Source: Aliiroseovarius sp. S1339
GTDB taxonomy: Bacteria > Pseudomonadota > Alphaproteobacteria > Rhodobacterales > Rhodobacteraceae
Assembly (NCBI RefSeq): GCF_023195695.1
Contig: NZ_JALPQG010000007.1
Location: 1-64,000 of the forward strand
Reading direction: 5' to 3'
DNA: 64,000 bases
Shown: positions 1 to 64,000 of the stretch, piece by piece
Layout: every line of letters starts with the position of its first letter
Position numbering within the stretch: the first letter of the stretch is position 1
Made by a program: the position numbers and the translations under genes
The notes under the pieces: model-generated
Database searches by the model: none
What the model was told of the DNA's origin: nothing
The model's input: only the letters and a program-made list of their open reading frames with translations

Positions 1-56
1 GTCGCGCCAATGGTACTGCGTCTTAAGACGTGGGAGAGTAGGTCACCGCCAAACCT
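1..56 (+). rRNA. 5S ribosomal RNA, 3' end (partial)
   Basis: The first bases match the 3' portion of an alphaproteobacterial 5S rRNA, with the GGTACTGCGTCTTAAGACG helix region followed by GTGGGAGAGTAGGTCACCGCC. The 5' part and the rest of the rRNA operon lie upstream of the window. The exact mature 3' end cannot be fixed because the pairing 5' strand is missing. Confidence 0.85.
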
Positions 57-102
57 AGAAAAGAGCTAATTCTCTCAATACGATAACAATACAAACAAAC
101 AC

Positions 103-137
103 AAAACGCCGTCAGCTGAATAAGCTGGCGGCGTTTT
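103..137 (+). terminator. Rho-independent terminator of the rRNA operon
   Basis: A 15-bp stem, AAAACGCCGTCAGCT against AGCTGGCGGCGTTTT, closes a 5-nt loop with a single A/C mismatch and ends in a run of T. It lies about 50 bp after the 5S 3' end and is placed to end the rRNA transcript before the downstream genes. Confidence 0.85.
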
Positions 138-234
138 GCTGTTCGAGAGGTGGCAGGGGGTAAGCGTTGCTTTTGCACCTACAGTTCGAAATGCGTGGAG
201 ACATAAACAATCTGGCCTTCAAGAAAAAAGAAGT

Positions 235-603
235 TCACGAACACACCGCATTTTTTTCTGAATACGAAACGGCGCAGAAAGCCTTTGGATGGCTCACAAA
301 AGCTGATGGTTTGATCAGCCGTATATTTGCGGGAGCAAATACCTCTCCCAAAAACAGCCATCCACTCTCTTTGAAATAGGGTTCCAAACTGCTTCCATCG
401 CAATCGGTGCCGACAAGAGTCAAAAGAGTCTTCCTAAATCTGCTTTCATTTATGTCGCGCGCATCAAAGCTTTCGCGTGCTTCGATCAATCCCTTGAGCG
501 GCGCTTCTTTGAGTAAGCTCCCACAATCTTTAGCGAGCAATGGGGTAGCAAGCAGAGGCAACATGACCAGAGATGCAGTTAGAGTTATGTAAGGAAAGTG
601 CAT
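235..603 (-). CDS. Hypothetical secreted protein
   Basis: Reads as a 122-residue protein with a good Sec signal peptide (hydrophobic residues 5-22, cleavage likely after LLA at about residue 24) and four cysteines in the mature part (near 27, 68, 109 and 121), which could form disulfides in the periplasm. I recognise no family. No strong ribosome binding site precedes the ATG, and a shorter reading frame overlaps on the other strand, so this is only probably a gene. The signal peptide is the main argument for it. Confidence 0.45.
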   Translation of the reverse strand: MHFPYITLTASLVMLPLLATPLLAKDCGSLLKEAPLKGLIEARESFDARDINESRFRKTLLTLVGTDCDGSSLEPYFKESGWLFLGEVFAPANIRLIKPSAFVSHPKAFCAVSYSEKNAVCS

Positions 604-823
604 GAACGAGTTGATCCGTGAATTGGCAATGAGAACTCTAAAGGTTGTAAGCTATTAGTCGAGGCTGATGTCTGCCAACCAAACCAAACCAACCAACGCC
701 GCCTCGACACAGAATCGGAACAAGATAGCTCGGCACTCCGTTCGAGAGATCATCCAACGAAACGGCATCTCCCTTCCGCATTCGCCCCACCCCGTGCTAG
801 CCTAGCTTGCTGAGGAGGGGCCA

Positions 824-1504
824 ATGGAGAAACTGCTGCTTTCAGATATCCTCGTGCTGGCCGCTGCTGGCATGTTCGTCTTGGGATACCTGATTATCAA
901 TCAGGTGATCCTGCGCGTCATGCTGCTGATCGGCACAGCACTGTATATCTGGTATTATTTCGTCGTCGCACCAACGCCTCTGTGGCCGGCCATCTGGGCG
1001 AGCTCGGCAACCGGATTTGCTAACATAATCGGCCTTTCTGGGCTGTTACTTCGTAAATCACAATTGTCGATCCCGCGAAGGTTCAGTGATCTTTACGTTC
1101 ATTTCGACATGTTGCCACCAGGAGACTTTAGAAAGCTGATGCTGGTGGCCCAGCGACGATCCCGCCCGGCGGGTTACCAATTAACGCAGGACGGCGTTGA
1201 AGTTCAAAAACTTTGCTACGTCGTTGCTGGAACAGTGACGGTAAAGAAGTTCGGCAACTCTTTCACGATGCCAGGCGCCAGTTTCGTTGGAGAGGTTTCC
1301 TTTCTTACTGGCAATTACGCGTCTGCGTCGACGTACCTTTCGCATGAAAGTGACGTTCTGGAATGGGATGTTGGCATGTTGGAGCGGCGGGCAGCGCGAG
1401 ACGTTCGTTTCCGGTTGGCATTAGACGCCGTAATTTCTCTGGATCTTGCACAAAAGGTTGCGCGCGCCGGAACGCAAGGTGTTGCCGGCGCTAGGCTAAC
1501 GTAA
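824..1504 (+). CDS. Membrane protein with cyclic-nucleotide-binding-like (Popeye-type) domain
   Basis: A 226-residue protein with three predicted membrane helices (about 8-26, 28-48 and 55-75) followed by a beta-roll domain (about 110-210) resembling the cyclic-nucleotide-binding fold, with GEVSFLTG corresponding to the phosphate-binding cassette. This order of parts matches Popeye-domain proteins. The arginine that normally follows the cassette and holds the cyclic phosphate is not in its usual place (the sequence runs NYASAST), so classical cAMP binding is doubtful. The start is supported by GAGGAGGGG, 5 nt before the ATG. It stands alone and converges on the next gene. The family assignment is from pattern only. 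Confidence 0.8.
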   Translation: MEKLLLSDILVLAAAGMFVLGYLIINQVILRVMLLIGTALYIWYYFVVAPTPLWPAIWASSATGFANIIGLSGLLLRKSQLSIPRRFSDLYVHFDMLPPGDFRKLMLVAQRRSRPAGYQLTQDGVEVQKLCYVVAGTVTVKKFGNSFTMPGASFVGEVSFLTGNYASASTYLSHESDVLEWDVGMLERRAARDVRFRLALDAVISLDLAQKVARAGTQGVAGARLT

Positions 1505-1520
1505 CCTAACTCTGCTCAAG

Positions 1521-2240
1521 TCAGGACCCGCCGGTCGCGCAACGCAGGAACCGTTCGATCTGGACCTGAATGCCCGACCATCTCGACAGCAGGCGCGCGG
1601 GGTAGTCCATGACAACGTCAATTGATTGGGCACGCATGTAATGGGTGCACGTCTGGTTGAACTGTCCTTGTGCCGCTCCGCATTCCAGCACGGCGGTAAG
1701 GGAACCATTTGCATCCATTGCGGTGAAGACCCTTCCAGAGGTGCCTCTGTCAACTTTGGAAAGCCGGGTCAGGCCGAAATTGTATGGCACTGAGGCGATC
1801 GCGTTCTCGCCCTGCACGGCAACGATGCCAGTCAGGTTGGCCGCAACCTCGTCCAGATCGGCAAAATCGCCAATAAGAAGCGTGACAGGCGCGATGCCAT
1901 CGGTGTCTGGGTGATGTGTGGCTGTTAATCTACGCGTCTGTTCACGACTGACCGGCAAAGCGTTTCCAATCATCATCCGAAACAACAACGACCCGTGCCG
2001 CATTCCGCTTTGCTGATCAAGCCGGTCTTCCAGATAGACCTGCGGCAGGCTGATCTCCACCTCGCGGCCTTCAAGGCTCATATCGAGGTAGAGCACCACC
2101 ATTTCAGCATCGTCGGTGAATTGATTGCAGGGATCCAGCGCGGGCGTGTTCAAAAGGGTGTCATAGCTGACAGCTTGCGCTGGTTGGCTGGTTGCCAGCG
2201 CGATAAGGCTGCAGGAGATGAGCACGGAACCTGTCTTCAC
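1521..2240 (-). CDS. Hypothetical secreted protein
   Basis: A 239-residue protein with a clear signal peptide (hydrophobic residues 5-18, cleavage after AQA at about residue 23). The mature part contains four cysteines, including a conserved-looking ECG and a QTCTHY motif, and has no membrane segments. I recognise no domain. It is convergent with the Popeye-like gene and lies downstream of the PagL-like gene on the same strand with a 71-bp gap, so the two could be cotranscribed envelope genes. Its function is unknown; a periplasmic location is inferred from the signal peptide alone. Confidence 0.7.
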   Translation of the reverse strand: MKTGSVLISCSLIALATSQPAQAVSYDTLLNTPALDPCNQFTDDAEMVVLYLDMSLEGREVEISLPQVYLEDRLDQQSGMRHGSLLFRMMIGNALPVSREQTRRLTATHHPDTDGIAPVTLLIGDFADLDEVAANLTGIVAVQGENAIASVPYNFGLTRLSKVDRGTSGRVFTAMDANGSLTAVLECGAAQGQFNQTCTHYMRAQSIDVVMDYPARLLSRWSGIQVQIERFLRCATGGS

Positions 2241-2311
2241 CCGCTAAGTATGCGCTTTTGGTGACGTCTCGGCAAATTCGGCGGTTTTTCGGGCGGGCGA
2301 TTGGCCTGCAT

Positions 2312-2824
2312 TTACCTGGTCGGAACCGAGATGCGAAGCTGGAGGGATTCCAGTCCCGGATTGACCGGCACGATGTCACCATTCGACCGATGATCAAGCG
2401 AGACGCTGTAACGCACCCCGTCTGCGCGCTCATATCCGGCATCTATGCCCGAACGAAACTCGACCGGATGGCCCAGTACTGGCCCATGATCGCGCAACCA
2501 GATGCCGGGCATAAAGGAAAACTGCGCAAACGACCTGCTGCCCCACAAATGAAACGCATTCACCGCGCCCACACCGATCCACACATCGCCCAGACTGTCC
2601 ACCGAGGCGCCGATGGTGGGTTGAAAAGGGCCGAAGCTGAGCGGTAGGTCGTGGCGATAGTAAGCCTCGGCCCCGATGGAATCGGCCTCGAATATCAGTT
2701 TGCCTGCTGAGGCGACGTGGCGGGCCACGGTGGCTGCCGGTTTCACGCAGCCCGTATCGCAGTGATTGACCCACATGTCGATCAACCCTGTGAGCAAAAA
2801 CAAGACTGCCAGCGTGCCGTCCAT
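2312..2824 (-). CDS. PagL-like lipid A 3-O-deacylase (acyloxyacyl hydrolase family)
   Basis: The protein is 170 residues from the chosen ATG, which has GGAAGG upstream; a longer frame begins 18 codons earlier without a signal. The C-terminal half has the outer-membrane beta-barrel pattern of lipid A deacylases, including GSRSFAQFSFMPGIW and a terminal LQLRISVP strand. His145, Ser147 (DHRSN) and Glu159 (NPGLE) keep the H-x-S and +14 Glu spacing of the PagL catalytic triad. It would remove the 3-linked acyl chain of lipid A in the outer membrane. The N-terminus has one hydrophobic stretch that may be a signal peptide. Specificity is inferred from the family. Confidence 0.8.
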   Translation of the reverse strand: MDGTLAVLFLLTGLIDMWVNHCDTGCVKPAATVARHVASAGKLIFEADSIGAEAYYRHDLPLSFGPFQPTIGASVDSLGDVWIGVGAVNAFHLWGSRSFAQFSFMPGIWLRDHGPVLGHPVEFRSGIDAGYERADGVRYSVSLDHRSNGDIVPVNPGLESLQLRISVPTR

Positions 2825-2968
2825 TGCAATAACCTTCCGTGTTCTCAGACAGTTAATCGAACGAACAGACAATGTCACGCAGTCGCAAAAGGGAACTGGC
2901 TTTTGTTCTAGTTTTTTGCCGAATGCGCTTGTGGTTCGCAGACTGTGAGCCTATATACACCGCATTGG

Positions 2969-3378
<410 letters not shown>

Positions 3379-3403
3379 GGCGATTGTATACTTGACAAAC
3401 CCA
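3379..3403. repeat. Terminal inverted repeat of the IS1595-family element, left
   Basis: It starts GGCGATTGTATACTTG and continues to CCCA; the right end at 6132-6156, read inward, starts GGTAATTGTATACTTG and continues identically. That is 23 matches in 25 bp. Both repeats contain TTGACA pointing inward, which could act as a -35 box for cargo or transposase transcription; this last point is speculation. Confidence 0.92.
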
Positions 3404-3407
3404 TAGA

Positions 3408-3620
3408 CTAGGCGGGTTGTGTTTCATGCCATTTGGCAATGACCGCACAAAACGGCCCCACATGAATACCTGAAACAACAGGTTTGCTAGCGCCATTCGG
3501 TGTAAATTCGCAGTAGTCGTTTTCGTCACAGGTGTAGGTTCCGATAACCTCACCATTCTTAGTGAAGACATCGCCGCTATCCGCTGGAAAACCCTCAAGG
3601 GTCACATGCCAATGATCCAT
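3408..3620 (-). CDS. Small cargo protein, unknown function (70 aa)
   Basis: A 70-residue soluble protein, MDHWHVTLEGFP at the N-terminus, with GDVFTKNGEVIGTY and a C-terminal helix. I have seen similar small proteins in mobile or plasmid contexts but know no function. Its ATG overlaps the TGA of the 50-residue gene (TGATG), so the two are translationally coupled. The TAG stop lies just inside the left inverted repeat, making it the last gene of the cargo operon. The conserved small size and coupling argue for a real gene. Confidence 0.7.
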   Translation of the reverse strand: MDHWHVTLEGFPADSGDVFTKNGEVIGTYTCDENDYCEFTPNGASKPVVSGIHVGPFCAVIAKWHETQPA

Positions 3621-3772
3621 CAGTCGGCCTTCTTGTCGTCCGGCTTCTGCTTCGCCAGCTTGCGCAGATTCTCATTAAACCGTTCTTCGTCGTCGTCCGT
3701 CTCTAGTTCGCGGGCGGCTTCTTTGAAGCGGTCAAGTTGGCTTTTGTCTTGCGTGCTCAAACAACTCTCCAT
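3620..3772 (-). CDS. Small acidic cargo protein, unknown function (50 aa)
   Basis: A 50-residue charged protein: a helix containing DRFKEAARELETDDDEERF, then NLRKLAKQKPDDKKAD. The pattern FKEAARELE-D-DDE-RF resembles a small-protein family that I recall from rhizobial and rhodobacteral genomes, with no known function. It starts inside the end of the PIN gene (41-bp overlap) and ends at the start of the 70-residue gene (TGATG). The nested arrangement suggests coordinated translation, with this protein and the next probably acting as a pair. Confidence 0.7.
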   Translation of the reverse strand: MESCLSTQDKSQLDRFKEAARELETDDDEERFNENLRKLAKQKPDDKKAD

Positions 3773-4250
3773 CGGTGGAACTGTCGGGGTAACAAATTTT
3801 CAACTTGTTACCGTTCCGGCAGTCGAATTTATCGGACAAATGAAGCAAATCATCATGATCATATGTATGCATGGTTTCAATGCTCCACCTGAGAGCGGAC
3901 GCCAGATGTACGGCGTCTTGATATTTACTTAAGCCGGTTGTGTCCCGCCAAAGCTGACGCCCCATTTCCGCGATATCTACAGCCATCGGAATTGGCTTTA
4001 TAAATTGCTGTCTAAAGATATCCGATATCTTTTTGCCATTGTCTTCCGACATTGGTTTCTGCTTGGAGGATTCCTTGCCAATCCGGCGACACTCAATCAT
4101 CGACAACGTGGACGTCCAAATTTCGGCTTTGCCGTCTCTCGCCCAGCCGTAGACGATTTCCAACTCGCGCTGCTTGTCAGCCTCACCATTCAGCAGGCCG
4201 ATAAATGCGCAGGTGTCCCAATAGAACTTTCTAGGTTTAGCCAACGGCAT
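3732..4250 (-). CDS. PIN-domain protein (probable RNase)
   Basis: A 172-residue PIN-domain protein. The acidic metal-binding residues are visible: Asp12 (WDTCAFIGLL), Glu53 (SMIE), Asp112 (YQDAVHLASAL) and Asp131 (TYDHDDLL). PIN proteins are Mg2+-dependent ribonucleases and often toxins of VapBC-type modules. The ATG (a GTG lies one codon upstream) overlaps the end of the 284-residue gene by 14 nt, so that gene may encode its partner, although it is much longer than a typical VapB antitoxin. A toxin role is inferred from the family and from carriage on a transposon, not shown. Confidence 0.85.
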   Translation of the reverse strand: MPLAKPRKFYWDTCAFIGLLNGEADKQRELEIVYGWARDGKAEIWTSTLSMIECRRIGKESSKQKPMSEDNGKKISDIFRQQFIKPIPMAVDIAEMGRQLWRDTTGLSKYQDAVHLASALRWSIETMHTYDHDDLLHLSDKFDCRNGNKLKICYPDSSTDGELFEHARQKPT

Positions 4251-5091
4251 CACCTCTCAACAGATCAAGGTGTTCGTCCATTGATTTATCGCCCAATACG
4301 TCAAATTTCTTGAGATCATTTATCGTAATATCAGTCCACGGCACGTCCTCAAAGTCGTCGATGTCGGCACGCTTTAGGTCGCCATCCGAGTTGTAATGAA
4401 GCGCTCCAGTCAGGTTTACTCTGTGTCCCTCCCAGACCTCACTCCAGTTGTGTGCCGGACCTATCTTTTCAGATAATTCCTCAGACAATACGCATGTGAA
4501 CTTCTTCTCAGATAAGCGATCGATAACATCAAGAGCAGGCTTACCATTCCATCTCGTTAGACCAGAGATTTCGCCTTCAACTGTTCCGTATTCGGTGCGT
4601 TGCCAATCCGGCTTGCTCTCACGCTCTGCTATTTCAGCGCGTTCAATCGCAGCTTTCGCTTTCTTCGCATTCTGCGGGCGAATACTAAACGGATCACTCC
4701 CCGAAAACGCAATTTCCGTTCTTGTTATGGTGCTAGTATTTCTTTCGATCACCCGCTTAAGTGCTGGCATTGCATCAATGACAACACCGCCGACACGGCC
4801 TTCCAGCAGGTCTTTAACATCTTTCTCCAGAAGGCCGGATACGCGGTTAGCTTCCAAAACAACCGACAACTCTGGCTTAGATGGGAACGGCTCTGCCATC
4901 AGAGTAAATGGGGGGCTGTTTGTGTGGGCCTCGGTTAGACGCCACACAATCTGTCGTTCATTTGGGTTAACCGCCTCGGAGCGCTCTAAGGCTTCGATCA
5001 TGTCCAGCACTTGGTTCAGAGCGTCAGACACAGTTAAGAACTCCCCTGCCAAGGGGTCCGGATAGACCGTCACTGAAAACGTCTTAGCCAT
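4237..5091 (-). CDS. Cargo protein of unknown function, partner of the PIN protein
   Basis: A 284-residue soluble protein with no signal peptide or membrane segment. Residues 1-120 form one mixed alpha/beta region, then comes a charged helical stretch (RPQNAKKAKAAIERAEIAER, about 138-157). The last part (about 168-235) has a beta-rich pattern with YGTVEGEISGLTRWNGKP and HRVNLTGALHY that could be an OB-like fold. I recognise no family. It starts 21 bp after the transposase stop and overlaps the PIN gene, so it is translationally linked to it. Acting as an antitoxin or regulator of the PIN protein is a guess from position. Confidence 0.75.
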   Translation of the reverse strand: MAKTFSVTVYPDPLAGEFLTVSDALNQVLDMIEALERSEAVNPNERQIVWRLTEAHTNSPPFTLMAEPFPSKPELSVVLEANRVSGLLEKDVKDLLEGRVGGVVIDAMPALKRVIERNTSTITRTEIAFSGSDPFSIRPQNAKKAKAAIERAEIAERESKPDWQRTEYGTVEGEISGLTRWNGKPALDVIDRLSEKKFTCVLSEELSEKIGPAHNWSEVWEGHRVNLTGALHYNSDGDLKRADIDDFEDVPWTDITINDLKKFDVLGDKSMDEHLDLLRGDAVG

Positions 5092-5112
5092 ACTTGTCCT
5101 TCTTTGGCCGCT

Positions 5113-6087
5113 TTATGCGACCACCGATGAGCCACGGTATGTCAACCGCTTGCCCTTAACTGACACTAACAAGTTAATGCCTCGTTGTGAATCATCTACT
5201 CCATTTGCGACCCGATTATTGTAACGGAAATCAAATTCCGCAGCATAGCGGTGAAGGTGCTGTTTACCGCAGTGCTGATAGACACCCTTCATGCCGCGCT
5301 TGAAGATGCTGTAGAAGCCTTCGACCGTGTTGGTGTGCATTTTGCGATCCTCCAGGTTCACATACTCACCAGCGCTGTGATTGGTCCAACCATGGGCTTC
5401 AAACACGCGGCCAGCGCCGATGTTTTGATACTGACGGGCTTCGTCGGTCATAACATACGCTTCTTTGGCGATGTTCTCTTGCAGGATAGGGATCAGAGTG
5501 GACTTTTTGAGGTCGTCCACAACGATAGACTTGGCGCGTTTCGTGGCGCGATCCACCAGCGTCAGCATTTTCATCTTGTGAGAACCGCCACGGGCCTTTG
5601 GGTGCTTAGTCACGCCCGGTTCTTTGCCGATGAAAGTTTCATCGACCTCCACAATGCCACCATCGTTGCCGAAGCCAGCCAGCGCACCGTCGCGCATGCA
5701 CTCGCGGATGCGGTGCGTCAGGAACCAAGCGGATTTATAGGTGATGCCCAGAACGCGGTGCAGTTGGTGGCTGCTGATGCCCTTCTTGCTGGACACCATC
5801 AGGTGAATGGCTTGCAGCCACAGGTGCAGCGGCAGGTGGCTTTCTTCAAATATCGTGCCTTTGCGCACAGTGAACTGCTTACGGCACTCACGGCACTTCC
5901 ACAGGCCGTGGCGCTCAACGCCTTCCGGGTTCTTCTTGCTGGGCTTAGAACGGACGCCCACGAGAGGATAGGCGCAATCCACAGCGCCGCAATGCTGGCA
6001 TACCGGACCATCGGGCCAGATGATGCTTTCAACGTGCTTAAAGGCTTCGGCCTCGTCGTACATGTATGGTTTGGTAAGAACAGACAT
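5113..6087 (-). CDS. IS1595-family transposase
   Basis: A 324-residue transposase. An N-terminal zinc ribbon is formed by Cys30, Cys33, Cys65 and Cys68. The catalytic domain shows the IS1595 signature: Asp149 (VEVDETFIG), Asp215 (MTDEARQY) and Asn253/Glu256 (HTNTVEGFYS), followed by IFKRGMKGVYQH. The enzyme would cut and rejoin the element at its inverted repeats. The frame is complete and in good condition. It is the first gene transcribed inward from the right repeat, and its stop is 21 bp before the cargo operon, so all five genes may share a transcript. Confidence 0.95.
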   Translation of the reverse strand: MSVLTKPYMYDEAEAFKHVESIIWPDGPVCQHCGAVDCAYPLVGVRSKPSKKNPEGVERHGLWKCRECRKQFTVRKGTIFEESHLPLHLWLQAIHLMVSSKKGISSHQLHRVLGITYKSAWFLTHRIRECMRDGALAGFGNDGGIVEVDETFIGKEPGVTKHPKARGGSHKMKMLTLVDRATKRAKSIVVDDLKKSTLIPILQENIAKEAYVMTDEARQYQNIGAGRVFEAHGWTNHSAGEYVNLEDRKMHTNTVEGFYSIFKRGMKGVYQHCGKQHLHRYAAEFDFRYNNRVANGVDDSQRGINLLVSVKGKRLTYRGSSVVA

Positions 6088-6131
6088 TGTGGGTTTCCTT
6101 AACTCTATGAGTTATATGTAGGAATTCGCCT

Positions 6132-6156
6132 TGGGTTTGTCAAGTATACAATTACC
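6132..6156. repeat. Terminal inverted repeat of the IS1595-family element, right
   Basis: Read on the minus strand it begins GGTAATTGTATACTTG and matches the left repeat at 23 of 25 positions. The flanking CAGTTTTG at 6157-6164 is the right target duplication. The transposase ATG lies 45 bp inside. Confidence 0.92.
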
Positions 6157-7250
6157 CAGTTTTGTCTTCATCGACGCATGGAACATCCCTTCGCTGATTG
6201 CGTCCACAATCTTGGCGATTTTGGATAAAACAGTACGAAGTTCGGCTTCCAATCTGGTGTGGCTGGACGTGTTCTCAACTTGAAGCCTGTTCCATTCGCG
6301 ATGATATTCTGACACAAACTCTGCCATCAGCGCTGGATGCATCAGTTTCTGTTTCAGGCCCTTCAAAACGCGATCTTCCACCTCTTTGCGTTTGATGAGC
6401 AGACGATTGTCGCAGGTGCCCTTATTGCGAGCAGAGGCGCAGCCGTATTTGGACTTGTTCATCAACGTGTATGACCCGCCACAACATCCACACTTAAGCA
6501 AGCCTGAGAAAAGATGTTTGACGCGCCGAGCCGCCCCAAGGGTTTTACCGCCGCGACCTTCGGGCGCTGCGACTATTTCATGCCGGATTGCTCCTTGCCG
6601 ATGTTTGACGCGGGCCCAGAGATCGTCATCAATTATGCGCAAGTCCGGGACCTCATTCCGAACCCATTGATCTTCTGAATTTAGGCGGGCTTGGCGTTTT
6701 CCAGTGACTGGATCTTTAATATAGCGTTGTCGATTCCAAACACGCTGGCCGATAAACAGTTCGTTATTTAGAATGCCGGTTCCACGTTTCTAATTGCCCG
6801 AAATGGTTGAGAACGACCACGTTCCAGTCCCTTTGCCAGATCTTGGCGCGGGCACACCTTCGGCATTTAGGGCGACAGCAATCGCCCGGGCTGAAAGGCC
6901 GGTTTCGTAGTCTTCAAAGATCCGCCTTACGACGCGCGCCTCTTCGGCACTAATAACGAGATCCCCTGTACTCCAAGTTCCATCAGGTAGAAGCTGTCGA
7001 TCAAGGCTTTAGCCATAACTGCGTCCGCCTCCAGATTTACCGGCAACAACGCGTCCCTCAAGTCCGCGATGGGTCTTTTGAGCGAGGTTCTTTAGAAACA
7101 AGGCATTCATCGTGCCGCCAAGGCCGATGTGCATCTCGTTGATCTCGCCTTCCGCCTTAGTGACGATATCAACACCCAGAAACCTCATACGTTTATGAAG
7201 GGCTGCGATGTGTTCTTGATCCCGAGACAAACGATCAAGCGTGAGCCTCC
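6157..7250 (-). pseudogene. Large serine recombinase, middle portion with two in-frame stops
   Basis: One continuous minus-strand frame runs from LDRLSRDQEHIAALHKR (late catalytic domain) through the recombinase domain, the zinc-binding LKCGCCGGSYTL segment and the start of the coiled coil. It is broken by a TAA at 7009-7011 (probably a former Tyr, SYG-stop-SLDRQLLPDG) and a TAG at 6790-6792 (probably a former Trp, SGN-stop-KRGTGI). The N-terminus with the nucleophilic serine is missing, cut off at the IS3 remnant. The 3' part resumes at 3378 after the IS1595 element. The gene is clearly non-functional. Confidence 0.88.
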
Positions 7251-7297
7251 CCCTTTGAAGTGGTCCGTCCCTATAGTTGGGAAACGGAGGGCCATAA

Positions 7298-7576
7298 ATG
7301 GCCATCAAGAGACCCAAGCCCGAAGAGATTGTCGTGAAGTTGCGGCAGGTTGAAGTTCTGATGGGGCAAGGAATGCCTCGGATAGATGCAATCAGACAAA
7401 TCGGTGTGACTGAGCAAACTTACTACCGCTGGAAGAAGAAGTACGGCGGAATGGGCACAGAACAACTCAAGGAACTGAAGCGGCTACAGAAGGAGAACGA
7501 GCGGCTTCGGCGAGCTGTTTTGGACCTGACGCTGGACAAGTTGATCCTGTCCGAGGCCGCAAAGGGAAACTTCTGA
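7298..7576 (+). CDS. IS3-family OrfA
   Basis: A 92-residue helix-turn-helix protein of IS3 elements. KRPKPEEIVVKLRQVEVL begins the DNA-binding domain, VTEQTYYRWKKKYGG is the recognition region, and the leucine-zipper-like stretch KELKRLQKENERLRRAV leads to the conserved ending DKLILSEAAKGNF. In an intact element it binds the inverted repeats and fuses with OrfB by programmed -1 frameshifting. Here the frame is complete, but the partner orfB is truncated, so no transposition is expected from this copy. Confidence 0.9.
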   Translation: MAIKRPKPEEIVVKLRQVEVLMGQGMPRIDAIRQIGVTEQTYYRWKKKYGGMGTEQLKELKRLQKENERLRRAVLDLTLDKLILSEAAKGNF

Positions 7577-7840
7577 GCCCATCCCGTCGCCGTGCCTGCA
7601 TCGATCATGTGCGCAGCCAATTGAAGGTTTCCGAGCGTCGCGTTTGCCGCGTCTTGGGCCAGCACCGATCCACACAGAGACGCGTGCCGGTTGGTCGGAC
7701 TGACGAAGACCGTCTGGTTGCGGACATGATCGAGATGACACGTCAGCATGGGCGATACGGTTACCGTCGGATTGCCGCTCTGCTGAGAGATGCAGGCTGG
7801 CAGGTGAACGATGAACGTGTCGAGCGCCTATGGCGGCGAT
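7576..7840 (+). pseudogene. IS3-family OrfB, N-terminal fragment
   Basis: The frame overlapping the end of orfA reads LSPSRRRACIDHVRSQLKVS, then RVCRVLGQHRSTQR and RYGYRRIAALLRDAGW, and ends at VERLWRR; this is the N-terminal domain of an IS3 OrfB transposase. The DDE catalytic core is absent because phage-derived sequence begins immediately after. Confidence 0.85.
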
Positions 7841-9338
7841 GCTGCTGAACGCGCTGACACCGCCGGACACCGTACCACTTGTATCCGTGGCCGATCTGCG
7901 TGATGTGTCGGATGCGAAAGAGGAAGCGCTCAACGCTTGGGACGCGCGGCTTGAGAGTATCTTTGCTGAGTATCACTCCCATCCGCAACGGTTGCGCCCG
8001 GTGCGCGCGGTCATGGAAGAACGCCTGCTGCGTGCTTTCGCAGGTTTGTTAAACCAACTCCGGTAGGAAGACCTTGGGATTGAGCAATACATCTGGCGCT
8101 CGCAAGATGATGCGAAGGTACGCAACAGCCACGCTTCATATGATGACCGTGTATTTCGCTGGGACACGCCACCGGAAGGCGGGCACCCGGGCGAGGCGCA
8201 CAACTGTCGGTGTCATGCGGAACCCATCGCGCCGGGAGTGCAAAGCAACGTCGTGCTCGCTGATTTTGCACCCACCGCAGATAGCTTTCCGAACGGCAAT
8301 GGTACTGTACGACGCTTGAGCAATGGATTGCTCGCGCGATCACCCGCAGGGTTGGCGGCCTATGCTGCCCTTGAAGCCAGTAACCAACTTCAAGCTTTCA
8401 CCCGGGCAGCAAACCGACAGCAAGTGCGCGATGCGGCAATCATCATGGGCGCTGACCTAGGTACAGTGGAGGGCATCCTCGCAGCACAAGCGTATGCTGT
8501 GGCGAGGGAACTTGCCGAAAACGGCTTCTTGTCTGATGTGCCTGAACGGGGTAACCGAGCAAAGATTATTGCGGAAGCCATTGGCCTGTATGAAATGTAC
8601 CAGCCGGGTCTGTTCACGCTGCCAAACGAGGAGGCGGCAGCAGCGGTGGAACTCGCCCGCCAGCTAGCCGCTGAAGCACTGGCCACGATGGAAGCGAGTC
8701 GGCTCATCCCGGTGGACGGCGAACTGGCGCAGGGCTGGGTTGAGGTGTTCCCTGAACTTACGGAAGATGAGCGCCGCTTGGAGCTACTGCCGGGCTTCAC
8801 ACCGGAACGGATCGAGCAGTGGCTTGAAACGTATCCGATTGAAGATTTAGGTCTGCCTAACCACACCGGATCGCCGATCCCTGATGATCCGACCGACAGC
8901 ATCATTTCGACTCCGATCCCAGAAGAAACCGGGCCGAATATCGTTGCAGTCCAACCAGGTGAGCCGACTCCGATCAATCCAAGCGATGACGAAGCCACTC
9001 AACGCGGGCATCGCCGAGAAAATGAATCCGCGCAGATTCTGGGGCAGAATGGCTTTGACATCATACAGAACCCGGTGATCGACGGACCAAAACGTCCCGA
9101 TTATTTAATCAACGGAGAGGTTTACGATCACTACGCACCGTCAAATGACCGCGCCCGAAACATTTGGTCCGAAGTCAAAGGCAAAATCGAAAGGGGGCAG
9201 ACTGAAAACACTGTCATTGGTCTTTATGATAGCAATGTAGATGAAGACGCTCTTCGACAACAGTTTGAGAACTGGCCAATTGAGGGGCTTGGCGATGTGA
9301 TTATCATTCGCTCTGACGGAACCATTGGGAGGCTGTGA
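7839..9338 (+). pseudogene. Phage MuF-type head protein with CdiA_C toxin domain, interrupted by an amber codon
   Basis: One frame runs from the IS3 junction to 9338 with a single internal stop, TAG at 8064-8066. The region spanning it carries the phage Mu gpF/SPP1 gp7-type signature: YIWRSQDDAKVRNSHASYDD, then FRWDTPPEGGHPGE and CRCHAEPI. After a linker with Pro/Thr-rich repeats (about residues 210-250 counted from the GTG at 8238), residues 260-366 match the CdiA_C nuclease domain: RRENESAQILGQNGF, NPVIDGPKRPDYLINGE, YAPSNDRARNIWSEVK and WPIEGLGDVIIIRSDG. This is the layout of phage-encoded MuF polymorphic toxins. The toxin part could still be expressed from the GTG at 8238, but the whole protein looks dead. 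Confidence 0.82.
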
Positions 9339-9646
9339 TGGCTATCGAGTATCATATTTACACCGATCTGAACATCGAAACGTTGACGAGCCGAACCGAA
9401 GCTGCCGCCAAAGGTACGCAAGATCTCTGGGAAGGTTGGTGGGTTAACGATGACCTGGGTCCGTTCCACGAGGAGATCATGGAGGATTACGGTGACCAAA
9501 AAGGGTACAAAACGAGAATGACATCGCGCCATTTCAAGGATCGCAGCGTCGAGGCGCGCGCTAGATTAATTGAGTTTTTTGACTCCCTGCCAGGAAGGAA
9601 ACTCATTTTGAACGGCGACAGCTTTGTCGATTACCGCAAGAGCTGA
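9338..9646 (+). CDS. Probable immunity protein for the CdiA_C toxin
   Basis: A 102-residue acidic soluble protein without signal peptide, starting at the ATG that overlaps the toxin stop (TGATG). Such tight coupling directly after a polymorphic-toxin C-terminus is the normal place for the cognate immunity gene. It contains DLWEGWWVNDDLGPFHEEIM and ends in DSLPGRKLILNGDSFVDYRK. I cannot assign it to a named immunity family, so the call rests on position and size. The frame is intact, which would be needed if the toxin domain is still made. Confidence 0.65.
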   Translation: MAIEYHIYTDLNIETLTSRTEAAAKGTQDLWEGWWVNDDLGPFHEEIMEDYGDQKGYKTRMTSRHFKDRSVEARARLIEFFDSLPGRKLILNGDSFVDYRKS

Positions 9647-10016
9647 GAGCAAGAGCAGCCATTGGTGCATTTGCAGCGAAAGCTCACTTTGTCCCGCGAT
9701 ACAGTCGTTCGCCTATAGCCCTATTTCGCGGTTGCAGCGAATGGCCGCAATGTCGGACCGCACTGCAGCATCGCAGGGTAGCGCTGGATGTCGGCTCTGG
9801 GCCGTCCTTGTCACCGGCCGGAGCCAAGACTGGGCAGGTGCTGCGCTGCCTTCGACGGCGGCTCTGAGCCCGTCCTCAACACAGGCTTCAGTTAGTTTGG
9901 CCAAGGTTCGGCATGGCATCCGAAGTCGCCTCTGAGTCCAATCAGGATAAGGTTCTTTCCAATTTGACGATAATTTATAGTATCACTCTCTGAACGCCTC
10001 ACTCTGGAATTGTGCC
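9647..10016. other. Gene-free stretch inside the island
   Basis: I see no convincing coding region on either strand. The sequence has a patchy look (repeated GCAGCGAA and GGCCG-containing segments) typical of eroded insertion or phage DNA, but no recognisable element end. A weak AT-rich stretch at 9958-9990 could hold the promoter of the oxygenase gene. Confidence 0.5.
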
Positions 10017-10796
10017 ATGCTCTTTGAAGATATCGTCAACCTGAACCTGCATCCGGTCACCCAACCTGACTACAGCGCTGAGTGTCGCGCAAAGCTTGAT
10101 AGCGAGGGGGTATTGGTGCTTGAGGATTTCATTAGTCCCGCCGCTCTGACCCTGATGCATGCTGAAGGCACCGCTGCACAGGATAAGGCCTATTTTTGCG
10201 CCCAAAGTCACTCGGTCTATCTCACACCTGATAATCCGGCGTATCCAGACGATCATCCTGCGAACCGCAAAGTTCTGTCGTCCAAAGGATGCATTTGCGA
10301 CGATGTGATCGGCGCGATGTCCCCTTTGCGGGTCCTCTATGATGAGCCGACCTTCCGGGATTTCGTGGCCGAGACCACCGGCCAGACTGAGTTGCACCCT
10401 TACGCTGATCCGCTTTCATCGATCAACGTCCACTACGCCAACCGCGATCAAGAACTGGGGTGGCACTTTGACAATTCGAGCTTTGCAATCACCTTGCTCA
10501 TCCAGAAACCGGATGCTGGCAGCCGGTTTGAGTACGTTAAGGGGTTGAGGGACGCGGACGCTGGCGAAATGAACTATGACGGTGTGGATGAGCTGTTTCG
10601 TGGAGCCATTCAGCCGCAGGTTCTGTCCATGGAGCCGGGAACTTTGGTTTTATTTCGTGGACGAAACTCAATCCATCGCGTCACTCCCAACGAGAGCGAC
10701 CGGACACGAATGCTTGCGGTTTTGGCCTACAACGCTGAACCTGGCGTGACACTGTCCGAAAGCGCTAGAATGACGTTCTATGGCCGTTTGGATTAG
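10017..10796 (+). CDS. 2-oxoglutarate/Fe(II)-dependent oxygenase, HalD/BesD-like
   Basis: A 259-residue non-heme iron oxygenase. The iron facial triad is visible: His150 and Asp152 (LGWHFDNSSF) and His220 (GRNSIHRVTP), with Arg229 or Arg231 as the likely 2-oxoglutarate ligand. GTLVLFRGRNSIHRVTP and the overall layout resemble the HalD/BesD group, some of which are amino-acid halogenases; those have Gly or Ala instead of the aspartate, so this one should hydroxylate rather than halogenate. The substrate is unknown, with a free amino acid plausible. It stands alone between phage remnants and a dead recombinase, probably as island cargo. Confidence 0.8.
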   Translation: MLFEDIVNLNLHPVTQPDYSAECRAKLDSEGVLVLEDFISPAALTLMHAEGTAAQDKAYFCAQSHSVYLTPDNPAYPDDHPANRKVLSSKGCICDDVIGAMSPLRVLYDEPTFRDFVAETTGQTELHPYADPLSSINVHYANRDQELGWHFDNSSFAITLLIQKPDAGSRFEYVKGLRDADAGEMNYDGVDELFRGAIQPQVLSMEPGTLVLFRGRNSIHRVTPNESDRTRMLAVLAYNAEPGVTLSESARMTFYGRLD

Positions 10797-11033
10797 AACT
10801 CAAAACACAGAGCGGTTGCCTACGATTTGAGGCTAATTCGCTTATGCCGACTTCGGTCGGTGCGCTCTCGCAATGGCAAAATGGAGTGACAGCTTCATCC
10901 CGCACTGTGCGAGCTCACCACTCCAGAGATTGTGCGCAAGCAGCGAACGGCAGGTTCGACGGGCCGCGCCGCAGCATCTTGACCGGACGCTGAACGGCAG
11001 GAAAGGGCCGTTGGTGAAGACGGCCCGATAGCG

Positions 11034-11688
11034 TTAGATTGCAATAGCCTCCGCAATCGCTAGGGCGTCCTCCAACTCGACACCAAGATACCGAACTGTG
11101 CTGTCCATCATTGTGTGACCCAGCAATAGCTGAACCGCCCGTAGGTTGCCTGTCTTCCTGTAGATCTGCGTGACCTTGGTGCGCCGCATCGAATGTGTTC
11201 CATATGCGCTCGCCTCCAGTCCAATAGATGTGATCCAGTCGCGCACGATCCGCGCGTACTGTCGCGTCGAAATGTGTAGGCGCTCATGGAACCGACCCGG
11301 CCAAAGGTACTCTGAGCCGATCATGAGCTCATCCTCCATCCACTTCTCGACAGAGGCACGCGTGCCTTCGGAGATCTCGAAGCGCACGGGTTTCTGTGTC
11401 TTACTCTGCAAGACAGATGCCCGTTCCTTGATCTGATCCGACGCCATCACATCGACGGCTTTCATCTTCACCAGGTCACAGCCTCAGAGCCTGCTGTCGA
11501 TCACCATGTTGAACAGTGCGAGGTCGCGATGGTTCTCGGCCAATTCAAGTCGCACCCGGATTGCCCATACATGCTTCGGTTTCAGCGGTCGCTTCTGGCC
11601 GACGATGCGTCCCTCGTTCCAAGCGGGGCGAAGTGCGCGAATGGCAGGTAGGTTTGGTGTTTGAATAACTGATCCTCTAATCTGCCAT
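11034..11688 (-). pseudogene. Tyrosine recombinase, degraded
   Basis: The C-terminal catalytic part is open: THSMRRTKVTQIYRKTGNLR contains the HxxR motif, LLGHTMMDSTVRYLGVE the second His and the nucleophilic Tyr. Upstream the same frame reads PAWNEGRIVGQKRPLKPKHV to FNMVIDSRL, then a TGA at 11484-11486 (probably a former Arg) before GCDLVKMK. The likely ATG at 11688, with GGGAGG before it, is in another frame, so the start is also damaged. It would have catalysed site-specific integration, but with at least two lesions it is non-functional. Confidence 0.85.
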
Positions 11689-12183
11689 GCCCTCCCACAA
11701 CGACAACCCGACGTTGAAGCGCCATTTTATCACAGAATACAGCATTGCCTCCGAGGGCTGCTGAGAGCCCTCCTGCTTATTGGCGACTTGCGCAGAATCC
11801 GGCGCGGTCGGCGATAATCGACTTTCGCTTCAAACATGCAATAGTAGTCGGCACCGATAGTGAAGCATATTCGAACAGACATTGGCTTTCTGTGAAATGC
11901 CACACCTGAGCAGATCGATCTGGTACCTCAGATATCGTGCGATGCAGCTACGCGACCTAATTGAGTGATACAGTGGGTTCGCTCGTTTCAGCAAACGATT
12001 ACGAGGCATCGAAAGCGTCGGTTTGGACCCAGAAGTGAGCAGCAGATGCATGCCAGCCCTTCTCGTTTTGAACATGACAAAACACTGACAATCCAGTTCA
12101 TCCAGTTGAAGGCGTGCATTCGCTAAACTGGATTCGAGGTGCGAACCCAAATGTGCCAGAACCGAGACTGAAGGATAGAACAA
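11689..12183. other. Non-coding region between the island and the Ser-rich protein unit
   Basis: No gene is supported here. A hairpin GAGGGCT/AGCCCTC lies at 11753-11772 without a T-run. The last 60 bp should carry the promoter of the Tat-leader Ser/Pro-rich gene, whose ribosome binding site GAAGGA ends about 8 nt before its ATG. The rest looks like unremarkable intergenic or eroded DNA. Confidence 0.5.
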
Positions 12184-12564
12184 ATGACCAAGCAAAATGA
12201 CAAAGCACTTTCCCGCCGCAAGGCATTCACTGCCATCGGTGGCCTGGCTGTGGCCGCCTATGTGGCACCCACATTGACCACACTTTCTGCGGCACATGCC
12301 GCCAGTTCGTCTTCATCCGCCAGCCCAGCTTCGGCGGCGAGCCCGGCCTCCAAAACAAGCCCGGCCTCGAAAGTAAGCCGTGCCTCGGCCACCAGCCGAC
12401 CTTCGAGCTCGTCAAGCTCCTCTTCACCAAGCTCAACGTCGTCTCCGACATCCCCAAGCGGCCCAAGCAGTCCCAGCAAGTCGATGACGCAAAGCGAGTG
12501 CAGAGACTCCGGCGGCACAGTCGTTACGCGCGATGATGGAGTTTCGGTTTGTAGCCGAAGCTAA
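12184..12564 (+). CDS. Tat-leader Ser/Pro/Ala-rich protein (paralogue 1)
   Basis: A 126-residue protein. Residues 10-39 form a twin-arginine-type leader (SRRKAFTAIGG, then a hydrophobic stretch ending SAAHA). Residues 40-100 are low complexity, built from repeats such as SPAS, SPASK and runs of Ser, with no fixed structure expected. A short C-terminal tail has two cysteines (Cys106 and Cys123). The leader closely resembles that of the protein at 13923-14492 (AAYVAPTLTTLS against GAYIAPSLAGLS), so the two are paralogues. It precedes the kinase gene by 120 bp. I propose it as an exported substrate of that kinase; this is inference. Confidence 0.8.
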   Translation: MTKQNDKALSRRKAFTAIGGLAVAAYVAPTLTTLSAAHAASSSSSASPASAASPASKTSPASKVSRASATSRPSSSSSSSSPSSTSSPTSPSGPSSPSKSMTQSECRDSGGTVVTRDDGVSVCSRS

Positions 12565-12684
12565 GTCGGAAATATCTCATTCGAAACACCCGGTCTGCTT
12601 GCAATTCATTTGCTGGCAGACCGGACTGCTTTAGGGCACGTTGGAAATTGAGTAGGATGAGCGGAACCAGCTCAGGATTGAAAC

Positions 12685-13926
12685 GTGGCAAATACGCGAT
12701 ATCTGAATTTTGAAGGTTTGAATCACTCCGTCGCGCTTGAAAACGCGGCGCCTTTAGAGACGATGGTGTCGGAGGTATTGTCCGCGTGGCCTCATCAGAT
12801 TTCCGCGACACAGCCCCAAAACCCACCATTTGTCACAATCAGACCAGCGGATGACGGTCGGTGGTCGTTGGTGACCGAAGACGCGCCATCCGACGTTCGG
12901 ATTTGGGACTCAGTCAATACCGTCTGTGATCTCGTGGCGGAAACGGCTTGGGAACGTCTGCGGTCCGAGCCTGAATTGCTTTGCCTACACGCCGCGGCTG
13001 TCAATTTCGATGGACGGTTGGTTGTCTTCCCCAATGCGCGGCGCGCGGGCAAGAGCACGCTTGCCATTGCGCTGGCGCGGCTTGGTCGGCAGCTTTACAC
13101 GGACGACTTCTTGCCCGTGCGAATTGATGCAAGCAATCAGACTTGTCTTGGTATTGCGAATGGGGCACCGCCACGTATTCGTCTTCCGGTTCCGCAAGGC
13201 TTCAGCGATGCTTTTCACGCGTGGGTGGGTCAGGATCGTGGCCCGTCAAATCGACAGTACAAGTATCTTTTGGACGCTCAGATAGCGCCACATGGAGAAA
13301 CATTGCCGCTTGGCGCAATGGTGGTGCTTGATCGGCAGGATGATCCGGTCGAACCAGCCCTCGCCCCCATGGCGCGCGAGGATGCGCTGGAAAGCCTGAT
13401 CTCTCAGAACTTTGCCCGCACACGACATGCTGGCGCGATCCTGAAATCGATCGACGTGATCACGCGGCACCTTCCGATCTATCGGTTGAGCTATCACAGT
13501 GGTGAGGCTGCAGCAGAATACCTATCGAACCATGCCGATTTGAAATCGCTTCCCGCGGCTCAGTTTGCAGAACTTGCACAGGATGATCGCCAAGCGCCGT
13601 TGAACCAGATTGGCCAATCGACCCCCGAATTCGCGGCGGTGCGGCAGTATGTTCAGGCAACGAACGTGACCGAGACGCAGGCGGGCAACGACAGTTTTCT
13701 TGCAGATGGCACAGGTTTGGCCATTTTTCGATTGAACCCGGTCTCGACTGCGATCTGGCGGTTGCTGGAAGAGCCGACCGATCTGGACGAAGTCGTGTCC
13801 CTTCTGGCAGCAGCCTTTCCCGATGTCCCCGCAGATCAGATCACCACTGATTGCGAGCAGTTGATGCGTGGTCTGGCCGAGGCGCGTCTGATCCTGCCGG
13901 TGGCTTCAAAGGTTGCGGCGCAATGA
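12685..13926 (+). CDS. HprK-related kinase fused to a PqqD-type domain
   Basis: A 413-residue protein from a GTG with AGGA upstream. Residues about 95-290 resemble HPr kinase/phosphorylase: LHAAAV (His102), the P-loop RRAGKSTLAIAL (Lys123, Ser124) and YTDDFLPV (Asp140/Asp141). The P-loop lacks the usual glycine at its start (PNARRAGKST). Residues about 335-408 resemble PqqD, the small domain that binds leader peptides of modified peptides (AIFRLNPVSTAIWRLLEEP, then AAFPDVPADQI). HprK-like/PqqD pairs are known from the HPr-rel-A type of system; here both are in one chain. The stop overlaps the start of the second Ser-rich protein (ATGA). Phosphorylation of a Ser-rich partner guided by its leader is my inference. 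Confidence 0.8.
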   Translation: MANTRYLNFEGLNHSVALENAAPLETMVSEVLSAWPHQISATQPQNPPFVTIRPADDGRWSLVTEDAPSDVRIWDSVNTVCDLVAETAWERLRSEPELLCLHAAAVNFDGRLVVFPNARRAGKSTLAIALARLGRQLYTDDFLPVRIDASNQTCLGIANGAPPRIRLPVPQGFSDAFHAWVGQDRGPSNRQYKYLLDAQIAPHGETLPLGAMVVLDRQDDPVEPALAPMAREDALESLISQNFARTRHAGAILKSIDVITRHLPIYRLSYHSGEAAAEYLSNHADLKSLPAAQFAELAQDDRQAPLNQIGQSTPEFAAVRQYVQATNVTETQAGNDSFLADGTGLAIFRLNPVSTAIWRLLEEPTDLDEVVSLLAAAFPDVPADQITTDCEQLMRGLAEARLILPVASKVAAQ

Positions 13927-14492
13927 AACGCAAAAATCGCATATCACGCCGCGAGGCTTTGAAGCGTCTGGGCTTGGGCGCGGCCGGCGCCTATATCGCC
14001 CCTAGCTTAGCTGGATTGAGCATGGCCAGAGCCGCATCAAGTTCATCGGCACCGTCGCCTGCAAGCAGGGCAACACCCCCAAGTCCGGCGTCACCCGCTT
14101 CCCGCCCTAGCCCAGTGAGCAGAGCGAGCGCCCCTTCAGATCCAAGCCGACCAGGCGGTCCAAATGGTCCAAATGGCAACGGTGGGTCGCAGCCGAGTGG
14201 CCCTAGCGGACCCGGCAAATGCAAACGATCTGCGATTTCAGGGGACGCCCAGATATCGCGCCGGGATTACCAACGTGCGCAACGCGCCATTTCGCGTGGT
14301 GACGCGCGACCGTTGCGCGAAGTGCTAAGCAACGTTCGCGCCAAACACCCCGGGAAAGTTTTACATGTCGGGTTTTCCGAGAACGGGACCAGACCGACCT
14401 TCAACGTGTTGATTGTTGGGTCGTCTGGCGCCGTGATTTCGGTGACCGTTGACGCCAAATCCGGCCGAGTCACAAGCATGCGGAAGTGCTGA
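13923..14492 (+). CDS. Tat-leader Ser/Pro-rich protein with PepSY-like C-terminus (paralogue 2)
   Basis: A 189-residue protein. Residues 7-37 form a twin-arginine leader (ISRREALKRLG). Residues 38-98 are a low-complexity segment of SPAS, SPVS, GPNG and PSGP repeats. Residues about 110-189 form a folded domain resembling PepSY: ISRGDARPLREVLSNVRAKH, a beta strand NVLIVGSSGAVISV, and DAKSGRVTSM at the end. PepSY domains are often periplasmic and linked to sensor kinases. It starts inside the kinase stop and ends directly before the response-regulator ATG, so it bridges the kinase and the two-component system. The export leader and repeat region match the protein at 12184-12564. Confidence 0.8.
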   Translation: MKRKNRISRREALKRLGLGAAGAYIAPSLAGLSMARAASSSSAPSPASRATPPSPASPASRPSPVSRASAPSDPSRPGGPNGPNGNGGSQPSGPSGPGKCKRSAISGDAQISRRDYQRAQRAISRGDARPLREVLSNVRAKHPGKVLHVGFSENGTRPTFNVLIVGSSGAVISVTVDAKSGRVTSMRKC

Positions 14493-15158
14493 ATGCGTAT
14501 TCTGATCGTCGAAGATGAACAAAAGATTGCGGAACTGATTGCCGATGTTCTGAAAGGCGAAGGCCTTGTCCCCGAGATCGCCCGGGACGGGGAAGAAGGA
14601 TGGTTTCTCGGCAGCACCGAAAGCTATGCTGCGGCGATCCTTGATATTGGTCTGCCCAAACGGGATGGGCTTTCGGTTCTGCGTAGCTGGCGTGATGAAG
14701 GCCAGGATATGCCGGTTATTTTGCTGACCGCTCGGGCAAACTGGAACGAACGGGTCGAAGGCATTGATGCAGGCGCGGACGACTATCTGGGAAAGCCCTT
14801 TCAGATGGAAGAACTCATCGCACGCCTTCGCGCGTTGCTGCGGCGTTCAAGCGGGCAGAAAACAACGACATTGGAAGCCGGACCGCTGCGTATTGACCTC
14901 AGACAGATGCGCGTGTCCATCGACGGGCGCCCGTTGAAGGTCACACCTTTGGAGTACCGGCTTCTCAATTACCTCATGCACAATCGTGGTCAGGTGGTTG
15001 CGCAAGAGGAGCTTGCCGAAAACATCTACTTCCGAGATCAGGAGCCCGACAGCAATGCAATTGAAGTCCTGGTCGGGCGCTTGCGCCGCAAGATCGGTGG
15101 GGATGTGATCGAAACGCGACGCGGGTTTGGCTATATGATAGCTGAAGATCCGCAATGA
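14493..15158 (+). CDS. OmpR/PhoP-family response regulator
   Basis: A 221-residue two-domain regulator. The receiver domain has the acidic pair in VEDEQK, the phosphoacceptor Asp51 (AAILDIGLPKRDG) and DDYLGKPF with the conserved Lys. Residues about 125-220 are a winged-helix DNA-binding domain (TPLEYRLLNYLMHNRGQVV, then VLVGRLRRKIG and TRRGFGYMI). It starts immediately after the PepSY-protein stop and ends inside the start of the sensor kinase gene (ATGA). It should control transcription in response to that kinase; the target genes are unknown and may include this operon. Confidence 0.95.
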   Translation: MRILIVEDEQKIAELIADVLKGEGLVPEIARDGEEGWFLGSTESYAAAILDIGLPKRDGLSVLRSWRDEGQDMPVILLTARANWNERVEGIDAGADDYLGKPFQMEELIARLRALLRRSSGQKTTTLEAGPLRIDLRQMRVSIDGRPLKVTPLEYRLLNYLMHNRGQVVAQEELAENIYFRDQEPDSNAIEVLVGRLRRKIGGDVIETRRGFGYMIAEDPQ

Positions 15159-16498
15159 GGATGTCGCTAAGCCTGCGTCTGTTGCTGGCGGCTGCCATCA
15201 CGACCACACTGGCGCTGGTCGCGACGGTTATCGTGTTCAACTTCTTGTTCCGGCTGTATTTTGAAGACCGGGCGCGCGATGAGCTGGAGACTTACCTCCT
15301 ACTTTTGACCGGCAACATTGGCGTAAGCGCTGTCGGTGAAGTTGAAGTCACGCCCATATCGGACCCTCGGTTCAATCAGGCCTTGTCTGGCTATTACTGG
15401 CAAATCCAAGTTGATGACAAAGATCCCGTTCTGTCGCCTTCGTTCTGGGCGGCGCCTTTGGCGTTGGATCGCCCGGATGCGCCGGGGGTCATCTCGTTTG
15501 CCAACGTCATCACAGATGCAGGTGGGGCGGTCGCCGTCGCGAGTTGGGTGATCACGATCGGAGAGGGCGCCACCCAGCGAGAGGTCTTTCTGGCGATTGC
15601 CATTGACCGCGAAGACCTGGATCTGTCGGTTTCAGGATTTCTGACCAACTCTGTTATTTGGCTGGCCATATTGGGCCTGTTTCTGTTCGCGGCGGGTTGG
15701 GTTCAGGTCAAACTTGGGCTGAACCCACTGAAAAAAATTCGTTCAGAAATTGGCGATGTCAGCAAATCGCCCAAGGTGCGGTTATCATCGGATTATCCGT
15801 CCGAGGTTTTGCCGCTTGTTGAAGAAGTGAACCAACTTCTGGATGCAAATGCAGAGGCACTTGAACGGGCCCGCTCACGCGCCGGAAATCTGGCGCATGG
15901 TTTGAAAACCCCGCTGACGATCATGCACGGAGTCGAACGCAAGTTGCGCCGTGGCGGGAACGATGCGCTTGCCGACGAATTGATGTCGGAAATCACCAGC
16001 ATTCAACACACGGTCGAGCGTGAACTGGCGCAGAGCCGCGACAGCCATCAGAGACGGCGGCGCTGTGCTATTCACCCGATTGCCACCCGTCTGCATCGCG
16101 CCCTGAGCCGCCAACCCGGGGCCGAGCACATTCAATGGGATATCGAAGTGCCTGAGACCTTGTATGCACCCTTTGATGAGTTTGATTTGACTGAACTGAT
16201 GGGCAACTTGCTTGATAACGCGATGAAATGGTCGGAAAGTCTTATCTGCGTGCGGGCCGGGCAGGATGGCTCGCACGCTTTCCTGTCCGTCGATGACGAC
16301 GGCTCCGGCATTCCGGACGCTCAGATATCTTCCGTTCTGAAACGTGGCGGTAGACTCGACGCAAAGCAACCGGGGGCGGGTCTGGGTTTGACCATTGTAA
16401 ACGATATGGCCCAAGCGCACGGCTGCGTTCTGTCGCTCCAACGCTCATCACTAGGGGGGCTGAGCGCGCGCATAACGTGGTCGGTGAGCCGCGCGTAA
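15155..16498 (+). CDS. Membrane sensor histidine kinase
   Basis: A 447-residue kinase. Membrane segments lie at about 10-32 and 165-187 and enclose a periplasmic sensor of about 130 residues; a HAMP-like linker follows. His248 in NLAHGLKTPL is the phosphorylation site. ATP-binding boxes are NLLDNAMKW, DDDGSGIPD and GAGLGLTIV. The layout resembles PhoQ-type kinases. It overlaps the response-regulator gene by 4 nt, so they form a pair. With an exported PepSY protein in the same operon, the sensor may read the state of that protein; this is inference. A second ATG two codons in is an alternative start. Confidence 0.93.
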   Translation: MRMSLSLRLLLAAAITTTLALVATVIVFNFLFRLYFEDRARDELETYLLLLTGNIGVSAVGEVEVTPISDPRFNQALSGYYWQIQVDDKDPVLSPSFWAAPLALDRPDAPGVISFANVITDAGGAVAVASWVITIGEGATQREVFLAIAIDREDLDLSVSGFLTNSVIWLAILGLFLFAAGWVQVKLGLNPLKKIRSEIGDVSKSPKVRLSSDYPSEVLPLVEEVNQLLDANAEALERARSRAGNLAHGLKTPLTIMHGVERKLRRGGNDALADELMSEITSIQHTVERELAQSRDSHQRRRRCAIHPIATRLHRALSRQPGAEHIQWDIEVPETLYAPFDEFDLTELMGNLLDNAMKWSESLICVRAGQDGSHAFLSVDDDGSGIPDAQISSVLKRGGRLDAKQPGAGLGLTIVNDMAQAHGCVLSLQRSSLGGLSARITWSVSRA

Positions 16499-16750
16499 AC
16501 AATGTCTTACAGCTTCCGTCCTGCAGCCCAAATCGACAGAAGGTTTGTCCGCACTGTCGTCACTCAGTGTGCGAAAATGCTGCACGATCCACGATCGGCA
16601 GGAATGCGAAAGCTGCATCGCGGCGGCAAAGGGGCCTTTGCCGTCTGTGGTGCGCAACCGATGGTCGTGTCGCGCGGTCCAGATTTCGGTCTCTTCGATA
16701 TCCTCGACCGGCCCGCGGCAGATGAATTTCAACATCAGGCCCATCTCGAC

Positions 16751-17074
16751 GATGAAGCTGAAACCAAGGCCGACCATGATCCGAAACGCCCAGAACAGCG
16801 GCCAGACATTCGGGACCGTGTCGTCGGCGGCCTGTTTGATCTGCGCTTCGGTCGCGTCACGCGGGTCATCCAGATAGCGATTGAGCAGATAGGCATAGCC
16901 TAGATTGCCGCCGTGATCCTCAAACACTGCGCGCACGGCAGGCGGCGTTTCGCCCCGTTGTTCGCGGATCGTCATCAACGCATCATAGGCGATCATGCCT
17001 GACCGGATACGATCCTCGGATTCCGCAACAAGTTCGTTGATGCCCGGCATTTCGTCGTCAACGATCCGTGCCAA
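16751..17074 (-). pseudogene. cydA: cydA fragment (cytochrome bd oxidase subunit I)
   Basis: The frame contains an internal piece of CydA: ESEDRIRSGMIAYDAL, DATEAQIKQAADDTVPNVWP and LFWAFRIMVGLGFSFI, corresponding to the region before the C-terminal membrane helices. The frame stays open downstream to 16451 but no longer resembles CydA after about 16750, and I recognise nothing there. It joins directly to a cydD fragment on the same strand, so cydC, most of cydD and the start of cydA have been deleted. No functional bd oxidase is encoded here. Confidence 0.75.
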
Positions 17075-17606
17075 TCAGCCCAATCACCCATGAAAACCAA
17101 AACGCTAAAATCAGCAGGACGGCGGGCAGTATCGCGACCCGCACCATCGCGACGTGATACCGGGTTATCCAGGGCTGAAGCAGGGGCAGCTTCTGCACGA
17201 TCAAGACCGCGATCTCGGCCGAACCGGCATCGGTGCGCGCCCGCGCCTCGCGCCCGATCAGCGCCGCACGTTCCCGCGTGATCCTCTGGTCGGCGGCGTC
17301 GAACAGCCATTTCCCCGCGCGACGGTTGAGCCCCGCACGCAGGACCCCGCCCAGCACAAAGATCAGGGCTGCAGGGCCGGTGCGGCCCATGTCGCCTGAT
17401 ACCCAACCCGAAATGGCCCATGCCAGCGCCGCCCCCTGAATAGGCCAGACCAACCCCGCAAAAACCGCAAACGTTCCCGCAATACGCAACGGCCTGGCAA
17501 CGGGCCCGACAATGCGTGCGCTCGCGCGCTGCGATACAGTCGCATAGCCATTTCCGGGTGCTCTATTTGACGTCGCCTGTGGTTCTGATGCAAGATTGCA
17601 CACCAC
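17058..17606 (-). pseudogene. cydD: cydD N-terminal fragment (ABC exporter for bd oxidase assembly)
   Basis: 182 residues match the N-terminal membrane region of CydD: RAGKWLFDAADQRITRERAA, then PLLQPWITRYHVAMVRVAIL and LLILAFWFSWVIGLI. Normal CydD is about 550 residues with an ATPase domain; both the rest of the membrane domain and the ATPase are lost where the frame meets the cydA fragment. CydDC exports glutathione and cysteine for cytochrome bd maturation. The start, a GTG, lies 4 bp after the RND permease stop, so the cyd genes once followed the efflux genes directly. Confidence 0.8.
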
Positions 17607-17609
17607 CCC

Positions 17610-20600
17610 TCATGTCCTCAAAACACGGTACAAGGCGGGGATCACCAGCACAGTCAGTAGGGTTGACGAGGCCAGTCCGAACAGCAGCGAAATCGCCAAG
17701 CCCTGAAAAATTGGATCGTTCAGGATCACTGCCGCGCCGATCATCGCAGCGAGTGCTGTCAAGAGGATCGGCTTGAACCGTACAGACCCGGCTTCAAGCA
17801 GCACCTCTGTCAGTTCGCGGTCCGGCGTTTTGGCGTGCCGGATGAAATCAACGAGCAGGATCGAGTTGCGCACGATGATCCCCGCGAGCGCGATAAATCC
17901 GATCATCGAGGTCGCTGTGAACGCGGCGCCAAACAGCCAGTGGCCACCGAGAATCCCAATGAAAGTCAGCGGCACCGGCGTCAGGATCACCAAAGGTAAT
18001 TTGAACGACCCGAATTGACCGACTACGAGGATGTAGATGCCCAGAAGCGCGACAATAAAGGCGGCTCCCATGTCGCGGAACGTGACCCACGTGACCTCCC
18101 ATTCGCCGTCCCAAAGCAAGGTTGGGTGGCTTTCATCCTGTGGCTGGCCATTCAGCGCGATGATGGGTTTGGGCAGATCGCTCCAGTCCTGTGCGTCAAG
18201 CGCGTCCTGAACAGCGAGCAGGCCGTATAGCGGTGCCTCAAAGCTGCCTGCAAGTTCAGCCATCACCATTTCCGCCGCGCGCGCATTGTGGCGGAAAACT
18301 GGGAACGATGCGCGTTCCTCAGTGATCCGCACCACGTCGCCAAGTTCAACGACGCTGCGGTCGCCCGGCAAGACGTTGGCCGGGATCGGCGTCGTCAGGA
18401 AATCTTCTCCAAGTGTGCGTTGCCCGATCGGTCGCTCTAGCCGGATCGGGATAGGTTGCCGCCCGCCGCCACGGTGCGAATACCCAACCGTTATACCACC
18501 GTTAAGAATTGCAATTGTGTTGAGCGCGTCCGCCTCTTGCACCCGAAAAAACTCGACGTCATCTGTGGATACCGTCGCGCGCAACCGTCGGGCCGGAACA
18601 CCATAGGAGTTGTCGATGTCGACGATGAATGGAACCGACCGAAAGGCGGTTTCAACGCGCGCCGCCACCGCACGGCGGGTGTCGGCATCAGGCCCATAGA
18701 TTTCTGCCAGCAAGGTCGCTAGCACAGGAGGGCCCGGGGGGGGTTCGACCACCTTCAGGTTGGCTCCTGGCACAACCTCTAGTTCAGAAAGACGCTCGCG
18801 GATACCGAGTGCAATTTCGTGGCTTGATCGGTCGCGGTGGTCCTTCCCAAACAGGTTGATCGCAACGTCGCCCTGTTCTGGCAATGCCCGCAGGTAGGAA
18901 TGGCGCACGAGGCCATTGAAGTTGAACGGCGCGGCAGTGCCAGCGTGGGTCTGAACCGAACGCACCTCTGGCAGGTCCAGGACGATCCTGGCAACCTGTT
19001 GTGCGACAGCGTCAGTTGCCTCGACCGAGGAACCTTCCGGCATGTCGATCGCAACCGACAGTTCGGATTTGTTGTCAAACGGCAGCAGCTTGACCGTCAC
19101 ATCCTGCGTGTAAAACAGCGCCACTGAGGCGAGCGTCAAGACCGTAACCCCCGCAATCAACAGCCAGCTTCGGGCCTTGGTCGCAAGGATCGGTGTGGCA
19201 ACGGCGCGATACATCCGGCCAAGCGCGCCGCCTTGCGCGTCTTCGTGATGCGACGGCGCAGATTTACCTGCCGCCTTCAGCATCAGCCAAGGCGTCACCG
19301 TCACCGCGACAAAGAAGGAAAAGATCATTGCGGCAGACGCATTTGCCGGAATTGGGCTCATGTAGGGACCCATCATGCCGGACACGAACAGCATCGGCAG
19401 CAAAGCGGCCACTACGGTTAAGGTCGCGATGATCGTCGGATTGCCAACCTCTGCCACCGCGTCAATTGCGGCCTGACGCCGGGGCCGGTCGTCTGCCATG
19501 CCCCAGTGACGGGCGATATTTTCGATCACAACAATCGCGTCATCGACCAGAATCCCGATGGAAAAGATCAGCGCGAACAACGACACGCGGTTCAGCGTGT
19601 AGCCCATCAACCACGACGCAAACAGCGTCAGCAGGATTGTCACCGGAATGACAAGCGCCACCACAAGCGCTTCGCGCCGCCCAATGGCGACCCAGACCAG
19701 CGCGATAATGGAAACGGTCGCAAGGCCTAGGTGATAAAGCAGTTCATTCGCCTTCTCGTTGGCGCTTTCGCCATAATCCCGAGTGACTTCAATGTGCATG
19801 TCGTCGGGGATCAGCCCGCCTTCCAACGCCTCGACCCGGTGCAACACCGCTTCGGCCACCAGCACCGCATTTGACCCTGCACGTTTTGCAACGGCAAGGG
19901 TGACGGACGGCACCCTCGTGACGACGTCTTCGGATTTCGTCACGGTGGACACAAGAAGTTCCCCGCGGTCAGATGAAAAACCAACATCCGCGACATCACG
20001 CACGTAAACCGGGCGATTGTCCCGTGTAATCAGCAGAAGGTTGGCGATCTCTTGCGGCGAACGCAGGGTCTCTCCGGCCAAAAGGGAAATCTGTTGCCCC
20101 GCGTCGCGAATGCGACCGGCAGGAAACGCGGTATTCGCGCCCGCGACCTTGTTGGCAAGTTGTTGAAGTGTCACGCCATAAAGCGCCAGCCGCGCCGGAT
20201 CAGGTGCAACCCGCAACATTTCGGGTGTTTCGCCCACGATATAGGTCAGGCCGACATCCGGTATCTTGGCAACCTCGGTGCGCAGTTCCCGTGCGATGCG
20301 GGTCAGATCGTTGGGCGCTATCCGCGCAGCTGCCTCAGGTGTCGGAGACAGCGTGAGCGCAAGGATGGCAACGTCATCAATGCCACGTCCGACGATCATT
20401 GGTTCGGGCACGCCGACGGGAATACGGTTGAGGTTCGCGCGCACCTTGTCATGCACACGCAGCACGGCGGAATCCCCGGTGGTGCCGACTTCGAAGCGTG
20501 CTGTCACGACCACCTGATCGTCGAAAGATTGCGAATAGACGTGTTCGACGTCTTCGATGCTCTTGACGATGGTCTCAAGCGGCTCGGTGATCAGTTTGAC

Positions 20601-20807
20601 CGCATCATCGGCTTTCAACCCATCGGCCCGAACATGAATATCAACCATAGGAACGGAAATCTGCGGCTCTTCCTCGCGCGGCAAGCTAACCAACGCGACG
20701 AGGCCGAAGACAAAGGCCGCAAGCAGGAACAGTGGCGTCAACGGCGAGGTAATGAACGCCCGCGTCAGCCCGCCCGCGATGCCCAGCGGTGTCGAAGGCT
20801 GCGTCAC
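17610..20807 (-). CDS. RND efflux transporter permease subunit (AcrB/AcrD/AcrF family)
   Basis: A 1065-residue inner-membrane pump. A first helix near residues 24-42 is followed by LPREEEPQISVPMVDI, typical of this branch of RND permeases, two large periplasmic loops and about twelve membrane helices. The proton-relay aspartate pair is present in FSIGILVDDAIVVIENI. It couples proton influx to extrusion of a substrate through an adaptor and an outer-membrane channel. The adaptor gene immediately upstream overlaps it by 4 nt; no outer-membrane component is visible nearby. The substrate cannot be told from sequence. Confidence 0.93.
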   Translation of the reverse strand: MTQPSTPLGIAGGLTRAFITSPLTPLFLLAAFVFGLVALVSLPREEEPQISVPMVDIHVRADGLKADDAVKLITEPLETIVKSIEDVEHVYSQSFDDQVVVTARFEVGTTGDSAVLRVHDKVRANLNRIPVGVPEPMIVGRGIDDVAILALTLSPTPEAAARIAPNDLTRIARELRTEVAKIPDVGLTYIVGETPEMLRVAPDPARLALYGVTLQQLANKVAGANTAFPAGRIRDAGQQISLLAGETLRSPQEIANLLLITRDNRPVYVRDVADVGFSSDRGELLVSTVTKSEDVVTRVPSVTLAVAKRAGSNAVLVAEAVLHRVEALEGGLIPDDMHIEVTRDYGESANEKANELLYHLGLATVSIIALVWVAIGRREALVVALVIPVTILLTLFASWLMGYTLNRVSLFALIFSIGILVDDAIVVIENIARHWGMADDRPRRQAAIDAVAEVGNPTIIATLTVVAALLPMLFVSGMMGPYMSPIPANASAAMIFSFFVAVTVTPWLMLKAAGKSAPSHHEDAQGGALGRMYRAVATPILATKARSWLLIAGVTVLTLASVALFYTQDVTVKLLPFDNKSELSVAIDMPEGSSVEATDAVAQQVARIVLDLPEVRSVQTHAGTAAPFNFNGLVRHSYLRALPEQGDVAINLFGKDHRDRSSHEIALGIRERLSELEVVPGANLKVVEPPPGPPVLATLLAEIYGPDADTRRAVAARVETAFRSVPFIVDIDNSYGVPARRLRATVSTDDVEFFRVQEADALNTIAILNGGITVGYSHRGGGRQPIPIRLERPIGQRTLGEDFLTTPIPANVLPGDRSVVELGDVVRITEERASFPVFRHNARAAEMVMAELAGSFEAPLYGLLAVQDALDAQDWSDLPKPIIALNGQPQDESHPTLLWDGEWEVTWVTFRDMGAAFIVALLGIYILVVGQFGSFKLPLVILTPVPLTFIGILGGHWLFGAAFTATSMIGFIALAGIIVRNSILLVDFIRHAKTPDRELTEVLLEAGSVRFKPILLTALAAMIGAAVILNDPIFQGLAISLLFGLASSTLLTVLVIPALYRVLRT

Positions 20808-21766
20808 GGGGTCACCACGATGTCGCCGGGGGCAAGCCCACTCAGAACCTCGACCATTGCCGCGCCATCCTGAACGATGGGTTCGCCAAGCACGACTGCG
20901 CGATCCATGCGATCGTCGCCTACCATAACAACTACGAAATCGATACCTGATCGCGTTTCGACCGCGACCTCGGGTACCAGCAAAGTCATTCTTTTCCCGA
21001 CCGGCAACTCAACAAGCACGCGCGAATTGACGAACGCGGTGTCGAGTTTTTCGAACTCCACATCTGCGATCACGCGGCCATTTTCGATTTGGGGATAAAG
21101 CTTGGCAACCCGGCCAGCGATATCCGCGCCCTCCGCATGCATCCTTATCTCTGCGCCCTCAGCCAGCGACGTCGCATGACGTTCGGGGATCGCGAGCCGC
21201 AGGAAAAACCCGCCGCCACCGATTAAGGCTATCGGCTCTCCTGGTAATATCACCGCGCCAAGCGTCGCAGGCACCGACAGCACCCGACCTTCGCCAGGGG
21301 CCAGCACCCCGCCTTCCGTCGCTTGTTGGGTGATCACGTCGCGCTGCGCTTCGGCTGTGGCGATCTGGCTGCGCAAGACATCGACAACCGTACGCAACTG
21401 ATCAAGGCGCTGCACGGTTGCCACACCACGATCGACCAGCTCCTGCCCGCGTAAAAGTTCACTTTCAGCCGTCGAAAGCTGCGCCTTGAACGCGGTAATC
21501 TGCGCTTCTAGCGCAGCAATTTGAAACACGATTTTGTCGTCGCCGACCAAGGCGATCTGCTGGCCAGATTTGACCAGATCACCCTCGGTCACCGAAAGCT
21601 CGACCACCAACCCGCCAATCCGCGCCCGCGCTGGTACCGTTTCCCTTGCTTCAACCCGGCCATAGACGGCTTTCCATTCCGTCACGGATGTTTCGGCAAG
21701 GGTCAATGTCTCAGCCCAAGCCGATCCAGCAGTTAGCAAGCTGGCTATCAGTATCGCGATGCGCAT
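20804..21766 (-). CDS. RND efflux periplasmic adaptor subunit
   Basis: A 320-residue membrane-fusion protein with a signal peptide (about residues 1-18). It has a lipoyl-like half (RARIGGLVVELSVTEGDLVK), a long coiled-coil hairpin at about 85-150 (ALEAQITAFKAQLSTAESEL), the second lipoyl half (GVLAPGEGRVLSVPATLGAV) and a beta-barrel domain (ASLAEGAEIRMHAEGA is near its start). It links the RND permease to an outer-membrane channel. It is the first gene of the pair and overlaps the permease start. A DUF2892 gene lies 10 bp upstream on the same strand, so the three probably share a transcript. Confidence 0.92.
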   Translation of the reverse strand: MRIAILIASLLTAGSAWAETLTLAETSVTEWKAVYGRVEARETVPARARIGGLVVELSVTEGDLVKSGQQIALVGDDKIVFQIAALEAQITAFKAQLSTAESELLRGQELVDRGVATVQRLDQLRTVVDVLRSQIATAEAQRDVITQQATEGGVLAPGEGRVLSVPATLGAVILPGEPIALIGGGGFFLRLAIPERHATSLAEGAEIRMHAEGADIAGRVAKLYPQIENGRVIADVEFEKLDTAFVNSRVLVELPVGKRMTLLVPEVAVETRSGIDFVVVMVGDDRMDRAVVLGEPIVQDGAAMVEVLSGLAPGDIVVTP

Positions 21767-21776
21767 TCCACTGTCC

Positions 21777-21977
21777 TTAAAAGGCTTTACCAGGTTTCAC
21801 ACCGAGCATCGTAAAAATCCAGGCCGCCGGGCAGAACCCGGTGAACGCTGATTGCAATAGGTTTGCGCCAACAAAGACCGTCAGCCAGACGAAATAGGAA
21901 GAAACCAAGTAAGTCAGCGCGACTGAGAGGAGGGTCATAAAACCCGCAAAGGCAAAGACTGTGCGATCAAGTGACAT
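21777..21977 (-). CDS. DUF2892 (YgaP-type membrane domain) protein
   Basis: A 66-residue protein with two membrane helices (about 8-26 and 31-50) and the family ending GFCPAAWIFTMLGVK. This domain occurs alone or fused to rhodanese in YgaP-like sulfur-handling proteins. Upstream on the same strand is the broken start of a sulfide:quinone-oxidoreductase-type gene, and downstream is the RND pair, an arrangement consistent with a sulfide or reactive-sulfur response operon that has lost its oxidase. Its own function is not established. Confidence 0.85.
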   Translation of the reverse strand: MSLDRTVFAFAGFMTLLSVALTYLVSSYFVWLTVFVGANLLQSAFTGFCPAAWIFTMLGVKPGKAF

Positions 21978-22015
21978 TGTTCCAATCCCTTTTGTCCATC
22001 AATGTGGTTTGCATA

Positions 22016-22192
22016 CTAAATTCGTTTTCGAGCAGCCACTTGGTGTCGAGGAGGAAGGCAATTATCAGAGGCTGGCTTAGAGCAGGATGTCCCGAAACCG
22101 CGCCAACCACCCCCGCTCTGCCACTTTTCGCGCAACTCATACGCCGCAATCGTGCCACCAAGCCCTGTGCCTACATCAACAATTTGGGCCAT
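22016..22192 (-). pseudogene. Sulfide:quinone-oxidoreductase-type FAD enzyme, N-terminal fragment
   Basis: It starts at an ATG with a strong AGGAGG 8 nt upstream. The first residues, MAQIVDVGTGLGGTIAAYEL, match the FAD-binding N-terminus of SQR-type flavoproteins, with the dinucleotide motif slightly altered (GTGLGG for GxGxxG). Homology is lost after about residue 24, and the frame ends at codon 59 in unrelated sequence. An internal deletion has removed the rest of a roughly 400-residue protein. The intact ribosome binding site suggests the deletion is fairly recent. Confidence 0.6.
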
Positions 22193-22356
22193 TGTGTTGC
22201 CTCCTGATTTCTAAAGGCCGCAAGGCATTCCCGACGCGGAATCGCAGCAACTACTTTACAGGAAATATAGGCGGTCAGCCCTTAATCGGAATGATTTGGA
22301 TCAACTTGGTATTCGCGATCCAGACGGACAGACGCGTGCTTCTTAGGTGTCGAATG

Positions 22357-22640
22357 CTACCGTCGTTGCAATAATTCCAGTGCCAGCTTCGAGACCTCGT
22401 GCAACGCCTCTTGCGGAGCGGAATCTGCCGCTGCGGCCAGGGCTTCCAGAAACCACGCAACGAACGGCGTTGCCTCAACCTGACCTTGTCTTCCCTTCCG
22501 TCCCTCCTGCAACGCCGCATAATAGCCGGGCTTGTCGTGCTTGATCTGGCGCGAAAGCGAGAACGGCGAAGGTTGGGCAGTCGCAAAAAAATGCTCGACG
22601 ATCATGCGTCCGATCCGACCGTTGCCATCCTGGTCCTCCC
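22357..22640 (-). pseudogene. Fic-family protein, C-terminal fragment
   Basis: The frame begins in the middle of the Fic active-site motif (GEDQDGNGRIGR, from HPFxDGNGRIGR; the essential His is missing) and continues with SRQIKHDKPGYYAALQEG and TPFVAWFLEALAAA to a stop. Fic enzymes transfer AMP or similar groups to target proteins. The N-terminal two thirds were removed at the junction with the IS3 end at 22645, so it cannot be active. Confidence 0.78.
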
Positions 22641-22644
22641 CCAC

Positions 22645-22736
22645 TGAAATGGTCCGCCCTTATAGCTAGGAAACGGAGGAAAAGAGTTGATACCCTTGTT
22701 TGGGCTGGCCTGCCATCCGAGAACTGGACCACTTAA
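22645..22736. mobile_element. Mini IS3 remnant with both ends
   Basis: It starts TGAAATGGTCCGCCCTTATA, closely like the left end of the IS3 remnant at 7255, and about 90 bp later reads GAACTGGACCACTTAA, whose complement (TTAAGTGGTCCAGTTC) resembles the same end. Between them there is no transposase sequence, so it is an internally deleted copy or the scar of two element ends. It truncates the Fic gene. Confidence 0.6.
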
Positions 22737-23146
22737 GTGGGGCCGATCAGCGATGCGATGACAACTCAAGTGGTTAACCACAGGCTAATATTTGTTTCCG
22801 AACAAACCGCTATGTCGCTTCAAACCTACGCGGCCAGTTGGCGGCAAAGTATGCTGCGTCGACTGTGAAAGTTAGCCTCTCCAAAGATGGTGTTTTGGAT
22901 ATCTGCTCTGCATTAATGTCTTGGGTTAATTTTGCGAATGGCAGCAAATTCCGCGATCCGGCCGACCTTGGCTTCCCAATGCTGCGATCTCCACTAACTT
23001 CTGCTTAGGGGAAGTCTCAGCGGCGGGAGCGACGGGGTCAAGGTCCGCTATGGGCCGCGGGCGTTGTCGCCGCCACGCAACGGCTAGAATGGACGTTGAT
23101 GTCCCGTGTTTGTGAGCGCACACGCTCAACCACATCACACAAAAAT
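22737..23146. other. Gene-free stretch after the Fic remnant
   Basis: No supported coding region on either strand; short frames here lack start signals and family features. The stretch lies between the IS3 scar and a terminator of the leftward lipoprotein operon, and is probably decayed DNA. I see no repeat or RNA-like structure in it. Confidence 0.5.
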
Positions 23147-23175
23147 TACCGGCCGCAGAATTTCTGCGGCCGGTA
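23147..23175 (-). terminator. Rho-independent terminator
   Basis: A near-perfect 14-bp stem, TACCGGCCGCAGAA against TTCTGCGGCCGGTA, with a tiny loop, followed on the minus strand by ATTTTTG. It lies 40 bp beyond the stop of the 36-residue lipoprotein gene and would end that leftward transcript. Confidence 0.85.
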
Positions 23176-23214
23176 GAACTTTAATATGAATTGTTTAAAA
23201 TTAGTTTTCGCTGG

Positions 23215-23325
23215 TCAGTAATCTGTCGAAGAATAAGATTTGTCAGATGCGCTGTAACTCTGATCGTCAGAGTAGCAGCCCGCGAGAGCCAGAACGCCAG
23301 TCACAAGAATAACGATACGTGTCAT
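23215..23325 (-). CDS. Small lipoprotein (36 aa)
   Basis: A 36-residue protein with a lipoprotein signal: MTRIVILVTGVLALAGC places the lipid-modified cysteine at position 17. The mature part is only about 20 residues, rich in Ser, Tyr and Asp (DDQSYSASDKSYSSTDY). A strong GGAGGAA precedes the ATG at good spacing, and a terminator follows the stop, so the gene is real despite its size. It lies 15 bp after the YxxxD-type secreted protein on the same strand, so the two are cotranscribed. Function unknown. Confidence 0.8.
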   Translation of the reverse strand: MTRIVILVTGVLALAGCYSDDQSYSASDKSYSSTDY

Positions 23326-23340
23326 AAGAATTTCCTCCGA

Positions 23341-23718
23341 TTAGTTGCGAACTGCGTCCCAGACACCGCCGACACCGTCTCCGGTCACGTCGCCGCGCGC
23401 TGAATCGCCTGCCCAAAAATAGAGCGGCTTGCCTTTGAGGGTCCATTGGCGCGTGCCATCTTTTCGATCGATTATCCCCAATGCGCCATCGGCTTCGGCG
23501 GACGCTCCAGCAGTGAAAGGAGGCCACGATGTCGCGCAGTCATCGTAGCAGTTCGACTTGTCCTTGGCGTCTTTTCGGAATGTGTAGAGTGTCATGCCAG
23601 TTTTTGCAGAAACGATAACTTTACCGATGTCAGAATTGACGGCAGCCAATGTCTGAGCCGAAGCTGCGGTGCCCAGAATGGTGAAGGCCACGATTACAGA
23701 AATAAGATTGCGGTTCAT
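23341..23718 (-). CDS. Secreted repeat protein (COG4315/Lipoprotein_15-like)
   Basis: A 125-residue protein with a signal peptide (cleavage after ASA at about residue 21). It carries the tandem motif of this family: TLYTFRKDAKDKSNCYDDCA, WPPF, then RQWTLKGKPLYFWAGD and GDVTGDGVGGVWDAV. Members are periplasmic or lipid-anchored proteins of unknown function, often found beside ECF sigma factors. Here the sigma/anti-sigma pair is divergent, 283 bp away by the chosen start. It precedes a 36-residue lipoprotein in a two-gene unit closed by a terminator. Confidence 0.85.
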   Translation of the reverse strand: MNRNLISVIVAFTILGTAASAQTLAAVNSDIGKVIVSAKTGMTLYTFRKDAKDKSNCYDDCATSWPPFTAGASAEADGALGIIDRKDGTRQWTLKGKPLYFWAGDSARGDVTGDGVGGVWDAVRN

Positions 23719-24001
23719 GATATTTGATCCTTCCTAATTTTGTTCATTCAATGTGGAGCTCGTCTGCCCTCACTGCTGACCATTACGCATCGGCACCCGC
23801 AATTATTCCCGCTGTTCAGAAAAAAGTTGAATTTTTTGACTTTGCGAAACGTAAACACCTTGAAACATTGATATGGAGAAGGTGGTGGACCGCGCGATTG
23901 AACTGCAGACCGAATGGCAAGAAAGTTGCATCGTTGGACCTGTCGTTACACTAAGGGCGTATCTTCCGCGCATTCACTCCAGGGAATATCGAGAGGTTGG
24001 A

Positions 24002-24505
24002 TTGTCGACTGAACTGAAACCAGCTCTGATCGCGTTTTTGCCGAGGCTAAGACGATTTGCGCGGTCTTTAACGCGATCTGTGAGTGAAGCAGATGATCTT
24101 GTTCAGGACGCCTGCTTGCGCGCGCTGAGCCGGTCAGAACAATGGGATCCTTCCCAACCCTTAGATCGATGGATGTTTCGTATCACACGAAACCTCTGGA
24201 TCAGCGAGATTCGCAAACGCAAGGTACGTTTGGGTCAGGGCCATGTGCCGGCGGACGAAACGCATGAACTGCAGACCACTGATACAGGCGAGGCACACCT
24301 TGCCGCAGCGCAGTTGCAAAGCCGCGTTTTCGCCTTACCTGACGAATTGGCGGCGGTGCTTATGACGGTATCGGTGGAAGGCTATAGCTATGCAGAGGCG
24401 GCAGAGCTATTTGATATCCCGGTTGGCACTGTAATGAGCCGCGTTCATCGTGCCAGAAAAGCCTTGGCAAAACAGATTGCGGAAACCAAGGGAGCAATCC
24501 AGTGA
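24002..24505 (+). CDS. ECF-type RNA polymerase sigma factor
   Basis: From a TTG with GAGAGG upstream the protein is 167 residues, the usual ECF size. An in-frame ATG at 23873 would add 43 residues that do not look like sigma sequence. Region 2 reads LPRLRRFARSLTRS, ADDLVQDACLRALSR and RWMFRITRNLWISEIRKRK; region 4 ends SYAEAAELFDIPVGTVMSRV, the -35-binding helix-turn-helix. Its stop overlaps the GTG of the anti-sigma gene. It probably drives the divergent secreted-protein genes as well as itself, but I could not identify a shared promoter motif by eye. Confidence 0.9.
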   Translation: MSTELKPALIAFLPRLRRFARSLTRSVSEADDLVQDACLRALSRSEQWDPSQPLDRWMFRITRNLWISEIRKRKVRLGQGHVPADETHELQTTDTGEAHLAAAQLQSRVFALPDELAAVLMTVSVEGYSYAEAAELFDIPVGTVMSRVHRARKALAKQIAETKGAIQ

Positions 24506-25275
24506 CGCAGTATGAGGACAAACTGAGCGCGTTCCTTGACGACGAGTTGTCGGTTGCGGAGAATCGCGAGATCGAAGAGGCGTTGGCCAGTGATCCCAAG
24601 TTGCAATCCGCTCTGGAAGATTTGATGGCGGCAGACGTGTTGGCCAAGGAAGAATTTGCGGCAATGCTTGACGAGCCTGTTCCATTTGAGTTGGCATCCG
24701 CCATTCAGAATGCGCAAACGAAAACGACAGCGAATGCGTCCTCTCCCCCTAAAGTGCTTAGTAGGTTGACCACCGCAACTGCGATAATTGCCTTGGCGAT
24801 TGGTGGTTTGTTTGGGTATCTGGGTGGTGCCGCGCAAAACGCTCAACTTGCCTCAACACCAGACTGGCTTGCGAGTGTCGCCGAATATCACACTGTGTAT
24901 GCGGGCCAAAAGCGGCATCTGGTAGAAGTTGGAGCCGACGAAGCCGAACATATTCAGGCTTGGCTTTCCAAGTCGGTGGGATCGGATGTCCGCATTCCGG
25001 ATCTTTCCGACCAGGGTCTAACCTTTCAAGGCGCTCGTCTATTGGTGGCGAGCGGGAAACCTGTAGCACAATTGATGTATACAGATGCAAACGAACGTGT
25101 CGTGGCCTTGTGCCAAATCAAATCAAGTAAACCGCTGGGTGAGTTTGTAGAACGCAATATAAATTCGTTCGATATGGTGACATGGGGCGCAGCAAACGCC
25201 AACTTCGTGGTGATCGGAGACGAAGGACAGCATGATCTGAACAGGATTGCTCAGGCAGCCGCGGCACAGGTTTAG
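24502..25275 (+). CDS. Membrane anti-sigma factor
   Basis: A 257-residue protein from a GTG that overlaps the sigma-factor stop. Residues 1-75 form the cytoplasmic sigma-binding domain (YEDKLSAFLDDELSVAENRE, then LASDPKLQSALEDLMAAD). One membrane helix lies at about 88-108, and the remaining 150 residues are periplasmic, presumably the sensing part. There is no HxxxCxxC zinc motif, so it is not of the ZAS redox type. It would hold the sigma factor inactive at the membrane until an envelope signal arrives. Confidence 0.88.
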   Translation: MTQYEDKLSAFLDDELSVAENREIEEALASDPKLQSALEDLMAADVLAKEEFAAMLDEPVPFELASAIQNAQTKTTANASSPPKVLSRLTTATAIIALAIGGLFGYLGGAAQNAQLASTPDWLASVAEYHTVYAGQKRHLVEVGADEAEHIQAWLSKSVGSDVRIPDLSDQGLTFQGARLLVASGKPVAQLMYTDANERVVALCQIKSSKPLGEFVERNINSFDMVTWGAANANFVVIGDEGQHDLNRIAQAAAAQV

Positions 25276-25574
25276 AGCTTGGAGTTTAAATACCAATTGC
25301 ATTCGCAGCCGGGCTATTGGGAGCATTTGCCACATCTTCAAGTGCTGCAGCGCCGCCTGTAAGACCGAACTTTCGGGGGTCTGTTCCGGTAAGGGGCGGG
25401 GTCGTAGGTTAGTGGAACCAGCCGTTCATGTGTAGCGGGGCGAATGCCTCGATCAAGCTCAAAGCTACGGGCATGCAGTCGGTAGATAAGGATTGAGTTT
25501 TTTGTCGAGGACTTCGAAACGTATCCGCCTTTTCGACCAGTTGTAGAACTGCGTTTCTTCTTCAGATGGTGCGA

Positions 25575-25985
25575 TCAAGACGGCATGATAATCAAGAAGT
25601 ATAGTGCCAGTCGGACCCGTTCTATCGTCGCGACTTCGGGAAGGCGCATCTCCCAAATGGAACTTAGTTCGGTGTCATAGCGAACAGGTCTTGGCACTAA
25701 AATACACGCTTCATCGGTATTGCCAGGTGCTCCACGATGAACATACATTCCTAACGCTGAAGCCCAAGACCAACTTGCGAGAAGAAAAAGAACCCAGGGT
25801 CCCATACTAAGAAACCGCTCTGAGGTTTGGCTGGGTGCTGAAATGCTTGCAATCTTATGTAGATAGCCAGCTAATCCCATGACAAAAAATAAGGTGATTG
25901 CCCCGTCAACCGTTGTTCCTATTGCCCAGATCGCAAAAACAAGTAACGCCCCGCCGAACAAAACGAGGACGGCGAGCACCGACAA
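25575..25985 (-). CDS. Hypothetical membrane protein (possibly frameshifted)
   Basis: A 136-residue frame with three hydrophobic helices (about 3-22, 28-45 and 66-84) and a hydrophilic tail. I recognise no family. Just downstream, in another frame, the minus strand encodes YHAVLIAPSEEETQFYNWSK and IRFEVLDKKLNPYLP before a stop at 25465, which looks like a natural C-terminus. A one-base error or mutation near 25620 may have split a single protein of about 175 residues. The stretch from 25276 to 25464 holds nothing else recognisable. Confidence 0.5.
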   Translation of the reverse strand: MSVLAVLVLFGGALLVFAIWAIGTTVDGAITLFFVMGLAGYLHKIASISAPSQTSERFLSMGPWVLFLLASWSWASALGMYVHRGAPGNTDEACILVPRPVRYDTELSSIWEMRLPEVATIERVRLALYFLIIMPS

Positions 25986-26002
25986 TGCTTTAGCTGACCG
26001 AG

Positions 26003-26245
26003 ATGCAATGGGAGGAGGTCGCTTGGCATATCCTCTCCGTCAGTGGATTGCAGCCTGAACTGTTTGCGTGGTTGCTGTGGGGTGGTGAGAAAACTCGATG
26101 TGATCATGTGCATATCATTGCGGCACGCCAGACATTCACTGGACGTCCCTTGGAGGTTCTCACATCGGTCCGTGAGACGGAACGACTGGAGCGCGATCTC
26201 CGCGAACGCTTGCAGCTCGGCGAGCTCCCGTGGCAAGCCACATAG
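26003..26245 (+). pseudogene. Possible relaxase/mobilisation-protein fragment
   Basis: An 80-residue frame whose middle, CDHVHIIAARQTFTGRPLE, resembles the His-rich HxHI strand of MobA/VirD2-type relaxases, with helical sequence after it (RETERLERDLRERLQLG). No start signal is evident and no complete domain is present. If real, it is a fragment of a conjugative or mobilisable element. The resemblance is weak and an opposite frame overlaps, so this is a low-confidence call. The stretch 26246-26458 contains nothing I can support. Confidence 0.25.
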
Positions 26246-26458
26246 GAATTGTGCAGTGAGTGCACCTAATGACTCTAAGGTAAACCAGCCCATTGCGGGC
26301 ATTCAGCGGTCCGATACTTGTTGGATTGCGACTTTTGCAATCCTGAACGTGGCCGTGGTCGCGGCATGGAGTGGGACGGTGGATGTGATGCGATCACAAA
26401 CTGTGAATGGGCTGCGGGCGTTCCAAGTTCACTAACAGCGCACTTTTTTGCGAATAAC

Positions 26459-27145
26459 CTAGTAGCGAGTTGGTGCCAGACCCGCTTGGAACCAGTTGAG
26501 AAAGCTGACAATCGAATAGACGGGTCGCCCTGTGATCTTTGCGATATCTGCTGCATAGGGTGCCATGTTGGTGCATTCGAGCACGATTGCGCCAACGGTT
26601 TCCCGCCTTAAAACGAGCCGCTGTGCCGTCGCGTGCATTTCAGCTTGGCAGGCTGCAAAATTCATGTCTGGCAAATCGTCGAAAACCGCCGTGGCAAACG
26701 CTCCGTCACGCGGCAATCCTTCTATTGGCAGGTCGTCTCGTGCGCCCGCCGCGCGCAAATGCGCTGCACTCAGGCTCTCTTTTGATATTGTCAGAATACC
26801 GGCTTCTTGGTTTGTGGGCAGCGTCGCTTCCACCATCGGCACCTGCATCAAAGGCGAGCTGGCAAAGGGGACACCTAAGGCGTCTTTTAGCTCATCTTGC
26901 ATGAGCGACAGGAATCCGCAGGAAGTTGTTAGCCCTGCGCACCCGTCGGCAATTAACTCGCGTCCGACCTGAACAAACCCGTCCAAAAGGGCACGAGGGT
27001 CTTCGTGTACTACTTTTTGGGCACTTGCTCCGCCGACCGCGCGCATATGAACAGGGAAGTCCCATGTGTGTTGGTGTCCGATATCGCCAAGCGGACGCGG
27101 AAAGCTTGTTTCTAACATCAATATTCCGACGGCGGCTTTTCCCAT
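26459..27145 (-). CDS. Aspartate/glutamate racemase-family protein
   Basis: A 228-residue cytosolic protein with the two catalytic cysteines of the Asp/Glu/hydantoin racemase superfamily: Cys in LTTSCGFLSLMQ (residues about 73-84) and Cys in AIVLECTNMAPYA (about 186-198). Such enzymes invert the alpha-carbon of an amino acid or related compound without a cofactor. It lies 8 bp after the LysR regulator on the same strand and is divergent from a D-amino-acid-dehydrogenase-like gene with a TRAP transporter, so it probably interconverts the isomers of the imported substrate. The exact substrate is unknown. Confidence 0.85.
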   Translation of the reverse strand: MGKAAVGILMLETSFPRPLGDIGHQHTWDFPVHMRAVGGASAQKVVHEDPRALLDGFVQVGRELIADGCAGLTTSCGFLSLMQDELKDALGVPFASSPLMQVPMVEATLPTNQEAGILTISKESLSAAHLRAAGARDDLPIEGLPRDGAFATAVFDDLPDMNFAACQAEMHATAQRLVLRRETVGAIVLECTNMAPYAADIAKITGRPVYSIVSFLNWFQAGLAPTRY

Positions 27146-27153
27146 GTCGTTTC

Positions 27154-28074
27154 CTATTTCGCCCGTACGATAGGCTTGCCATCAACAGTATAGGGCTGAA
27201 GTTCGGTCAAAAGCAGCTTCATGAATTCTTTGCCGAGTTGCGAGAGCGGTCGCGTGGCAGAGGTGATCACGGCCATATCCATAACAATTGAGGGTTCGAA
27301 ACGACGGGCAATAAAGCGGTCATCATAGTCGAACTCCAATCCGAAACGGTCCAGCAACGCAACGCCCATACCTTCCTTCACGAAGGCAAGCAGGTTCTTG
27401 AACAAATGCGAATGCACCCTGGCTTTTAACGGGATATCCGATTTTTCAAACGCCTCGCGCAGTCGTCGCTGTGTGATATGATCAGGCCCCATCACCAAGA
27501 AAGGCTCGCCTTTCAAAAGCTCAGGGGTGAGCACATCGTATCGCTTCAGAGGATTGCCTTTGTGCAGCGCAATGCGCGTTTCCACATGCAATGGGTAATA
27601 TTGCAGCGTGTCATAGAGCATCGGCATCTCGCATATCCCGATCTCGAACAGTCCCGAAAGGACCCACTCCTGAATTTTGGAGCTATATTGCGACTGGAAC
27701 GAAATGTTCATATCCGGTCTGGTTTCTGCAAACTCGGCGATCAGCTTGGGCATAAACCCGAACGACATGGAGTGTTGCGAGGCGATCTGCAGTTGCCCAG
27801 CCTGCTTGTTTTGCAAATCAACGACGGTCTGAGTGACATGGTCAAGTCCACGCACCACAGTGTCAATCTCGCGGTGCATCAGCTCTGCCTCAGGCGTCGG
27901 GACAAGTCGGCCTTGCAAGCGTTCAAAAAGCATTAACCCGGTCTGGCGTTCAAGTTGGGCCAGTAGGTTTGAAATCCCCGGCTGAGAAATTCCCAAGGAC
28001 TCCGCTGCGCCAGTGACGGTGCCGGTCTCAATGATGGCATGAAAAGCCTGAAGCTGTCGGAAGCGTAGCCGCAT
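27154..28074 (-). CDS. LysR-family transcriptional regulator
   Basis: A 306-residue regulator: winged helix-turn-helix in the first 60 residues (FRQLQAFHAIIETGTVTGAA, ESLGISQPGISNLLAQLE) and a periplasmic-binding-like effector domain from about 90 onward. The ATG at 28074 is chosen because the family normally starts MRLRFRQLQAF; a GTG five codons upstream is possible. It is divergent from the flavin oxidase/TRAP operon and cotranscribed with the racemase. It probably activates both units in response to the substrate, acting at the palindrome in the 104-bp intergenic region. Confidence 0.92.
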   Translation of the reverse strand: MRLRFRQLQAFHAIIETGTVTGAAESLGISQPGISNLLAQLERQTGLMLFERLQGRLVPTPEAELMHREIDTVVRGLDHVTQTVVDLQNKQAGQLQIASQHSMSFGFMPKLIAEFAETRPDMNISFQSQYSSKIQEWVLSGLFEIGICEMPMLYDTLQYYPLHVETRIALHKGNPLKRYDVLTPELLKGEPFLVMGPDHITQRRLREAFEKSDIPLKARVHSHLFKNLLAFVKEGMGVALLDRFGLEFDYDDRFIARRFEPSIVMDMAVITSATRPLSQLGKEFMKLLLTELQPYTVDGKPIVRAK

Positions 28075-28084
28075 ATCTTTAAGT

Positions 28085-28104
28085 ATCACTTTAAGTTATG
28101 TGAT
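28085..28104. promoter_or_regulatory. Probable LysR binding palindrome
   Basis: ATCAC and GTGAT form an inverted repeat with 10 bases between them in the gap separating the LysR gene from the divergent flavin oxidase gene. The arms and spacing fit LysR-type sites (T-N11-A core). A second inverted repeat, GTAT-N8-ATAC, lies at 28117-28132 and could be the activation half. Assignment is by position and pattern only. Confidence 0.5.
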
Positions 28105-28178
28105 TGCCAGCAAATAGTATTGGAAATGATACCCAACGACTGCCAGACTGAATTTCAACCTTGAAGGAAAGCTGCTCA

Positions 28179-29429
28179 ATGACATCAGAGCATATTATTG
28201 TTATCGGCGCCGGAATTGTCGGCACGTCTTCAGCCATCTGGCTGCGCCGGGCGGGGTATGATGTCACGCTTCTTGATAAGGGCGAGCCGGGCATGGGTGC
28301 CTCTTATGGAAACGGCGGAATTCTGGCCAGTTGCTCTGTGGTGCCTGTCACTGCGCCCGGCCTTCTCAAGAAAAGCCCGACATATCTCGCCGATCCGAAT
28401 TTCCCGCTTTTCCTACGCTGGAGCTATGTGCCCAAACTTGTGCCATGGCTGATCAAATACATGTCCCACGCAAATGAGGGCGACACACGCCGCATTAGCC
28501 AAGGTCTGGCGACGATTGTCGGCGACAGCCTTGAGCAACATCAGGCTTTGACGGCGGGCAACAGGGCCGCGAAATGGGTGCAAGAAAGCGACTATAGTTT
28601 TGCATACCCTGACCGCAGCGCATTTGAAGCAGATGCGTTCGCTTGGCAACTGCGCGGCGAGGCGGGGTTTGACCCCGCGTTCATCGAAGGCAACGCCGTT
28701 CAGGAAGCGGAGCCGATCTTAGGCCCGAAGACGAAGCTTTTGGCAGTGCTCAAGAACCATGGGTTCATTCTGAACCCCGGCTCGTACGTAGGAGATCTTG
28801 TCGAGCAGCTTAAAGAGATGGGCGGTAAGTTTGTTCAGGCGGAAGTCAAAGATTTTGAACTTGGCGGCGGTCAAGTCAGTGCAGTGGACACCAACCTGGG
28901 TCGCATCCACTGCGACAAGGCCGTTGTTTCATCGGGAGTCTGGTCCAAACCACTGATGCAGAGACTGGGCCTGAACGTCCCGCTTGAAGCCGAACGTGGC
29001 TATCACATCATGTTCAAAAAACCGAACCTCAAGCCCAACAATCCGATGATGCTGACCGCTGGGAAATTCGTTACCACAGCGATGGACCAAGGCGTGCGAT
29101 GCGCAGGCGTGGTCGAGTTTGGGGGGCTAAGCGAGAAGCCCTCAAAAGCACCGCTGAAGCTGCTGCGCCGAAAAGCGCAAGAGATGTTTCCAGACCTCAC
29201 CTACGAGAGTGACGAAGAATGGCTTGGCTATCGTCCTGCGCCATCTGATAGCTTGCCCCTAATCGGTGAACTTCGCGAAACCGGCGTTTTCACAGCGTTT
29301 GGCCATCACCACATTGGCCTGACTGGTGGACCCAAAACGGGTCGTCTGGTTGCTGATATGATTGCTGGAAACCACACCAATAACGATATTCGCCCCTTCG
29401 AGCCAATGCGCTTTGCGGTGGGCAAATAA
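28179..29429 (+). CDS. FAD-dependent oxidoreductase, D-amino acid dehydrogenase (DadA)-like
   Basis: A 416-residue flavoprotein; the ATG at 28179 has GAAGGAAA upstream. The N-terminal FAD motif is IIVIGAGIVGTSSAIWLRRA, followed by the DAO-fold signature GMGASYGNGGIL. The C-terminus has DSLPLIGEL and GHHHIGLTGGPKTGRLVADM, typical of DadA. It would oxidatively deaminate a D-amino acid (or similar amine such as hydroxyproline) to the keto acid, passing electrons to the membrane. It leads an operon with a complete TRAP transporter that should import the substrate, and the divergent racemase would supply the right isomer. Confidence 0.88.
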   Translation: MTSEHIIVIGAGIVGTSSAIWLRRAGYDVTLLDKGEPGMGASYGNGGILASCSVVPVTAPGLLKKSPTYLADPNFPLFLRWSYVPKLVPWLIKYMSHANEGDTRRISQGLATIVGDSLEQHQALTAGNRAAKWVQESDYSFAYPDRSAFEADAFAWQLRGEAGFDPAFIEGNAVQEAEPILGPKTKLLAVLKNHGFILNPGSYVGDLVEQLKEMGGKFVQAEVKDFELGGGQVSAVDTNLGRIHCDKAVVSSGVWSKPLMQRLGLNVPLEAERGYHIMFKKPNLKPNNPMMLTAGKFVTTAMDQGVRCAGVVEFGGLSEKPSKAPLKLLRRKAQEMFPDLTYESDEEWLGYRPAPSDSLPLIGELRETGVFTAFGHHHIGLTGGPKTGRLVADMIAGNHTNNDIRPFEPMRFAVGK

Positions 29430-29461
29430 CCAAGACCAATAAACAATAACTCAGGGAGAGA

Positions 29462-30448
29462 ATGATGAAACCACTAAGCAAAACAATAAGCACCGCCGCC
29501 ATGACAGTGGCGCTTGCGATGACGGGCACAGCCGCAATGGCTGAGCAATGGGACATGCCTATGGCCTACGCGGCGACAAACTTCCACTCGGAAATGGGTG
29601 TCGTATTTGCAGATAAAGTGCGCGAATATACCGGCGGCGAGATCGATATCACGGTTCATCCCGGTGGCTCGCTCTTCAAAGGTGGCGAAATCAAGCGCGC
29701 CGTCCAAACTGGTCAAGCCCCGATCGGCGAACGCTTCATGTCGGCCCACGCTAACGAAGCCCCGCTTTTGGGCTGGGACAACCTGCCATTCATTGCAACG
29801 ACCTATGAGCAGAACGACAAGCTTTGGGCTGCGGCCAAAGACAAGGTGAACGCACAGCTATCCGATCAGAATCTCGTTGTGCTCTACACATGCCCATGGC
29901 CGGGGCAGGGCTTCTATTTCAAGAAAGAAGTCACCTCGTCGAAAGACACTCAAGGGGTAAAGTTCCGCTCGTACAACACGGCCACGGCCACTTTTGCGGA
30001 AGAACTGGGCATGATCCCTGTGCAGGTTGAAGCGGCTGAGCTGAGCCAAGCGTTGGCGACAGGTGTGGCAGAGGCGTTCATTTCGTCAGGCTCGACAGGT
30101 TATGACCGCAAAGTATGGGAAACCCTGACGCACTATTACAAAGTGAACGCATGGCTGCCGCGCAACTACGTTATGGTCAATAAGGGCGTCTGGGAAGGCC
30201 TGAGTGCGGACATGCAAGCCAACGTCCAGAAGGCCGCCGATGAGACAAGCACAGCATGTGCCGCTAAGTCGTCAGAGCTTGCCAACTGGTATTTTGAACA
30301 GCTGGAAGCCAACGGAATGAAAGTTGAAGACGCGGATGCCGAGTTCCTTGCCGAACTTGAAGTCATCGGCGCGAAAATGACAGCCGACTGGCTGGCGGAA
30401 GCGGGCGAGGATGGCCAAGCTATCCTTGATGCATACAACGCCAACTAA
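29462..30448 (+). CDS. TRAP transporter substrate-binding protein (DctP family)
   Basis: A 328-residue periplasmic binding protein with a Sec signal peptide (cleavage after AMA at about residue 22). Family features: HSEMGVVFADKVREYTGGEI near the N-terminus, then PWPGQGFYFKKEV and KGVKFRSYNTATATF-like segments, the latter carrying the arginine that binds a carboxylate. It captures an organic or amino acid for the DctQM permease encoded next. GGGAGAG precedes the ATG pair. It lies 32 bp after the flavin oxidase, and a hairpin separates it from dctQ, fitting the higher expression needed for a binding protein. Confidence 0.92.
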   Translation: MMKPLSKTISTAAMTVALAMTGTAAMAEQWDMPMAYAATNFHSEMGVVFADKVREYTGGEIDITVHPGGSLFKGGEIKRAVQTGQAPIGERFMSAHANEAPLLGWDNLPFIATTYEQNDKLWAAAKDKVNAQLSDQNLVVLYTCPWPGQGFYFKKEVTSSKDTQGVKFRSYNTATATFAEELGMIPVQVEAAELSQALATGVAEAFISSGSTGYDRKVWETLTHYYKVNAWLPRNYVMVNKGVWEGLSADMQANVQKAADETSTACAAKSSELANWYFEQLEANGMKVEDADAEFLAELEVIGAKMTADWLAEAGEDGQAILDAYNAN

Positions 30449-30455
30449 GCATAAA

Positions 30456-30488
30456 GGCAGCGGTCCCAGACAATCCGGGGCCGCTGCC
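30456..30488 (+). terminator. Intercistronic hairpin after the TRAP binding-protein gene
   Basis: GGCAGCGGTCCC pairs with GGGGCCGCTGCC (12 bp, one G-T pair) around a 9-nt loop, 5 bp after the binding-protein stop. Only a short T-run follows, so it more likely protects the upstream message or partly terminates than ends transcription. Confidence 0.65.
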
Positions 30489-30510
30489 ACACTTTTCCAG
30501 GGGAAATTCG

Positions 30511-31224
30511 ATGCGAGATTGGCAACCATTATTGGGGCTGCCCTTATGGGTCTGGCTCTTTGTGTTCCCAGCGCTTCTGGCGCTCTTTTGTCTCTGGCAG
30601 GGCCCCAAGGCAGCGGCGCTTTTATCGCCCGTCTGGAGGTTTCTCGACAAAGTCTACAAGGCAGCCGGTGCATTGGCCGCATGCTTTATGGTGCTGATTT
30701 TGTTGCTGATCATCGGCCAGATGATCGCCCGCTGGTCCAGCCTCACCTTCCCCGGATCGACCGAGTATGCAGGTTACGCCATGGCCGCGACATCCTTTTT
30801 CGCGCTGGCCTATACGCTGACGCAAGGTGGCCACATCCGCGTGTCCGTTCTGCTTAATCTTAACAGGCACACCAAGTTCTGGCTTGATGCTGGGGCGATG
30901 TTCATTGCCGCCATTACAGCCACATATTTTGCGCGCTACGCGATCAAAACCAACATCATGTCCGAGATGCTCAACGACCGCACACAAGGACAAGACTTCG
31001 TCCCGGAGTGGCTGCTGACGTTCTTCTCCATGTTCGCCAACTCTCCTGCTAAATGGGCAGAAATGTGGGCCAAGACGGGCTCTGAATGGGTTTACACACC
31101 CGTCTGGCTGCCACAGCTGCCGATGTCGATTGGCACGGTGCTGCTGGCAATCGCAATCTGGGATTATCTCACTCGGCTCCTCGCTCTTCGTGAAAGTCAG
31201 ATTCACGGGGAGGTTCTGGAATGA
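30511..31224 (+). CDS. TRAP transporter small permease (DctQ)
   Basis: A 237-residue membrane protein. It has an extra N-terminal helix pair (about 8-28) before the four DctQ helices; the conserved core includes ISGFLDKVYKAAGALAA-like and RWSSLTFPGSTEYAGYAMAA segments and a GGHIRVSVLLN loop. At 237 residues it is longer than most DctQ proteins (about 160-190). It pairs with DctM in the inner membrane. Its end overlaps the DctM start by 4 nt. Confidence 0.88.
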   Translation: MRDWQPLLGLPLWVWLFVFPALLALFCLWQGPKAAALLSPVWRFLDKVYKAAGALAACFMVLILLLIIGQMIARWSSLTFPGSTEYAGYAMAATSFFALAYTLTQGGHIRVSVLLNLNRHTKFWLDAGAMFIAAITATYFARYAIKTNIMSEMLNDRTQGQDFVPEWLLTFFSMFANSPAKWAEMWAKTGSEWVYTPVWLPQLPMSIGTVLLAIAIWDYLTRLLALRESQIHGEVLE

Positions 31225-32534
31225 GCGAACTTTACGCCACAGCGATTTTCCTTTTCGTGCTCTTCACCCTTCTGGGAGGCTCCGTATGGATCGGGCTCGC
31301 GCTAATGGGCGTGGCTTGGGTTGGTATGGAGCTGTTCACGACGCGCCCCGCAGGGGATGCGATGATCACCACAATCTGGACTGGGGCCTCAAGTTGGACC
31401 CTTACGGCCTTGCCGCTGTTTATCTGGATGGGCGAGATTTTGTATCGAACGCGATTATCCCAAGACATGTTTCGTGGCCTTGCGCCATGGATGCGCTTCT
31501 TGCCCGGGGGCCTTTTGCACACCAACATCGCGGGCTGCACAATCTTCGCAGCGGTCTCTGGTTCATCCGCCGCGACCCTGAATATGGTTGGCAAAATGTC
31601 GATCCCCGAGCTGCGCAAGCGTGGTTACCCCGAGTATATGATCATCGGAACATTGGCGGGTGCGGCGACGCTGGGGCTGATGATCCCGCCGTCCCTTACA
31701 CTGATCGTCTATGGTGTGACGATCAACGAAAGCATAACCAAGCTTTTCATGGCAGGTGTCTTTCCCGGCCTCGTCTTGGCGGGGCTGTTCATGCTCTACA
31801 TTATGGCCTGGCACTTCATCTACAAAGACCAGCGCCCAGAACCGGAACCTGCCATGCCGCTTGGCAAGCGCCTTTCCGAAAGCCGCTTTCTGCTGCCGCT
31901 TTTCGGGCTTGTCTTCGTGGTCATTGGCTCGATGTATCTTGGCTATGCGACGGCGACCGAGGCCGCCGCCGTTGGTGTCGTCGGGGCGCTCGCGCTTTCA
32001 GGGATGCAAGGCTCGCTTGATTGGGAGACGTTCAAAGACAGCCTGATGGGGGCCACGAAAACCTCGGCCATGATCGCCTTTATTCTCATGGGTGCGGCGT
32101 TCTTGTCGCTTTCGATGGGCTTCACCGGCCTGCCACGCGCGCTGGCTGAACTGATCGAAAGTTACAATCTGTCGCCCGTGGCGCTTATCGCTGTGCTGAC
32201 AGTTTTCTACCTGATCCTCGGCATGTTCATGGACGGCCTGTCCTCGGTGGTTTTGACAATGGCCATTGTTGAACCAATGATCCGTGCTGCAGGCATCGAT
32301 GTGATCTGGTTTGGTATCTTCCTTGTCGTCGTGATTGAAACCGCGCAAGTCACGCCGCCGATCGGTTTCAACCTTTTCGTGCTGCAAGGTATGACCCGTC
32401 ACGATATCGGATATATCGCCAAAACAGCGATCCCCATGGTTGGCCTCATGTTGCTCATGGTGGTTATCTTGGTGATCTGGCCCGAGCTGGCCACATGGTT
32501 GCCCAACAACATCCGCCAAGGTCCAGGCGGTTAA
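31221..32534 (+). CDS. TRAP transporter large permease (DctM)
   Basis: A 437-residue protein with about twelve membrane helices. Family motifs: LPLFIWMGEIL, AAVSGSSAATLNMVGKM (the Na+/substrate site region), GTLAGAATLGLMIPPSLTLI and ETAQVTPPIGFNLFVLQG. It forms the Na+-driven channel of the TRAP system with DctQ and the periplasmic binding protein encoded upstream. It overlaps dctQ by 4 nt, and a further membrane-protein gene follows after 6 bp. Confidence 0.95.
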   Translation: MSELYATAIFLFVLFTLLGGSVWIGLALMGVAWVGMELFTTRPAGDAMITTIWTGASSWTLTALPLFIWMGEILYRTRLSQDMFRGLAPWMRFLPGGLLHTNIAGCTIFAAVSGSSAATLNMVGKMSIPELRKRGYPEYMIIGTLAGAATLGLMIPPSLTLIVYGVTINESITKLFMAGVFPGLVLAGLFMLYIMAWHFIYKDQRPEPEPAMPLGKRLSESRFLLPLFGLVFVVIGSMYLGYATATEAAAVGVVGALALSGMQGSLDWETFKDSLMGATKTSAMIAFILMGAAFLSLSMGFTGLPRALAELIESYNLSPVALIAVLTVFYLILGMFMDGLSSVVLTMAIVEPMIRAAGIDVIWFGIFLVVVIETAQVTPPIGFNLFVLQGMTRHDIGYIAKTAIPMVGLMLLMVVILVIWPELATWLPNNIRQGPGG

Positions 32535-32540
32535 ACCACG

Positions 32541-33464
32541 ATGCTAGAGGCGCTGGGACTTATTGCGCGCTACGGGCGCTTTGTGCTGGTGGGTGGTCTT
32601 GGTGCAGGACTTGTCTTGCCCGGGGTTGCTCTGGCGCTTCGCCCTTGGCTAAGCGAACTGGTCTTGCTTTTGCTTTTTCTCACTGCGTTTCGCGTTGGCC
32701 TGCCCGCTGCGCTGGAAGGGTTGAACCAAACTCGTAACACGCTTGGCGTTGTGCTCGCATACCAACTGGCATTGCCCTTGCTTTGCATCGCCGTCTTCGC
32801 CGGTTTTGGCCTCGCTCAAAGCCCCGTTGCCATTGCGCTGACGCTCATGCTCTCCGCCCCGTCAGTGACGGCAAGCCCGAACATGGCAGTGCTGCTCGGA
32901 CACTCGCCCGAGCCGGGGTTTCGGTTGCTCATCCTTGGCACGTTGATCCTGCCGCTTACGATTATTCCCATTTTCTGGGTCTCACCTGCGCTTGGTAGCC
33001 TGCCGGAAGCGATCCATGCCGCGTTACGCCTAGGCCTATCGATCTGCGCCACAATCGCATTGGCCTTCATACTGCGCGCAGTTCTGCGGCCTGACATGCA
33101 CAGGTCCGAGATCCACGCGCTTGACGGGCTGACCTCGCTCGCTCTGGCTGTGATCGTCGTCGGCCTGATGAGCGCCGTTGCGCCCGCATTGTTGACCGCC
33201 CCTAGGACGCTTGCAAAATGGCTTGTTGTCGCCTTAGTTGCCAACCTTGGCATACAGACACTGGCCTATCTGGGGTTACGTCGCATTGGCGACGCGCGCA
33301 CCGCAGCACCCATGGCCCTGGTAGCCGGAAATCGCAATGTTGCGCTTTTCCTCGTCGCCTCGACTGCGACCCAAACTGACGAGTTTCTTTTGTTTTTGGG
33401 GTGTTATCAGTTCCCCATGTACCTCACCCCGATCCTTATGCGGCGACTTTTTGGGAGAGGATAG
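32541..33464 (+). CDS. Bile acid:sodium symporter-like membrane protein
   Basis: A 307-residue protein with about nine or ten membrane helices and the BASS-like pattern: GAGLVLPGVALALRPWLSEL at the N-terminus, MLSAPSVTASPNMAVLLGHS in the middle, and MALVAGNRNVALFLVA near the end. It may export or import an organic anion with sodium. It starts 6 bp after the TRAP large permease and so belongs to the D-amino-acid-type operon, perhaps moving a product or the keto acid. The family assignment is tentative. Confidence 0.65.
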   Translation: MLEALGLIARYGRFVLVGGLGAGLVLPGVALALRPWLSELVLLLLFLTAFRVGLPAALEGLNQTRNTLGVVLAYQLALPLLCIAVFAGFGLAQSPVAIALTLMLSAPSVTASPNMAVLLGHSPEPGFRLLILGTLILPLTIIPIFWVSPALGSLPEAIHAALRLGLSICATIALAFILRAVLRPDMHRSEIHALDGLTSLALAVIVVGLMSAVAPALLTAPRTLAKWLVVALVANLGIQTLAYLGLRRIGDARTAAPMALVAGNRNVALFLVASTATQTDEFLLFLGCYQFPMYLTPILMRRLFGRG

Positions 33465-33658
33465 AAAGGGTGATCAGGCGGGTTGAGAGAAAAGCCGCGA
33501 GCTATCAGGCTACGGGTCACATGCTCCAATACAACGGTAAGGTAATGTCGTTTGTGACGACTGATTGATTAATTTGCGTCGGCTTGGAGCATACCTGACG
33601 TTTGATGAAACAAACTGATGCGCCGTCCAGCAACGCCGACTGGCTTCGGGCGTCCGTG

Positions 33659-34402
33659 TTAGGCGCGGATCAGCTCTGCCGCGGTCAGCATCGTTGAAAT
33701 CTCGTCGGCGGAAACATGTGCTATTGCATCTAGAATGCTCAAACCCGGCACGAAGCCCGCTATGCCTTGGGGATATTCGGGAAGGGTGGGGTTCAGAAAC
33801 CAAAGCGAGATATCCGCCTTGGCAAAGCTTTCGCCATCATAGAGCGCCTTGCCACCGATCATATTGACATAACTTTCAGCGCCAATCGCCCGGCACGCTG
33901 CGATGATCCGTGCCTGGCCGGTCAGGTCTGGGTCAAGCGACAGGTCAGAGGTGCGCCGGATCACTGTATTGATCCCCAATGCTGCGCAGGTCCGCTCCAA
34001 CGCAAAGCAGGTGGTGTCGGTGAAATCCGCGGGCTTGTCTGCATCGGTGATATGCTCGGCCACCGCCGCCACAAGGTCGGTAGCTAAGGAAACATAAGGG
34101 GCCTTGGCATAAGAGCTGACGATGGTCTTTCTGAGCTTTTCCAAGGCCAAGACCGCAGCATGGCCGAATGTTTTGTTACAGATCAAATCCATTCGGGGAT
34201 GCTTGTTGACGGGTATGGTGAACAGGAATTCCTGCCCCCCCACGAGCAATCGGTTGCGATGCATCCAACCTTGCTGAATGAATTGAACATCGTCCAATAA
34301 CCAAAACTCATCCGCTGCCGAGATAAGCTGGAAATACCCAAGATAGGGGAAAAGATAGGGCTGCATGATGGCAACCCTGCGCGGTGTTTTCCCGTCCGTC
34401 AT
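33659..34402 (-). CDS. WbqC-family protein
   Basis: A 247-residue protein matching the WbqC family: AIMQPYLFPYLGYFQLI near the start, then LLDDVQFIQQGWMHRNRLL and IGGKALYDGESFA, with a C-terminal helical part. WbqC-like proteins occur in O-antigen and capsule clusters and are thought to modify sugar nucleotides or amino sugars, but the reaction is not established. It is the last gene of a three-gene operon and overlaps the sulfotransferase gene by 4 nt (ATGA). Confidence 0.88.
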   Translation of the reverse strand: MTDGKTPRRVAIMQPYLFPYLGYFQLISAADEFWLLDDVQFIQQGWMHRNRLLVGGQEFLFTIPVNKHPRMDLICNKTFGHAAVLALEKLRKTIVSSYAKAPYVSLATDLVAAVAEHITDADKPADFTDTTCFALERTCAALGINTVIRRTSDLSLDPDLTGQARIIAACRAIGAESYVNMIGGKALYDGESFAKADISLWFLNPTLPEYPQGIAGFVPGLSILDAIAHVSADEISTMLTAAELIRA

Positions 34403-35445
34403 CGCTTTTGGCTCAATAAGACGTCCGGGTCGTGCACCGGGCGTGCGCGCATCGTCGCGTATAGGCGTGACCAGTTTTCGAACCGTGCGCGTTCCTCGGG
34501 CGGTAACTCTTGGTAGGCTGGCTTGTCATAAGGTTCTTGCAGGGCAAGATCGGCGCGCAACGCGTCTAGCGTTTCAAATCGACCAAAGGGCGGCTTGTCG
34601 GCGCGCACGCTTTCATAGCCAAAAACCTCCATCAACGGGCCATTCACGGCTTCGATATAGGCGATCGCATCATCGGACAATTCGTCCAGAAACTTGTTTG
34701 AATTGCCCGACAAAAGCGGCTTGTCCAGATTGGACCACATGGCGGAGCGTTTGGCATCGGATTGCGCGCTTCTGCTTTTTTCCGAAAAGCGCAGCATTTC
34801 GGGGTCAAACTCCAACTCAAGTTCGTCGCACACCCGTCGCAACTCGGCCTCGGGTTCGACAATCAGATCTTCATAGCGCAACATGCCAACCGGCGTTTGC
34901 GCAGGAAGTTCAGATTTCGCCTGAAGATAGCCGGTCTGATCTTGGTTCCAGCGCTCAGCCGCCCGAAGGACCCCGCCGCGCATCACAGGTCCATTGACCC
35001 ACGACACTGCCATATCGCGAGGATCTCGGGTCATGAACAAAAAGCGCGGGCGCGTGCTTTGCGTTAACAACATCGGCAGATACCGGAACGAGGAGTTTTC
35101 CTTGGTGAACACATGTGCCTTGCCACCGCTGCGGGCTTCAGCGGCATAAAGGGCGGCGGCCATCTCGCCTGCATGGGTCAGATCGGTCAAAAGCGCCGCA
35201 CGCCGCGTCAATGTCCATTCGTCAATTGCCCAGTGACTGACCTTGGCGTCAAAAAGATCAAGAACTGCCCCGCGCAGTTCGTCGCTGCTGACGGCATAGC
35301 GGTTGGCACATTCGCTCATCACCTTGAACAAATGGGCCGCACCGGGCGCCGAAACGTCGGGATGGGCGTCGAAAATCTTGGCAATCAAATTGCTGCCTGA
35401 GCGTTCTGAACAGAGCAAAAAAATAGGCGCGTTCAAAAGGGCCAT
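34399..35445 (-). CDS. Sulfotransferase-family protein
   Basis: A 348-residue cytosolic enzyme. The PAPS 5'-phosphosulfate loop is FLLCSERSGSNLIAKIFDAH at the N-terminus, and the 3'-phosphate-binding part is FLFMTRDPRDMAVSWVNG (residues about 130-147). It would transfer sulfate from PAPS to a hydroxyl of a glycan or lipid. Its start abuts the stop of the aminotransferase fusion gene, and its end overlaps WbqC, so all three are coexpressed. A sulfated surface polysaccharide is the likely product, by context. Confidence 0.88.
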   Translation of the reverse strand: MALLNAPIFLLCSERSGSNLIAKIFDAHPDVSAPGAAHLFKVMSECANRYAVSSDELRGAVLDLFDAKVSHWAIDEWTLTRRAALLTDLTHAGEMAAALYAAEARSGGKAHVFTKENSSFRYLPMLLTQSTRPRFLFMTRDPRDMAVSWVNGPVMRGGVLRAAERWNQDQTGYLQAKSELPAQTPVGMLRYEDLIVEPEAELRRVCDELELEFDPEMLRFSEKSRSAQSDAKRSAMWSNLDKPLLSGNSNKFLDELSDDAIAYIEAVNGPLMEVFGYESVRADKPPFGRFETLDALRADLALQEPYDKPAYQELPPEERARFENWSRLYATMRARPVHDPDVLLSQKR

Positions 35446-37722
35446 TTAGCGGCTTCCATCTGCTGCGGTTTTTTCTCCAGCACGCACCATCGCGATGATC
35501 TGCGCGATGATATCTTCGTTAGAGGCCAGTCGCATTTCTGGGGCATTCGAAAGGCTGAACACATGGTCAAACAAATGCTGCGCGTTGGGAATAGGCGTTG
35601 CCGAAAGGTCTTTCGGGACAAGCGGGCGGTAGTATTTGCGCATGATGACCGGCCCGCTAGCTGCGTCGATATCAACGGGGACAGGCGCTAGAAAAGCGGT
35701 ATGGGCAAGAGGTGATATGGTTTCGACATCACCGGCGAAGGGGCGAATATCAAGGCCGGTATCAATCACAAGCGACTTCATCCGCCGTTCTTGAAATTTA
35801 TAGAATTGCCGCCAATAGGGCATGCGTTCCAGCCGGTCGATAATCGCCGCCGCCGAAAGGTCGCTCAGCTTGAAGTTTGAGGCACAGAAATTTGCGCTGT
35901 CGGGCAGTCTTGCCGCGTAATTCACAAGCGCGCGGATCGTTTCGTCTTGATCGGCGTCACAAAGGATGAACCCGCCTTCGCCCACGCCCCAAGGTTTGGT
36001 GTGATGGGCCGAGATTGTTTCTATCGGGGCATGTTTTTCGCCAGAGCTCGCAGGACGGTCAAAAAGGCCCGTCGCATTGTCGACCACAAAGCTTTTGCCG
36101 TGGCGTGAACAAAAATCTGCAACATCATCCCAATCGGATTGGGTCGCGAAGACATTGGTATAAATAACGCCATCGTAGCTAGAAAGCGGCAACGCCTTCA
36201 AAGCGTCAAGGTCAAAGCGCCCCTGCGCGTCGCAATCAATGATCTGTGTTTCCGACAGCGGGCCAACCTTGCAGGAAAAAAAGTTAAAGGCACTTGCGAC
36301 CCAGCGAAACCCCGGCGACTGGGCCTGTAATTCATGAAGCCCGCAGGCCAAATGCAAAGCTGACGTTCCGTTGTTCACAGCGATGACGCGTCGATGTGCG
36401 GGAACGTTGGTCAGGGCCGCGACCATCGATTCCAACAGCGCCGCGACAGGGCCGCCATTGGCATGGTGGTTGGCTGCAATCGACAGCGACAGAAGTTCCG
36501 CCATGCGCTGATGGTCATAGATTTTATTCTCAATGAACTGGATCGGCCCTTGGGAAAAGGGGGCAGACAATTCGTCGTTTGAGGCGGGTTCGGGTACGTC
36601 CGCAGCCGTCGCCAATTCAACCAGTTTGGGATCACGCAGGCCGTACCGGCGGGTGTACGAGTTTTCGACCCCAAGCAGGGGGGTGTTCAATTTTGGTAAG
36701 GCTGCTGCCAACTGGCGCTGATAGACAGATGTCCAGTTTGATCGCATCGCGGTCTCGGGGCTGAAGGCGGCTAGTGTGCCACCAAGATCGACGAACTGAA
36801 AACGAGCGAACTTCTCCCAGGCTTTGAAGGCCAGCCAAGTTGTTAGTGATCCGCCCGCGGCACCAATGACGAGCGGCAAGCGTGCTGTATTCTGGTGTGC
36901 TTCCAACGCTGAGCAAAGCTGCTCAAGGATATTCTCACGCTCAAGGCGCGCTTGACCCGCATCGACGATTATGGTGGTCAGTGAGGCAAGGCCAAGCGCG
37001 TCGATCAGCGCACGATTGCTGTCGTTGCCGATAAAAATCACATCGCGGTCGCGCAGTGCATCGGTGAATTTGTGCAAACTACCTGTGATCGCCGCAACCT
37101 TGAATTCGTGGCCTGAGAACCCTTTTTCCACCACATTTTCGCAATGCACGTCTGGCACGAAATGCTCAATCAACGCTTCGCAAACCGCGCGGTTTTCGTA
37201 TGGTGTTCCCTCAATCCGGTCAGACGCAGGCCATGGCACCAGTGAGGCCACGAAATGCATACCATCATCGGGTCGCGCTGCATCGCGCATGAAGCCTAGA
37301 AGCTCAGCCAGCATCCCGCCTTCGGCAAACATACTGCCACCGATGCCAAGCATTTCGTCCAGCGTTTTGCCAGATGTGGTCAAGATTTTGTCGCGGGCGA
37401 CGCCAAGCCTTTCGAGTTTCGCAAGGCGTTCCCAAAAGCCGTGGTTGATTTTGCAGAAGGCGAAGCGTTCGTTACCTTCCATCAGGCGCAAAACATGTTC
37501 AAACCCGGGTTGATCCACGTCTAGAACTGGTGCTGCGCGGAAACCCTCGGCGCGGTCGTGCATCAAATAATCAGCATATCCAGACGGGTCGGCTTCTGAG
37601 GCCGTATTTTTGGGACCTGCCGAAACTAAATTCAGCGCGCGTTTGATGAGCTTCAATGTCAGATCCCTTGACGGGTGGTGTTGCAATTTGAAGGCGGCCG
37701 GGTCCAATAAATCGTCAGCCAT
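35446..37722 (-). CDS. Two-domain protein: GT-D-like domain plus DegT-type aminotransferase-like domain
   Basis: A 758-residue fusion. Residues 1 to about 370 resemble the GT-D glycosyltransferase fold: ERFAFCKINHGFWERL, a Rossmann-like LPLVIGAAGGSLTTWLAF and FVDLGGTLAAF. Residues about 400-758 are a DegT/DnrJ/EryC1/StrS-type PLP domain: NNGTSALHLACGL, Asp548 (VVDNATGLF) for the PLP ring nitrogen, and Lys576 (SAHHTKPWGVGEGG) as the Schiff-base lysine. One chain would thus combine sugar transfer with amino-sugar formation. It leads the operon with the sulfotransferase and WbqC. I have not seen this fusion named; the N-terminal assignment is less sure than the C-terminal one. Confidence 0.75.
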   Translation of the reverse strand: MADDLLDPAAFKLQHHPSRDLTLKLIKRALNLVSAGPKNTASEADPSGYADYLMHDRAEGFRAAPVLDVDQPGFEHVLRLMEGNERFAFCKINHGFWERLAKLERLGVARDKILTTSGKTLDEMLGIGGSMFAEGGMLAELLGFMRDAARPDDGMHFVASLVPWPASDRIEGTPYENRAVCEALIEHFVPDVHCENVVEKGFSGHEFKVAAITGSLHKFTDALRDRDVIFIGNDSNRALIDALGLASLTTIIVDAGQARLERENILEQLCSALEAHQNTARLPLVIGAAGGSLTTWLAFKAWEKFARFQFVDLGGTLAAFSPETAMRSNWTSVYQRQLAAALPKLNTPLLGVENSYTRRYGLRDPKLVELATAADVPEPASNDELSAPFSQGPIQFIENKIYDHQRMAELLSLSIAANHHANGGPVAALLESMVAALTNVPAHRRVIAVNNGTSALHLACGLHELQAQSPGFRWVASAFNFFSCKVGPLSETQIIDCDAQGRFDLDALKALPLSSYDGVIYTNVFATQSDWDDVADFCSRHGKSFVVDNATGLFDRPASSGEKHAPIETISAHHTKPWGVGEGGFILCDADQDETIRALVNYAARLPDSANFCASNFKLSDLSAAAIIDRLERMPYWRQFYKFQERRMKSLVIDTGLDIRPFAGDVETISPLAHTAFLAPVPVDIDAASGPVIMRKYYRPLVPKDLSATPIPNAQHLFDHVFSLSNAPEMRLASNEDIIAQIIAMVRAGEKTAADGSR

Positions 37723-37891
37723 TAATGGCTGAGACCATGATTAATGCAGCCAACCGCACAATTGACAGCACTAAACCAGAATCGCGCGACCGTCCATGGA
37801 TTAGCACCCGTCTGCACAAGCACGAATTCGGCTAGGGCGAGGCGAATACTGCTGCGGCGTTGTTGCGATCTGGCCTGCGATACCGGAAGCA

Positions 37892-39103
37892 TCAGATCGC
37901 TGATAGGCCAGCATTTGTGTTCAACAGGAATTGTGTGAAAATGGGGCTGCTTGCTGCGCCGATGGCACGCGCGTTGCCGCCGATGCTACCAGCCTCAATT
38001 TGCGGAGCAACAAGGCCCCTCGTGTCTTGGTTGACCAGATATCGCCGGACTCGTTCGACCAATTCGTTTCGGACGCCTTCGGGAAAAGCGCCGTCAATCA
38101 GGATCGCTTCGAAGTCGATGACTGCACAGATCGACAGCGATGCTTTGGCAAGCTCTTGCGCGGTTTCGCCGATCCAAGGTTCGACATAACGTGCCAAAGA
38201 CGTCCAGTCTTGCGGGGTCTGCCAAAGGATTTCCGGGTTCAAACCAGCTTCAATCAATCGCGATTCCAGCAAATGGATCGAGGCCACATCGATCAGTTGT
38301 CGGCTTTCCCCCAAAGGGCCAGTGCTGCGCATAGAGCCCAGAGCACCGGCATTGCCTTGGTTGCCCTCAAACACCGTATCGTTCAAAACGACGCCCCCAC
38401 CGACGAACGAGCCTATGAAGAAATAAGCATAGTCGCGCAAATCTTTTCTATCGCCATAAAGGTGTTCAGCCCGGCAGGCTGCGGTCGCGTCATTCACGAC
38501 AAAAACCGGAAGATCGCTGAACTTCCCGACCTCCTTCGCAAAGTCGATGCCTTTCCATGATTTGAACATTTCGGCGGGTGCCCCGATCAGGTCATGCCAT
38601 TTCCAAAGCTCAAATGGTGTGCCGATGCCGATGCCGCAAATGCGCCGATGGATATCAGGGTCCAGGTCGTCGGTCAGTGTGGCAAGGCCCTGTTCAAGAA
38701 AGCTGAACACGGCGTCAGGCAGTGGGTAGGCATAAGATGTATCAACCTGCGCGCGCACATTGCCCGCGAAATCCAAAAGAAGAAGGGTCGCGCTGCGGCG
38801 CCCGATTTTCAGCCCAAGTGACAGCACCCCATCGGGGTTCAGTTCCATAGGGATTGACGGCTTGCCCACTTTGCCGCGGATCGGTTCGCCGCGTTTAAGG
38901 ATGCCGTCCTTTTCAAGTTTGCGCAGGATCACCGAAACCGTCTGTGGTGACAGACCCGTTTTGCGGGCCAAATCAATTCCTGGCATCGCGCCACGGCGTT
39001 GCAGCATGGAAAGAAGTAGCCGCTCATTGTGGTCGCGAACCCCCCTTTGGTTCACGCCGCCACTTCTGTCGTTTATTGTTCCGCCATCCATAACGCCGAC
39101 CAT
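37892..39103 (-). CDS. ROK-family transcriptional regulator of the fructose-type ABC operon
   Basis: About 403 residues from the ATG at 39103 with GGGAGAGAG before it (a longer frame starts at 39142). The N-terminal helix-turn-helix is LARKTGLSPQTVSVILRKLE. The ROK sugar-kinase-like domain follows, with GIGIGTPFEL, NDATAACRAEHLYG and GGGVVLNDTVFEGNQGNAGA. It should bind a sugar and act as a repressor, as NagC/Mlc-type ROK proteins do. It is divergent from the frcB-type binding-protein gene, with an AT-rich palindrome in between. Confidence 0.9.
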   Translation of the reverse strand: MVGVMDGGTINDRSGGVNQRGVRDHNERLLLSMLQRRGAMPGIDLARKTGLSPQTVSVILRKLEKDGILKRGEPIRGKVGKPSIPMELNPDGVLSLGLKIGRRSATLLLLDFAGNVRAQVDTSYAYPLPDAVFSFLEQGLATLTDDLDPDIHRRICGIGIGTPFELWKWHDLIGAPAEMFKSWKGIDFAKEVGKFSDLPVFVVNDATAACRAEHLYGDRKDLRDYAYFFIGSFVGGGVVLNDTVFEGNQGNAGALGSMRSTGPLGESRQLIDVASIHLLESRLIEAGLNPEILWQTPQDWTSLARYVEPWIGETAQELAKASLSICAVIDFEAILIDGAFPEGVRNELVERVRRYLVNQDTRGLVAPQIEAGSIGGNARAIGAASSPIFTQFLLNTNAGLSAI

Positions 39104-39144
39104 ATCTCTCTCTCCCGCAACGAGAAAGATGCCCATGGTCAATT

Positions 39145-39165
39145 AATAAGTAAAGTTTATTTATT
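39145..39165. promoter_or_regulatory. Probable ROK operator with adjacent -35 box
   Basis: AATAAGTAAA and TTTATTTATT form an inverted repeat around one central G (9 of 10 positions pair), the AT-rich style of NagC/Mlc-type operators. TTGACA at 39168-39173, just beside it, is a good -35 box for the rightward ABC operon; no convincing -10 is seen. A ROK repressor bound here would block both divergent genes. Confidence 0.6.
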
Positions 39166-39287
39166 TATTGACAGCGCTAACAGAATCGGTCCTTTTGGAT
39201 ATCAACCTGCGGCGGGAAGAGCGTCCGGGTCCGGATCGGGGAGGAGCCTGATCCAATGAGATCCACAATGATCCTTGGGAGGATATC

Positions 39288-40301
39288 ATGAGAAAACTAC
39301 TGACTTCTTCAGTTCTGGCACTGACCGCCATCGCTGGCACCGCTTCTGCGGATGGGATCAGCGCATGCCTGATCACCAAGACCGACACCAACCCGTTTTT
39401 CGTTAAGATGCGTGAAGGTGCAGAAGCAAAAGCTGGTGAACTGGGCATCACCTTGAACAGCTATGCAGGCAAGGTTGACGGCGACCATGAAGCACAAGTC
39501 GCCGCAATTGAGACCTGCATCGCAAATGGTGCAAAGGGCATCCTTTTGACCGCATCGGACACCAGTTCGATCGTTCCCGCAGTACAGCAGGCACGCGATG
39601 CTGGTATACTTGTCATTGCGCTGGATACTCCGCTTGATCCGGTTGACGCGGCAGATATGACATTTGCGACTGATAACTTCCTTGCTGGCGAACTGATTGG
39701 TCAATGGGCAGCAGCCGCACTGGGTGATGAGGCGGCAAACGCCAAAATTGCGATGCTTGATCTGGCGGTCAGCCAGCCCACTGTCGGCGTTCTGCGCGAC
39801 CAAGGCTTTCTGCAAGGCTTTGGCATCGAGCTTGGTGACCCAAATAAATGGGGCGACGAAACCGACCCGCGGATCGTTGGTCACGACGTGACGGCAGGCA
39901 ACGAAGAAGGCGGTCGCAAGGCGATGGAAAACCTGCTGGCCAGTGACCCGATGATCAATGTGGTCTATACGATCAACGAACCGGCTGCGGCTGGTGCCTA
40001 TGAAGCGTTGAAGGCGATTGGCCGCGAAAACGACGTTCTGATTGTTTCGGTTGACGGTGGCTGCCCCGGCGTTGCCAACGTCAAGGACGGCGTCATTGGT
40101 GCGACGTCACAACAATATCCGCTGCTGATGGCGTCCAAGGGCATTGAGGCGATCGCTGCTTGGGCTGCCGACGGCACCAAGCCCGAGGCGACGTCTGGCA
40201 AAGCCTTCTTTGATACCGGTGTTGCACTGATCACAGACCAGCCCGTGGACGGTGTCGAAAGCATCGACTCCACCGAGGGTGCCAATCTCTGCTGGGGTTG
40301 A
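39288..40301 (+). CDS. frcB: Sugar ABC transporter substrate-binding protein (FrcB-like)
   Basis: A 337-residue periplasmic protein with a signal peptide ending TASA at about residue 21. The sugar-binding fold of the ribose/galactose class is clear: [57 protein letters not shown] and [22 protein letters not shown] precedes the ATG. The gene order binding protein-permease-ATPase-kinase with a divergent ROK regulator matches the rhizobial frcBCAK fructose/mannose/ribose system, so those sugars are the likely ligands. Confidence 0.88.
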
Positions 40302-40330
40302 TTTAGCCCAACTAAGCCGAAATGGTGAAA

Positions 40331-40358
40331 GACAGGGCGGGACATTTCCTGCCCTGTC
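40331..40358 (+). terminator. Intercistronic hairpin after frcB
   Basis: GACAGGGCGGGA pairs with TTCCTGCCCTGTC (one bulge or mismatch) 30 bp after the binding-protein stop, with no T-run after it. As for other binding-protein genes it probably stabilises the frcB part of the message and lowers expression of the permease and ATPase. Confidence 0.6.
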
Positions 40359-40392
40359 ACGAAACTCACAATAGCTCCAGAAGGGAAAGCAG

Positions 40393-41454
40393 ATGTCCCA
40401 GTCAGACGATTTTGAGGCCGTTGCGTCGAGCGCGTCATCCGATGTCGCCTCATTCGATGGCCACTCAAAAGGGTTCATTGACCGCTTCCACAGCGCGCTG
40501 CACACAACGCCTGCGCTTGTCCCGCTGATCGTGCTTGTCGCGGCGATTGCCATTTTTGGGGCACTTCTGGGAAGCAAGTTCTTTTCCCCCTTTGCGCTGA
40601 CACTGATCCTGCAACAGGTGCAGATCGTTGGCATCGTGGCGGCCGCGCAAAGCCTTGTCATTTTAACCGCTGGTATCGACCTGAGTGTTGGCGCGATTGC
40701 AGTGATATCTTCGGTGATCATGGGCCAGTTTACGTTCCGCTATGGCGTGCCGGTTGAATTGGCCGTCGTATTTGGTTTGATTGTCGGAACGGGGATCGGC
40801 TTTGTGAACGGCTGGTTGGTCGCTGCGATGAAACTGCCGCCATTCATTGTCACACTGGGTATGTGGCAGATTGTTCTGGCGGCCAATTTTCTTTATTCGG
40901 CAAACGAAACCATTCGCAGCCAGGAAATCGCTGAAAACGCCCCGCTACTACAACTGCTGGGCGCCAAGTTCAATATTGGCGGAGCCGTCTTCACCTACGG
41001 CGTCATTTTCATGCTTCTGCTGGTCCTTCTGCTGGCCTATGTGTTGCGCCACACCGCTTGGGGCCGCCATGTATATGCAATTGGCGACGATCCCGAAGCC
41101 GCAGAGCTTGCCGGGGTGAATGTAAAAAGAACGACGATTTCGGTTTACGCTCTGGCTGGTCTGATCTGTGCCTTTGCTGGTTGGGCCTTGATCGGTCGCA
41201 TCGGGTCAGTGTCTCCCACGTCGGGCCAATTGCTCAATATCGAAAGTATTACCGCTGTCGTCATTGGGGGCATCTCGCTCTTCGGCGGGCGGGGCTCGAT
41301 CTTGGGCACGCTTTTCGGTGCTCTGATTGTCGGGGTGTTCACACTTGGTCTGCGGCTTTTGGGCGCGGACGCACAGTGGACCTTCTTGCTGATCGGCGCT
41401 CTTATCATCGCGGCTGTCGCCGTCGACCAATGGATCAGAAAGGTAGCAGCGTAA
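40393..41454 (+). CDS. frcC: Sugar ABC transporter permease (FrcC-like)
   Basis: A 353-residue membrane protein of the RbsC/BPD_transp_2 family, with about ten helices after a 45-residue cytoplasmic N-terminus. Motifs: LVILTAGIDLSVGAIAVIS, GFVNGWLVAAMKLPPFIVTL, YAIGDDPEAAELAGVNVKRT (the coupling-helix EAA-like region) and VVIGGISLFGGRGSILGTL. GAAGGGAAAG lies before the ATG. It forms the channel for sugar import with the next gene's ATPase, whose ATG overlaps its TAA. Confidence 0.92.
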   Translation: MSQSDDFEAVASSASSDVASFDGHSKGFIDRFHSALHTTPALVPLIVLVAAIAIFGALLGSKFFSPFALTLILQQVQIVGIVAAAQSLVILTAGIDLSVGAIAVISSVIMGQFTFRYGVPVELAVVFGLIVGTGIGFVNGWLVAAMKLPPFIVTLGMWQIVLAANFLYSANETIRSQEIAENAPLLQLLGAKFNIGGAVFTYGVIFMLLLVLLLAYVLRHTAWGRHVYAIGDDPEAAELAGVNVKRTTISVYALAGLICAFAGWALIGRIGSVSPTSGQLLNIESITAVVIGGISLFGGRGSILGTLFGALIVGVFTLGLRLLGADAQWTFLLIGALIIAAVAVDQWIRKVAA

Positions 41455-42221
41455 TGGAACCGATCTTAAAAGGCCGTGGACTTGTAAAACGCTACGGCAA
41501 AGTGACGGCCCTTGACCATTGTGACTTCGACCTGATGCCGGGCGAGATTCTGGCCGTCATCGGCGACAATGGCGCGGGTAAAAGCACCCTTATCAAGGCA
41601 GTGTCGGGTGCTGTCGTTGCGGATGCAGGCACCGTGACGATGGACGGTGAAGAGGTTCGCTTCGCCAACCCGATTGAGGCCCGTGAGGCCGGAATTGAAA
41701 CCGTTTATCAAACCCTTGCAATGTCTCCGGCCCTATCGATTTCCGACAACATGTTTATGGGGCGGGAGCTGCGGCGTCCCGGCTTTCGCGGCAAGTGGTT
41801 GCGTCAGCTGGATCGCCCCGCGATGGAGAAATTCGCCCGCGACAAGCTGACTGAACTTGGGTTGATGACAATCCAGAACATCAATCAGGCAGTCGAAACC
41901 TTGTCGGGTGGGCAACGCCAAGGCGTCGCCGTCGCCCGCGCCGCCGCTTTCGGGTCCAAGGTTATCATCCTGGACGAACCCACCGCCGCCCTTGGCGTCA
42001 AGGAAAGCCGCAAGGTGCTTGAACTGATTCAGGACGTGAAGTCGCGCGGCATTCCGATCATCCTGATCAGCCACAACATGCCCCATGTGTTCGAACTTGC
42101 CGACCGCATCCACGTGCATCGGCTGGGCAAACGGCTTTGTGTGATCGATCCGAAAGATTATACCATGTCCGATGCAGTCGCCTTTATGACTGGGGCAAAA
42201 GAAGCACCCGAGGCCGCGTGA
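41454..42221 (+). CDS. frcA: Sugar ABC transporter ATP-binding protein (FrcA-like)
   Basis: A 255-residue ATPase from the ATG overlapping the permease stop (TAATG). It has a single nucleotide-binding domain, unlike the duplicated RbsA type: Walker A GDNGAGKSTL, signature LSGGQRQGVAVARAA, Walker B KVIILDEPTAAL and the switch His in ILISHNM. A longer upstream frame exists but overlaps the permease and lacks family sequence. It energises fructose-type sugar uptake. Its stop overlaps the GTG of the kinase gene. Confidence 0.93.
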   Translation: MEPILKGRGLVKRYGKVTALDHCDFDLMPGEILAVIGDNGAGKSTLIKAVSGAVVADAGTVTMDGEEVRFANPIEAREAGIETVYQTLAMSPALSISDNMFMGRELRRPGFRGKWLRQLDRPAMEKFARDKLTELGLMTIQNINQAVETLSGGQRQGVAVARAAAFGSKVIILDEPTAALGVKESRKVLELIQDVKSRGIPIILISHNMPHVFELADRIHVHRLGKRLCVIDPKDYTMSDAVAFMTGAKEAPEAA

Positions 42222-42847
42222 AACCCCCGGCCTTGACCATAGCCGAATTGGCAGAACATGTGCGTGCTGCACCGCGCAAAGGAACCCGACGTTTGGTCGC
42301 GGTTGGGGGCGCGCCTGCCAGTGGGAAATCCACCTTGGCCGAGGCGCTTGCCGATCACCTGACGAACGATGGCTGCCCCGCAAAAGTCGTGCCGATGGAT
42401 GGGTTTCACCTGCACAACCAAATCCTAGTGGAACGGGATTTGCTGAACCGCAAAGGCGCGCCGCAGACATTTGATGCGCAGGGTTTCCTGCACCTAATCA
42501 CCCGCCTGCATGACGAGCCCGAGGTCTTCTTCCCCCTGTTTGATCGGGACCGCGACATCGCGATTGCTGGTGCGGGTCTTGTTGATCAAGACTGCAACAC
42601 CGTGATTGTCGAAGGCAACTACCTGCTTCAAGACCTCCCGATCTGGCGCGACCTGCGTGCCCATTGGGATCTGGCGCTGTGCTTGGAGGTTGAGGAACAA
42701 GTGCTGCATGATCGGCTTGTCGCACGTTGGCTGAAACACGGGCTATCGCCCAAACAGGCAGAGGTTCGCGCTGCGGAAAACGACCTTAAGAACGCGCAGT
42801 TGGTTCGGCAGTTTCAATTGCCTGCCGACATCATCGTCGCATCCTGA
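42218..42847 (+). CDS. frcK: P-loop kinase, FrcK-like (nucleoside/uridine-kinase fold)
   Basis: A 209-residue kinase from a GTG overlapping the frcA stop. The P-loop is GGAPASGKSTLAEALADHL; VPMDGFHLHNQIL is the substrate loop, VIVEGNYLL the Walker B-like strand, and HDRLVARWLKHGLS the lid with arginines. The fold is that of uridine kinase and phosphoribulokinase. In rhizobia the equivalent gene ends the frc operon and probably phosphorylates the imported sugar. The frame opens further upstream, but that part overlaps frcA. Confidence 0.82.
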   Translation: MKPPALTIAELAEHVRAAPRKGTRRLVAVGGAPASGKSTLAEALADHLTNDGCPAKVVPMDGFHLHNQILVERDLLNRKGAPQTFDAQGFLHLITRLHDEPEVFFPLFDRDRDIAIAGAGLVDQDCNTVIVEGNYLLQDLPIWRDLRAHWDLALCLEVEEQVLHDRLVARWLKHGLSPKQAEVRAAENDLKNAQLVRQFQLPADIIVAS

Positions 42848-42950
42848 TCCCTACGGCGCATGATGAATTCGCCAGTTAGATGTATCGTTCTATACGGCTA
42901 GCGCCATGGCCACGCACCTATATAGAAATACAAGAAGCAAGGGCCTCGCC

Positions 42951-44192
42951 ATGAATATTGATCAACTGCGAGCACCACGTCACCAGTTTGACACGCCCGA
43001 GCATCGGGATTGGCTGCGCGCGGATGCAAAACGGCAGTTTGCCTTTTTCAGCGCCAGCCTGCGACCGGACGATGGGTTCTATGTTCTGGGTCATGACGGT
43101 GCGCCGCTTGATGACAGCGTGCAGCAGCTGCACACGACGACCCGGCTGACCCATTCCTATGCTTTGGGGAAGCTTGCGGGGCAGAGTGGCTGCGACGCGG
43201 TGATCGACAAGGGCATGTCTTTTCTATGGAGTCATCACCGCGATGGGCAGCATGGCGGGTATCTGTGGGCGTTAGACGGCGGTGCAATGCATGACGCGCG
43301 CAAGCTGGCCTATGGGCATGTCTTCGTCCTGCTGGCAGGGGCCAGCGCCAAACTGGCCGGTCACCCGGATGCCGACCGATTGATCGACGATGTGACCGCG
43401 GTGCTGGATAAGAGGTTTTGGGAGGACGAAGCCGGACTTTTCTCCGATGAACTGAACCGCGATTGGTCACCGTTTTCGAACTATCGCGGCATGAACGCCA
43501 ACATGCACGGGGTCGAAGCGCTTTTAGCGGCTTATGAGGCAACCGGGCGCGAGCGGTATCTGCAACAGGCTGGCCGCGTTCTGGACTTCTTCATCGGCAA
43601 AATCGGCCCGCGTGAAAACTGGCGGCTGCCCGAGCATTACACCGAGGACTGGCAGATTGACCGTGGCCATAGCGGCGACCCGATGTTCCGCCCGGCCGGC
43701 ACCACACCCGGCCATTCGTTCGAACTTGCGCGGCTCTTGATGCAATATTGGGATTTACGCGGGCGGCCCGACGACACCTCGCGCGATGCCGCTTGGGCGC
43801 TGGTCGAGCGCGCGTTGACCGACGCATGGGATGTCGAGAACGGTGGGTTGTTTTATACGCTGGAATTCGGCGGGTCGCCCGCCATTCGCGATCGATATTG
43901 GTGGCCCGTGACCGAGGCGATCGGCGTTCTTGCCAGCTTCCTGAAGCTTGGAGGTACTGACGTGCAAGTCGATTGGTACGCCCGCTTGTGGCAGTTCGCG
44001 GATACGCATTTCATTGATCATGATCGTGGCGGCTGGTATCCGGAAATTGACGTTCAGGGTAAGCCGACTGTCACACAGTTTCACGGCAAGCCGGATATCT
44101 ACCATTCGATCCAGGCATGCCTGTTTCCGCTGACGCCAAAACTATCGCGAATGGCTGGGCATTTGCGCGGCGTTCTGGGTGACTACGTCTAA
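42951..44192 (+). CDS. AGE-family epimerase/isomerase (D-mannose isomerase-like)
   Basis: A 413-residue alpha/alpha-barrel enzyme of the N-acylglucosamine 2-epimerase family. Typical segments: DDSVQQLHTTTRLTHSYALG, HHRDGQHGGYLWALDGG, FSNYRGMNANMHGVEALLAA, PGHSFELARLLMQYWDLRG and DHDRGGWYPEID, which carry the conserved His and Arg residues of the active site. Members interconvert mannose, fructose or glucose, or epimerise amino sugars. Right after an frc-type uptake operon, mannose-to-fructose isomerisation is the best guess. The ATG at 42951 is chosen over one at 42906; neither has a strong ribosome binding site. Confidence 0.82.
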   Translation: MNIDQLRAPRHQFDTPEHRDWLRADAKRQFAFFSASLRPDDGFYVLGHDGAPLDDSVQQLHTTTRLTHSYALGKLAGQSGCDAVIDKGMSFLWSHHRDGQHGGYLWALDGGAMHDARKLAYGHVFVLLAGASAKLAGHPDADRLIDDVTAVLDKRFWEDEAGLFSDELNRDWSPFSNYRGMNANMHGVEALLAAYEATGRERYLQQAGRVLDFFIGKIGPRENWRLPEHYTEDWQIDRGHSGDPMFRPAGTTPGHSFELARLLMQYWDLRGRPDDTSRDAAWALVERALTDAWDVENGGLFYTLEFGGSPAIRDRYWWPVTEAIGVLASFLKLGGTDVQVDWYARLWQFADTHFIDHDRGGWYPEIDVQGKPTVTQFHGKPDIYHSIQACLFPLTPKLSRMAGHLRGVLGDYV

Positions 44193-44323
44193 TAGTGCAT
44201 CGACATGATGTGCGTCAAAGCGTGATCCGATGGATTTCGGCACCTATTCTATGTCCGGGTTAACATAGTTTTGTCGCGCCGGACCCGACGGCCGACGGCA
44301 CGACATGACTGAAAGAGGATCAA

Positions 44324-44737
44324 ATGTATAAGAAAATTCTTGTTCCGATGGCGCTGGACCACGGTATCTCTGCCAGGACGCTTGAGATTGCGAACAACCT
44401 GTTGGCAGAGGGTGGCGAAATCACGGCACTGCACGTGCACGAAGCCCCACAGGGCGCAGTTAGCGCTTATCTGAGCGAAGATATGTTGCGTGACGGGTTG
44501 GAAACTGCCCGCGAGATTTTGGAGCAGAAAACGGCTGGTCTGAAAGGCGTGACACCGGTTCTTTTGCAAGGTCACACCGCGCAGACCATCGTCGACTACG
44601 CACATGAGAATGACTTTGATTGCGTCGTGATTGGATCGCACAAACCCGGCCTGACCGATTTTTTCCTGGGATCAACGGCAGCGCGCGTGGTGCGCCACTG
44701 TCGCTGTGCCGTTCATGTGCAGAGAACCAGCGGCTAA
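44324..44737 (+). CDS. Universal stress protein (UspA family)
   Basis: A 137-residue protein with the UspA fold: MYKKILVPMALDHGISARTL at the start and the ATP-binding loop G-2x-G-9x-G(S) near the end, seen as VIGSHKPGLTDFFLGSTAARV. Such proteins bind nucleotide and help survival under stress; the partner is not predictable. AGAGGAT precedes the ATG. It is a single gene, convergent with the iron alcohol dehydrogenase gene, with a 10-bp gap. Confidence 0.92.
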   Translation: MYKKILVPMALDHGISARTLEIANNLLAEGGEITALHVHEAPQGAVSAYLSEDMLRDGLETAREILEQKTAGLKGVTPVLLQGHTAQTIVDYAHENDFDCVVIGSHKPGLTDFFLGSTAARVVRHCRCAVHVQRTSG

Positions 44738-44747
44738 CAAGCCGAAT

Positions 44748-45893
44748 TCAAAGAACCTCGCGGAAGAGTGCGGTTAGGTTCTCTTCGGTCAGCTCAATTG
44801 GATTTCCACCGCAGGACGGATCAATCAGCGCGCCTTTCACCAGCGTTTCGATGTCGGGATTGCCTACACCAAGTTCGCTGACGCGCTTTGGGATGGCTAG
44901 GCTGTCGTTGAAGTCTTGAACGAAGCTCTGGAAGCCCTCAAACCCGCCCTTGATCCCAAGGTATCCGGCGGCCAGATCAAATCTGTCTTTGATCGCGGGC
45001 GCATTGAATCGCAGCACTGCGGGCATACAGATCGCGTTCGTGGTGCCGTGGTGAGTGTGATACATCGCGCCTATGGGATGGCTAAGCGCATGGATCGCGC
45101 CCAGCCCTTTCTGGAAAGCGGTCGCACCCATCGCAGCCGCGCTCATCATATTTGCACGGGCTTCGATATCGGTTCCGTCGGCATAGGCTCGGGGCAAGTT
45201 GTCGATGACCAGCTTCATTCCCTCAAGGGCGATCCCTTGGCTCATCGGGTGATAATGCGGGCTTGAATAGGCCTCAACGCAATGGGCGAAGGCGTCCAAC
45301 CCGGTGCCCGCTGTGATGAATTTCGGCATGCCGACGGTCAGCTCAGGGTCACAGATAACGACGCTGGGCAGCACTTTGGGATGGAAGATGATTTTCTTTT
45401 CGTGGGTTTGGGAATTGGTGATGACGCTTGCGCGCCCGACTTCCGACCCAGTGCCAGCGGTGGTCGGCACGGCAACGATAGGGGCAATTGCGTCGGCATC
45501 CGCACGCGTCCACCAATCGCCAATATCCTCGAAATCCCATACCGGTCTGGTTTGCCCAGCCATGAAGGCGACCACCTTGCCAAGGTCCAAGCCCGATCCA
45601 CCCCCGAATGCGATGACCCCGTCATGCCCGCCCGCGATGTAGGCTTTGACGCCATCCGTCAAATTGGCCTCGTTCGGGTTCGGATCGACCTGCGAAAACA
45701 AACCGTGCCCCAGCCCGGCGGCCTCCATGATGTCCAACGTGTCCTTTGTGATCGGCAGATCAGCCAACCCCTTGTCTGTGACCAGAAGCGGACGTTTGAT
45801 GCCGGCATGTTTGCAGGCTTCAGGCAACTCCTTAATCCGGCCAGCGCCAAACTTGATTGCGGTCGGATAGGACCAGTTTCCAACAAGGCTCAT
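44748..45893 (-). CDS. Iron-containing alcohol dehydrogenase
   Basis: A 381-residue enzyme of the Fe-ADH family from the ATG at 45893 (the frame stays open upstream but overlaps the ALDH gene). The NAD-binding loop is GVIAFGGGSGLDLGKVVAFM and APIVAVPTTAGTGSEVGRA. The metal ligands lie in GTGLDAFAHCVEAYSSPHYH and LGAIHALSHPIGAMYHTHHG. It should oxidise an alcohol group of an intermediate to an aldehyde for the ALDH encoded just upstream, with which it overlaps by 4 nt (ATGA). It is the last gene of the seven-gene operon. Confidence 0.92.
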   Translation of the reverse strand: MSLVGNWSYPTAIKFGAGRIKELPEACKHAGIKRPLLVTDKGLADLPITKDTLDIMEAAGLGHGLFSQVDPNPNEANLTDGVKAYIAGGHDGVIAFGGGSGLDLGKVVAFMAGQTRPVWDFEDIGDWWTRADADAIAPIVAVPTTAGTGSEVGRASVITNSQTHEKKIIFHPKVLPSVVICDPELTVGMPKFITAGTGLDAFAHCVEAYSSPHYHPMSQGIALEGMKLVIDNLPRAYADGTDIEARANMMSAAAMGATAFQKGLGAIHALSHPIGAMYHTHHGTTNAICMPAVLRFNAPAIKDRFDLAAGYLGIKGGFEGFQSFVQDFNDSLAIPKRVSELGVGNPDIETLVKGALIDPSCGGNPIELTEENLTALFREVL

Positions 45894-47272
45894 GATGTTA
45901 CCTTTTTTAGATGATAGGATTTCGGACGCGTGAGGTTCTGGTAGCCGATCACAGACAAACCACCCCCGCGCCCAGTGTTTTTGCAGCCTGTCCAGCACAG
46001 ACCCGGATCAAGATAATCTGCGCGGTTCATAAAGACCGTGCCGGTTTCGACCTGATCGCCAACGGCCTGCGCACGCTCAAGGTCACGGGTCCAGAGCGAA
46101 GCGGTCAAACCAAACTCGCTGTCATTCATCAGGCGGATCGCCTCGGCATCATCCTTGACGGACATGATGCCAACAACCGGGCCAAAACTTTCGTCGCGCA
46201 TCACACGCATGTCGTGGGTCACATTGGTCAGAATCTGAGGGGTCAGATAGGCACCGCCATCGTCTTCCGGGAACCTGTTGATATGCGCCTTTGCGCCATC
46301 TGCCAGCGCTTCATCAATTTGCGCGCGCACTTCGGCCGCGAACCGCACATTTGCCATCGGGCCAAGTGTGGTCGCCGCGGTCAGCGGGTTGCCCAGCTTG
46401 TAACCTTTCACGATCTCAACCGCCTTGGCGACGAATTCGTCAAACAGGCTTTCATGCACATAGATACGCTCGATCCCGCAACAGCACTGCCCGGCGTTGA
46501 ACATGGCACCGTCAATCAGGGTGTCGACTGCCGCATCCAGATCGGCGTCGTCCATGACATAGCCGGGGTCTTTACCGCCAAGTTCGGTGCCGACACCGGT
46601 AAAGGTGCCCGCCGCTGCACGCTCCATCGCTTGCCCGCCGCCGACCGAGCCGGTGAAGTTCACGAAATCAAACGCATTGCCCGCGATCAGATCGTTGGTC
46701 ACATCATGCGACAGGAAGATGTTCTGAAAGACGCCTTCGGGAATGCCAGCCGAATGGAAAGCCGCTGCCATACGCTCGCCAACCAAAAGTGTCTGGGTCG
46801 CGTGTTTCAGCACCACGCTGTTGCCAGCGATCAAAGCCGGCGCAACCGTGTTGATCGCGGTCATGTAGGGATAATTCCACGGGGCCACGACAAACACGAC
46901 ACCGTGCGGAATGCGCTTGATATAACGCTTGAACGTCGCGTCTTCGCCGACTTTGATATCGGCCAGAGCCTCCGCTGCGATGGTGGCCATATGCGTCGCA
47001 CGCTCGTTGAAGCCACCGAACTCGCCGCCATAGCGCACCGGACGACCCATCATATGGGCAAGTTCCGGCACAATCTCGTCATTCATCGCGCCGACGGCCG
47101 TAACCCCTGCCTGCACAAGGTCGATACGCTCTTGAAGCGGACGTGCAGCCCATGCCGCCTGTGCGTCGCGCGCCCGACCCACCACAGCAAACGCGTCCTT
47201 GCGTGACAGCGCCTCACGCGTTGCAAAAACCGACCCGTCAATCGGTGACACACAGTTCAATACCTGGCCCAT
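45890..47272 (-). CDS. Aldehyde dehydrogenase (NAD(P)+)
   Basis: A 460-residue ALDH. The general-base Glu is in GVGTELGGKDPGYV, the nucleophilic Cys in GAMFNAGQCCCGIERIYV, and the oxyanion Asn in VAPWNYPYMTAINTVAPALI. FGPVVGIMSVKDDAEAI and FGLTASLWTRD are typical C-terminal segments. It would oxidise the aldehyde made by the neighbouring Fe-ADH to the acid. It lies between the glutamine-synthetase-like and Fe-ADH genes on the same strand. Confidence 0.93.
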   Translation of the reverse strand: MGQVLNCVSPIDGSVFATREALSRKDAFAVVGRARDAQAAWAARPLQERIDLVQAGVTAVGAMNDEIVPELAHMMGRPVRYGGEFGGFNERATHMATIAAEALADIKVGEDATFKRYIKRIPHGVVFVVAPWNYPYMTAINTVAPALIAGNSVVLKHATQTLLVGERMAAAFHSAGIPEGVFQNIFLSHDVTNDLIAGNAFDFVNFTGSVGGGQAMERAAAGTFTGVGTELGGKDPGYVMDDADLDAAVDTLIDGAMFNAGQCCCGIERIYVHESLFDEFVAKAVEIVKGYKLGNPLTAATTLGPMANVRFAAEVRAQIDEALADGAKAHINRFPEDDGGAYLTPQILTNVTHDMRVMRDESFGPVVGIMSVKDDAEAIRLMNDSEFGLTASLWTRDLERAQAVGDQVETGTVFMNRADYLDPGLCWTGCKNTGRGGGLSVIGYQNLTRPKSYHLKKVTS

Positions 47273-47288
47273 GACCCAACTTCCTCGT

Positions 47289-47322
47289 GCTTTTTCTGGC
47301 TAAAAATATCCCCGCCGGAGGC
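47289..47322 (-). repeat. Possible Rhodobacterales interspersed repeat
   Basis: On the minus strand the gap between the glutamine-synthetase-like and ALDH genes reads GCCTCCGGCGGGGATATTTT, then TAGCCAGAAAAAGC. I recall sequences of this form as short intergenic repeats in Rhodobacterales genomes. I see no second copy in this window, so the call rests on memory only. Confidence 0.3.
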
Positions 47323-47335
47323 AAGAAATCTCTGT

Positions 47336-48697
47336 TTACGCCCGTTCAAACCCGCGCGCGATTTCCCAATCGGTCACCACGCTTTCAAATTCTTCGATCT
47401 CGACCTCGGCAGCGCGGGTGTAGTGATCCACGACATCATCCCCCATCGCCGCGCGCAACATGGTTGACCCATGCAGCGCATCGCGTGCGGCTTGCAGGTT
47501 GCCCGGGATCATCCCTGTGTCGCCCTTATAGGTGTCGCCAGTTGATGGGGCTTGCAGGTCCAGCTTTTCCTCGATTCCAGCAATCCCGGCGGCCAACATC
47601 CCAGCCATCGCCAGATAGGGGTTCATATCAGACCCCGGAATGCGGCATTCGACGCGCACCGCCTTGGTGCCCTCACCACAAAGCCGATAGCCCGCAGTGC
47701 GATTGTCGACAGACCAGATGATCCGCGTGGGCGCAAACGTCCCCTTCATGAACCGCTTATAACTGTTGATGTAGGGCGCCATAAAATAGGTGTAATCGGG
47801 CGCGTATTTCAAAAGCCCCGCCATGTAGTTCTTCATCAGCGCGGACATGCCAAGCTTGTCGCTTTCATCGACGAAAGCGGGCTTGCCGTCTTTCCACAGC
47901 GACTGGTGCACATGGGACGAGCTGCCGACCTTGTCGCGATGCCATTTGGGCAGAAAACTTGCCGCGTGACCTTGTTGCCACGCGATTTCCTTGATCGCGT
48001 GCTTGGCGATGGTGTGATAGGCGGCGGTGTCCATCGCGGGGGCGTATTTGATGTTCAGTTCTTCCTGACCACACTCGGCTTCGCCCTTGGAGTTTTCAAT
48101 CGGCAGACCGGCGTTCCACAGATGATTGCGGATCGGCCGCATCACGTGCTCTTCCTTCGTGGTTTGCAGGATGTGGTAGTCTTCATTGTAGCTTGAGATC
48201 GGCGTCAGATCGCGAAAGCCACCTTTGCTGATTTCATCAAAGCTTTTCTCGAACAGGAAAAACTCCAACTCGGTCGCGCACATGGCGTCAAAGCCCATCG
48301 CCTCAAGTCGGGCGACCTGACGTTTCAGGATTGCGCGCGGTGAATGGGGCACGTCTTCATGTGTGTGGTGGTCCAGAACATCGCACAGCACCATGACCGT
48401 GCCGTCCAGCCACGGCACCGGGCGCAGCGTGTCCAGATCGGGTTTCATGACATAATCGCCATACCCGTTTTCCCAACTGGTCGAGGCATAACCGTCCGGC
48501 GTTGCCATCTCTAGGTCCGTGGCCAGCAGGTAGTTGCAGCAATGGGTTTCCTCCCACGCGCCCGCAACGAAGTGGCCTGCGTGGAACCGTTTGCCCATCA
48601 GGCGGCCCTGCATATCGACAAAGCACACCAATACGGTATCGACCTCGCCCGCCGAGGTTTGGGACTTCAGATCATCAAAAGAAAGAGATGGCGACAT
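47336..48697 (-). CDS. Glutamine synthetase-like gamma-glutamyl-amine ligase (type III/PuuA-like)
   Basis: A 453-residue protein of the glutamine synthetase superfamily. Active-site segments: ATELEFFLFE (metal-binding Glu), GEAECGQEELNIKYAP, GSSSHVHQSLWKDG, and ENRT-like SVDNRTAGYRL with VECRIPGSDMNPYLAMAGM. Members outside the true GlnA group join glutamate to amines (putrescine, ethylamine, isopropylamine). It stands in an operon with TRAP transport, ALDH, Fe-ADH and an amidohydrolase, so I infer gamma-glutamylation of an imported amine, probably an amino alcohol. The real substrate is unknown. Confidence 0.85.
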   Translation of the reverse strand: MSPSLSFDDLKSQTSAGEVDTVLVCFVDMQGRLMGKRFHAGHFVAGAWEETHCCNYLLATDLEMATPDGYASTSWENGYGDYVMKPDLDTLRPVPWLDGTVMVLCDVLDHHTHEDVPHSPRAILKRQVARLEAMGFDAMCATELEFFLFEKSFDEISKGGFRDLTPISSYNEDYHILQTTKEEHVMRPIRNHLWNAGLPIENSKGEAECGQEELNIKYAPAMDTAAYHTIAKHAIKEIAWQQGHAASFLPKWHRDKVGSSSHVHQSLWKDGKPAFVDESDKLGMSALMKNYMAGLLKYAPDYTYFMAPYINSYKRFMKGTFAPTRIIWSVDNRTAGYRLCGEGTKAVRVECRIPGSDMNPYLAMAGMLAAGIAGIEEKLDLQAPSTGDTYKGDTGMIPGNLQAARDALHGSTMLRAAMGDDVVDHYTRAAEVEIEEFESVVTDWEIARGFERA

Positions 48698-48718
48698 TAT
48701 TGAACCCTCTGAGAGTGA

Positions 48719-48742
48719 GCCGGGCGAGGTCCCCCGCCCGGC
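48719..48742 (-). terminator. Intercistronic hairpin after the TRAP binding-protein gene
   Basis: GCCGGGCG and CGCCCGGC form an 8-bp GC stem around an 8-nt loop, 18 bp after the binding-protein stop on the minus strand, without a T-run. It resembles the hairpins after the other two binding-protein genes in this window. Confidence 0.65.
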
Positions 48743-48759
48743 AAGTTATTGTGTGCAGA

Positions 48760-49797
48760 TTACCCGTAACGGTACGGACGACCAGCTTTTTGCATGTCTG
48801 AGTTATATTTCTTGATGATGTCCACGACCTTCGCCTTGGTTTCGGACTCTGCCGCAATTTCATCCCAGAATTTGACAGCGGCGTCTTCGACTTGTGCCCA
48901 TTCGGCGTCGGGAATGGTGGTCAGTTCCATCTTGGGACCATCCACGCGCAGGCTGGCTTCACCACCCCAATACCACCACTGGCGATAATAATGCGACTGA
49001 TCACAGCAGACACGGAACAGCGTTTGCAGGTCTTCTGGCAGCTCGTTCCAGCGATCCATATTGGCGAAGAACGACCCGGCCCATGCACCCGAGATGTTGT
49101 TGGTCAGGAAGTAATTGGTCACATCAGCCCAACCGACGGTGTAATCCTCAGTAATGCCGGACCATGCGATGCCGTCAAGTTCGCCAGTTTGGACCGCAAC
49201 TTCGATGTCCTCCCATGGCAATGTGACGGGCACGACGCCGAACTGCGCCAAGAAGCGGCCAGCCGTTGGGAAGGTGAACACGCGTTTGCCCTTCAAATCC
49301 TCAAGCGAATTGATCGGGTCTTTGGTGGCAAAGTGGCATGGATCCCATGCGCCTGCGCTAATGTGTTTCACGCCAACCGCAGAGTATTCCGCGTCCCAGA
49401 TCTCGTTCAGGCCGTATTGGTTGAACAGGACCGGTACATCGAGCGAGTAGCGTGACGCAAACGGGAAGTATCCGCCAAACACGGTGACTTCGGTGGGTGA
49501 CGCCATCGAGTCATCATCCGACTGCACCGCGTCAATCGTGCCGCGCTGCATCGCCTGAAACAGCTCGCCTGTGGGCACCAACTGGTCGGCGAAGAACAAC
49601 TCGATCTGCATCCGGTCGCCAGCGATTGTGTTGAACATATCAATTGCAGGCTTGACCACATGCTCGGCCAATGCGGCCCCAGCATAGGTTTGCATCCGCC
49701 ATTTGATCGTCGATTGGGCAAGCGCGGGTGTGGCAAGGGGCGCGGCCAATGCACCGACACCTGCGCCAGCGATAAACTTACGTCTCGTAGTCATTTG
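48760..49797 (-). CDS. TRAP transporter substrate-binding protein (Tat-exported)
   Basis: A 345-residue periplasmic binding protein. MTTRRKFIAGAGVGALAAPL is a twin-arginine signal, so it is exported folded. The family pattern follows: RMQTYAGAALAEHVVKPAID, FGGYFPFASRYSLDVPVL, LKGKRVFTFPTAGRFLAQFG (with the carboxylate-binding Arg nearby) and the Trp-rich SHYYRQWWYWGGEASLRV. Dimeric TakP-type proteins are similar. The ATG at 49797 is preceded by a GGAGAAAG-type ribosome binding site. It serves the DctM/DctQ pair upstream in the same operon. Confidence 0.88.
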   Translation of the reverse strand, partial: QMTTRRKFIAGAGVGALAAPLATPALAQSTIKWRMQTYAGAALAEHVVKPAIDMFNTIAGDRMQIELFFADQLVPTGELFQAMQRGTIDAVQSDDDSMASPTEVTVFGGYFPFASRYSLDVPVLFNQYGLNEIWDAEYSAVGVKHISAGAWDPCHFATKDPINSLEDLKGKRVFTFPTAGRFLAQFGVVPVTLPWEDIEVAVQTGELDGIAWSGITEDYTVGWADVTNYFLTNNISGAWAGSFFANMDRWNELPEDLQTLFRVCCDQSHYYRQWWYWGGEASLRVDGPKMELTTIPDAEWAQVEDAAVKFWDEIAAESETKAKVVDIIKKYNSDMQKAGRPYRYG

Positions 49798-49848
49798 TCT
49801 TTCTCCTTGTTGCAAATTGCTTCGGCCCGTTTGCCCGAGCTCTTAATT

Positions 49849-51174
49849 CTAGTTTCCGTAAACCCATCCCGGCAGCCATAGAGCGATTTCCGGGAAGATG
49901 ATGACCAGAGTCAGGGCCAGCACCATCACCAACACGAAGGGCAGGATGGAGCCATAAATGTCGCGCAACGTGATTTCCGGCGGCGCCATCGCACGCATCA
50001 GAAACAAGTTGTAGCCGAAAGGCGGCGTCATATAGGCGATCTGAGTCGTTATTGTGTACAGCACACCATACCAGATCAAATCGAACCCAAGGGCGGCGAC
50101 CAGCGGCACATAAAGCGGGGCGACGATCACCAACATCGCCGTGTCGTCCAGGAACGTTCCCATCAGGATAAAGCTAAGCTGCATCAGGATCAGGATGACC
50201 CATGGGTTCAGGCCAAGACGTTCTGTGAACAAGGTCTCGATCGCCTTCACGGCGCCCAATCCGTCGAACACAGCCCCAAAGGCCAGGGCTGCAAGAATGA
50301 TCCACATGAACATGCAACTGATGCCCAGCGTCATGCGCACGGATGTCTCGAATACTTCCTTGGTCATTCGCCCCTTGAAAACGGCTGCAAGAAAGGCGGT
50401 TATCGCGCCGATAGCAGAGCTTTCGACCAATGATGTCCAACCGTTCACAAAGGGCACCATCATGGTCGCGAAAATGATCAGCGGCAGCATGCCGGCGCGC
50501 AGCAGCGCCAGCTTTTCTGACATTGGAATGTCGCGTTCTTCCTTTGGAAGCGCCGGGCCAAGGGTCGGGTTCAGGTGGCAGCGCACAGCGATATAGATGA
50601 TGAACATCGCGGCCATCATCAAACCCGGCAGGACGCCCGCCAGCCACAATTGCCCCACCGGCTGGCGCGCGATCATGGCGTACAGCACCAGCACAACCGA
50701 TGGTGGCACCAGAATGCCAAGCGACGACCCGGCCTGAATGACACCCGTTACCATCCGTTTGTCGTAGCCCCGCTTCAGCAGTTCAGGCAGGGCAATCGTC
50801 GCGCCAATGGCCATACCCGCCACGCTGAGGCCGTTCATCGCCGAGATCAGGACCATCAGGCCGATTGTCCCGATTGCCAGCCCACCTTTGAGCCCACCCA
50901 TCCAGACGTGAAACATCTTGTAGAGATCGTCGGCAATCTTTGATTCCGACAACACGTAGCCCATGAAAATGAACATCGGCAGGGTCAGCAGAGGGTACCA
51001 TTTCATCAGTTTCATGGCCGATGAAAAGGCAAGGTCATAGCCGCCTCTGTCCCCCCAAAGGACAAGTGCCGCAATCACCGCGACAAAGCCAATCGCGCCA
51101 AACACCCGCTGGCCGGTCAAAAGCATCGCCATCATGGTTGCAAACATGAAGATCGCGATCATCTCATACGACAT
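49849..51174 (-). CDS. TRAP transporter large permease (DctM)
   Basis: A 441-residue protein with about twelve membrane helices. Motifs: LLTLPMFIFMGYVLSESKIA, LISAMNGLSVAGMAIGATIA, GVIQAGSSLGILVPPSVVLV and YTITTQIAYMTPPFGYNLFL. It is the Na+-coupled channel of the second TRAP system. Its ATG lies 11 bp inside the end of the small permease gene. The Trp-rich binding protein downstream suggests the TakP/keto-acid-like branch, but the substrate is better judged from the operon. Confidence 0.93.
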   Translation of the reverse strand: MSYEMIAIFMFATMMAMLLTGQRVFGAIGFVAVIAALVLWGDRGGYDLAFSSAMKLMKWYPLLTLPMFIFMGYVLSESKIADDLYKMFHVWMGGLKGGLAIGTIGLMVLISAMNGLSVAGMAIGATIALPELLKRGYDKRMVTGVIQAGSSLGILVPPSVVLVLYAMIARQPVGQLWLAGVLPGLMMAAMFIIYIAVRCHLNPTLGPALPKEERDIPMSEKLALLRAGMLPLIIFATMMVPFVNGWTSLVESSAIGAITAFLAAVFKGRMTKEVFETSVRMTLGISCMFMWIILAALAFGAVFDGLGAVKAIETLFTERLGLNPWVILILMQLSFILMGTFLDDTAMLVIVAPLYVPLVAALGFDLIWYGVLYTITTQIAYMTPPFGYNLFLMRAMAPPEITLRDIYGSILPFVLVMVLALTLVIIFPEIALWLPGWVYGN

Positions 51175-51682
51175 GATCAATCTCCTCGCCGCGCAGGCGC
51201 AGTATGTCTTTGAACAGTTCGGAAATGGCCTGAAGCAGCATCAGCGTGATCCCGGTGCACATGATCACTTTGATCGGCCAGAGATAGGGCCGCCACGCTG
51301 TGGGGCTGCGCTCGCCACCGTAGCTGAAGGAATATATTGTGCTGTCGACGCCGCCCCACAGCAGCACGCCCAGATAAAAGATCAGGAACATCACCGTAAT
51401 GATGTCGATGGCGGCCTTGCGTCGTGTGCTCCACCCGCCGTAAAGCAGATCCATCCGCACATTTGATCCCATCTGGATCGAATAGGGCCCGCCCAAAATG
51501 TAATAGGTCACCATCGCAAATTGCGCCATTTCCAACGTCCAGAGCGATGGGTTGAAAAAGGTTTTCGAAATCGACGACCATAGCAGGATCGCCATCATGA
51601 CGAAGATGCCATACATGGTGACCCGGCCAACCCGATAGTTGATTTGATCAACGATGCTGATGAATTTGCGAAGCGCTGTCAT
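51164..51682 (-). CDS. TRAP transporter small permease (DctQ)
   Basis: A 172-residue protein with four membrane helices (about 22-40, 50-68, 90-110 and 130-152), the usual DctQ size. FFNPSLWTLEMAQFAMVTYY and GGPYSIQMGSNVRMDLLYGG are typical. It overlaps the amidohydrolase gene before it by 4 nt and the large permease after it by 11 nt, so it is the hinge of the operon. Confidence 0.9.
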   Translation of the reverse strand: MTALRKFISIVDQINYRVGRVTMYGIFVMMAILLWSSISKTFFNPSLWTLEMAQFAMVTYYILGGPYSIQMGSNVRMDLLYGGWSTRRKAAIDIITVMFLIFYLGVLLWGGVDSTIYSFSYGGERSPTAWRPYLWPIKVIMCTGITLMLLQAISELFKDILRLRGEEIDHVV

Positions 51683-52455
51683 GGTCTGGCGATTTCCAAT
51701 GGTTTGCGGGCTGCAGCGACCATGTCCAGTGTGTCGGCGATGTGGTCTGCCATGACCTCGGCAGTGGTCGGAGTGTCGATCAGGTCGTTTCGTATCTCGA
51801 TCATGACATTGTCCAACCCGCGTGTTTCGCCGTGTTTGGCCAGCGTATAGGTCACGCCGTCACGGGCGGCGTAGGGCTCGTTTATCGCCGCACGATAAGA
51901 GCCTCGATCTTGCTCAATCTGCACGGCTGCATTTGCGATCTTACTGTTGCTGTCATGCAGATACCCAAGGTCGAGCATCCTGCGTTCGCCATGAAAAATC
52001 GGCGTGAAACTGTGGATCGTGACAAGCAGCACCGGGGCATCCGCGCGCGCCATCTGTTGATCAATCACGGCGTCCACCGCATTGTGAAATGGCACGTGAA
52101 CCATATCGAAACGGCGCTGCTTTTCGGCGGCGGGTAAGTTCGTATTGCCGGGAATGTCAAACACTTCGCTGCGGGCAGGGATGCAATCCGGCGCTTCAAG
52201 CGGGCGGTTGCAGTCATAGACCATGCGCGAAATCTGGCCTGCGACAAGCGGGGCATCAAGTCGCGCGCTAAGGTATTTTGCGACATCCAGCGCGCCGATA
52301 TCCCATGCGGCATGAGAAAGGCGCGCGTCGTCAGTCAGGCCAAGTCCTTCGTATTCCGGTGGAATGAAAGGCGAGGCATGCTCACAGACCAGCACGACCG
52401 GCGATTTGCCCGCAGCACCAATCAGCATAGCTGCAGGCCAAGCTGTCTTGCGCAT
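51679..52455 (-). CDS. N-formylglutamate amidohydrolase-family protein
   Basis: A 258-residue zinc hydrolase of the FGase family: VVLVCEHASPFIPPEYEGLG with the metal-binding Glu/His, a conserved RLSHAAWDIGALDVAKYLSA, VTIHSFTPIFHGERR and PTTAEVMADHIADTLDMVAA at the end. Family members cleave formylglutamate or other amide-linked glutamates. It is the first gene of the operon whose other members make and oxidise a gamma-glutamyl amine, so I infer that it releases glutamate from the final product. It faces the divergent RpiR regulator gene across two palindromes. Confidence 0.85.
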   Translation of the reverse strand: MRKTAWPAAMLIGAAGKSPVVLVCEHASPFIPPEYEGLGLTDDARLSHAAWDIGALDVAKYLSARLDAPLVAGQISRMVYDCNRPLEAPDCIPARSEVFDIPGNTNLPAAEKQRRFDMVHVPFHNAVDAVIDQQMARADAPVLLVTIHSFTPIFHGERRMLDLGYLHDSNSKIANAAVQIEQDRGSYRAAINEPYAARDGVTYTLAKHGETRGLDNVMIEIRNDLIDTPTTAEVMADHIADTLDMVAAARKPLEIARP

Positions 52456-52481
52456 ATTCCTTGCCCCCCCGTTTGGCGTTG

Positions 52482-52541
52482 TGTAATTATCACTACAGTG
52501 AGCCAGCTTGTGTCAAGAAATATTCTGTAGTTATCTCTACA
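52482..52541. promoter_or_regulatory. Two RpiR operator-like palindromes
   Basis: TGTAA-TTATCA-CTACA at 52482-52497 and TGTAG-TTATCT-CTACA at 52526-52541 are two copies of an inverted repeat (TGTAR-N6-CTACA), 44 bp centre to centre, about four helical turns. They lie between the divergent amidohydrolase and RpiR genes, so a regulator dimer pair could bind the same DNA face and loop or cooperate. This is a strong candidate for the RpiR binding site. Confidence 0.75.
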
Positions 52542-52572
52542 TCGCGCCAATGACTGATAGAAATGGTGACAA

Positions 52573-53433
52573 ATGGGAAAGAAACCTCTCGTCAAAGACC
52601 GGATCAGGGAAAAGCAGGACGAGCTGACTGCGGCTGAACGGCGGCTGACGGCCACGCTTTTGGACGATTCGCTGGTCGCGGGGTTGCAGTCGATCACCAA
52701 ACTGGCCGAAAGCGCCGAAGTCTCAACGCCCACGATTATTCGTTTGGCCCGCAAGCTGGGATATCAAGGCTTTCCTGACCTGCAAGACGCTATTCGCGAC
52801 GAAATCGCCGCCCAGATGAAAGAGCCGCTGGCAAAGCTGGAAGCCGCAGAACTGTCGGGTGGGAAAGATCATATTATCAGTCGATTCGCCGAAGCCGTGT
52901 CGCGCAATATCAACCGCACGCTGGAACGTCTTGATCTGGAAGAATTTGACAAGGCCGCAGCCCTTTTGTCCGACCCCAATCGACGGCTTTACCTGCTTGG
53001 CGGGCGGATCACCCGGTCAAACGCGCATTACTTTTTCAACCATTTGCAGATCATCCGACCCGGGGTGACGCAGTTGGATTTCTCGCCCAGCGTCTGGCCG
53101 CAATCGCTTCTAGACATGGATGAAAACGCGACGCTGATCGTATTTGATATTCGACGGTATGAAAAAGAACTGGAGCGTTTGGCGAAATTGGTGGTCGATC
53201 AAGGGGCGAATATCGTTCTGTTCACCGATCAGTGGGGGTCACCAATCGAACGATATGCCACGTTTTGTTTTCGAAGCATGGTCGAAGTGCCGTCAAGCTG
53301 GGATTCAACGCTGGCGATTAACTTCATGGTCGAAGCTCTTGTGGCCGAAATCCAAAGCCGCAGCCACAGCGCAGACCGCATCGCAGCCTTGGAAAACATG
53401 ATCGGCGAATCGCGGATTTTTCGAAGCAACTGA
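52573..53433 (+). CDS. MurR/RpiR-family transcriptional regulator
   Basis: A 286-residue regulator. The N-terminal HTH_6 domain reads LTAAERRLTATLLDDSLVAG, then SITKLAESAEVSTPTIIRLA and RKLGYQGFPDLQDAIRDEI. Residues about 125-260 are a SIS-type sugar-phosphate-binding domain (NRRLYLLGGRITRSNAHYFF). RpiR members bind a phosphorylated or other small metabolite and usually repress a divergent operon; here that is the gamma-glutamyl-amine operon. No strong ribosome binding site is evident before the ATG. Confidence 0.92.
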   Translation: MGKKPLVKDRIREKQDELTAAERRLTATLLDDSLVAGLQSITKLAESAEVSTPTIIRLARKLGYQGFPDLQDAIRDEIAAQMKEPLAKLEAAELSGGKDHIISRFAEAVSRNINRTLERLDLEEFDKAAALLSDPNRRLYLLGGRITRSNAHYFFNHLQIIRPGVTQLDFSPSVWPQSLLDMDENATLIVFDIRRYEKELERLAKLVVDQGANIVLFTDQWGSPIERYATFCFRSMVEVPSSWDSTLAINFMVEALVAEIQSRSHSADRIAALENMIGESRIFRSN

Positions 53434-53481
53434 CCAAGCAGGTTGGCCGCTTCAATATGCTTGGCGCGTGGACGGGTTCGT

Positions 53482-54357
53482 TCAGCCGTTGTCAGGCTTG
53501 TCGATGAGTCCCTGCATCTTGCCGATTGCCGCGCGCATCATTTCTTCCAAGCCAACACGCACGCGGTTCGCCAGTTCAACAAACTGCTCCATCGCAGGCT
53601 GTAGGGCTGGGATGCGTTCGCCGATCGAAGGTGCAAAAATATAGAGTATGGTCAACAGACACGCCAAAACCACCACAAGGATGAAACCACGGCGGAACCC
53701 ATTGGGGCTGGCCACTTCGCCGTCGACACCGTCGACTGTTGAGCCGTCGGTATCACCTTCAGGCGCGTCGAGCGTCGAGTTGATTTCTTCAATATCAGGC
53801 AGGACATCGCGACGCTTGATGTCGTCGGGCGTCAGCGGTTGTTCGTCTTGTTCCGTGGCTTGCTCATCGGACGTTTCGCGCTTGGTGGCGTCTGGCCCGG
53901 CCCCCGGCGCTTCGTCCAGACCAAGATCGGGCTGGGTTTCAAGGTTTTCGCGGTCGTCCTCTCGCGCCTTAAGTTCGCGTTCGGCTTCTTCTTGCAAGAT
54001 ACTGCGAACGCCATCATCCAGCTTTCGCGCGGCTAGGGAAGGCGCTTCGCCATCATCTTCGCCATCCTCGGCTTGTTCGTCCGACGTGTCCGGTTCGGCG
54101 GGCGCGGTTTCAAGCGGGGCGTCGCCGTCTGCCTCCTCGTCATCAAACTCGTCTATATTATCAAAGGGGGATGGCGTAGCTACTTCGTCGACTTCAGCGC
54201 TGGCTTCAACATCAGCTTCAACACTGACTTCAGCATTAGGTGCCAGTTGAAACCACGCGTGGCCGCAATTGGAACACTGAACATCACGCCCGGTTTCGGG
54301 CATCACGCGATCATCTACTTCGTACTGCGCGCCGCAACTTGGGCAAACCAGACGCAT
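53482..54357 (-). CDS. MJ0042-type zinc-ribbon, acidic membrane protein
   Basis: A 291-residue protein. The N-terminal zinc ribbon has Cys5, Cys8, Cys28 and Cys31 (LVCPSCGAQYEVDD, VQCSNCGHAWF). Residues about 40-215 are very acidic and likely disordered, with EDGEDDGEAPSLAARKLDDG and many Asp/Glu. One membrane helix lies at about 224-245, and a short amphipathic tail of about 45 residues follows. It is divergent from ftsE, an arrangement I associate with this clade. Its function is unknown; the ribbon is probably cytoplasmic. Confidence 0.85.
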   Translation of the reverse strand: MRLVCPSCGAQYEVDDRVMPETGRDVQCSNCGHAWFQLAPNAEVSVEADVEASAEVDEVATPSPFDNIDEFDDEEADGDAPLETAPAEPDTSDEQAEDGEDDGEAPSLAARKLDDGVRSILQEEAERELKAREDDRENLETQPDLGLDEAPGAGPDATKRETSDEQATEQDEQPLTPDDIKRRDVLPDIEEINSTLDAPEGDTDGSTVDGVDGEVASPNGFRRGFILVVVLACLLTILYIFAPSIGERIPALQPAMEQFVELANRVRVGLEEMMRAAIGKMQGLIDKPDNG

Positions 54358-54515
54358 ATTTTTTCCTCGACCCCTGCCGTTCAGCTAGGGTTTTCCCTGC
54401 CATTTCGATCTCAATATGGCAGTTTCACTGCGAAAATCAAACCATTGCAAGCACTGCATTGAAACAAATGCTTAGCTGAGGCAAAACTGTCGCCAAGCAA
54501 AAGCGAGGACCGCGC

Positions 54516-55190
54516 ATGATCGAGCTGCAACAAGTGTCCTACGGATATGGGGACAGCACGCTTCTATCTGACATTACCATGAAACTTGCACCGGGTTCGT
54601 TTCACTTTCTGACAGGCCCTTCCGGGGCCGGGAAAACGACACTGATCAAGATGTGTTATGGCGAACTGATTGCAACGCAGGGGCGGGTGACGCTGTTTGA
54701 TCAGGACGCGCAACACATGTCGCGCGATGATGTGGCGAACGCGCGCAGGCGGATCGGTGTTGTTCATCAGGACTGTCAGTTTCTGGATCACCTAAGTCTG
54801 GCCGAGAACGTGTCACTGCCTTTGACCGTTTCAGGGCGCAGTCTTGCCAACCCGTCCGAGCTTGACGACCTGCTTGCATGGGTTGGCCTGTCTGAGCAGC
54901 GTGACGCCAAACCGCCGGAACTGTCGGGCGGCGAACGTCAGCGGGCCGCGCTGGCTCGTGCCGTGGTGACGTCGCCGGATGTGATATTGGCGGACGAGCC
55001 AACAGGCAACGTCGATTGGGACATGTCGCTTCGCCTGCTCAAGCTGCTGGTCGAACTGAACCGCATGGGCAAGACGGTGTTGATCGCCACCCATGACATG
55101 AACCTGATCCGATCGACCAAGGCGCAGGTGCAGGCGCGTGTTTTGCGTATCTCTAATAAACACGTCAATCAGGCGGGAGCGGATTTATGA
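54516..55190 (+). CDS. ftsE: Cell-division ATP-binding protein FtsE
   Basis: A 224-residue ATPase: Walker A LTGPSGAGKTTLIKMCYG, signature ELSGGERQRAALARAVV, Walker B VILADEPTGNVDW and the switch His in IATHDMNL. With FtsX it forms a membrane complex that activates peptidoglycan hydrolases at the septum. Its stop overlaps the FtsX start by 4 nt (ATGA). GCGAGGA lies before the ATG. Confidence 0.95.
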   Translation: MIELQQVSYGYGDSTLLSDITMKLAPGSFHFLTGPSGAGKTTLIKMCYGELIATQGRVTLFDQDAQHMSRDDVANARRRIGVVHQDCQFLDHLSLAENVSLPLTVSGRSLANPSELDDLLAWVGLSEQRDAKPPELSGGERQRAALARAVVTSPDVILADEPTGNVDWDMSLRLLKLLVELNRMGKTVLIATHDMNLIRSTKAQVQARVLRISNKHVNQAGADL

Positions 55191-56092
55191 ACGTGCGTTT
55201 AAGCACTTTGATGCATTTCGTGGCAGGCGACGCGCAGGCCGACCGCGTCGTGCCACCGACCGGGTTCACTGCACGTCTGACAGTATTTGCGGCAGCCTCG
55301 ATGGCTTTTTTGGCGGTGTTCGCGTTGGCGCTGTCCTTGGCGACAGGTCGTCTGGCTGATCGCTGGGGCGATGCGCTTGCCAAAAGTTCGACCATCCGCA
55401 TCACTGCGCCGGTTGATCAGATGGACGCGCAGGTGCTGGCCGTGATGGAAGTGCTGGCGACGACCCCCGGCGTGAAAGAGGCCCGCCCCCTCAGCGACGA
55501 CGAACAACGCGCCTTGCTAGAGCCGTGGTTCGGGCCAGACCTGCCACTTGATCAGTTGCCCATCCCGAAGCTGGTCGAGGTGATCGAGGATGCGGATGGA
55601 TACGACCCGGAAGGCCTGCGCGCCCGCCTGACGGGCGAGGCTCCGGGTGCCATACTGGATGACCATGCGCGCTGGCGTGAACCGCTGGTGCGCGCTGCCA
55701 AGCGCTTGCGCGCGCTGGGTTTCGTAGCCATCGTGCTGATAACGGCGCTGGCTGGTGTGGTGATCACCCTTGCCGCGTCCGCCGCGCTGTCGGCAAATGA
55801 GCAAGTGATCCGGGTGCTGCGGCTGGTTGGGGCGCATGACAGATACATCGCCCACGCCTTTGTGCGTCGCTATACCCTGCGTGCGCTGGGCGGCGCTGTT
55901 GTCGGCACGGTGTTGGGCAGCTTGGCAATCCTGCTGCTGCCATCCGCCGGGGATCAGGGGAATTTTCTGACTGGACTAGGATTTGAGCGGTGGGAATGGC
56001 TCTGGCCTGCCCTCATACCGCTTTTCGCCGCCCTTGTCGCGTTTTTGGCCACCCGCCAAACCGCCCAGAATGTCTTGCAGGAGAAACGCTGA
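55187..56092 (+). CDS. ftsX: Cell-division protein FtsX
   Basis: A 301-residue membrane protein with an N-terminal cytoplasmic segment of about 30 residues, a helix at about 31-52, a periplasmic domain of about 110 residues (with LSDDEQRALLEPWFGPDLPL), and three further helices (about 175-197, 225-250 and 265-290). This is the standard FtsX topology; the protein lacks the ATPase, which is FtsE. Its stop overlaps the acyltransferase start by 1 nt (TGATG). Confidence 0.92.
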   Translation: MNVRLSTLMHFVAGDAQADRVVPPTGFTARLTVFAAASMAFLAVFALALSLATGRLADRWGDALAKSSTIRITAPVDQMDAQVLAVMEVLATTPGVKEARPLSDDEQRALLEPWFGPDLPLDQLPIPKLVEVIEDADGYDPEGLRARLTGEAPGAILDDHARWREPLVRAAKRLRALGFVAIVLITALAGVVITLAASAALSANEQVIRVLRLVGAHDRYIAHAFVRRYTLRALGGAVVGTVLGSLAILLLPSAGDQGNFLTGLGFERWEWLWPALIPLFAALVAFLATRQTAQNVLQEKR

Positions 56093-56826
56093 TGCGTCAC
56101 GCATTCCAATGGCTCCGCTCGCTCGTGTTTATCGTCCAAATGTACATCATGTTGGCAGTCATCGGCTTCGGTTTTGTTCCGCTGATCTGGTTCAACAAGA
56201 AATATGCGATGGTTGCCATTCACAGCTATTGCCGCTGGGTGCGCTGGACCGCGTCATGGATGATCGGGTTGCGTTCGGAAATTCGCGGCGACCCACCGAG
56301 TGATGAGGTGCTGATTGGTGCGAAACACCAGAGCTTTTTTGACATTATCTTGATCGCAAGTGCAGTCCCCGCGCCGAAATACATCATGAAGAAGCAACTG
56401 ACCTGGGCGCCGGTGATTGGGCTGTATGCAAAGTATACGAACAGTATTCCCGTGGATCGCGGCAAGCGCGGGCAGGCGATCAAGCAGATGGTTGAAGATG
56501 TCCGCTCTGGCACCGCAAAGCCGGGGCAGTTGGTGATTTTCCCGCAAGGCACACGGGTCGCGGCGGGTGCCAAGAAGCCTTATAAGGTCGGAACCGGGGT
56601 GCTTTATCGCGAAACCGGGCAACCGTGTGTGCCTGCCTCAACCAATGTCGGCGTGTTCTGGAAGCGTCATGGCATCATGCGTTATCCCGGCCTTGCGGTG
56701 GTCGAATTTCACCCCCGGATCGAACCGGGGCTATCGCTTGAAGACTTCATGTCAAAGCTGGAAGAGACGGTTGAAGCCGGGTCCAACGCGTTGATGAAAG
56801 AGGCCGGGCTTGAGGTCGAAACTTGA
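56092..56826 (+). CDS. plsC: 1-acyl-sn-glycerol-3-phosphate acyltransferase (PlsC family)
   Basis: A 244-residue membrane enzyme with N-terminal helices (about 10-35) and the acyltransferase motifs: His79-x4-Asp84 (AKHQSFFDIILI), PKYIMKKQL, NSIPVDRGKRGQAIKQM and VIFPQGTRVAAG. It adds the second acyl chain to lysophosphatidic acid in phospholipid synthesis. It is translationally coupled to ftsX before it and to the PPOX-type gene after it. A longer frame begins inside ftsX but is not used. Confidence 0.9.
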   Translation: MRHAFQWLRSLVFIVQMYIMLAVIGFGFVPLIWFNKKYAMVAIHSYCRWVRWTASWMIGLRSEIRGDPPSDEVLIGAKHQSFFDIILIASAVPAPKYIMKKQLTWAPVIGLYAKYTNSIPVDRGKRGQAIKQMVEDVRSGTAKPGQLVIFPQGTRVAAGAKKPYKVGTGVLYRETGQPCVPASTNVGVFWKRHGIMRYPGLAVVEFHPRIEPGLSLEDFMSKLEETVEAGSNALMKEAGLEVET

Positions 56827-57431
56827 TGGATTTTATTGCCACCCTTCAGGACTTAGAGGCACATTACGGAACCCCCGGCGAGGCATCTTTGGTAAAGGTC
56901 GCACGCCACCTGACGCCGACCTATCGAAAATGGATCATGGCCTCGCGGTTTTGCGTTCTGACGACCGTCGGGCCCGACGGCACTGATGGCAGTCCGCGCG
57001 GCGATGATGGCCCCGTGGTGGTCGAACTGGACGCCCAGACCTTGGCCCTGCCTGATTGGCGCGGCAACGAGCGGATCGACAGTCTGCGCAACATCGTGCG
57101 TGATCCGCGCGTGTCGCTGATGTTCATGGTGCCGGGATCAAACAATGTCGTGCGGGTCAATGGCGAGGCTCGGCTGACCGCTGACGCCCCGCTGCGCGCC
57201 CGGTTTGAGAAATCTGGCAAGCTACCCCGCACGGTCATCGTTATCCACATTCACGAGGTCTATTCCCAGTGTGCCCGTGCCATCATGCGTGCCGGTTTGT
57301 GGACGTCCGGCGATGAAAGCGCGGGACTTCCGACAGTGGGCGACATGCTGAACGAAATGACCTCGGGCGCGTTCGACGGTGAAACCTATGACAAGACGTG
57401 GCCGGACCGGGCCAAGGCAAGTCTTTGGTGA
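56826..57431 (+). CDS. Pyridoxamine 5'-phosphate oxidase-family protein
   Basis: A 201-residue protein of the PPOX flavin-binding split-barrel superfamily of general (PdxH-unlike) type: FCVLTTVGPDGTDGSPRGDD, LALPDWRGNERIDSLRNIV and VSLMFMVPGSNNVVRVNGEA. It probably binds FMN or F420-like flavin; the substrate is unknown. Its ATG overlaps the plsC stop (TGATG), so it completes the ftsE-ftsX-plsC unit. It is convergent with the AhpD-like gene. Confidence 0.88.
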   Translation: MDFIATLQDLEAHYGTPGEASLVKVARHLTPTYRKWIMASRFCVLTTVGPDGTDGSPRGDDGPVVVELDAQTLALPDWRGNERIDSLRNIVRDPRVSLMFMVPGSNNVVRVNGEARLTADAPLRARFEKSGKLPRTVIVIHIHEVYSQCARAIMRAGLWTSGDESAGLPTVGDMLNEMTSGAFDGETYDKTWPDRAKASLW

Positions 57432-57452
57432 GGGTTGATCCACGCAGTGCCG

Positions 57453-57791
57453 TTAGGAAGCGCTGAACTGCTCAAACGCCTCGCGCGCCTTAGCGCTGTA
57501 TGAGATAGACGGACCGCCACCCATATAAGACGCCATTGCCAGCGCCTCGTTCAATTCGTCCAGCGTTGCCCCAAGCCGCACCAATGACCGCACATGAAAG
57601 CCGATGCAGCTGTCGCAGCGGGTCGAGATGGCAATGCCAAGCGCGATGAACTCTTTTGTCTTCTCGCTCAGCGCGCCATTTGTCTTGGCGGCTGTTCCCA
57701 TCTGGACGAAGCCTTTCAGGGTTGCGGGAATGTCTTTGGCAAGATGATTGATGTTGCCTTCGGTCTCGGCAAGAAATGATTTCCAGTCCAC
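57453..57791 (-). CDS. AhpD-like carboxymuconolactone decarboxylase-family protein
   Basis: 112 residues from a GTG that has a strong AAGGAGGAT 7 nt upstream (the frame stays open further but without a ribosome binding site). The peroxidase-type motif is RCDSCIGFHVRSLVRLGAT, with the CxxC-x-x-H of AhpD, and ALGIAISTRCDSC precedes it. Such small proteins have alkylhydroperoxidase-like redox activity; a role in oxidative-stress defence is likely. It is a single gene between the PPOX-type gene and accA. Confidence 0.88.
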   Translation of the reverse strand: MDWKSFLAETEGNINHLAKDIPATLKGFVQMGTAAKTNGALSEKTKEFIALGIAISTRCDSCIGFHVRSLVRLGATLDELNEALAMASYMGGGPSISYSAKAREAFEQFSAS

Positions 57792-57899
57792 GAATGATCC
57801 TCCTTGGGGGTCACTCGTGACTATCATTTGGGTCAGGTCGCAAACCAACCCCGCCCACGAAGACGTGATGGGTGCGCGGGGTGCCAAATTGGCCGATCT

Positions 57900-58865
57900 T
57901 TAGGCAGCCAGCCCCTTGGCACCCATTTTCAGGAACTTTTCACGGCGCTCTTTCAACAGCGCGTCGCCCTTCTGGCGCTTCTTCAGTGCCTTCAGCTCGG
58001 CTTCGATGGCCTTGCCGACGGCGTTGATGGATTCGCTGCGACCGCGTTGAGCGCCGCCCATCGGTTCGGGGATGATCTGGTCAATCACGCCCAGTTGCTT
58101 CAGGTCCTGAGCGGTGAGGCGCAGCGCCTCGGCGGCTTCGCGCATCTTGTCTGAATCCTTCCACAGGATTGACGCGCAGCCTTCCGGGCTGATTACCGAA
58201 TAGATCGAATGTTCAAGCATCATCACAGTGTTGGCGGTGGCCAGCGCCACTGCGCCACCTGACCCGCCTTCGCCGATGATCACCGAGATCACGGGGGACT
58301 TCACATTCAGGCTGCGTTCGGTCGACCGCGCGATCGCCTCGGATTGGCCGCGTTCTTCGGCACCTTTGCCGGGATAGGCGCCGGGGGTGTCCACCAGCAT
58401 GACAATCGGCAATCCGAAGCGGTCGGCAAGATCCATCAGGCGGATCACTTTGCGGTAGCCTTCAGGGCGGGCCATGCCAAAATTGCGTTCAATCCGTGAC
58501 TTTGTGTCATTGCCCTTTTCCTGACCCATCACAACGACGGGAACGTCGCCCAGCCGTGCAAGCCCGCCCATAACGGCGTGGTCATCGGCAAAGTTGCGGT
58601 CGCCGGCCAGCGGCGTATATTCGGTAAACAGGGCTTCGATATAGTCCTTGCAATGCGGCCGGTCAGGATGGCGGGCCACCTGACATTTCCGCCACGGGGT
58701 CAGATCTTTATACAGTTCTTTCAGAAGGGCGCTGGCCTTGGCGTCCAACCCTGCGGCTTCGCCCTCCACGTCCATCTCTTTGTTGGCGCGGGCAAGGGCG
58801 CGCAGTTCCTCGGCCTTGCCTTCGATTTCAGCCAGCGGTTTTTCGAACTCAAGATAGTTGGTCAT
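57900..58865 (-). CDS. accA: Acetyl-CoA carboxylase carboxyltransferase subunit alpha
   Basis: A 321-residue subunit, the usual AccA length, with [20 protein letters not shown] at the start, [19 protein letters not shown]-like [20 protein letters not shown] and [20 protein letters not shown] of the biotin-carboxyl transfer site. With AccD it moves the carboxyl group from biotin to acetyl-CoA to make malonyl-CoA for fatty acid synthesis. It is a single essential housekeeping gene, with 150 bp to the divergent AraC-type gene. Confidence 0.97.
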
Positions 58866-59015
58866 GGGTCAGCCTGATTGCGTATCGTTCCTAGCTATAT
58901 GCCGCTTGCGGCGCGGCAATACAACTGCTGCTCTTTTCGTTTGGTGTGCAAGTTGGCAAGATTTGTGCGCTCATCCTGGGGCAAGAAGAACGTGGAAGAG
59001 CTTGAAGGAGCTGCC

Positions 59016-59843
59016 ATGCGTTACGAAGACCGATTGCTGCGCGTGCTGACCTATATCCACGACAATCCTGATGGAGATTTGTCGCTGGACCAACTGGCGG
59101 ACGTCGCCGCCATGTCGCGGTTTCACTGGCATCGCGTGTTTCACGCCATGACCGGCGAAACCTGCGCGCAGGCGGTGCGCCGGATGCGTCTGCATCGTGC
59201 GGCGGGGCGGCTGGTGCGTGAAGATACCCCGGTCGAGGTCATCGCCCGCGACTGCGGCTATCCCAACCCCCGCAGTTTCGGTCACGCGTTTCGCACGTCA
59301 TATGGCAAGACCCCAATAGCCTTTCGCGCAACCGGCCGGCTAGACGCCCCGGTGCTTTTGCATCGAACAGGAGAGATCAAAATGTATCCAATTGATATTC
59401 GTGAAACTGACGCGCGTCGCGCGATCGGCCTGCCTCATAAGGGCGCTTACATGAACATCGGAAAAACGTTCGAGGCCGCGTCGGCCATGATCGCTGCCCG
59501 CAATTTATGGCCCCAATGTGGCCCGATGCTGGGCCTGTATTATGACGATCCCGACTCGGTTGCCGAAGATGACCTGCGCAGCTTTGCTGGGGTCGAATGG
59601 CGCGGTGAAGATGTTCCGGATGGTTTTGAAGTTGTGGATATTGCGGCAGGGCGTACGGCCGTTTTGACCTTCAAAGGGCCATATGCGACGCTCAAATCCG
59701 GCTATGACACGTTGTATGGCGAGTGGTTGCCGAAATCTGGTGAAACGCCTGCCAATACGCCTTGTTACGAGGTTAATCTGAACGACCCGCGCGACACGGA
59801 CCCTGACGAGTTGCTGACCGAGATTTACTTGCCGTTGGCGTGA
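59016..59843 (+). CDS. AraC-family regulator with GyrI-like effector domain
   Basis: 275 residues from the ATG at 59016, which has GAAGGAG before it; the longer frame upstream is not supported. The N-terminus carries two AraC-type helix-turn-helices (LSLDQLADVAAMSRFHWHRV and PVEVIARDCGYPNPRSFGHA). Residues about 120-275 form a GyrI/SbmC-like ligand-binding domain (DARRAIGLPHKGAYMNIGKT, TAVLTFKGPYATLKSGYDTL). This domain order is like Rob/SoxS-type regulators reacting to drugs or toxins. Targets are unknown. Confidence 0.92.
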   Translation: MRYEDRLLRVLTYIHDNPDGDLSLDQLADVAAMSRFHWHRVFHAMTGETCAQAVRRMRLHRAAGRLVREDTPVEVIARDCGYPNPRSFGHAFRTSYGKTPIAFRATGRLDAPVLLHRTGEIKMYPIDIRETDARRAIGLPHKGAYMNIGKTFEAASAMIAARNLWPQCGPMLGLYYDDPDSVAEDDLRSFAGVEWRGEDVPDGFEVVDIAAGRTAVLTFKGPYATLKSGYDTLYGEWLPKSGETPANTPCYEVNLNDPRDTDPDELLTEIYLPLA

Positions 59844-59889
59844 ATTGATGCGTGGCGGGCCATTCGACCCGCCACGATCAGGTTTCAGA

Positions 59890-60312
59890 TCAGAGCGCCA
59901 TGTCGATCAGTTTCGCAAATTGTGCTTCACTCAGCACCTGACGCCAATGATCGGTGCAGTTTGACCGCATCATCACCAACTTGACCTCGTTCGCGCCGAT
60001 CTTGTCGGCGATGGCTTGGCGTTCGTCAGAGGGGGCACCTTCCACGATGGCTTTGCGAAGGTCGGCGCGCAATTGCACCGTTTCAGCCTCCAGCGCTTTT
60101 CGGACGGCTGGCATGGTTGCGACCCAATCCTTCAGGGCGGCGCGCTGGGTTTCGTCCAGCTCCAACGCGTCCATGTTTTTGGCCAGAATGCCGGTCAATT
60201 GGATGACAGGGCGCGACAGGCCAGTCTGCGCCGGGTTTGAGGGTTGCATTTGCGCCAGAGCAGCGCCGGTCAGGCTAAGGCTAAGGGCGGTGGCGAAAAG
60301 AAGCGGTTTCAT
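59890..60312 (-). CDS. Periplasmic Spy/CpxP-like protein
   Basis: 140 residues from the ATG at 60312 (AAAGG before it), with a signal peptide cleaved after ALA at about residue 20. The mature part is all-helical: LDETQRAALKDWVATMPAVR, VQLRADLRKAIVEGAPSDER and CTDHWRQVLSEAQFAKLIDM. The helix pattern with a charged turn resembles Spy/CpxP-type envelope-stress proteins, but the family LTxxQ motifs are weak. Single gene, leftward, convergent with the AraC-type gene. Confidence 0.7.
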   Translation of the reverse strand: MKPLLFATALSLSLTGAALAQMQPSNPAQTGLSRPVIQLTGILAKNMDALELDETQRAALKDWVATMPAVRKALEAETVQLRADLRKAIVEGAPSDERQAIADKIGANEVKLVMMRSNCTDHWRQVLSEAQFAKLIDMAL

Positions 60313-60430
60313 TATTGAACCTTTCAGATTGGGTTGCGTCCCCAAGCGGGCCTCGTCATGACCCAAGCCCAACCTATCCCCCCTACGTGCGATTCCCATG
60401 CGACCGGATGCCCTGCGACAGGGTGTATCA

Positions 60431-60467
60431 ACAGAAAAGGCCCCGCGCTGGGCGAGGCCTTTTCTGT
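60431..60467 (-). terminator. Rho-independent terminator of the malyl-CoA lyase gene
   Basis: ACAGAAAAGGCC pairs perfectly with GGCCTTTTCTGT (12 bp) around a 13-nt loop, 13 bp after the lyase stop on the minus strand. The stem ends in A/T tracts on both sides, so it can act as an intrinsic terminator for leftward and perhaps also rightward transcripts. Confidence 0.85.
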
Positions 60468-60480
60468 AAGGGATTGGCGA

Positions 60481-61440
60481 TCAGCTGTTTGCGATCAACT
60501 CAGCCTGCGCCACGATCACTTCGGCTTGTTTGATCGAGGCGATGTCGACCAAGCGGCCCTTATAGACTGTTGCGCCTTCGCCATTTGCCTTGGCTTGTTC
60601 CATCGCGGCCAGGATTTCGCGTGCTTCGGCTACGGCCTCATTCGATGGGGTGAAGACGTCGTTGGCCAGCGCGATTTGTTTCGGGTGGATGGCCCATTTG
60701 CCAACCATACCCAACGTGGCCGAGCGTTTCGCCTGCGCGACAAAACCTTCATCGTCCGAGAAGTCGCCAAACGGGCCGTCAACCGGCAGCACACCATGCG
60801 TGCGACAGGCGGCGACAATGGCGGCCTGCGCCCAGTGCCACGGGTCCGACCAATGCTTTTCGCCCTCGCGCAGCATGTAGTAGTTTTCCTGCGTGCCGCC
60901 GATACCGGTGGTTTGCATTCCCATTGACGCAGCGAAATCGGCAGCCCCCAGCGACATCGCCTGAAGGCGCGGTGAAGACGCGGCGATGGCTTCGACATGG
61001 GCAATGCCGGCAGCGCTTTCGATGATCACTTCGAATGCGACGGGTTTCGTGCGCCCTTTGGCGCGTTCAATCGCGGTGACCAGCGCGTCGACGGCATAGA
61101 CATCCTCGGCGCACCCGACTTTCGGGATCATGATCTGGTCCAGACGCTCGCCTGCTTGCTCCATCAAATCGACCACGTCGCGATACCAATAGGGCGTGTC
61201 CAATCCGTTGATGCGAACGGATACGTGCTTGGTGCCCCAGTCGATGGTGTTGATCGCCTCGATCGCGTTGGCGCGCGCCATGTCCTTGTCCGAAGGCGCG
61301 ACGCTGTCTTCCAGGTCAATGTTAATCACATCGGCGGCCGAGGTCGCCATTTTTGCGAACAGTTTGGTATTCGACGCCGGGCCAAACAACTGGCAGCGGT
61401 TCGGGCGGGCTGGGGCGGTGGGTTGGATGCGGAAGGACAT
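60481..61440 (-). CDS. mcl1: L-malyl-CoA/beta-methylmalyl-CoA lyase (HpcH/HpaI-CitE family)
   Basis: 319 residues from the ATG at 61440 (AAAGG before it); the frame is open 14 codons further without support. Citrate-lyase-beta fold with NIDLEDSVAPSDKDMARANA (metal Glu/Asp region), VRINGLDTPYWYRDVVDLME, FEVIIESAAGIAHVEAIAAS and LGAADFAASMGM. This is the enzyme of the ethylmalonyl-CoA pathway that cleaves malyl-CoA to acetyl-CoA and glyoxylate, and the size matches the Rhodobacter enzyme. A CoA-thioesterase-like relative (Mcl2) is less likely given the full match. A terminator follows. Confidence 0.9.
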   Translation of the reverse strand: MSFRIQPTAPARPNRCQLFGPASNTKLFAKMATSAADVINIDLEDSVAPSDKDMARANAIEAINTIDWGTKHVSVRINGLDTPYWYRDVVDLMEQAGERLDQIMIPKVGCAEDVYAVDALVTAIERAKGRTKPVAFEVIIESAAGIAHVEAIAASSPRLQAMSLGAADFAASMGMQTTGIGGTQENYYMLREGEKHWSDPWHWAQAAIVAACRTHGVLPVDGPFGDFSDDEGFVAQAKRSATLGMVGKWAIHPKQIALANDVFTPSNEAVAEAREILAAMEQAKANGEGATVYKGRLVDIASIKQAEVIVAQAELIANS

Positions 61441-61723
61441 GTGTCGCCTTTCAGTAATGAAGTTGCGATTTCTCGGCTGCAATCGTTATTAAATTGCCGC
61501 GATATCCGCAAGATCATTTTGCACTCGCAGAATCTCCGCTTTGCGGCAGTGCAGCAAGCCGAGTTTTCTTTCGCCATTCGCAAGCTGGTGGGATAAACTA
61601 CACTCGTGGGTCACTTCTGCCGAAGGTTCTTCGAAAAGATCCCTGCCTCACGCGAACTTAGCAATCTATTTCTTCTGATAGTCGTGAATTATCCCTCTGC
61701 AATTTTCTGAAGAGGGCGCGCGC

Positions 61724-62725
61724 ATGATCAAGACACCATATCTTCTGTTTTTGGGCGATGTGCCCGACCAACTGGCGGCGAAGGTGGCTCAGGGCATCAA
61801 AGACTGGCGCCCGGAAAATGCCGTGGGCCAGCTGCGGCTGGACGGCTGTGGCGCCGATCTTGGCTTGGCCGACATGACGTTGACGGAAGCGAAGGCGGCA
61901 AGTGCCAAGACACTGGTCATCGGTGTGGCCAACCGTGGTGGCGTGATCTCGCAGGCGTGGAAAAAGGTGCTGGTGATGGCGCTTGAGGAAGGGTTCGACC
62001 TTGCGTCGGGCCTGCATAACCTTCTGCGCGACGAGCCCGATCTGGTCGCGGTGGCCGAAGCAACCGGGCAAGAGCTGCATGATGTGCGCCTGCCCGAAGT
62101 CAAATACCCGATCGCCAACGGCGTAAAGCGCACCGGCAAGCGTAGCTTGGCTGTTGGCACGGATTGTTCGGTTGGCAAGATGTATACGGCGCTGGCGATG
62201 GATAAACTGATGCGCGAACGCGGGATGAAATCGACCTTCCGCGCCACCGGGCAAACCGGCATCCTGATCACCGGGGACGGCGCGCCCTTGGATGCGGTGG
62301 TGGCGGATTTCATGGCGGGATCGGTCGAATATATCTCGCCCGACAACGACCCTGACCACTGGGATTTGATCGAGGGGCAGGGGTCGCTGTTCCATGCCTC
62401 GTATTCCGGGGTGACGATGGCCCTGATCCATGGCGGCCAGCCCGATGCGCTGATCCTGTGCCACGAACCCACGCGCGAACATATGCGCGGACTGCCCGAT
62501 TATCAGCTTCCATCGCTGGAAGACCTTCGCGATGTTGCCTTGACCTTGGCAAAGGTGGTCAACCCAGCCTGTCAGGTGATCGGTATTTCGGTCAACACGC
62601 AACATATGGCTGAAGATGCCGCCACGTCCTATCTGGCAGAGCTTGAAGCCAAGATGGGCCTGCCCGCCACCGATCCGTTCCGGTTTGGGGCCGACAAGCT
62701 GGTGGATGCGTTGGCGGCGGTCTAA
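61724..62725 (+). CDS. dgcN: DgcN-type protein (DUF1611), putative D-amino acid N-acetyltransferase
   Basis: A 333-residue protein with the DUF1611 features: LVIGVANRGGVISQAWKKVL, LHNLLRDEPDLVAVAEATGQ and the P-loop GTDCSVGKMYTALAMDKLMR, followed by FRATGQTGILITGDG and LFHASYSGVTMALIHGG. Such proteins (named DgcN when next to DgcA) work in D-glutamate use through N-acetylated intermediates. The P-loop suggests an ATP- or CoA-dependent step. Here it is followed after 30 bp by the dgcA-type gene, so the pair is an operon. Confidence 0.88.
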   Translation: MIKTPYLLFLGDVPDQLAAKVAQGIKDWRPENAVGQLRLDGCGADLGLADMTLTEAKAASAKTLVIGVANRGGVISQAWKKVLVMALEEGFDLASGLHNLLRDEPDLVAVAEATGQELHDVRLPEVKYPIANGVKRTGKRSLAVGTDCSVGKMYTALAMDKLMRERGMKSTFRATGQTGILITGDGAPLDAVVADFMAGSVEYISPDNDPDHWDLIEGQGSLFHASYSGVTMALIHGGQPDALILCHEPTREHMRGLPDYQLPSLEDLRDVALTLAKVVNPACQVIGISVNTQHMAEDAATSYLAELEAKMGLPATDPFRFGADKLVDALAAV

Positions 62726-62755
62726 GTTGCCGTTCAGGCTAAACAGGGGGCAGAC

Positions 62756-63721
62756 ATGAAAATTTCGGTCACGGCAGATGTGTTCAAGCTGGCGCAGGTT
62801 TTCACCATCTCGCGCGGGTCGCGCACCGAGGCGAAAGTGCTGACTGTTCGGATCACGGATGGCGATCATCAAGGCTGGGGCGAATGTGTGCCTTACGCGC
62901 GCTACGGCGAAACGCTTGAAAGCGTCACGGAACAGATCATCGGCCTGCCCGCTGATGTGACGCGTCAGGCGCTGTTGGACCTTCTGCCAGCAGGCGCCGC
63001 GCGCAACGCCGTGGATTGCGCCTTGTGGGATCTTGAGGGCAAGCGCGCGGGCAAACGTGTCTGGGAACTGGCTGGCCTGCCCGAACCGGGGCCCGAGATC
63101 ACCGCTTATACCCTGTCACTGGCCGAACCCGCCGAGATGCAGGCGCAGGCCGAAATACATGCCCATCGCCCACTATTGAAGATCAAGCTGGGCACACCCA
63201 ACGACATGGCCCGGCTTGAGGCAGTGCGCAAAGGGGCGCCCAAGGCCCGCATCATCGTGGACGCAAACGAAGGGTGGTCGGCCGATGTCTATGCCGACCT
63301 TGCCCCGCACCTTGTGCGGCTGGGCGTCGATCTGGTCGAACAACCTCTACCAGCAGGCGAGGATCATGCGCTGATCGGTATGGATCGCCCGGTGCCGGTT
63401 TGTGCCGATGAAAGCTGCCATGATCGCGCCAGCTTGCCGGGGCTGAAGGGCAAGTATGACGTGGTGAACATCAAGTTGGACAAGACCGGCGGCTTGACCG
63501 AAGCGCTGGCGCTGCGTGATGCCGCCTTGGCCGAGGGGTATAAGGTCATGGTTGGCTGCATGGTCGGCTCATCACTGGCGATGGCGCCTGCCACGCTGGT
63601 CGCGCAGGGCGCGATGGTGACGGATTTGGACGGGCCGCTTTTGTTGGCGGAGGATCGCGATACACCGCTTGAGTTTGACGCCAAGGGTGTGCACCCCCCC
63701 ACGGCGCGTTTGTGGGGGTGA
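62756..63721 (+). CDS. dgcA: DgcA-type N-acetyl-D-Glu racemase / dipeptide epimerase (enolase superfamily)
   Basis: A 321-residue enolase-superfamily enzyme. The catalytic lysine pair KxK is in PLLKIKLGTPNDMARLEAV; metal ligands are Asp in RIIVDANEGWSADVYADLAP, Glu in VDLVEQPLPAGEDHALIG and Asp in VPVCADESCHDRASLPGL; the second lysine is in VNIKLDKTGGLTEALALRD. This layout is shared by L-Ala-D/L-Glu epimerases and the DgcA racemases. Next to dgcN, N-acetyl-D-glutamate racemisation is likely. GGGGGC precedes the ATG. Confidence 0.88.
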   Translation: MKISVTADVFKLAQVFTISRGSRTEAKVLTVRITDGDHQGWGECVPYARYGETLESVTEQIIGLPADVTRQALLDLLPAGAARNAVDCALWDLEGKRAGKRVWELAGLPEPGPEITAYTLSLAEPAEMQAQAEIHAHRPLLKIKLGTPNDMARLEAVRKGAPKARIIVDANEGWSADVYADLAPHLVRLGVDLVEQPLPAGEDHALIGMDRPVPVCADESCHDRASLPGLKGKYDVVNIKLDKTGGLTEALALRDAALAEGYKVMVGCMVGSSLAMAPATLVAQGAMVTDLDGPLLLAEDRDTPLEFDAKGVHPPTARLWG

Positions 63722-63726
63722 AGGGA

Positions 63727-63999
63727 TTAACTGCGCCCGGCGATTTGGGTCAGGAACACGCCCAACCCCATAACGGCGATCCCAGACACGCGCCAAAAGG
63801 TCAGCGTGCTTGGCTGTGCGCCGAACAGGCCGAAATGGTCGATGGCAGCGGCGGATACAAGCTGGCCCAACAGCACAAAAAACACCGCATTTCCAACCCC
63901 GAAGCTGGGCGCAACCCAAGTGATGGTCAGCACATAAAACGCCACAAGACAGCCCGCGAAGAAAAGATGCGGCGGCGCGCTGACCGCGCCTTTGAGCGA
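63727..63999 (-). CDS. DMT/YdcZ-type transporter, C-terminal part (cut by the window end)
   Basis: The C-terminal 90 residues of a small membrane transporter: VAFYVLTITWVAPSFGVGNA, VFFVLLGQLVSAAAIDHFGL and TFWRVSGIAVMGLGVFLTQI, with three helices. It resembles YdcZ/DUF606-type members of the drug/metabolite transporter superfamily, where DHFG and the terminal helix are typical. The start lies beyond position 64000. It is convergent with the dgcA gene. Confidence 0.8.
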   Translation of the reverse strand, partial: SLKGAVSAPPHLFFAGCLVAFYVLTITWVAPSFGVGNAVFFVLLGQLVSAAAIDHFGLFGAQPSTLTFWRVSGIAVMGLGVFLTQIAGRS

Positions 64000-64000
64000 G

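Follow-up and report, generated by a model that had tools for sequence, protein, structure and literature searches.

The locus described here probably encodes a RiPP-like, leader-guided system, to which we assign a probability of roughly 0.7, in which an RRE-guided kinase phosphorylates the Ser tracts of Tat cargo before export. It lies in a 64,000-nt stretch of DNA from Aliiroseovarius sp. S1339 (NZ_JALPQG010000007.1), the whole of which we call the window. The host is a marine bacterium. The operon encodes, in this order, a Tat-leader Ser-repeat protein, a kinase-PqqD fusion, a Tat-leader PepSY protein, then an OmpR-type regulator followed by a sensor kinase, with these features:

12184..12564, + strand: small Tat-leader Ser-repeat protein, 126 aa, the proposed main substrate (leader HMM E = 7.8e-16, the protein itself being among the seed rows of that HMM; core 51% Ser+Thr)
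12184..12300, + strand: leader of the small protein, a Tat signal with RR at 12214-12219 and its end at AHA (presumed cleavage point, from the A-x-A pattern)
12259..12276, + strand: YVAPTL, proposed RRE recognition motif YxxPxL within the Tat h-region (consensus from the available part of PMC13381572)
12301..12561, + strand: Ser-repeat core with the C-terminal tail C-x3-GG-x11-C (Ser codons 18 TCN and 15 AGY)
12685..13926, + strand: HprK-like kinase fused to a PqqD/RRE domain, 413 aa
12988..12990, + strand: His102, invariant (47/47), the candidate for His in the His-Lys-Asp-Asp set of lasso kinases (PMC9266682, available part)
13030..13059, + strand: P-loop PNARRAGKST with the invariant Lys123
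13102..13107, + strand: Asp140-Asp141, invariant (47/47)
13720..13893, + strand: PqqD/RRE domain (Pfam stretch) with groove residues N351, L374, F378 and D389
13923..14492, + strand: second Tat-leader protein, 189 aa (leader, Ser/Pro stretch, PepSY domain)
13923-14033, + strand: leader of the second protein
13992..14009, + strand: YIAPSL, proposed RRE motif of the second leader
14208..14489, + strand: C-terminal part of the second cargo with the PepSY domain (Pfam PF03413, E = 1.1e-5)
14493..15158, + strand: OmpR-family response regulator
15155..16498, + strand: PhoQ-like sensor histidine kinase, same operon

The gene coordinates given in a first-pass annotation of this DNA were confirmed on the sequence. 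The second Tat gene starts at 13923, its start codon overlapping the stop codon of the kinase in ATGA, and the response regulator and the histidine kinase follow it in the operon. The two Tat proteins had been described as paralogues; a leader and a Ser-rich stretch are indeed common to both, but the second is a PepSY-domain protein. Their leaders, called near-identical, share 17 of 33 residues (53% over 38 columns), so that the term was too strong.

Kinase and PqqD domain are joined in one chain, as had been claimed, the latter by its Pfam match and the HprK-type half by weak sequence matches and the fold of a model. Within NCBIfam, the kinase half is closest to TIGR04352 (HprK-related kinase A), which 22 of 23 homologues match at E 0.001; the window kinase matches it over a 51-residue stretch with 38.1 bits and does not reach the curated cut-off of 200. 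A PDB profile search matched 3tqf (HprK) at E = 7.3e-5. No Pfam HprK match was obtained for the window kinase up to E 1, and a canonical HprK was rejected on this ground. HPr(Ser) kinase 3tqf was also the best Foldseek match of the AlphaFold model of the kinase-PqqD protein (pLDDT 92.3; E = 3.2e-6, TM 0.24 by query length and 0.57 by target length), and PEP carboxykinases matched the kinase fold at similar E-values. The window kinase resembles HPr kinase in fold and active-site residues, not in sequence family.

The His, Lys, Asp and Asp residues of the kinase are conserved in 47/47 fused homologues, and this set is reported to be essential for lasso kinases (PMC9266682, available part). The P-loop, singled out earlier as odd, proved to be a variant of the subfamily: of the 47 fused homologues, 15 retain the first Gly of GxxxxGKS and 32 lack it, 17 of them with N in its place, and GKS is conserved in all 47. 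With GKS and the catalytic-type residues intact in 47/47, a P-loop inactivated by the missing Gly was rejected. The PEP carboxykinase matches and the frequent loss of that Gly would also suit an HprK-like domain that binds nucleotide but transfers another group (for example nucleotidyl), or one that acts only as an ATP-gated chaperone, retaining the Tat leader for as long as the cargo is not ready. We regard such a function as very unlikely, given that every fused homologue retains the His-Lys-Asp-Asp set.

The PqqD domain (Pfam PF05402, residues 346-403, E = 2.3e-13, 50.7 bits versus a cut-off of 23.4) is the only PqqD match in the genome. Its PDB profile matches are lasso and LPP RREs (5v1u, 2e-7; 9x8z, 3.8e-6), LPPs being the linear polyphosphorylated peptides of Bacillota (LppA/LppB/LppK), a group of leader-guided HprK/RRE phosphopeptides (PMC13381572, Nat Commun 2026). 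In LppB, D70 forms a hydrogen bond with the leader Tyr; it aligns with D389, and Asp occupies this position in 46/47 fused homologues. LppB N33 aligns with N351 (41 N and 6 D among 47), I56 with L374 and Y60 with F378; where LppB has its pocket-dividing Phe, most fused homologues have Leu (28/47). The conserved groove matches the YxxP motif of the leaders and is predicted to bind it.

YxxPx[L/M/F/V/I] lies within the Tat h-region of all 72 collected leaders (55 loci), in a collection whose regex and first HMM favoured Y or T before xxP, with T permitted and never seen, and for which many upstream genes were read directly too. Two spurious seed rows of that HMM (L048_10400, L051_7620) were later dropped. 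Met follows YxxPx in 12 of the 72 and is outside the published residue set. [YW]xxP occurred in 0/17 other Tat signals of the genome, the controls excluding two TIGR01409 matches, L173 (the system's own substrate) and L177 (judged no real signal). Leader-like proteins without the motif carry FxxP (L108) or, in trans, YxxT (L222). Twin-Arg, hydrophobic stretch and A-x-A are present as in Tat signals, and an alignment of 42 leaders is invariant at R3, R4, Y18, P21, A29 and A31, RR and A-x-A included. The curated Tat model TIGR01409 (cut-off 16.7 bits) matched the second window protein with 17.2 bits in the genome search and 13.8 in the protein scan; the first was unmatched in both. Lasso RREs read [Y/W]xxPx[L..] leaders (PMC13381572, available part), and judged by sequence the motif closely resembles the one bound by PqqD-type RREs in lasso and LPP leaders.

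The pairing of kinase and leader genes recurs in many other bacteria. A leader protein is encoded directly upstream on the same strand in 47/47 fused homologues read (two sets, 42 + 5); a Tat/Ser-rich neighbour, the common lack of which the first-pass annotation had named as grounds for refutation, thus accompanies every one of them. Of 295 genomes of the family, 24 have a strong kinase match, and these 24 are also the ones with a strong leader match (Fisher p = 9e-36), including one with the kinase in two frames (G123) and one with the kinase cut by a contig end (G196). Leader proteins occur on other contigs as well (G026, G206), and among the 295 genomes only in kinase-bearing ones. A short-peptide scan of genome contigs returned three loci only. 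Five of the 17 unfused kinase loci read, a count outside which 20 further unfused genomes lie, have no leader, which limits the reading to the fused group and some of its relatives. No leader match was found in 15-kb stretches of five weak HprK-like relatives (L057-L061), or at E 0.001 for L109-L111. One of these, L109, is without PqqD in its 13-kb stretch and adjoins a Ser-repeat protein with an RR leader lacking YxxP, a single case that fits the reading. Occurrence is patchy, and three further genomes of the same genus have no full-length kinase (two without a match, one with a short weak one).

In a tree, a branch with full support sets apart 57 kinases, all 47 fused ones included. The fused kinases do not form a single clade (the label changes three times, and L141 groups with unfused rows at low support). 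Such common descent is what would be expected if the Ser tracts were inherited low-complexity linkers and the pairing one conserved operon without an enzyme-substrate relation, and many cores are Gly/Ser- or Pro-rich. We give this explanation very little credence: leader proteins on other contigs are confined to kinase-bearing genomes, the leader is present on unrelated cargo (PepSY, S8 peptidase), and leader motif and RRE groove are both conserved.

The cores are under selection for Ser with a period of three. Pooled over 57 otherwise variable cores, Ser/Thr recurs at every third residue (z = 25.7). Ser is present in 57/57; Ser+Thr is low in three small cores (L150 5%, L153 6%, L142 12%), and Gly reaches at least 10% in 28/57, as in plain linkers. 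Of 58 proteins whose cores contain at least six Ser, 53 use both Ser codon classes, and DNA slippage was therefore rejected as the sole cause of the repeats; chance low-complexity ORFs were rejected on the leader linkage and the mixed codons. A leader-guided kinase might instead modify a single Ser close to the N-terminus of the mature protein, perhaps adding more than one phosphate there, the Ser-triplet tract being only a flexible spacer. LppK modifies S3 alone and yields forms with up to four phosphates (PMC13381572, available part), and Ser/Thr lies within five residues after A-x-A in 67 of the 71 leaders with a recognisable A-x-A. Since LppK, the nearest studied enzyme, places several phosphates on a single Ser, homology does not imply modification at many sites. 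Period and mixed codons, with flanking residues variable, indicate selection on many Ser, and we consider a single target unlikely.

PepSY (PF03413) was found in 9/9 cargo domains scanned, of 10 known (the interrupted L041 was left out), and an OmpR-family regulator adjoins the PepSY cargo in 10/10 loci with that cargo on the kinase strand. The PepSY domain probably feeds the adjacent two-component system. S8 peptidases were compared among the best 14 of 49 matches plus 7 loci of the order, with L103, L231 and L232 out for short N-termini. Close homologues with a YxxP leader have Ser/Gly after the signal in 5/6 cases, whereas those without it have poly-Asp in 11/12 (contrast p = 0.004), as if Asp replaced phospho-Ser. 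L099 has a YxxP leader and is nevertheless Asp-rich; the start of L106, which was scored as leaderless and not rich in Asp, is uncertain. L247, from the 16 lower-ranked S8 loci, has neither leader nor Asp run.

Under the preferred reading, outlined in the first-pass annotation and now given a further basis in the leader motif and the groove, the C-terminal PqqD/RRE domain would bind YxxPx[L] in the Tat h-region of both neighbours, as lasso and LPP RREs bind their leaders, and so position the Ser tract in the active site of the HprK-like domain (His102, Lys123, Asp140, Asp141). Many Ser would be phosphorylated in the cytoplasm at the expense of ATP. Once the leader is released, the phosphorylated protein would leave through Tat and lose its leader to signal peptidase at A-x-A; the product would be an exported polyanionic tether bearing either a PepSY domain or a small peptide with the Cys tail. 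More tentatively, and with somewhat less than even confidence, we propose a composite leader, one stretch serving as both Tat h-region and RRE site. The bound kinase-RRE would hide the signal, phosphorylate the Ser tract and then release the protein to Tat, providing a general polyanionic tag for diverse exports (Cys-tail peptides, PepSY sensors, subtilases), with poly-Asp as its unmodified substitute. If true, Tat targeting and RRE binding are joined in one peptide, RRE-guided modification moves from natural-product clusters to ordinary protein export, and leader-guided phosphorylation serves export quality control rather than natural-product tailoring. Bacteria would then be predicted to export a class of proteins rich in phosphoserine, and the system would offer a handle on what neighbouring PepSY two-component modules sense.

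The first-pass annotation had rightly cited HprK-like tailoring of lasso peptides as known, but its account of prior art omitted the Bacillota LPPs (PMC13381572, May 2026). As in paeninodin-type lasso systems (PadeK, ThcoK), a His-Lys-Asp-Asp kinase would act on a linear precursor; unlike the substrates described in the available part of PMC9266682, the window substrate has a Tat signal and no single C-terminal Ser target. Genes for a macrolactam synthetase (C) and a B2 peptidase were absent among 12 window proteins (8.2-20.8 kb, Pfam). A lasso cluster was rejected, there being no cyclase among the scanned neighbours. The Tat-signal-binding chaperones TorD, DmsD and NapD are cytoplasmic and bind the Tat signal before the cargo is mature; they have other folds and serve cofactor insertion, whereas the window system uses an RRE with a kinase. 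Searches of open-access literature listed no described system with Tat leaders and HprK/RRE.

The closest known kind of system is that of the Bacillota LPPs (PMC13381572). To judge from the available part of that report, both have an HprK-like kinase, a PqqD-type RRE, a YxxPx[V/L] leader, a variable core and no macrolactam cyclase, and the groove residues of the LppB RRE map onto the window PqqD domain. An SpI-like peptidase, an NTP transferase, an MsbA-like exporter and one modified Ser belong to the LPPs. The peptidase, the transferase and an MsbA-like transporter were absent among the same 12 window proteins, and no such gene cluster was recognised by eye in 41 fused loci, a survey without L035, which is closely related to the window; 5/41 contain a member of an ABC-transporter ATPase family, at mixed positions and strands. 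The window leaders are without the remainder of the LPP consensus (YxxPxVLxHQ...). The RRE is discrete in LPPs and fused to the kinase in the window system, which belongs to Pseudomonadota and combines a Tat-signal leader with Ser-triplet tracts and PepSY and subtilase cargo. Tat leaders, the fusion and protein cargo set it apart from the Bacillota LPPs.

Five genes run in one direction in the window, from a small Tat-leader protein through a PhoQ-like sensor kinase:

12184-12564, + strand, Tat-leader Ser-repeat protein, 126 aa
12685-13926, + strand, kinase-PqqD protein, 413 aa
13923-14492, + strand, Tat-leader protein, 189 aa, Ser/Pro stretch, then PepSY domain; ATGA overlap with the kinase gene
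fourth gene, after the PepSY protein, + strand, OmpR-family response regulator
fifth gene, after the response regulator, + strand, PhoQ-like sensor kinase

This gene layout confirms the first-pass annotation, which had described a kinase-PqqD fusion flanked by two Tat-leader Ser-repeat proteins at 12184-14492. The window's genome (3.5 Mb, Aliiroseovarius-like, Alphaproteobacteria) holds one PqqD match, and the kinases of the closest named loci are 81-97% identical to that of the window. Nearby we also noted a 2OG-Fe(II) oxygenase related to the halogenase HalD (10017-10796, Pfam E 5e-13, about 1.4 kb upstream of the operon), a phage-integrase C-terminal fragment (11034-11471, minus strand, Pfam E 4.1e-13) and a protein with a C-terminal CdiA_C contact-dependent inhibition domain (8238-9646, Pfam E 4.4e-17); after it, a small ORF that has no Pfam match sits where an immunity gene would lie.

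At curated Pfam strength the window kinase matched PqqD alone (E 2.3e-13), the kinase half being remote (TIGR04352, 38.1 bits versus a cut-off of 200). In the PDB, a 23-sequence profile matched PqqD-type leader-binding domains (RREs) of lasso peptides and of linear polyphosphorylated peptides (LPP; 5v1u, 2e-7; 9x8z, 3.8e-6), and HPr(Ser) kinase (3tqf, 7.3e-5). Foldseek with the AlphaFold model (pLDDT 92.3) ranked HPr(Ser) kinase first and PEP carboxykinases a close second, with significant E-values and low TM-scores. H102, G122, K123, S124, D140, D141, G160, R164, R166, P168, Y192 and W358 are invariant in 47 fused homologues; H102, K123, D140 and D141 would correspond to the His-Lys-Asp-Asp set reported essential in lasso-peptide kinases (PMC9266682). 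The P-loop earlier singled out as odd is, judging by the 47 fused homologues, a subfamily trait.

Homologues were searched in 295 family, 292 order, 385 class and 398 phylum genomes, and 47 genomes with a fused kinase were read (22, 16, 4 and 5 new ones, respectively). Four lie outside the class, all of family f201; our guess is that they are gammaproteobacteria. All 47 carry a same-strand leader ORF directly upstream of the fused kinase; for the fused group this goes against the refuting condition set earlier, that homologues commonly lack a Tat/Ser-rich neighbour. At L141 the nearest upstream copy reached E 5.5e-3 only and the next 1.7e-7; some kinase ORF starts were set too far upstream, giving negative kinase-leader distances. 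Among the 295 family genomes, 30 had a leader match at E 0.001, 24 of them strong (2.1e-8 or better) and 6 weak (8.7e-5 to 8.3e-4). The strong ones carry a fused kinase in 22 cases, a two-frame kinase in G123 and a kinase start at a contig end in G196. No kinase-bearing genome without a leader was found among the 295; the 38 other kinase matches are short or weak, probably other HprK-like or PqqD proteins, and G230 has a weak kinase-PqqD match without leader. Occurrence is patchy, as further same-genus genomes from the order search had no kinase match (G297, G455) or a short weak one (G400). Possible in-trans substrates were seen on contigs other than the kinase's: an S8 subtilase with YxxP leader (L221, 3654-5036) and an SSSGG-repeat protein with YxxT leader (L222, 3980-4429).

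We also read 17 loci with unfused kinases (16 of the 36 unfused genomes from the class search, plus G445). A leader protein was present at 12, weakly at L108, and was not found at five (L154-L157, L159). PqqD matches lay inside the fetched stretch at 13 loci; in G602, G710 and G799 the listed match was ~27-30 kb from the kinase. A tree of 64 kinases separated, with full support, 57 rows (47 fused and 10 unfused) from seven unfused ones, namely all five leaderless loci and the leader-bearing L153 and L158. At L109 (5399-6846), a kinase relative whose stretch shows no PqqD match adjoins an SRPSRPS-repeat protein whose twin-Arg leader lacks YxxP.

YxxP occurs in 72/72 collected leader proteins (55 loci), the second residue after it being L (39), M (12), F (11), V (7) or I (3). 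Outside this set, L108 has Phe in place of Tyr (FxxP) and L222 the YxxT already mentioned. R3, R4, Y18, P21, A29 and A31 are invariant in 42 aligned leaders, and none of 17 other Tat signals of the window genome has [YW]xxP within 40 residues of RR. According to PMC13381572, lasso RREs read [Y/W]xxPx[L/V/I/A/F/Y], a set without the Met of the Tat leaders, and LPP leaders carry YxxPxV; in the LppB-LppA structure V35, C39, I56, Y60, V63, V67 and D70 hold the leader Tyr and N33 fixes the kink at the Pro. By alignment D70 corresponds to D389 (Asp in 46/47 fused homologues), N33 to N351 (41 N, 6 D), I56 to L374 and Y60 to F378; at the site of the pocket-dividing F74, Leu is the commonest residue (28/47). 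A single short segment of the leader thus appears to be used by Tat as well as by the RRE.

The 57 small cores, one of them (L036) partly masked, vary in make-up (SAASAAS, SEPSEP, RPSRPS, SGGSGG, KSNKSG in L108, YSRP repeats in f201). All contain Ser, at least 10% in 54; L150, L153 and L142 are Ser-poor. The chance that a Ser/Thr has another Ser/Thr three residues on is 0.615, versus 0.320 for shuffled sequences (z 25.7), and echoes appear at 6, 9 and 12. Core Ser is encoded by 635 TCN and 461 AGY codons; of the 58 proteins that have at least six core Ser, 53 use both classes, and the class switches in 243/616 i,i+3 Ser pairs. As no single base change interconverts TCN and AGY, this mixture argues that Ser is retained at the amino-acid level.

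The leader is also found on S8 subtilases and on PepSY-domain proteins (10 loci, three being close kin). In 10/10 of the PepSY loci the cargo gene is followed, in the same orientation, by the response regulator and sensor kinase seen in the window. A Shinella plasmid encodes a subtilase with leader, a small leader protein and then a 'PqqD family protein'; on the named example from a Paracoccus marcusii plasmid the small leader gene is unannotated and looks frame-broken. On these plasmids (L253, L254) the S8-leader-kinase cassette is preceded by a sigma-factor gene in divergent orientation and by another hypothetical gene. Other arrangements include a PepSY cargo gene interrupted by a transposase-like ORF, with regulator and sensor genes after it (L041, 8246-10935), and PepSY, response-regulator and sensor homologues on the opposite strand, adjoining the kinase on its downstream side (L103). 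Neighbours (proteins of at least 80 aa within 5 kb) were clustered for 41 of the 47 fused loci and named by eye. Leader proteins including S8 cargo recurred at 40, regulator-like proteins at 11, sensor-like at 10, an anti-sigma-factor-like gene at 9 and an ABC-transporter ATPase family, in mixed positions, at 5; a number of the clusters resemble shadow ORFs. By eye, none of the clusters in this set was recognised as glycosyltransferase, NTP transferase or cyclase, though rare or small genes may have escaped.

Close S8 homologues without YxxP leader have poly-Asp after the signal in 11/12 cases, those with it Ser/Gly in 5/6 (p 0.004), L099 having both leader and Asp. This is suggestive of poly-Asp standing in for phospho-Ser in the leaderless subtilases. 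Long Asp runs occur in the S8 subtilases L224, L225, L227-L230, L233-L236 and L107, where 10 to 30 Asp fall in the 30 residues directly after the signal peptide.

Homology and conservation point to leader binding and Ser phosphorylation by the kinase-RRE protein, and the signal to export of the leader proteins. We favour, at a probability of roughly 0.7, that an RRE-guided kinase phosphorylates the Ser tracts of Tat cargo before export. The RRE would bind YxxPxL of the leader and bring the Ser tract to the kinase; phosphorylation with ATP would come before Tat export, and signal peptidase would then remove the leader. If the leader is bound as an extended strand, in the way seen for LppB, the RRE would be expected to compete with recognition by Tat. 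We therefore suggest, more boldly, that the kinase-RRE may act as a gate on export as well, much as Tat-signal chaperones do. A wider reading, to which we give somewhat less than even odds, is that the kinase-RRE gates export via the shared stretch and that Ser-tract phosphorylation is a general tag with poly-Asp as its substitute. The exceptions to the YxxP motif slightly lower our confidence in both readings.

We found no description of a Tat leader with a kinase-RRE in the open-access literature, and the main text of PMC13381572 mentions neither proteobacteria, Pseudomonadota nor twin-arginine. Among known systems the LPP family, described in May 2026, comes closest. As far as the consulted parts of PMC13381572 describe it, LPP has three extra genes not found among the proteins scanned near the window operon; it lacks the Tat signal, kinase-RRE fusion, Ser-triplet array and enzyme cargo of the system described here, and has kinase, RRE and YxxP leader in common with it.
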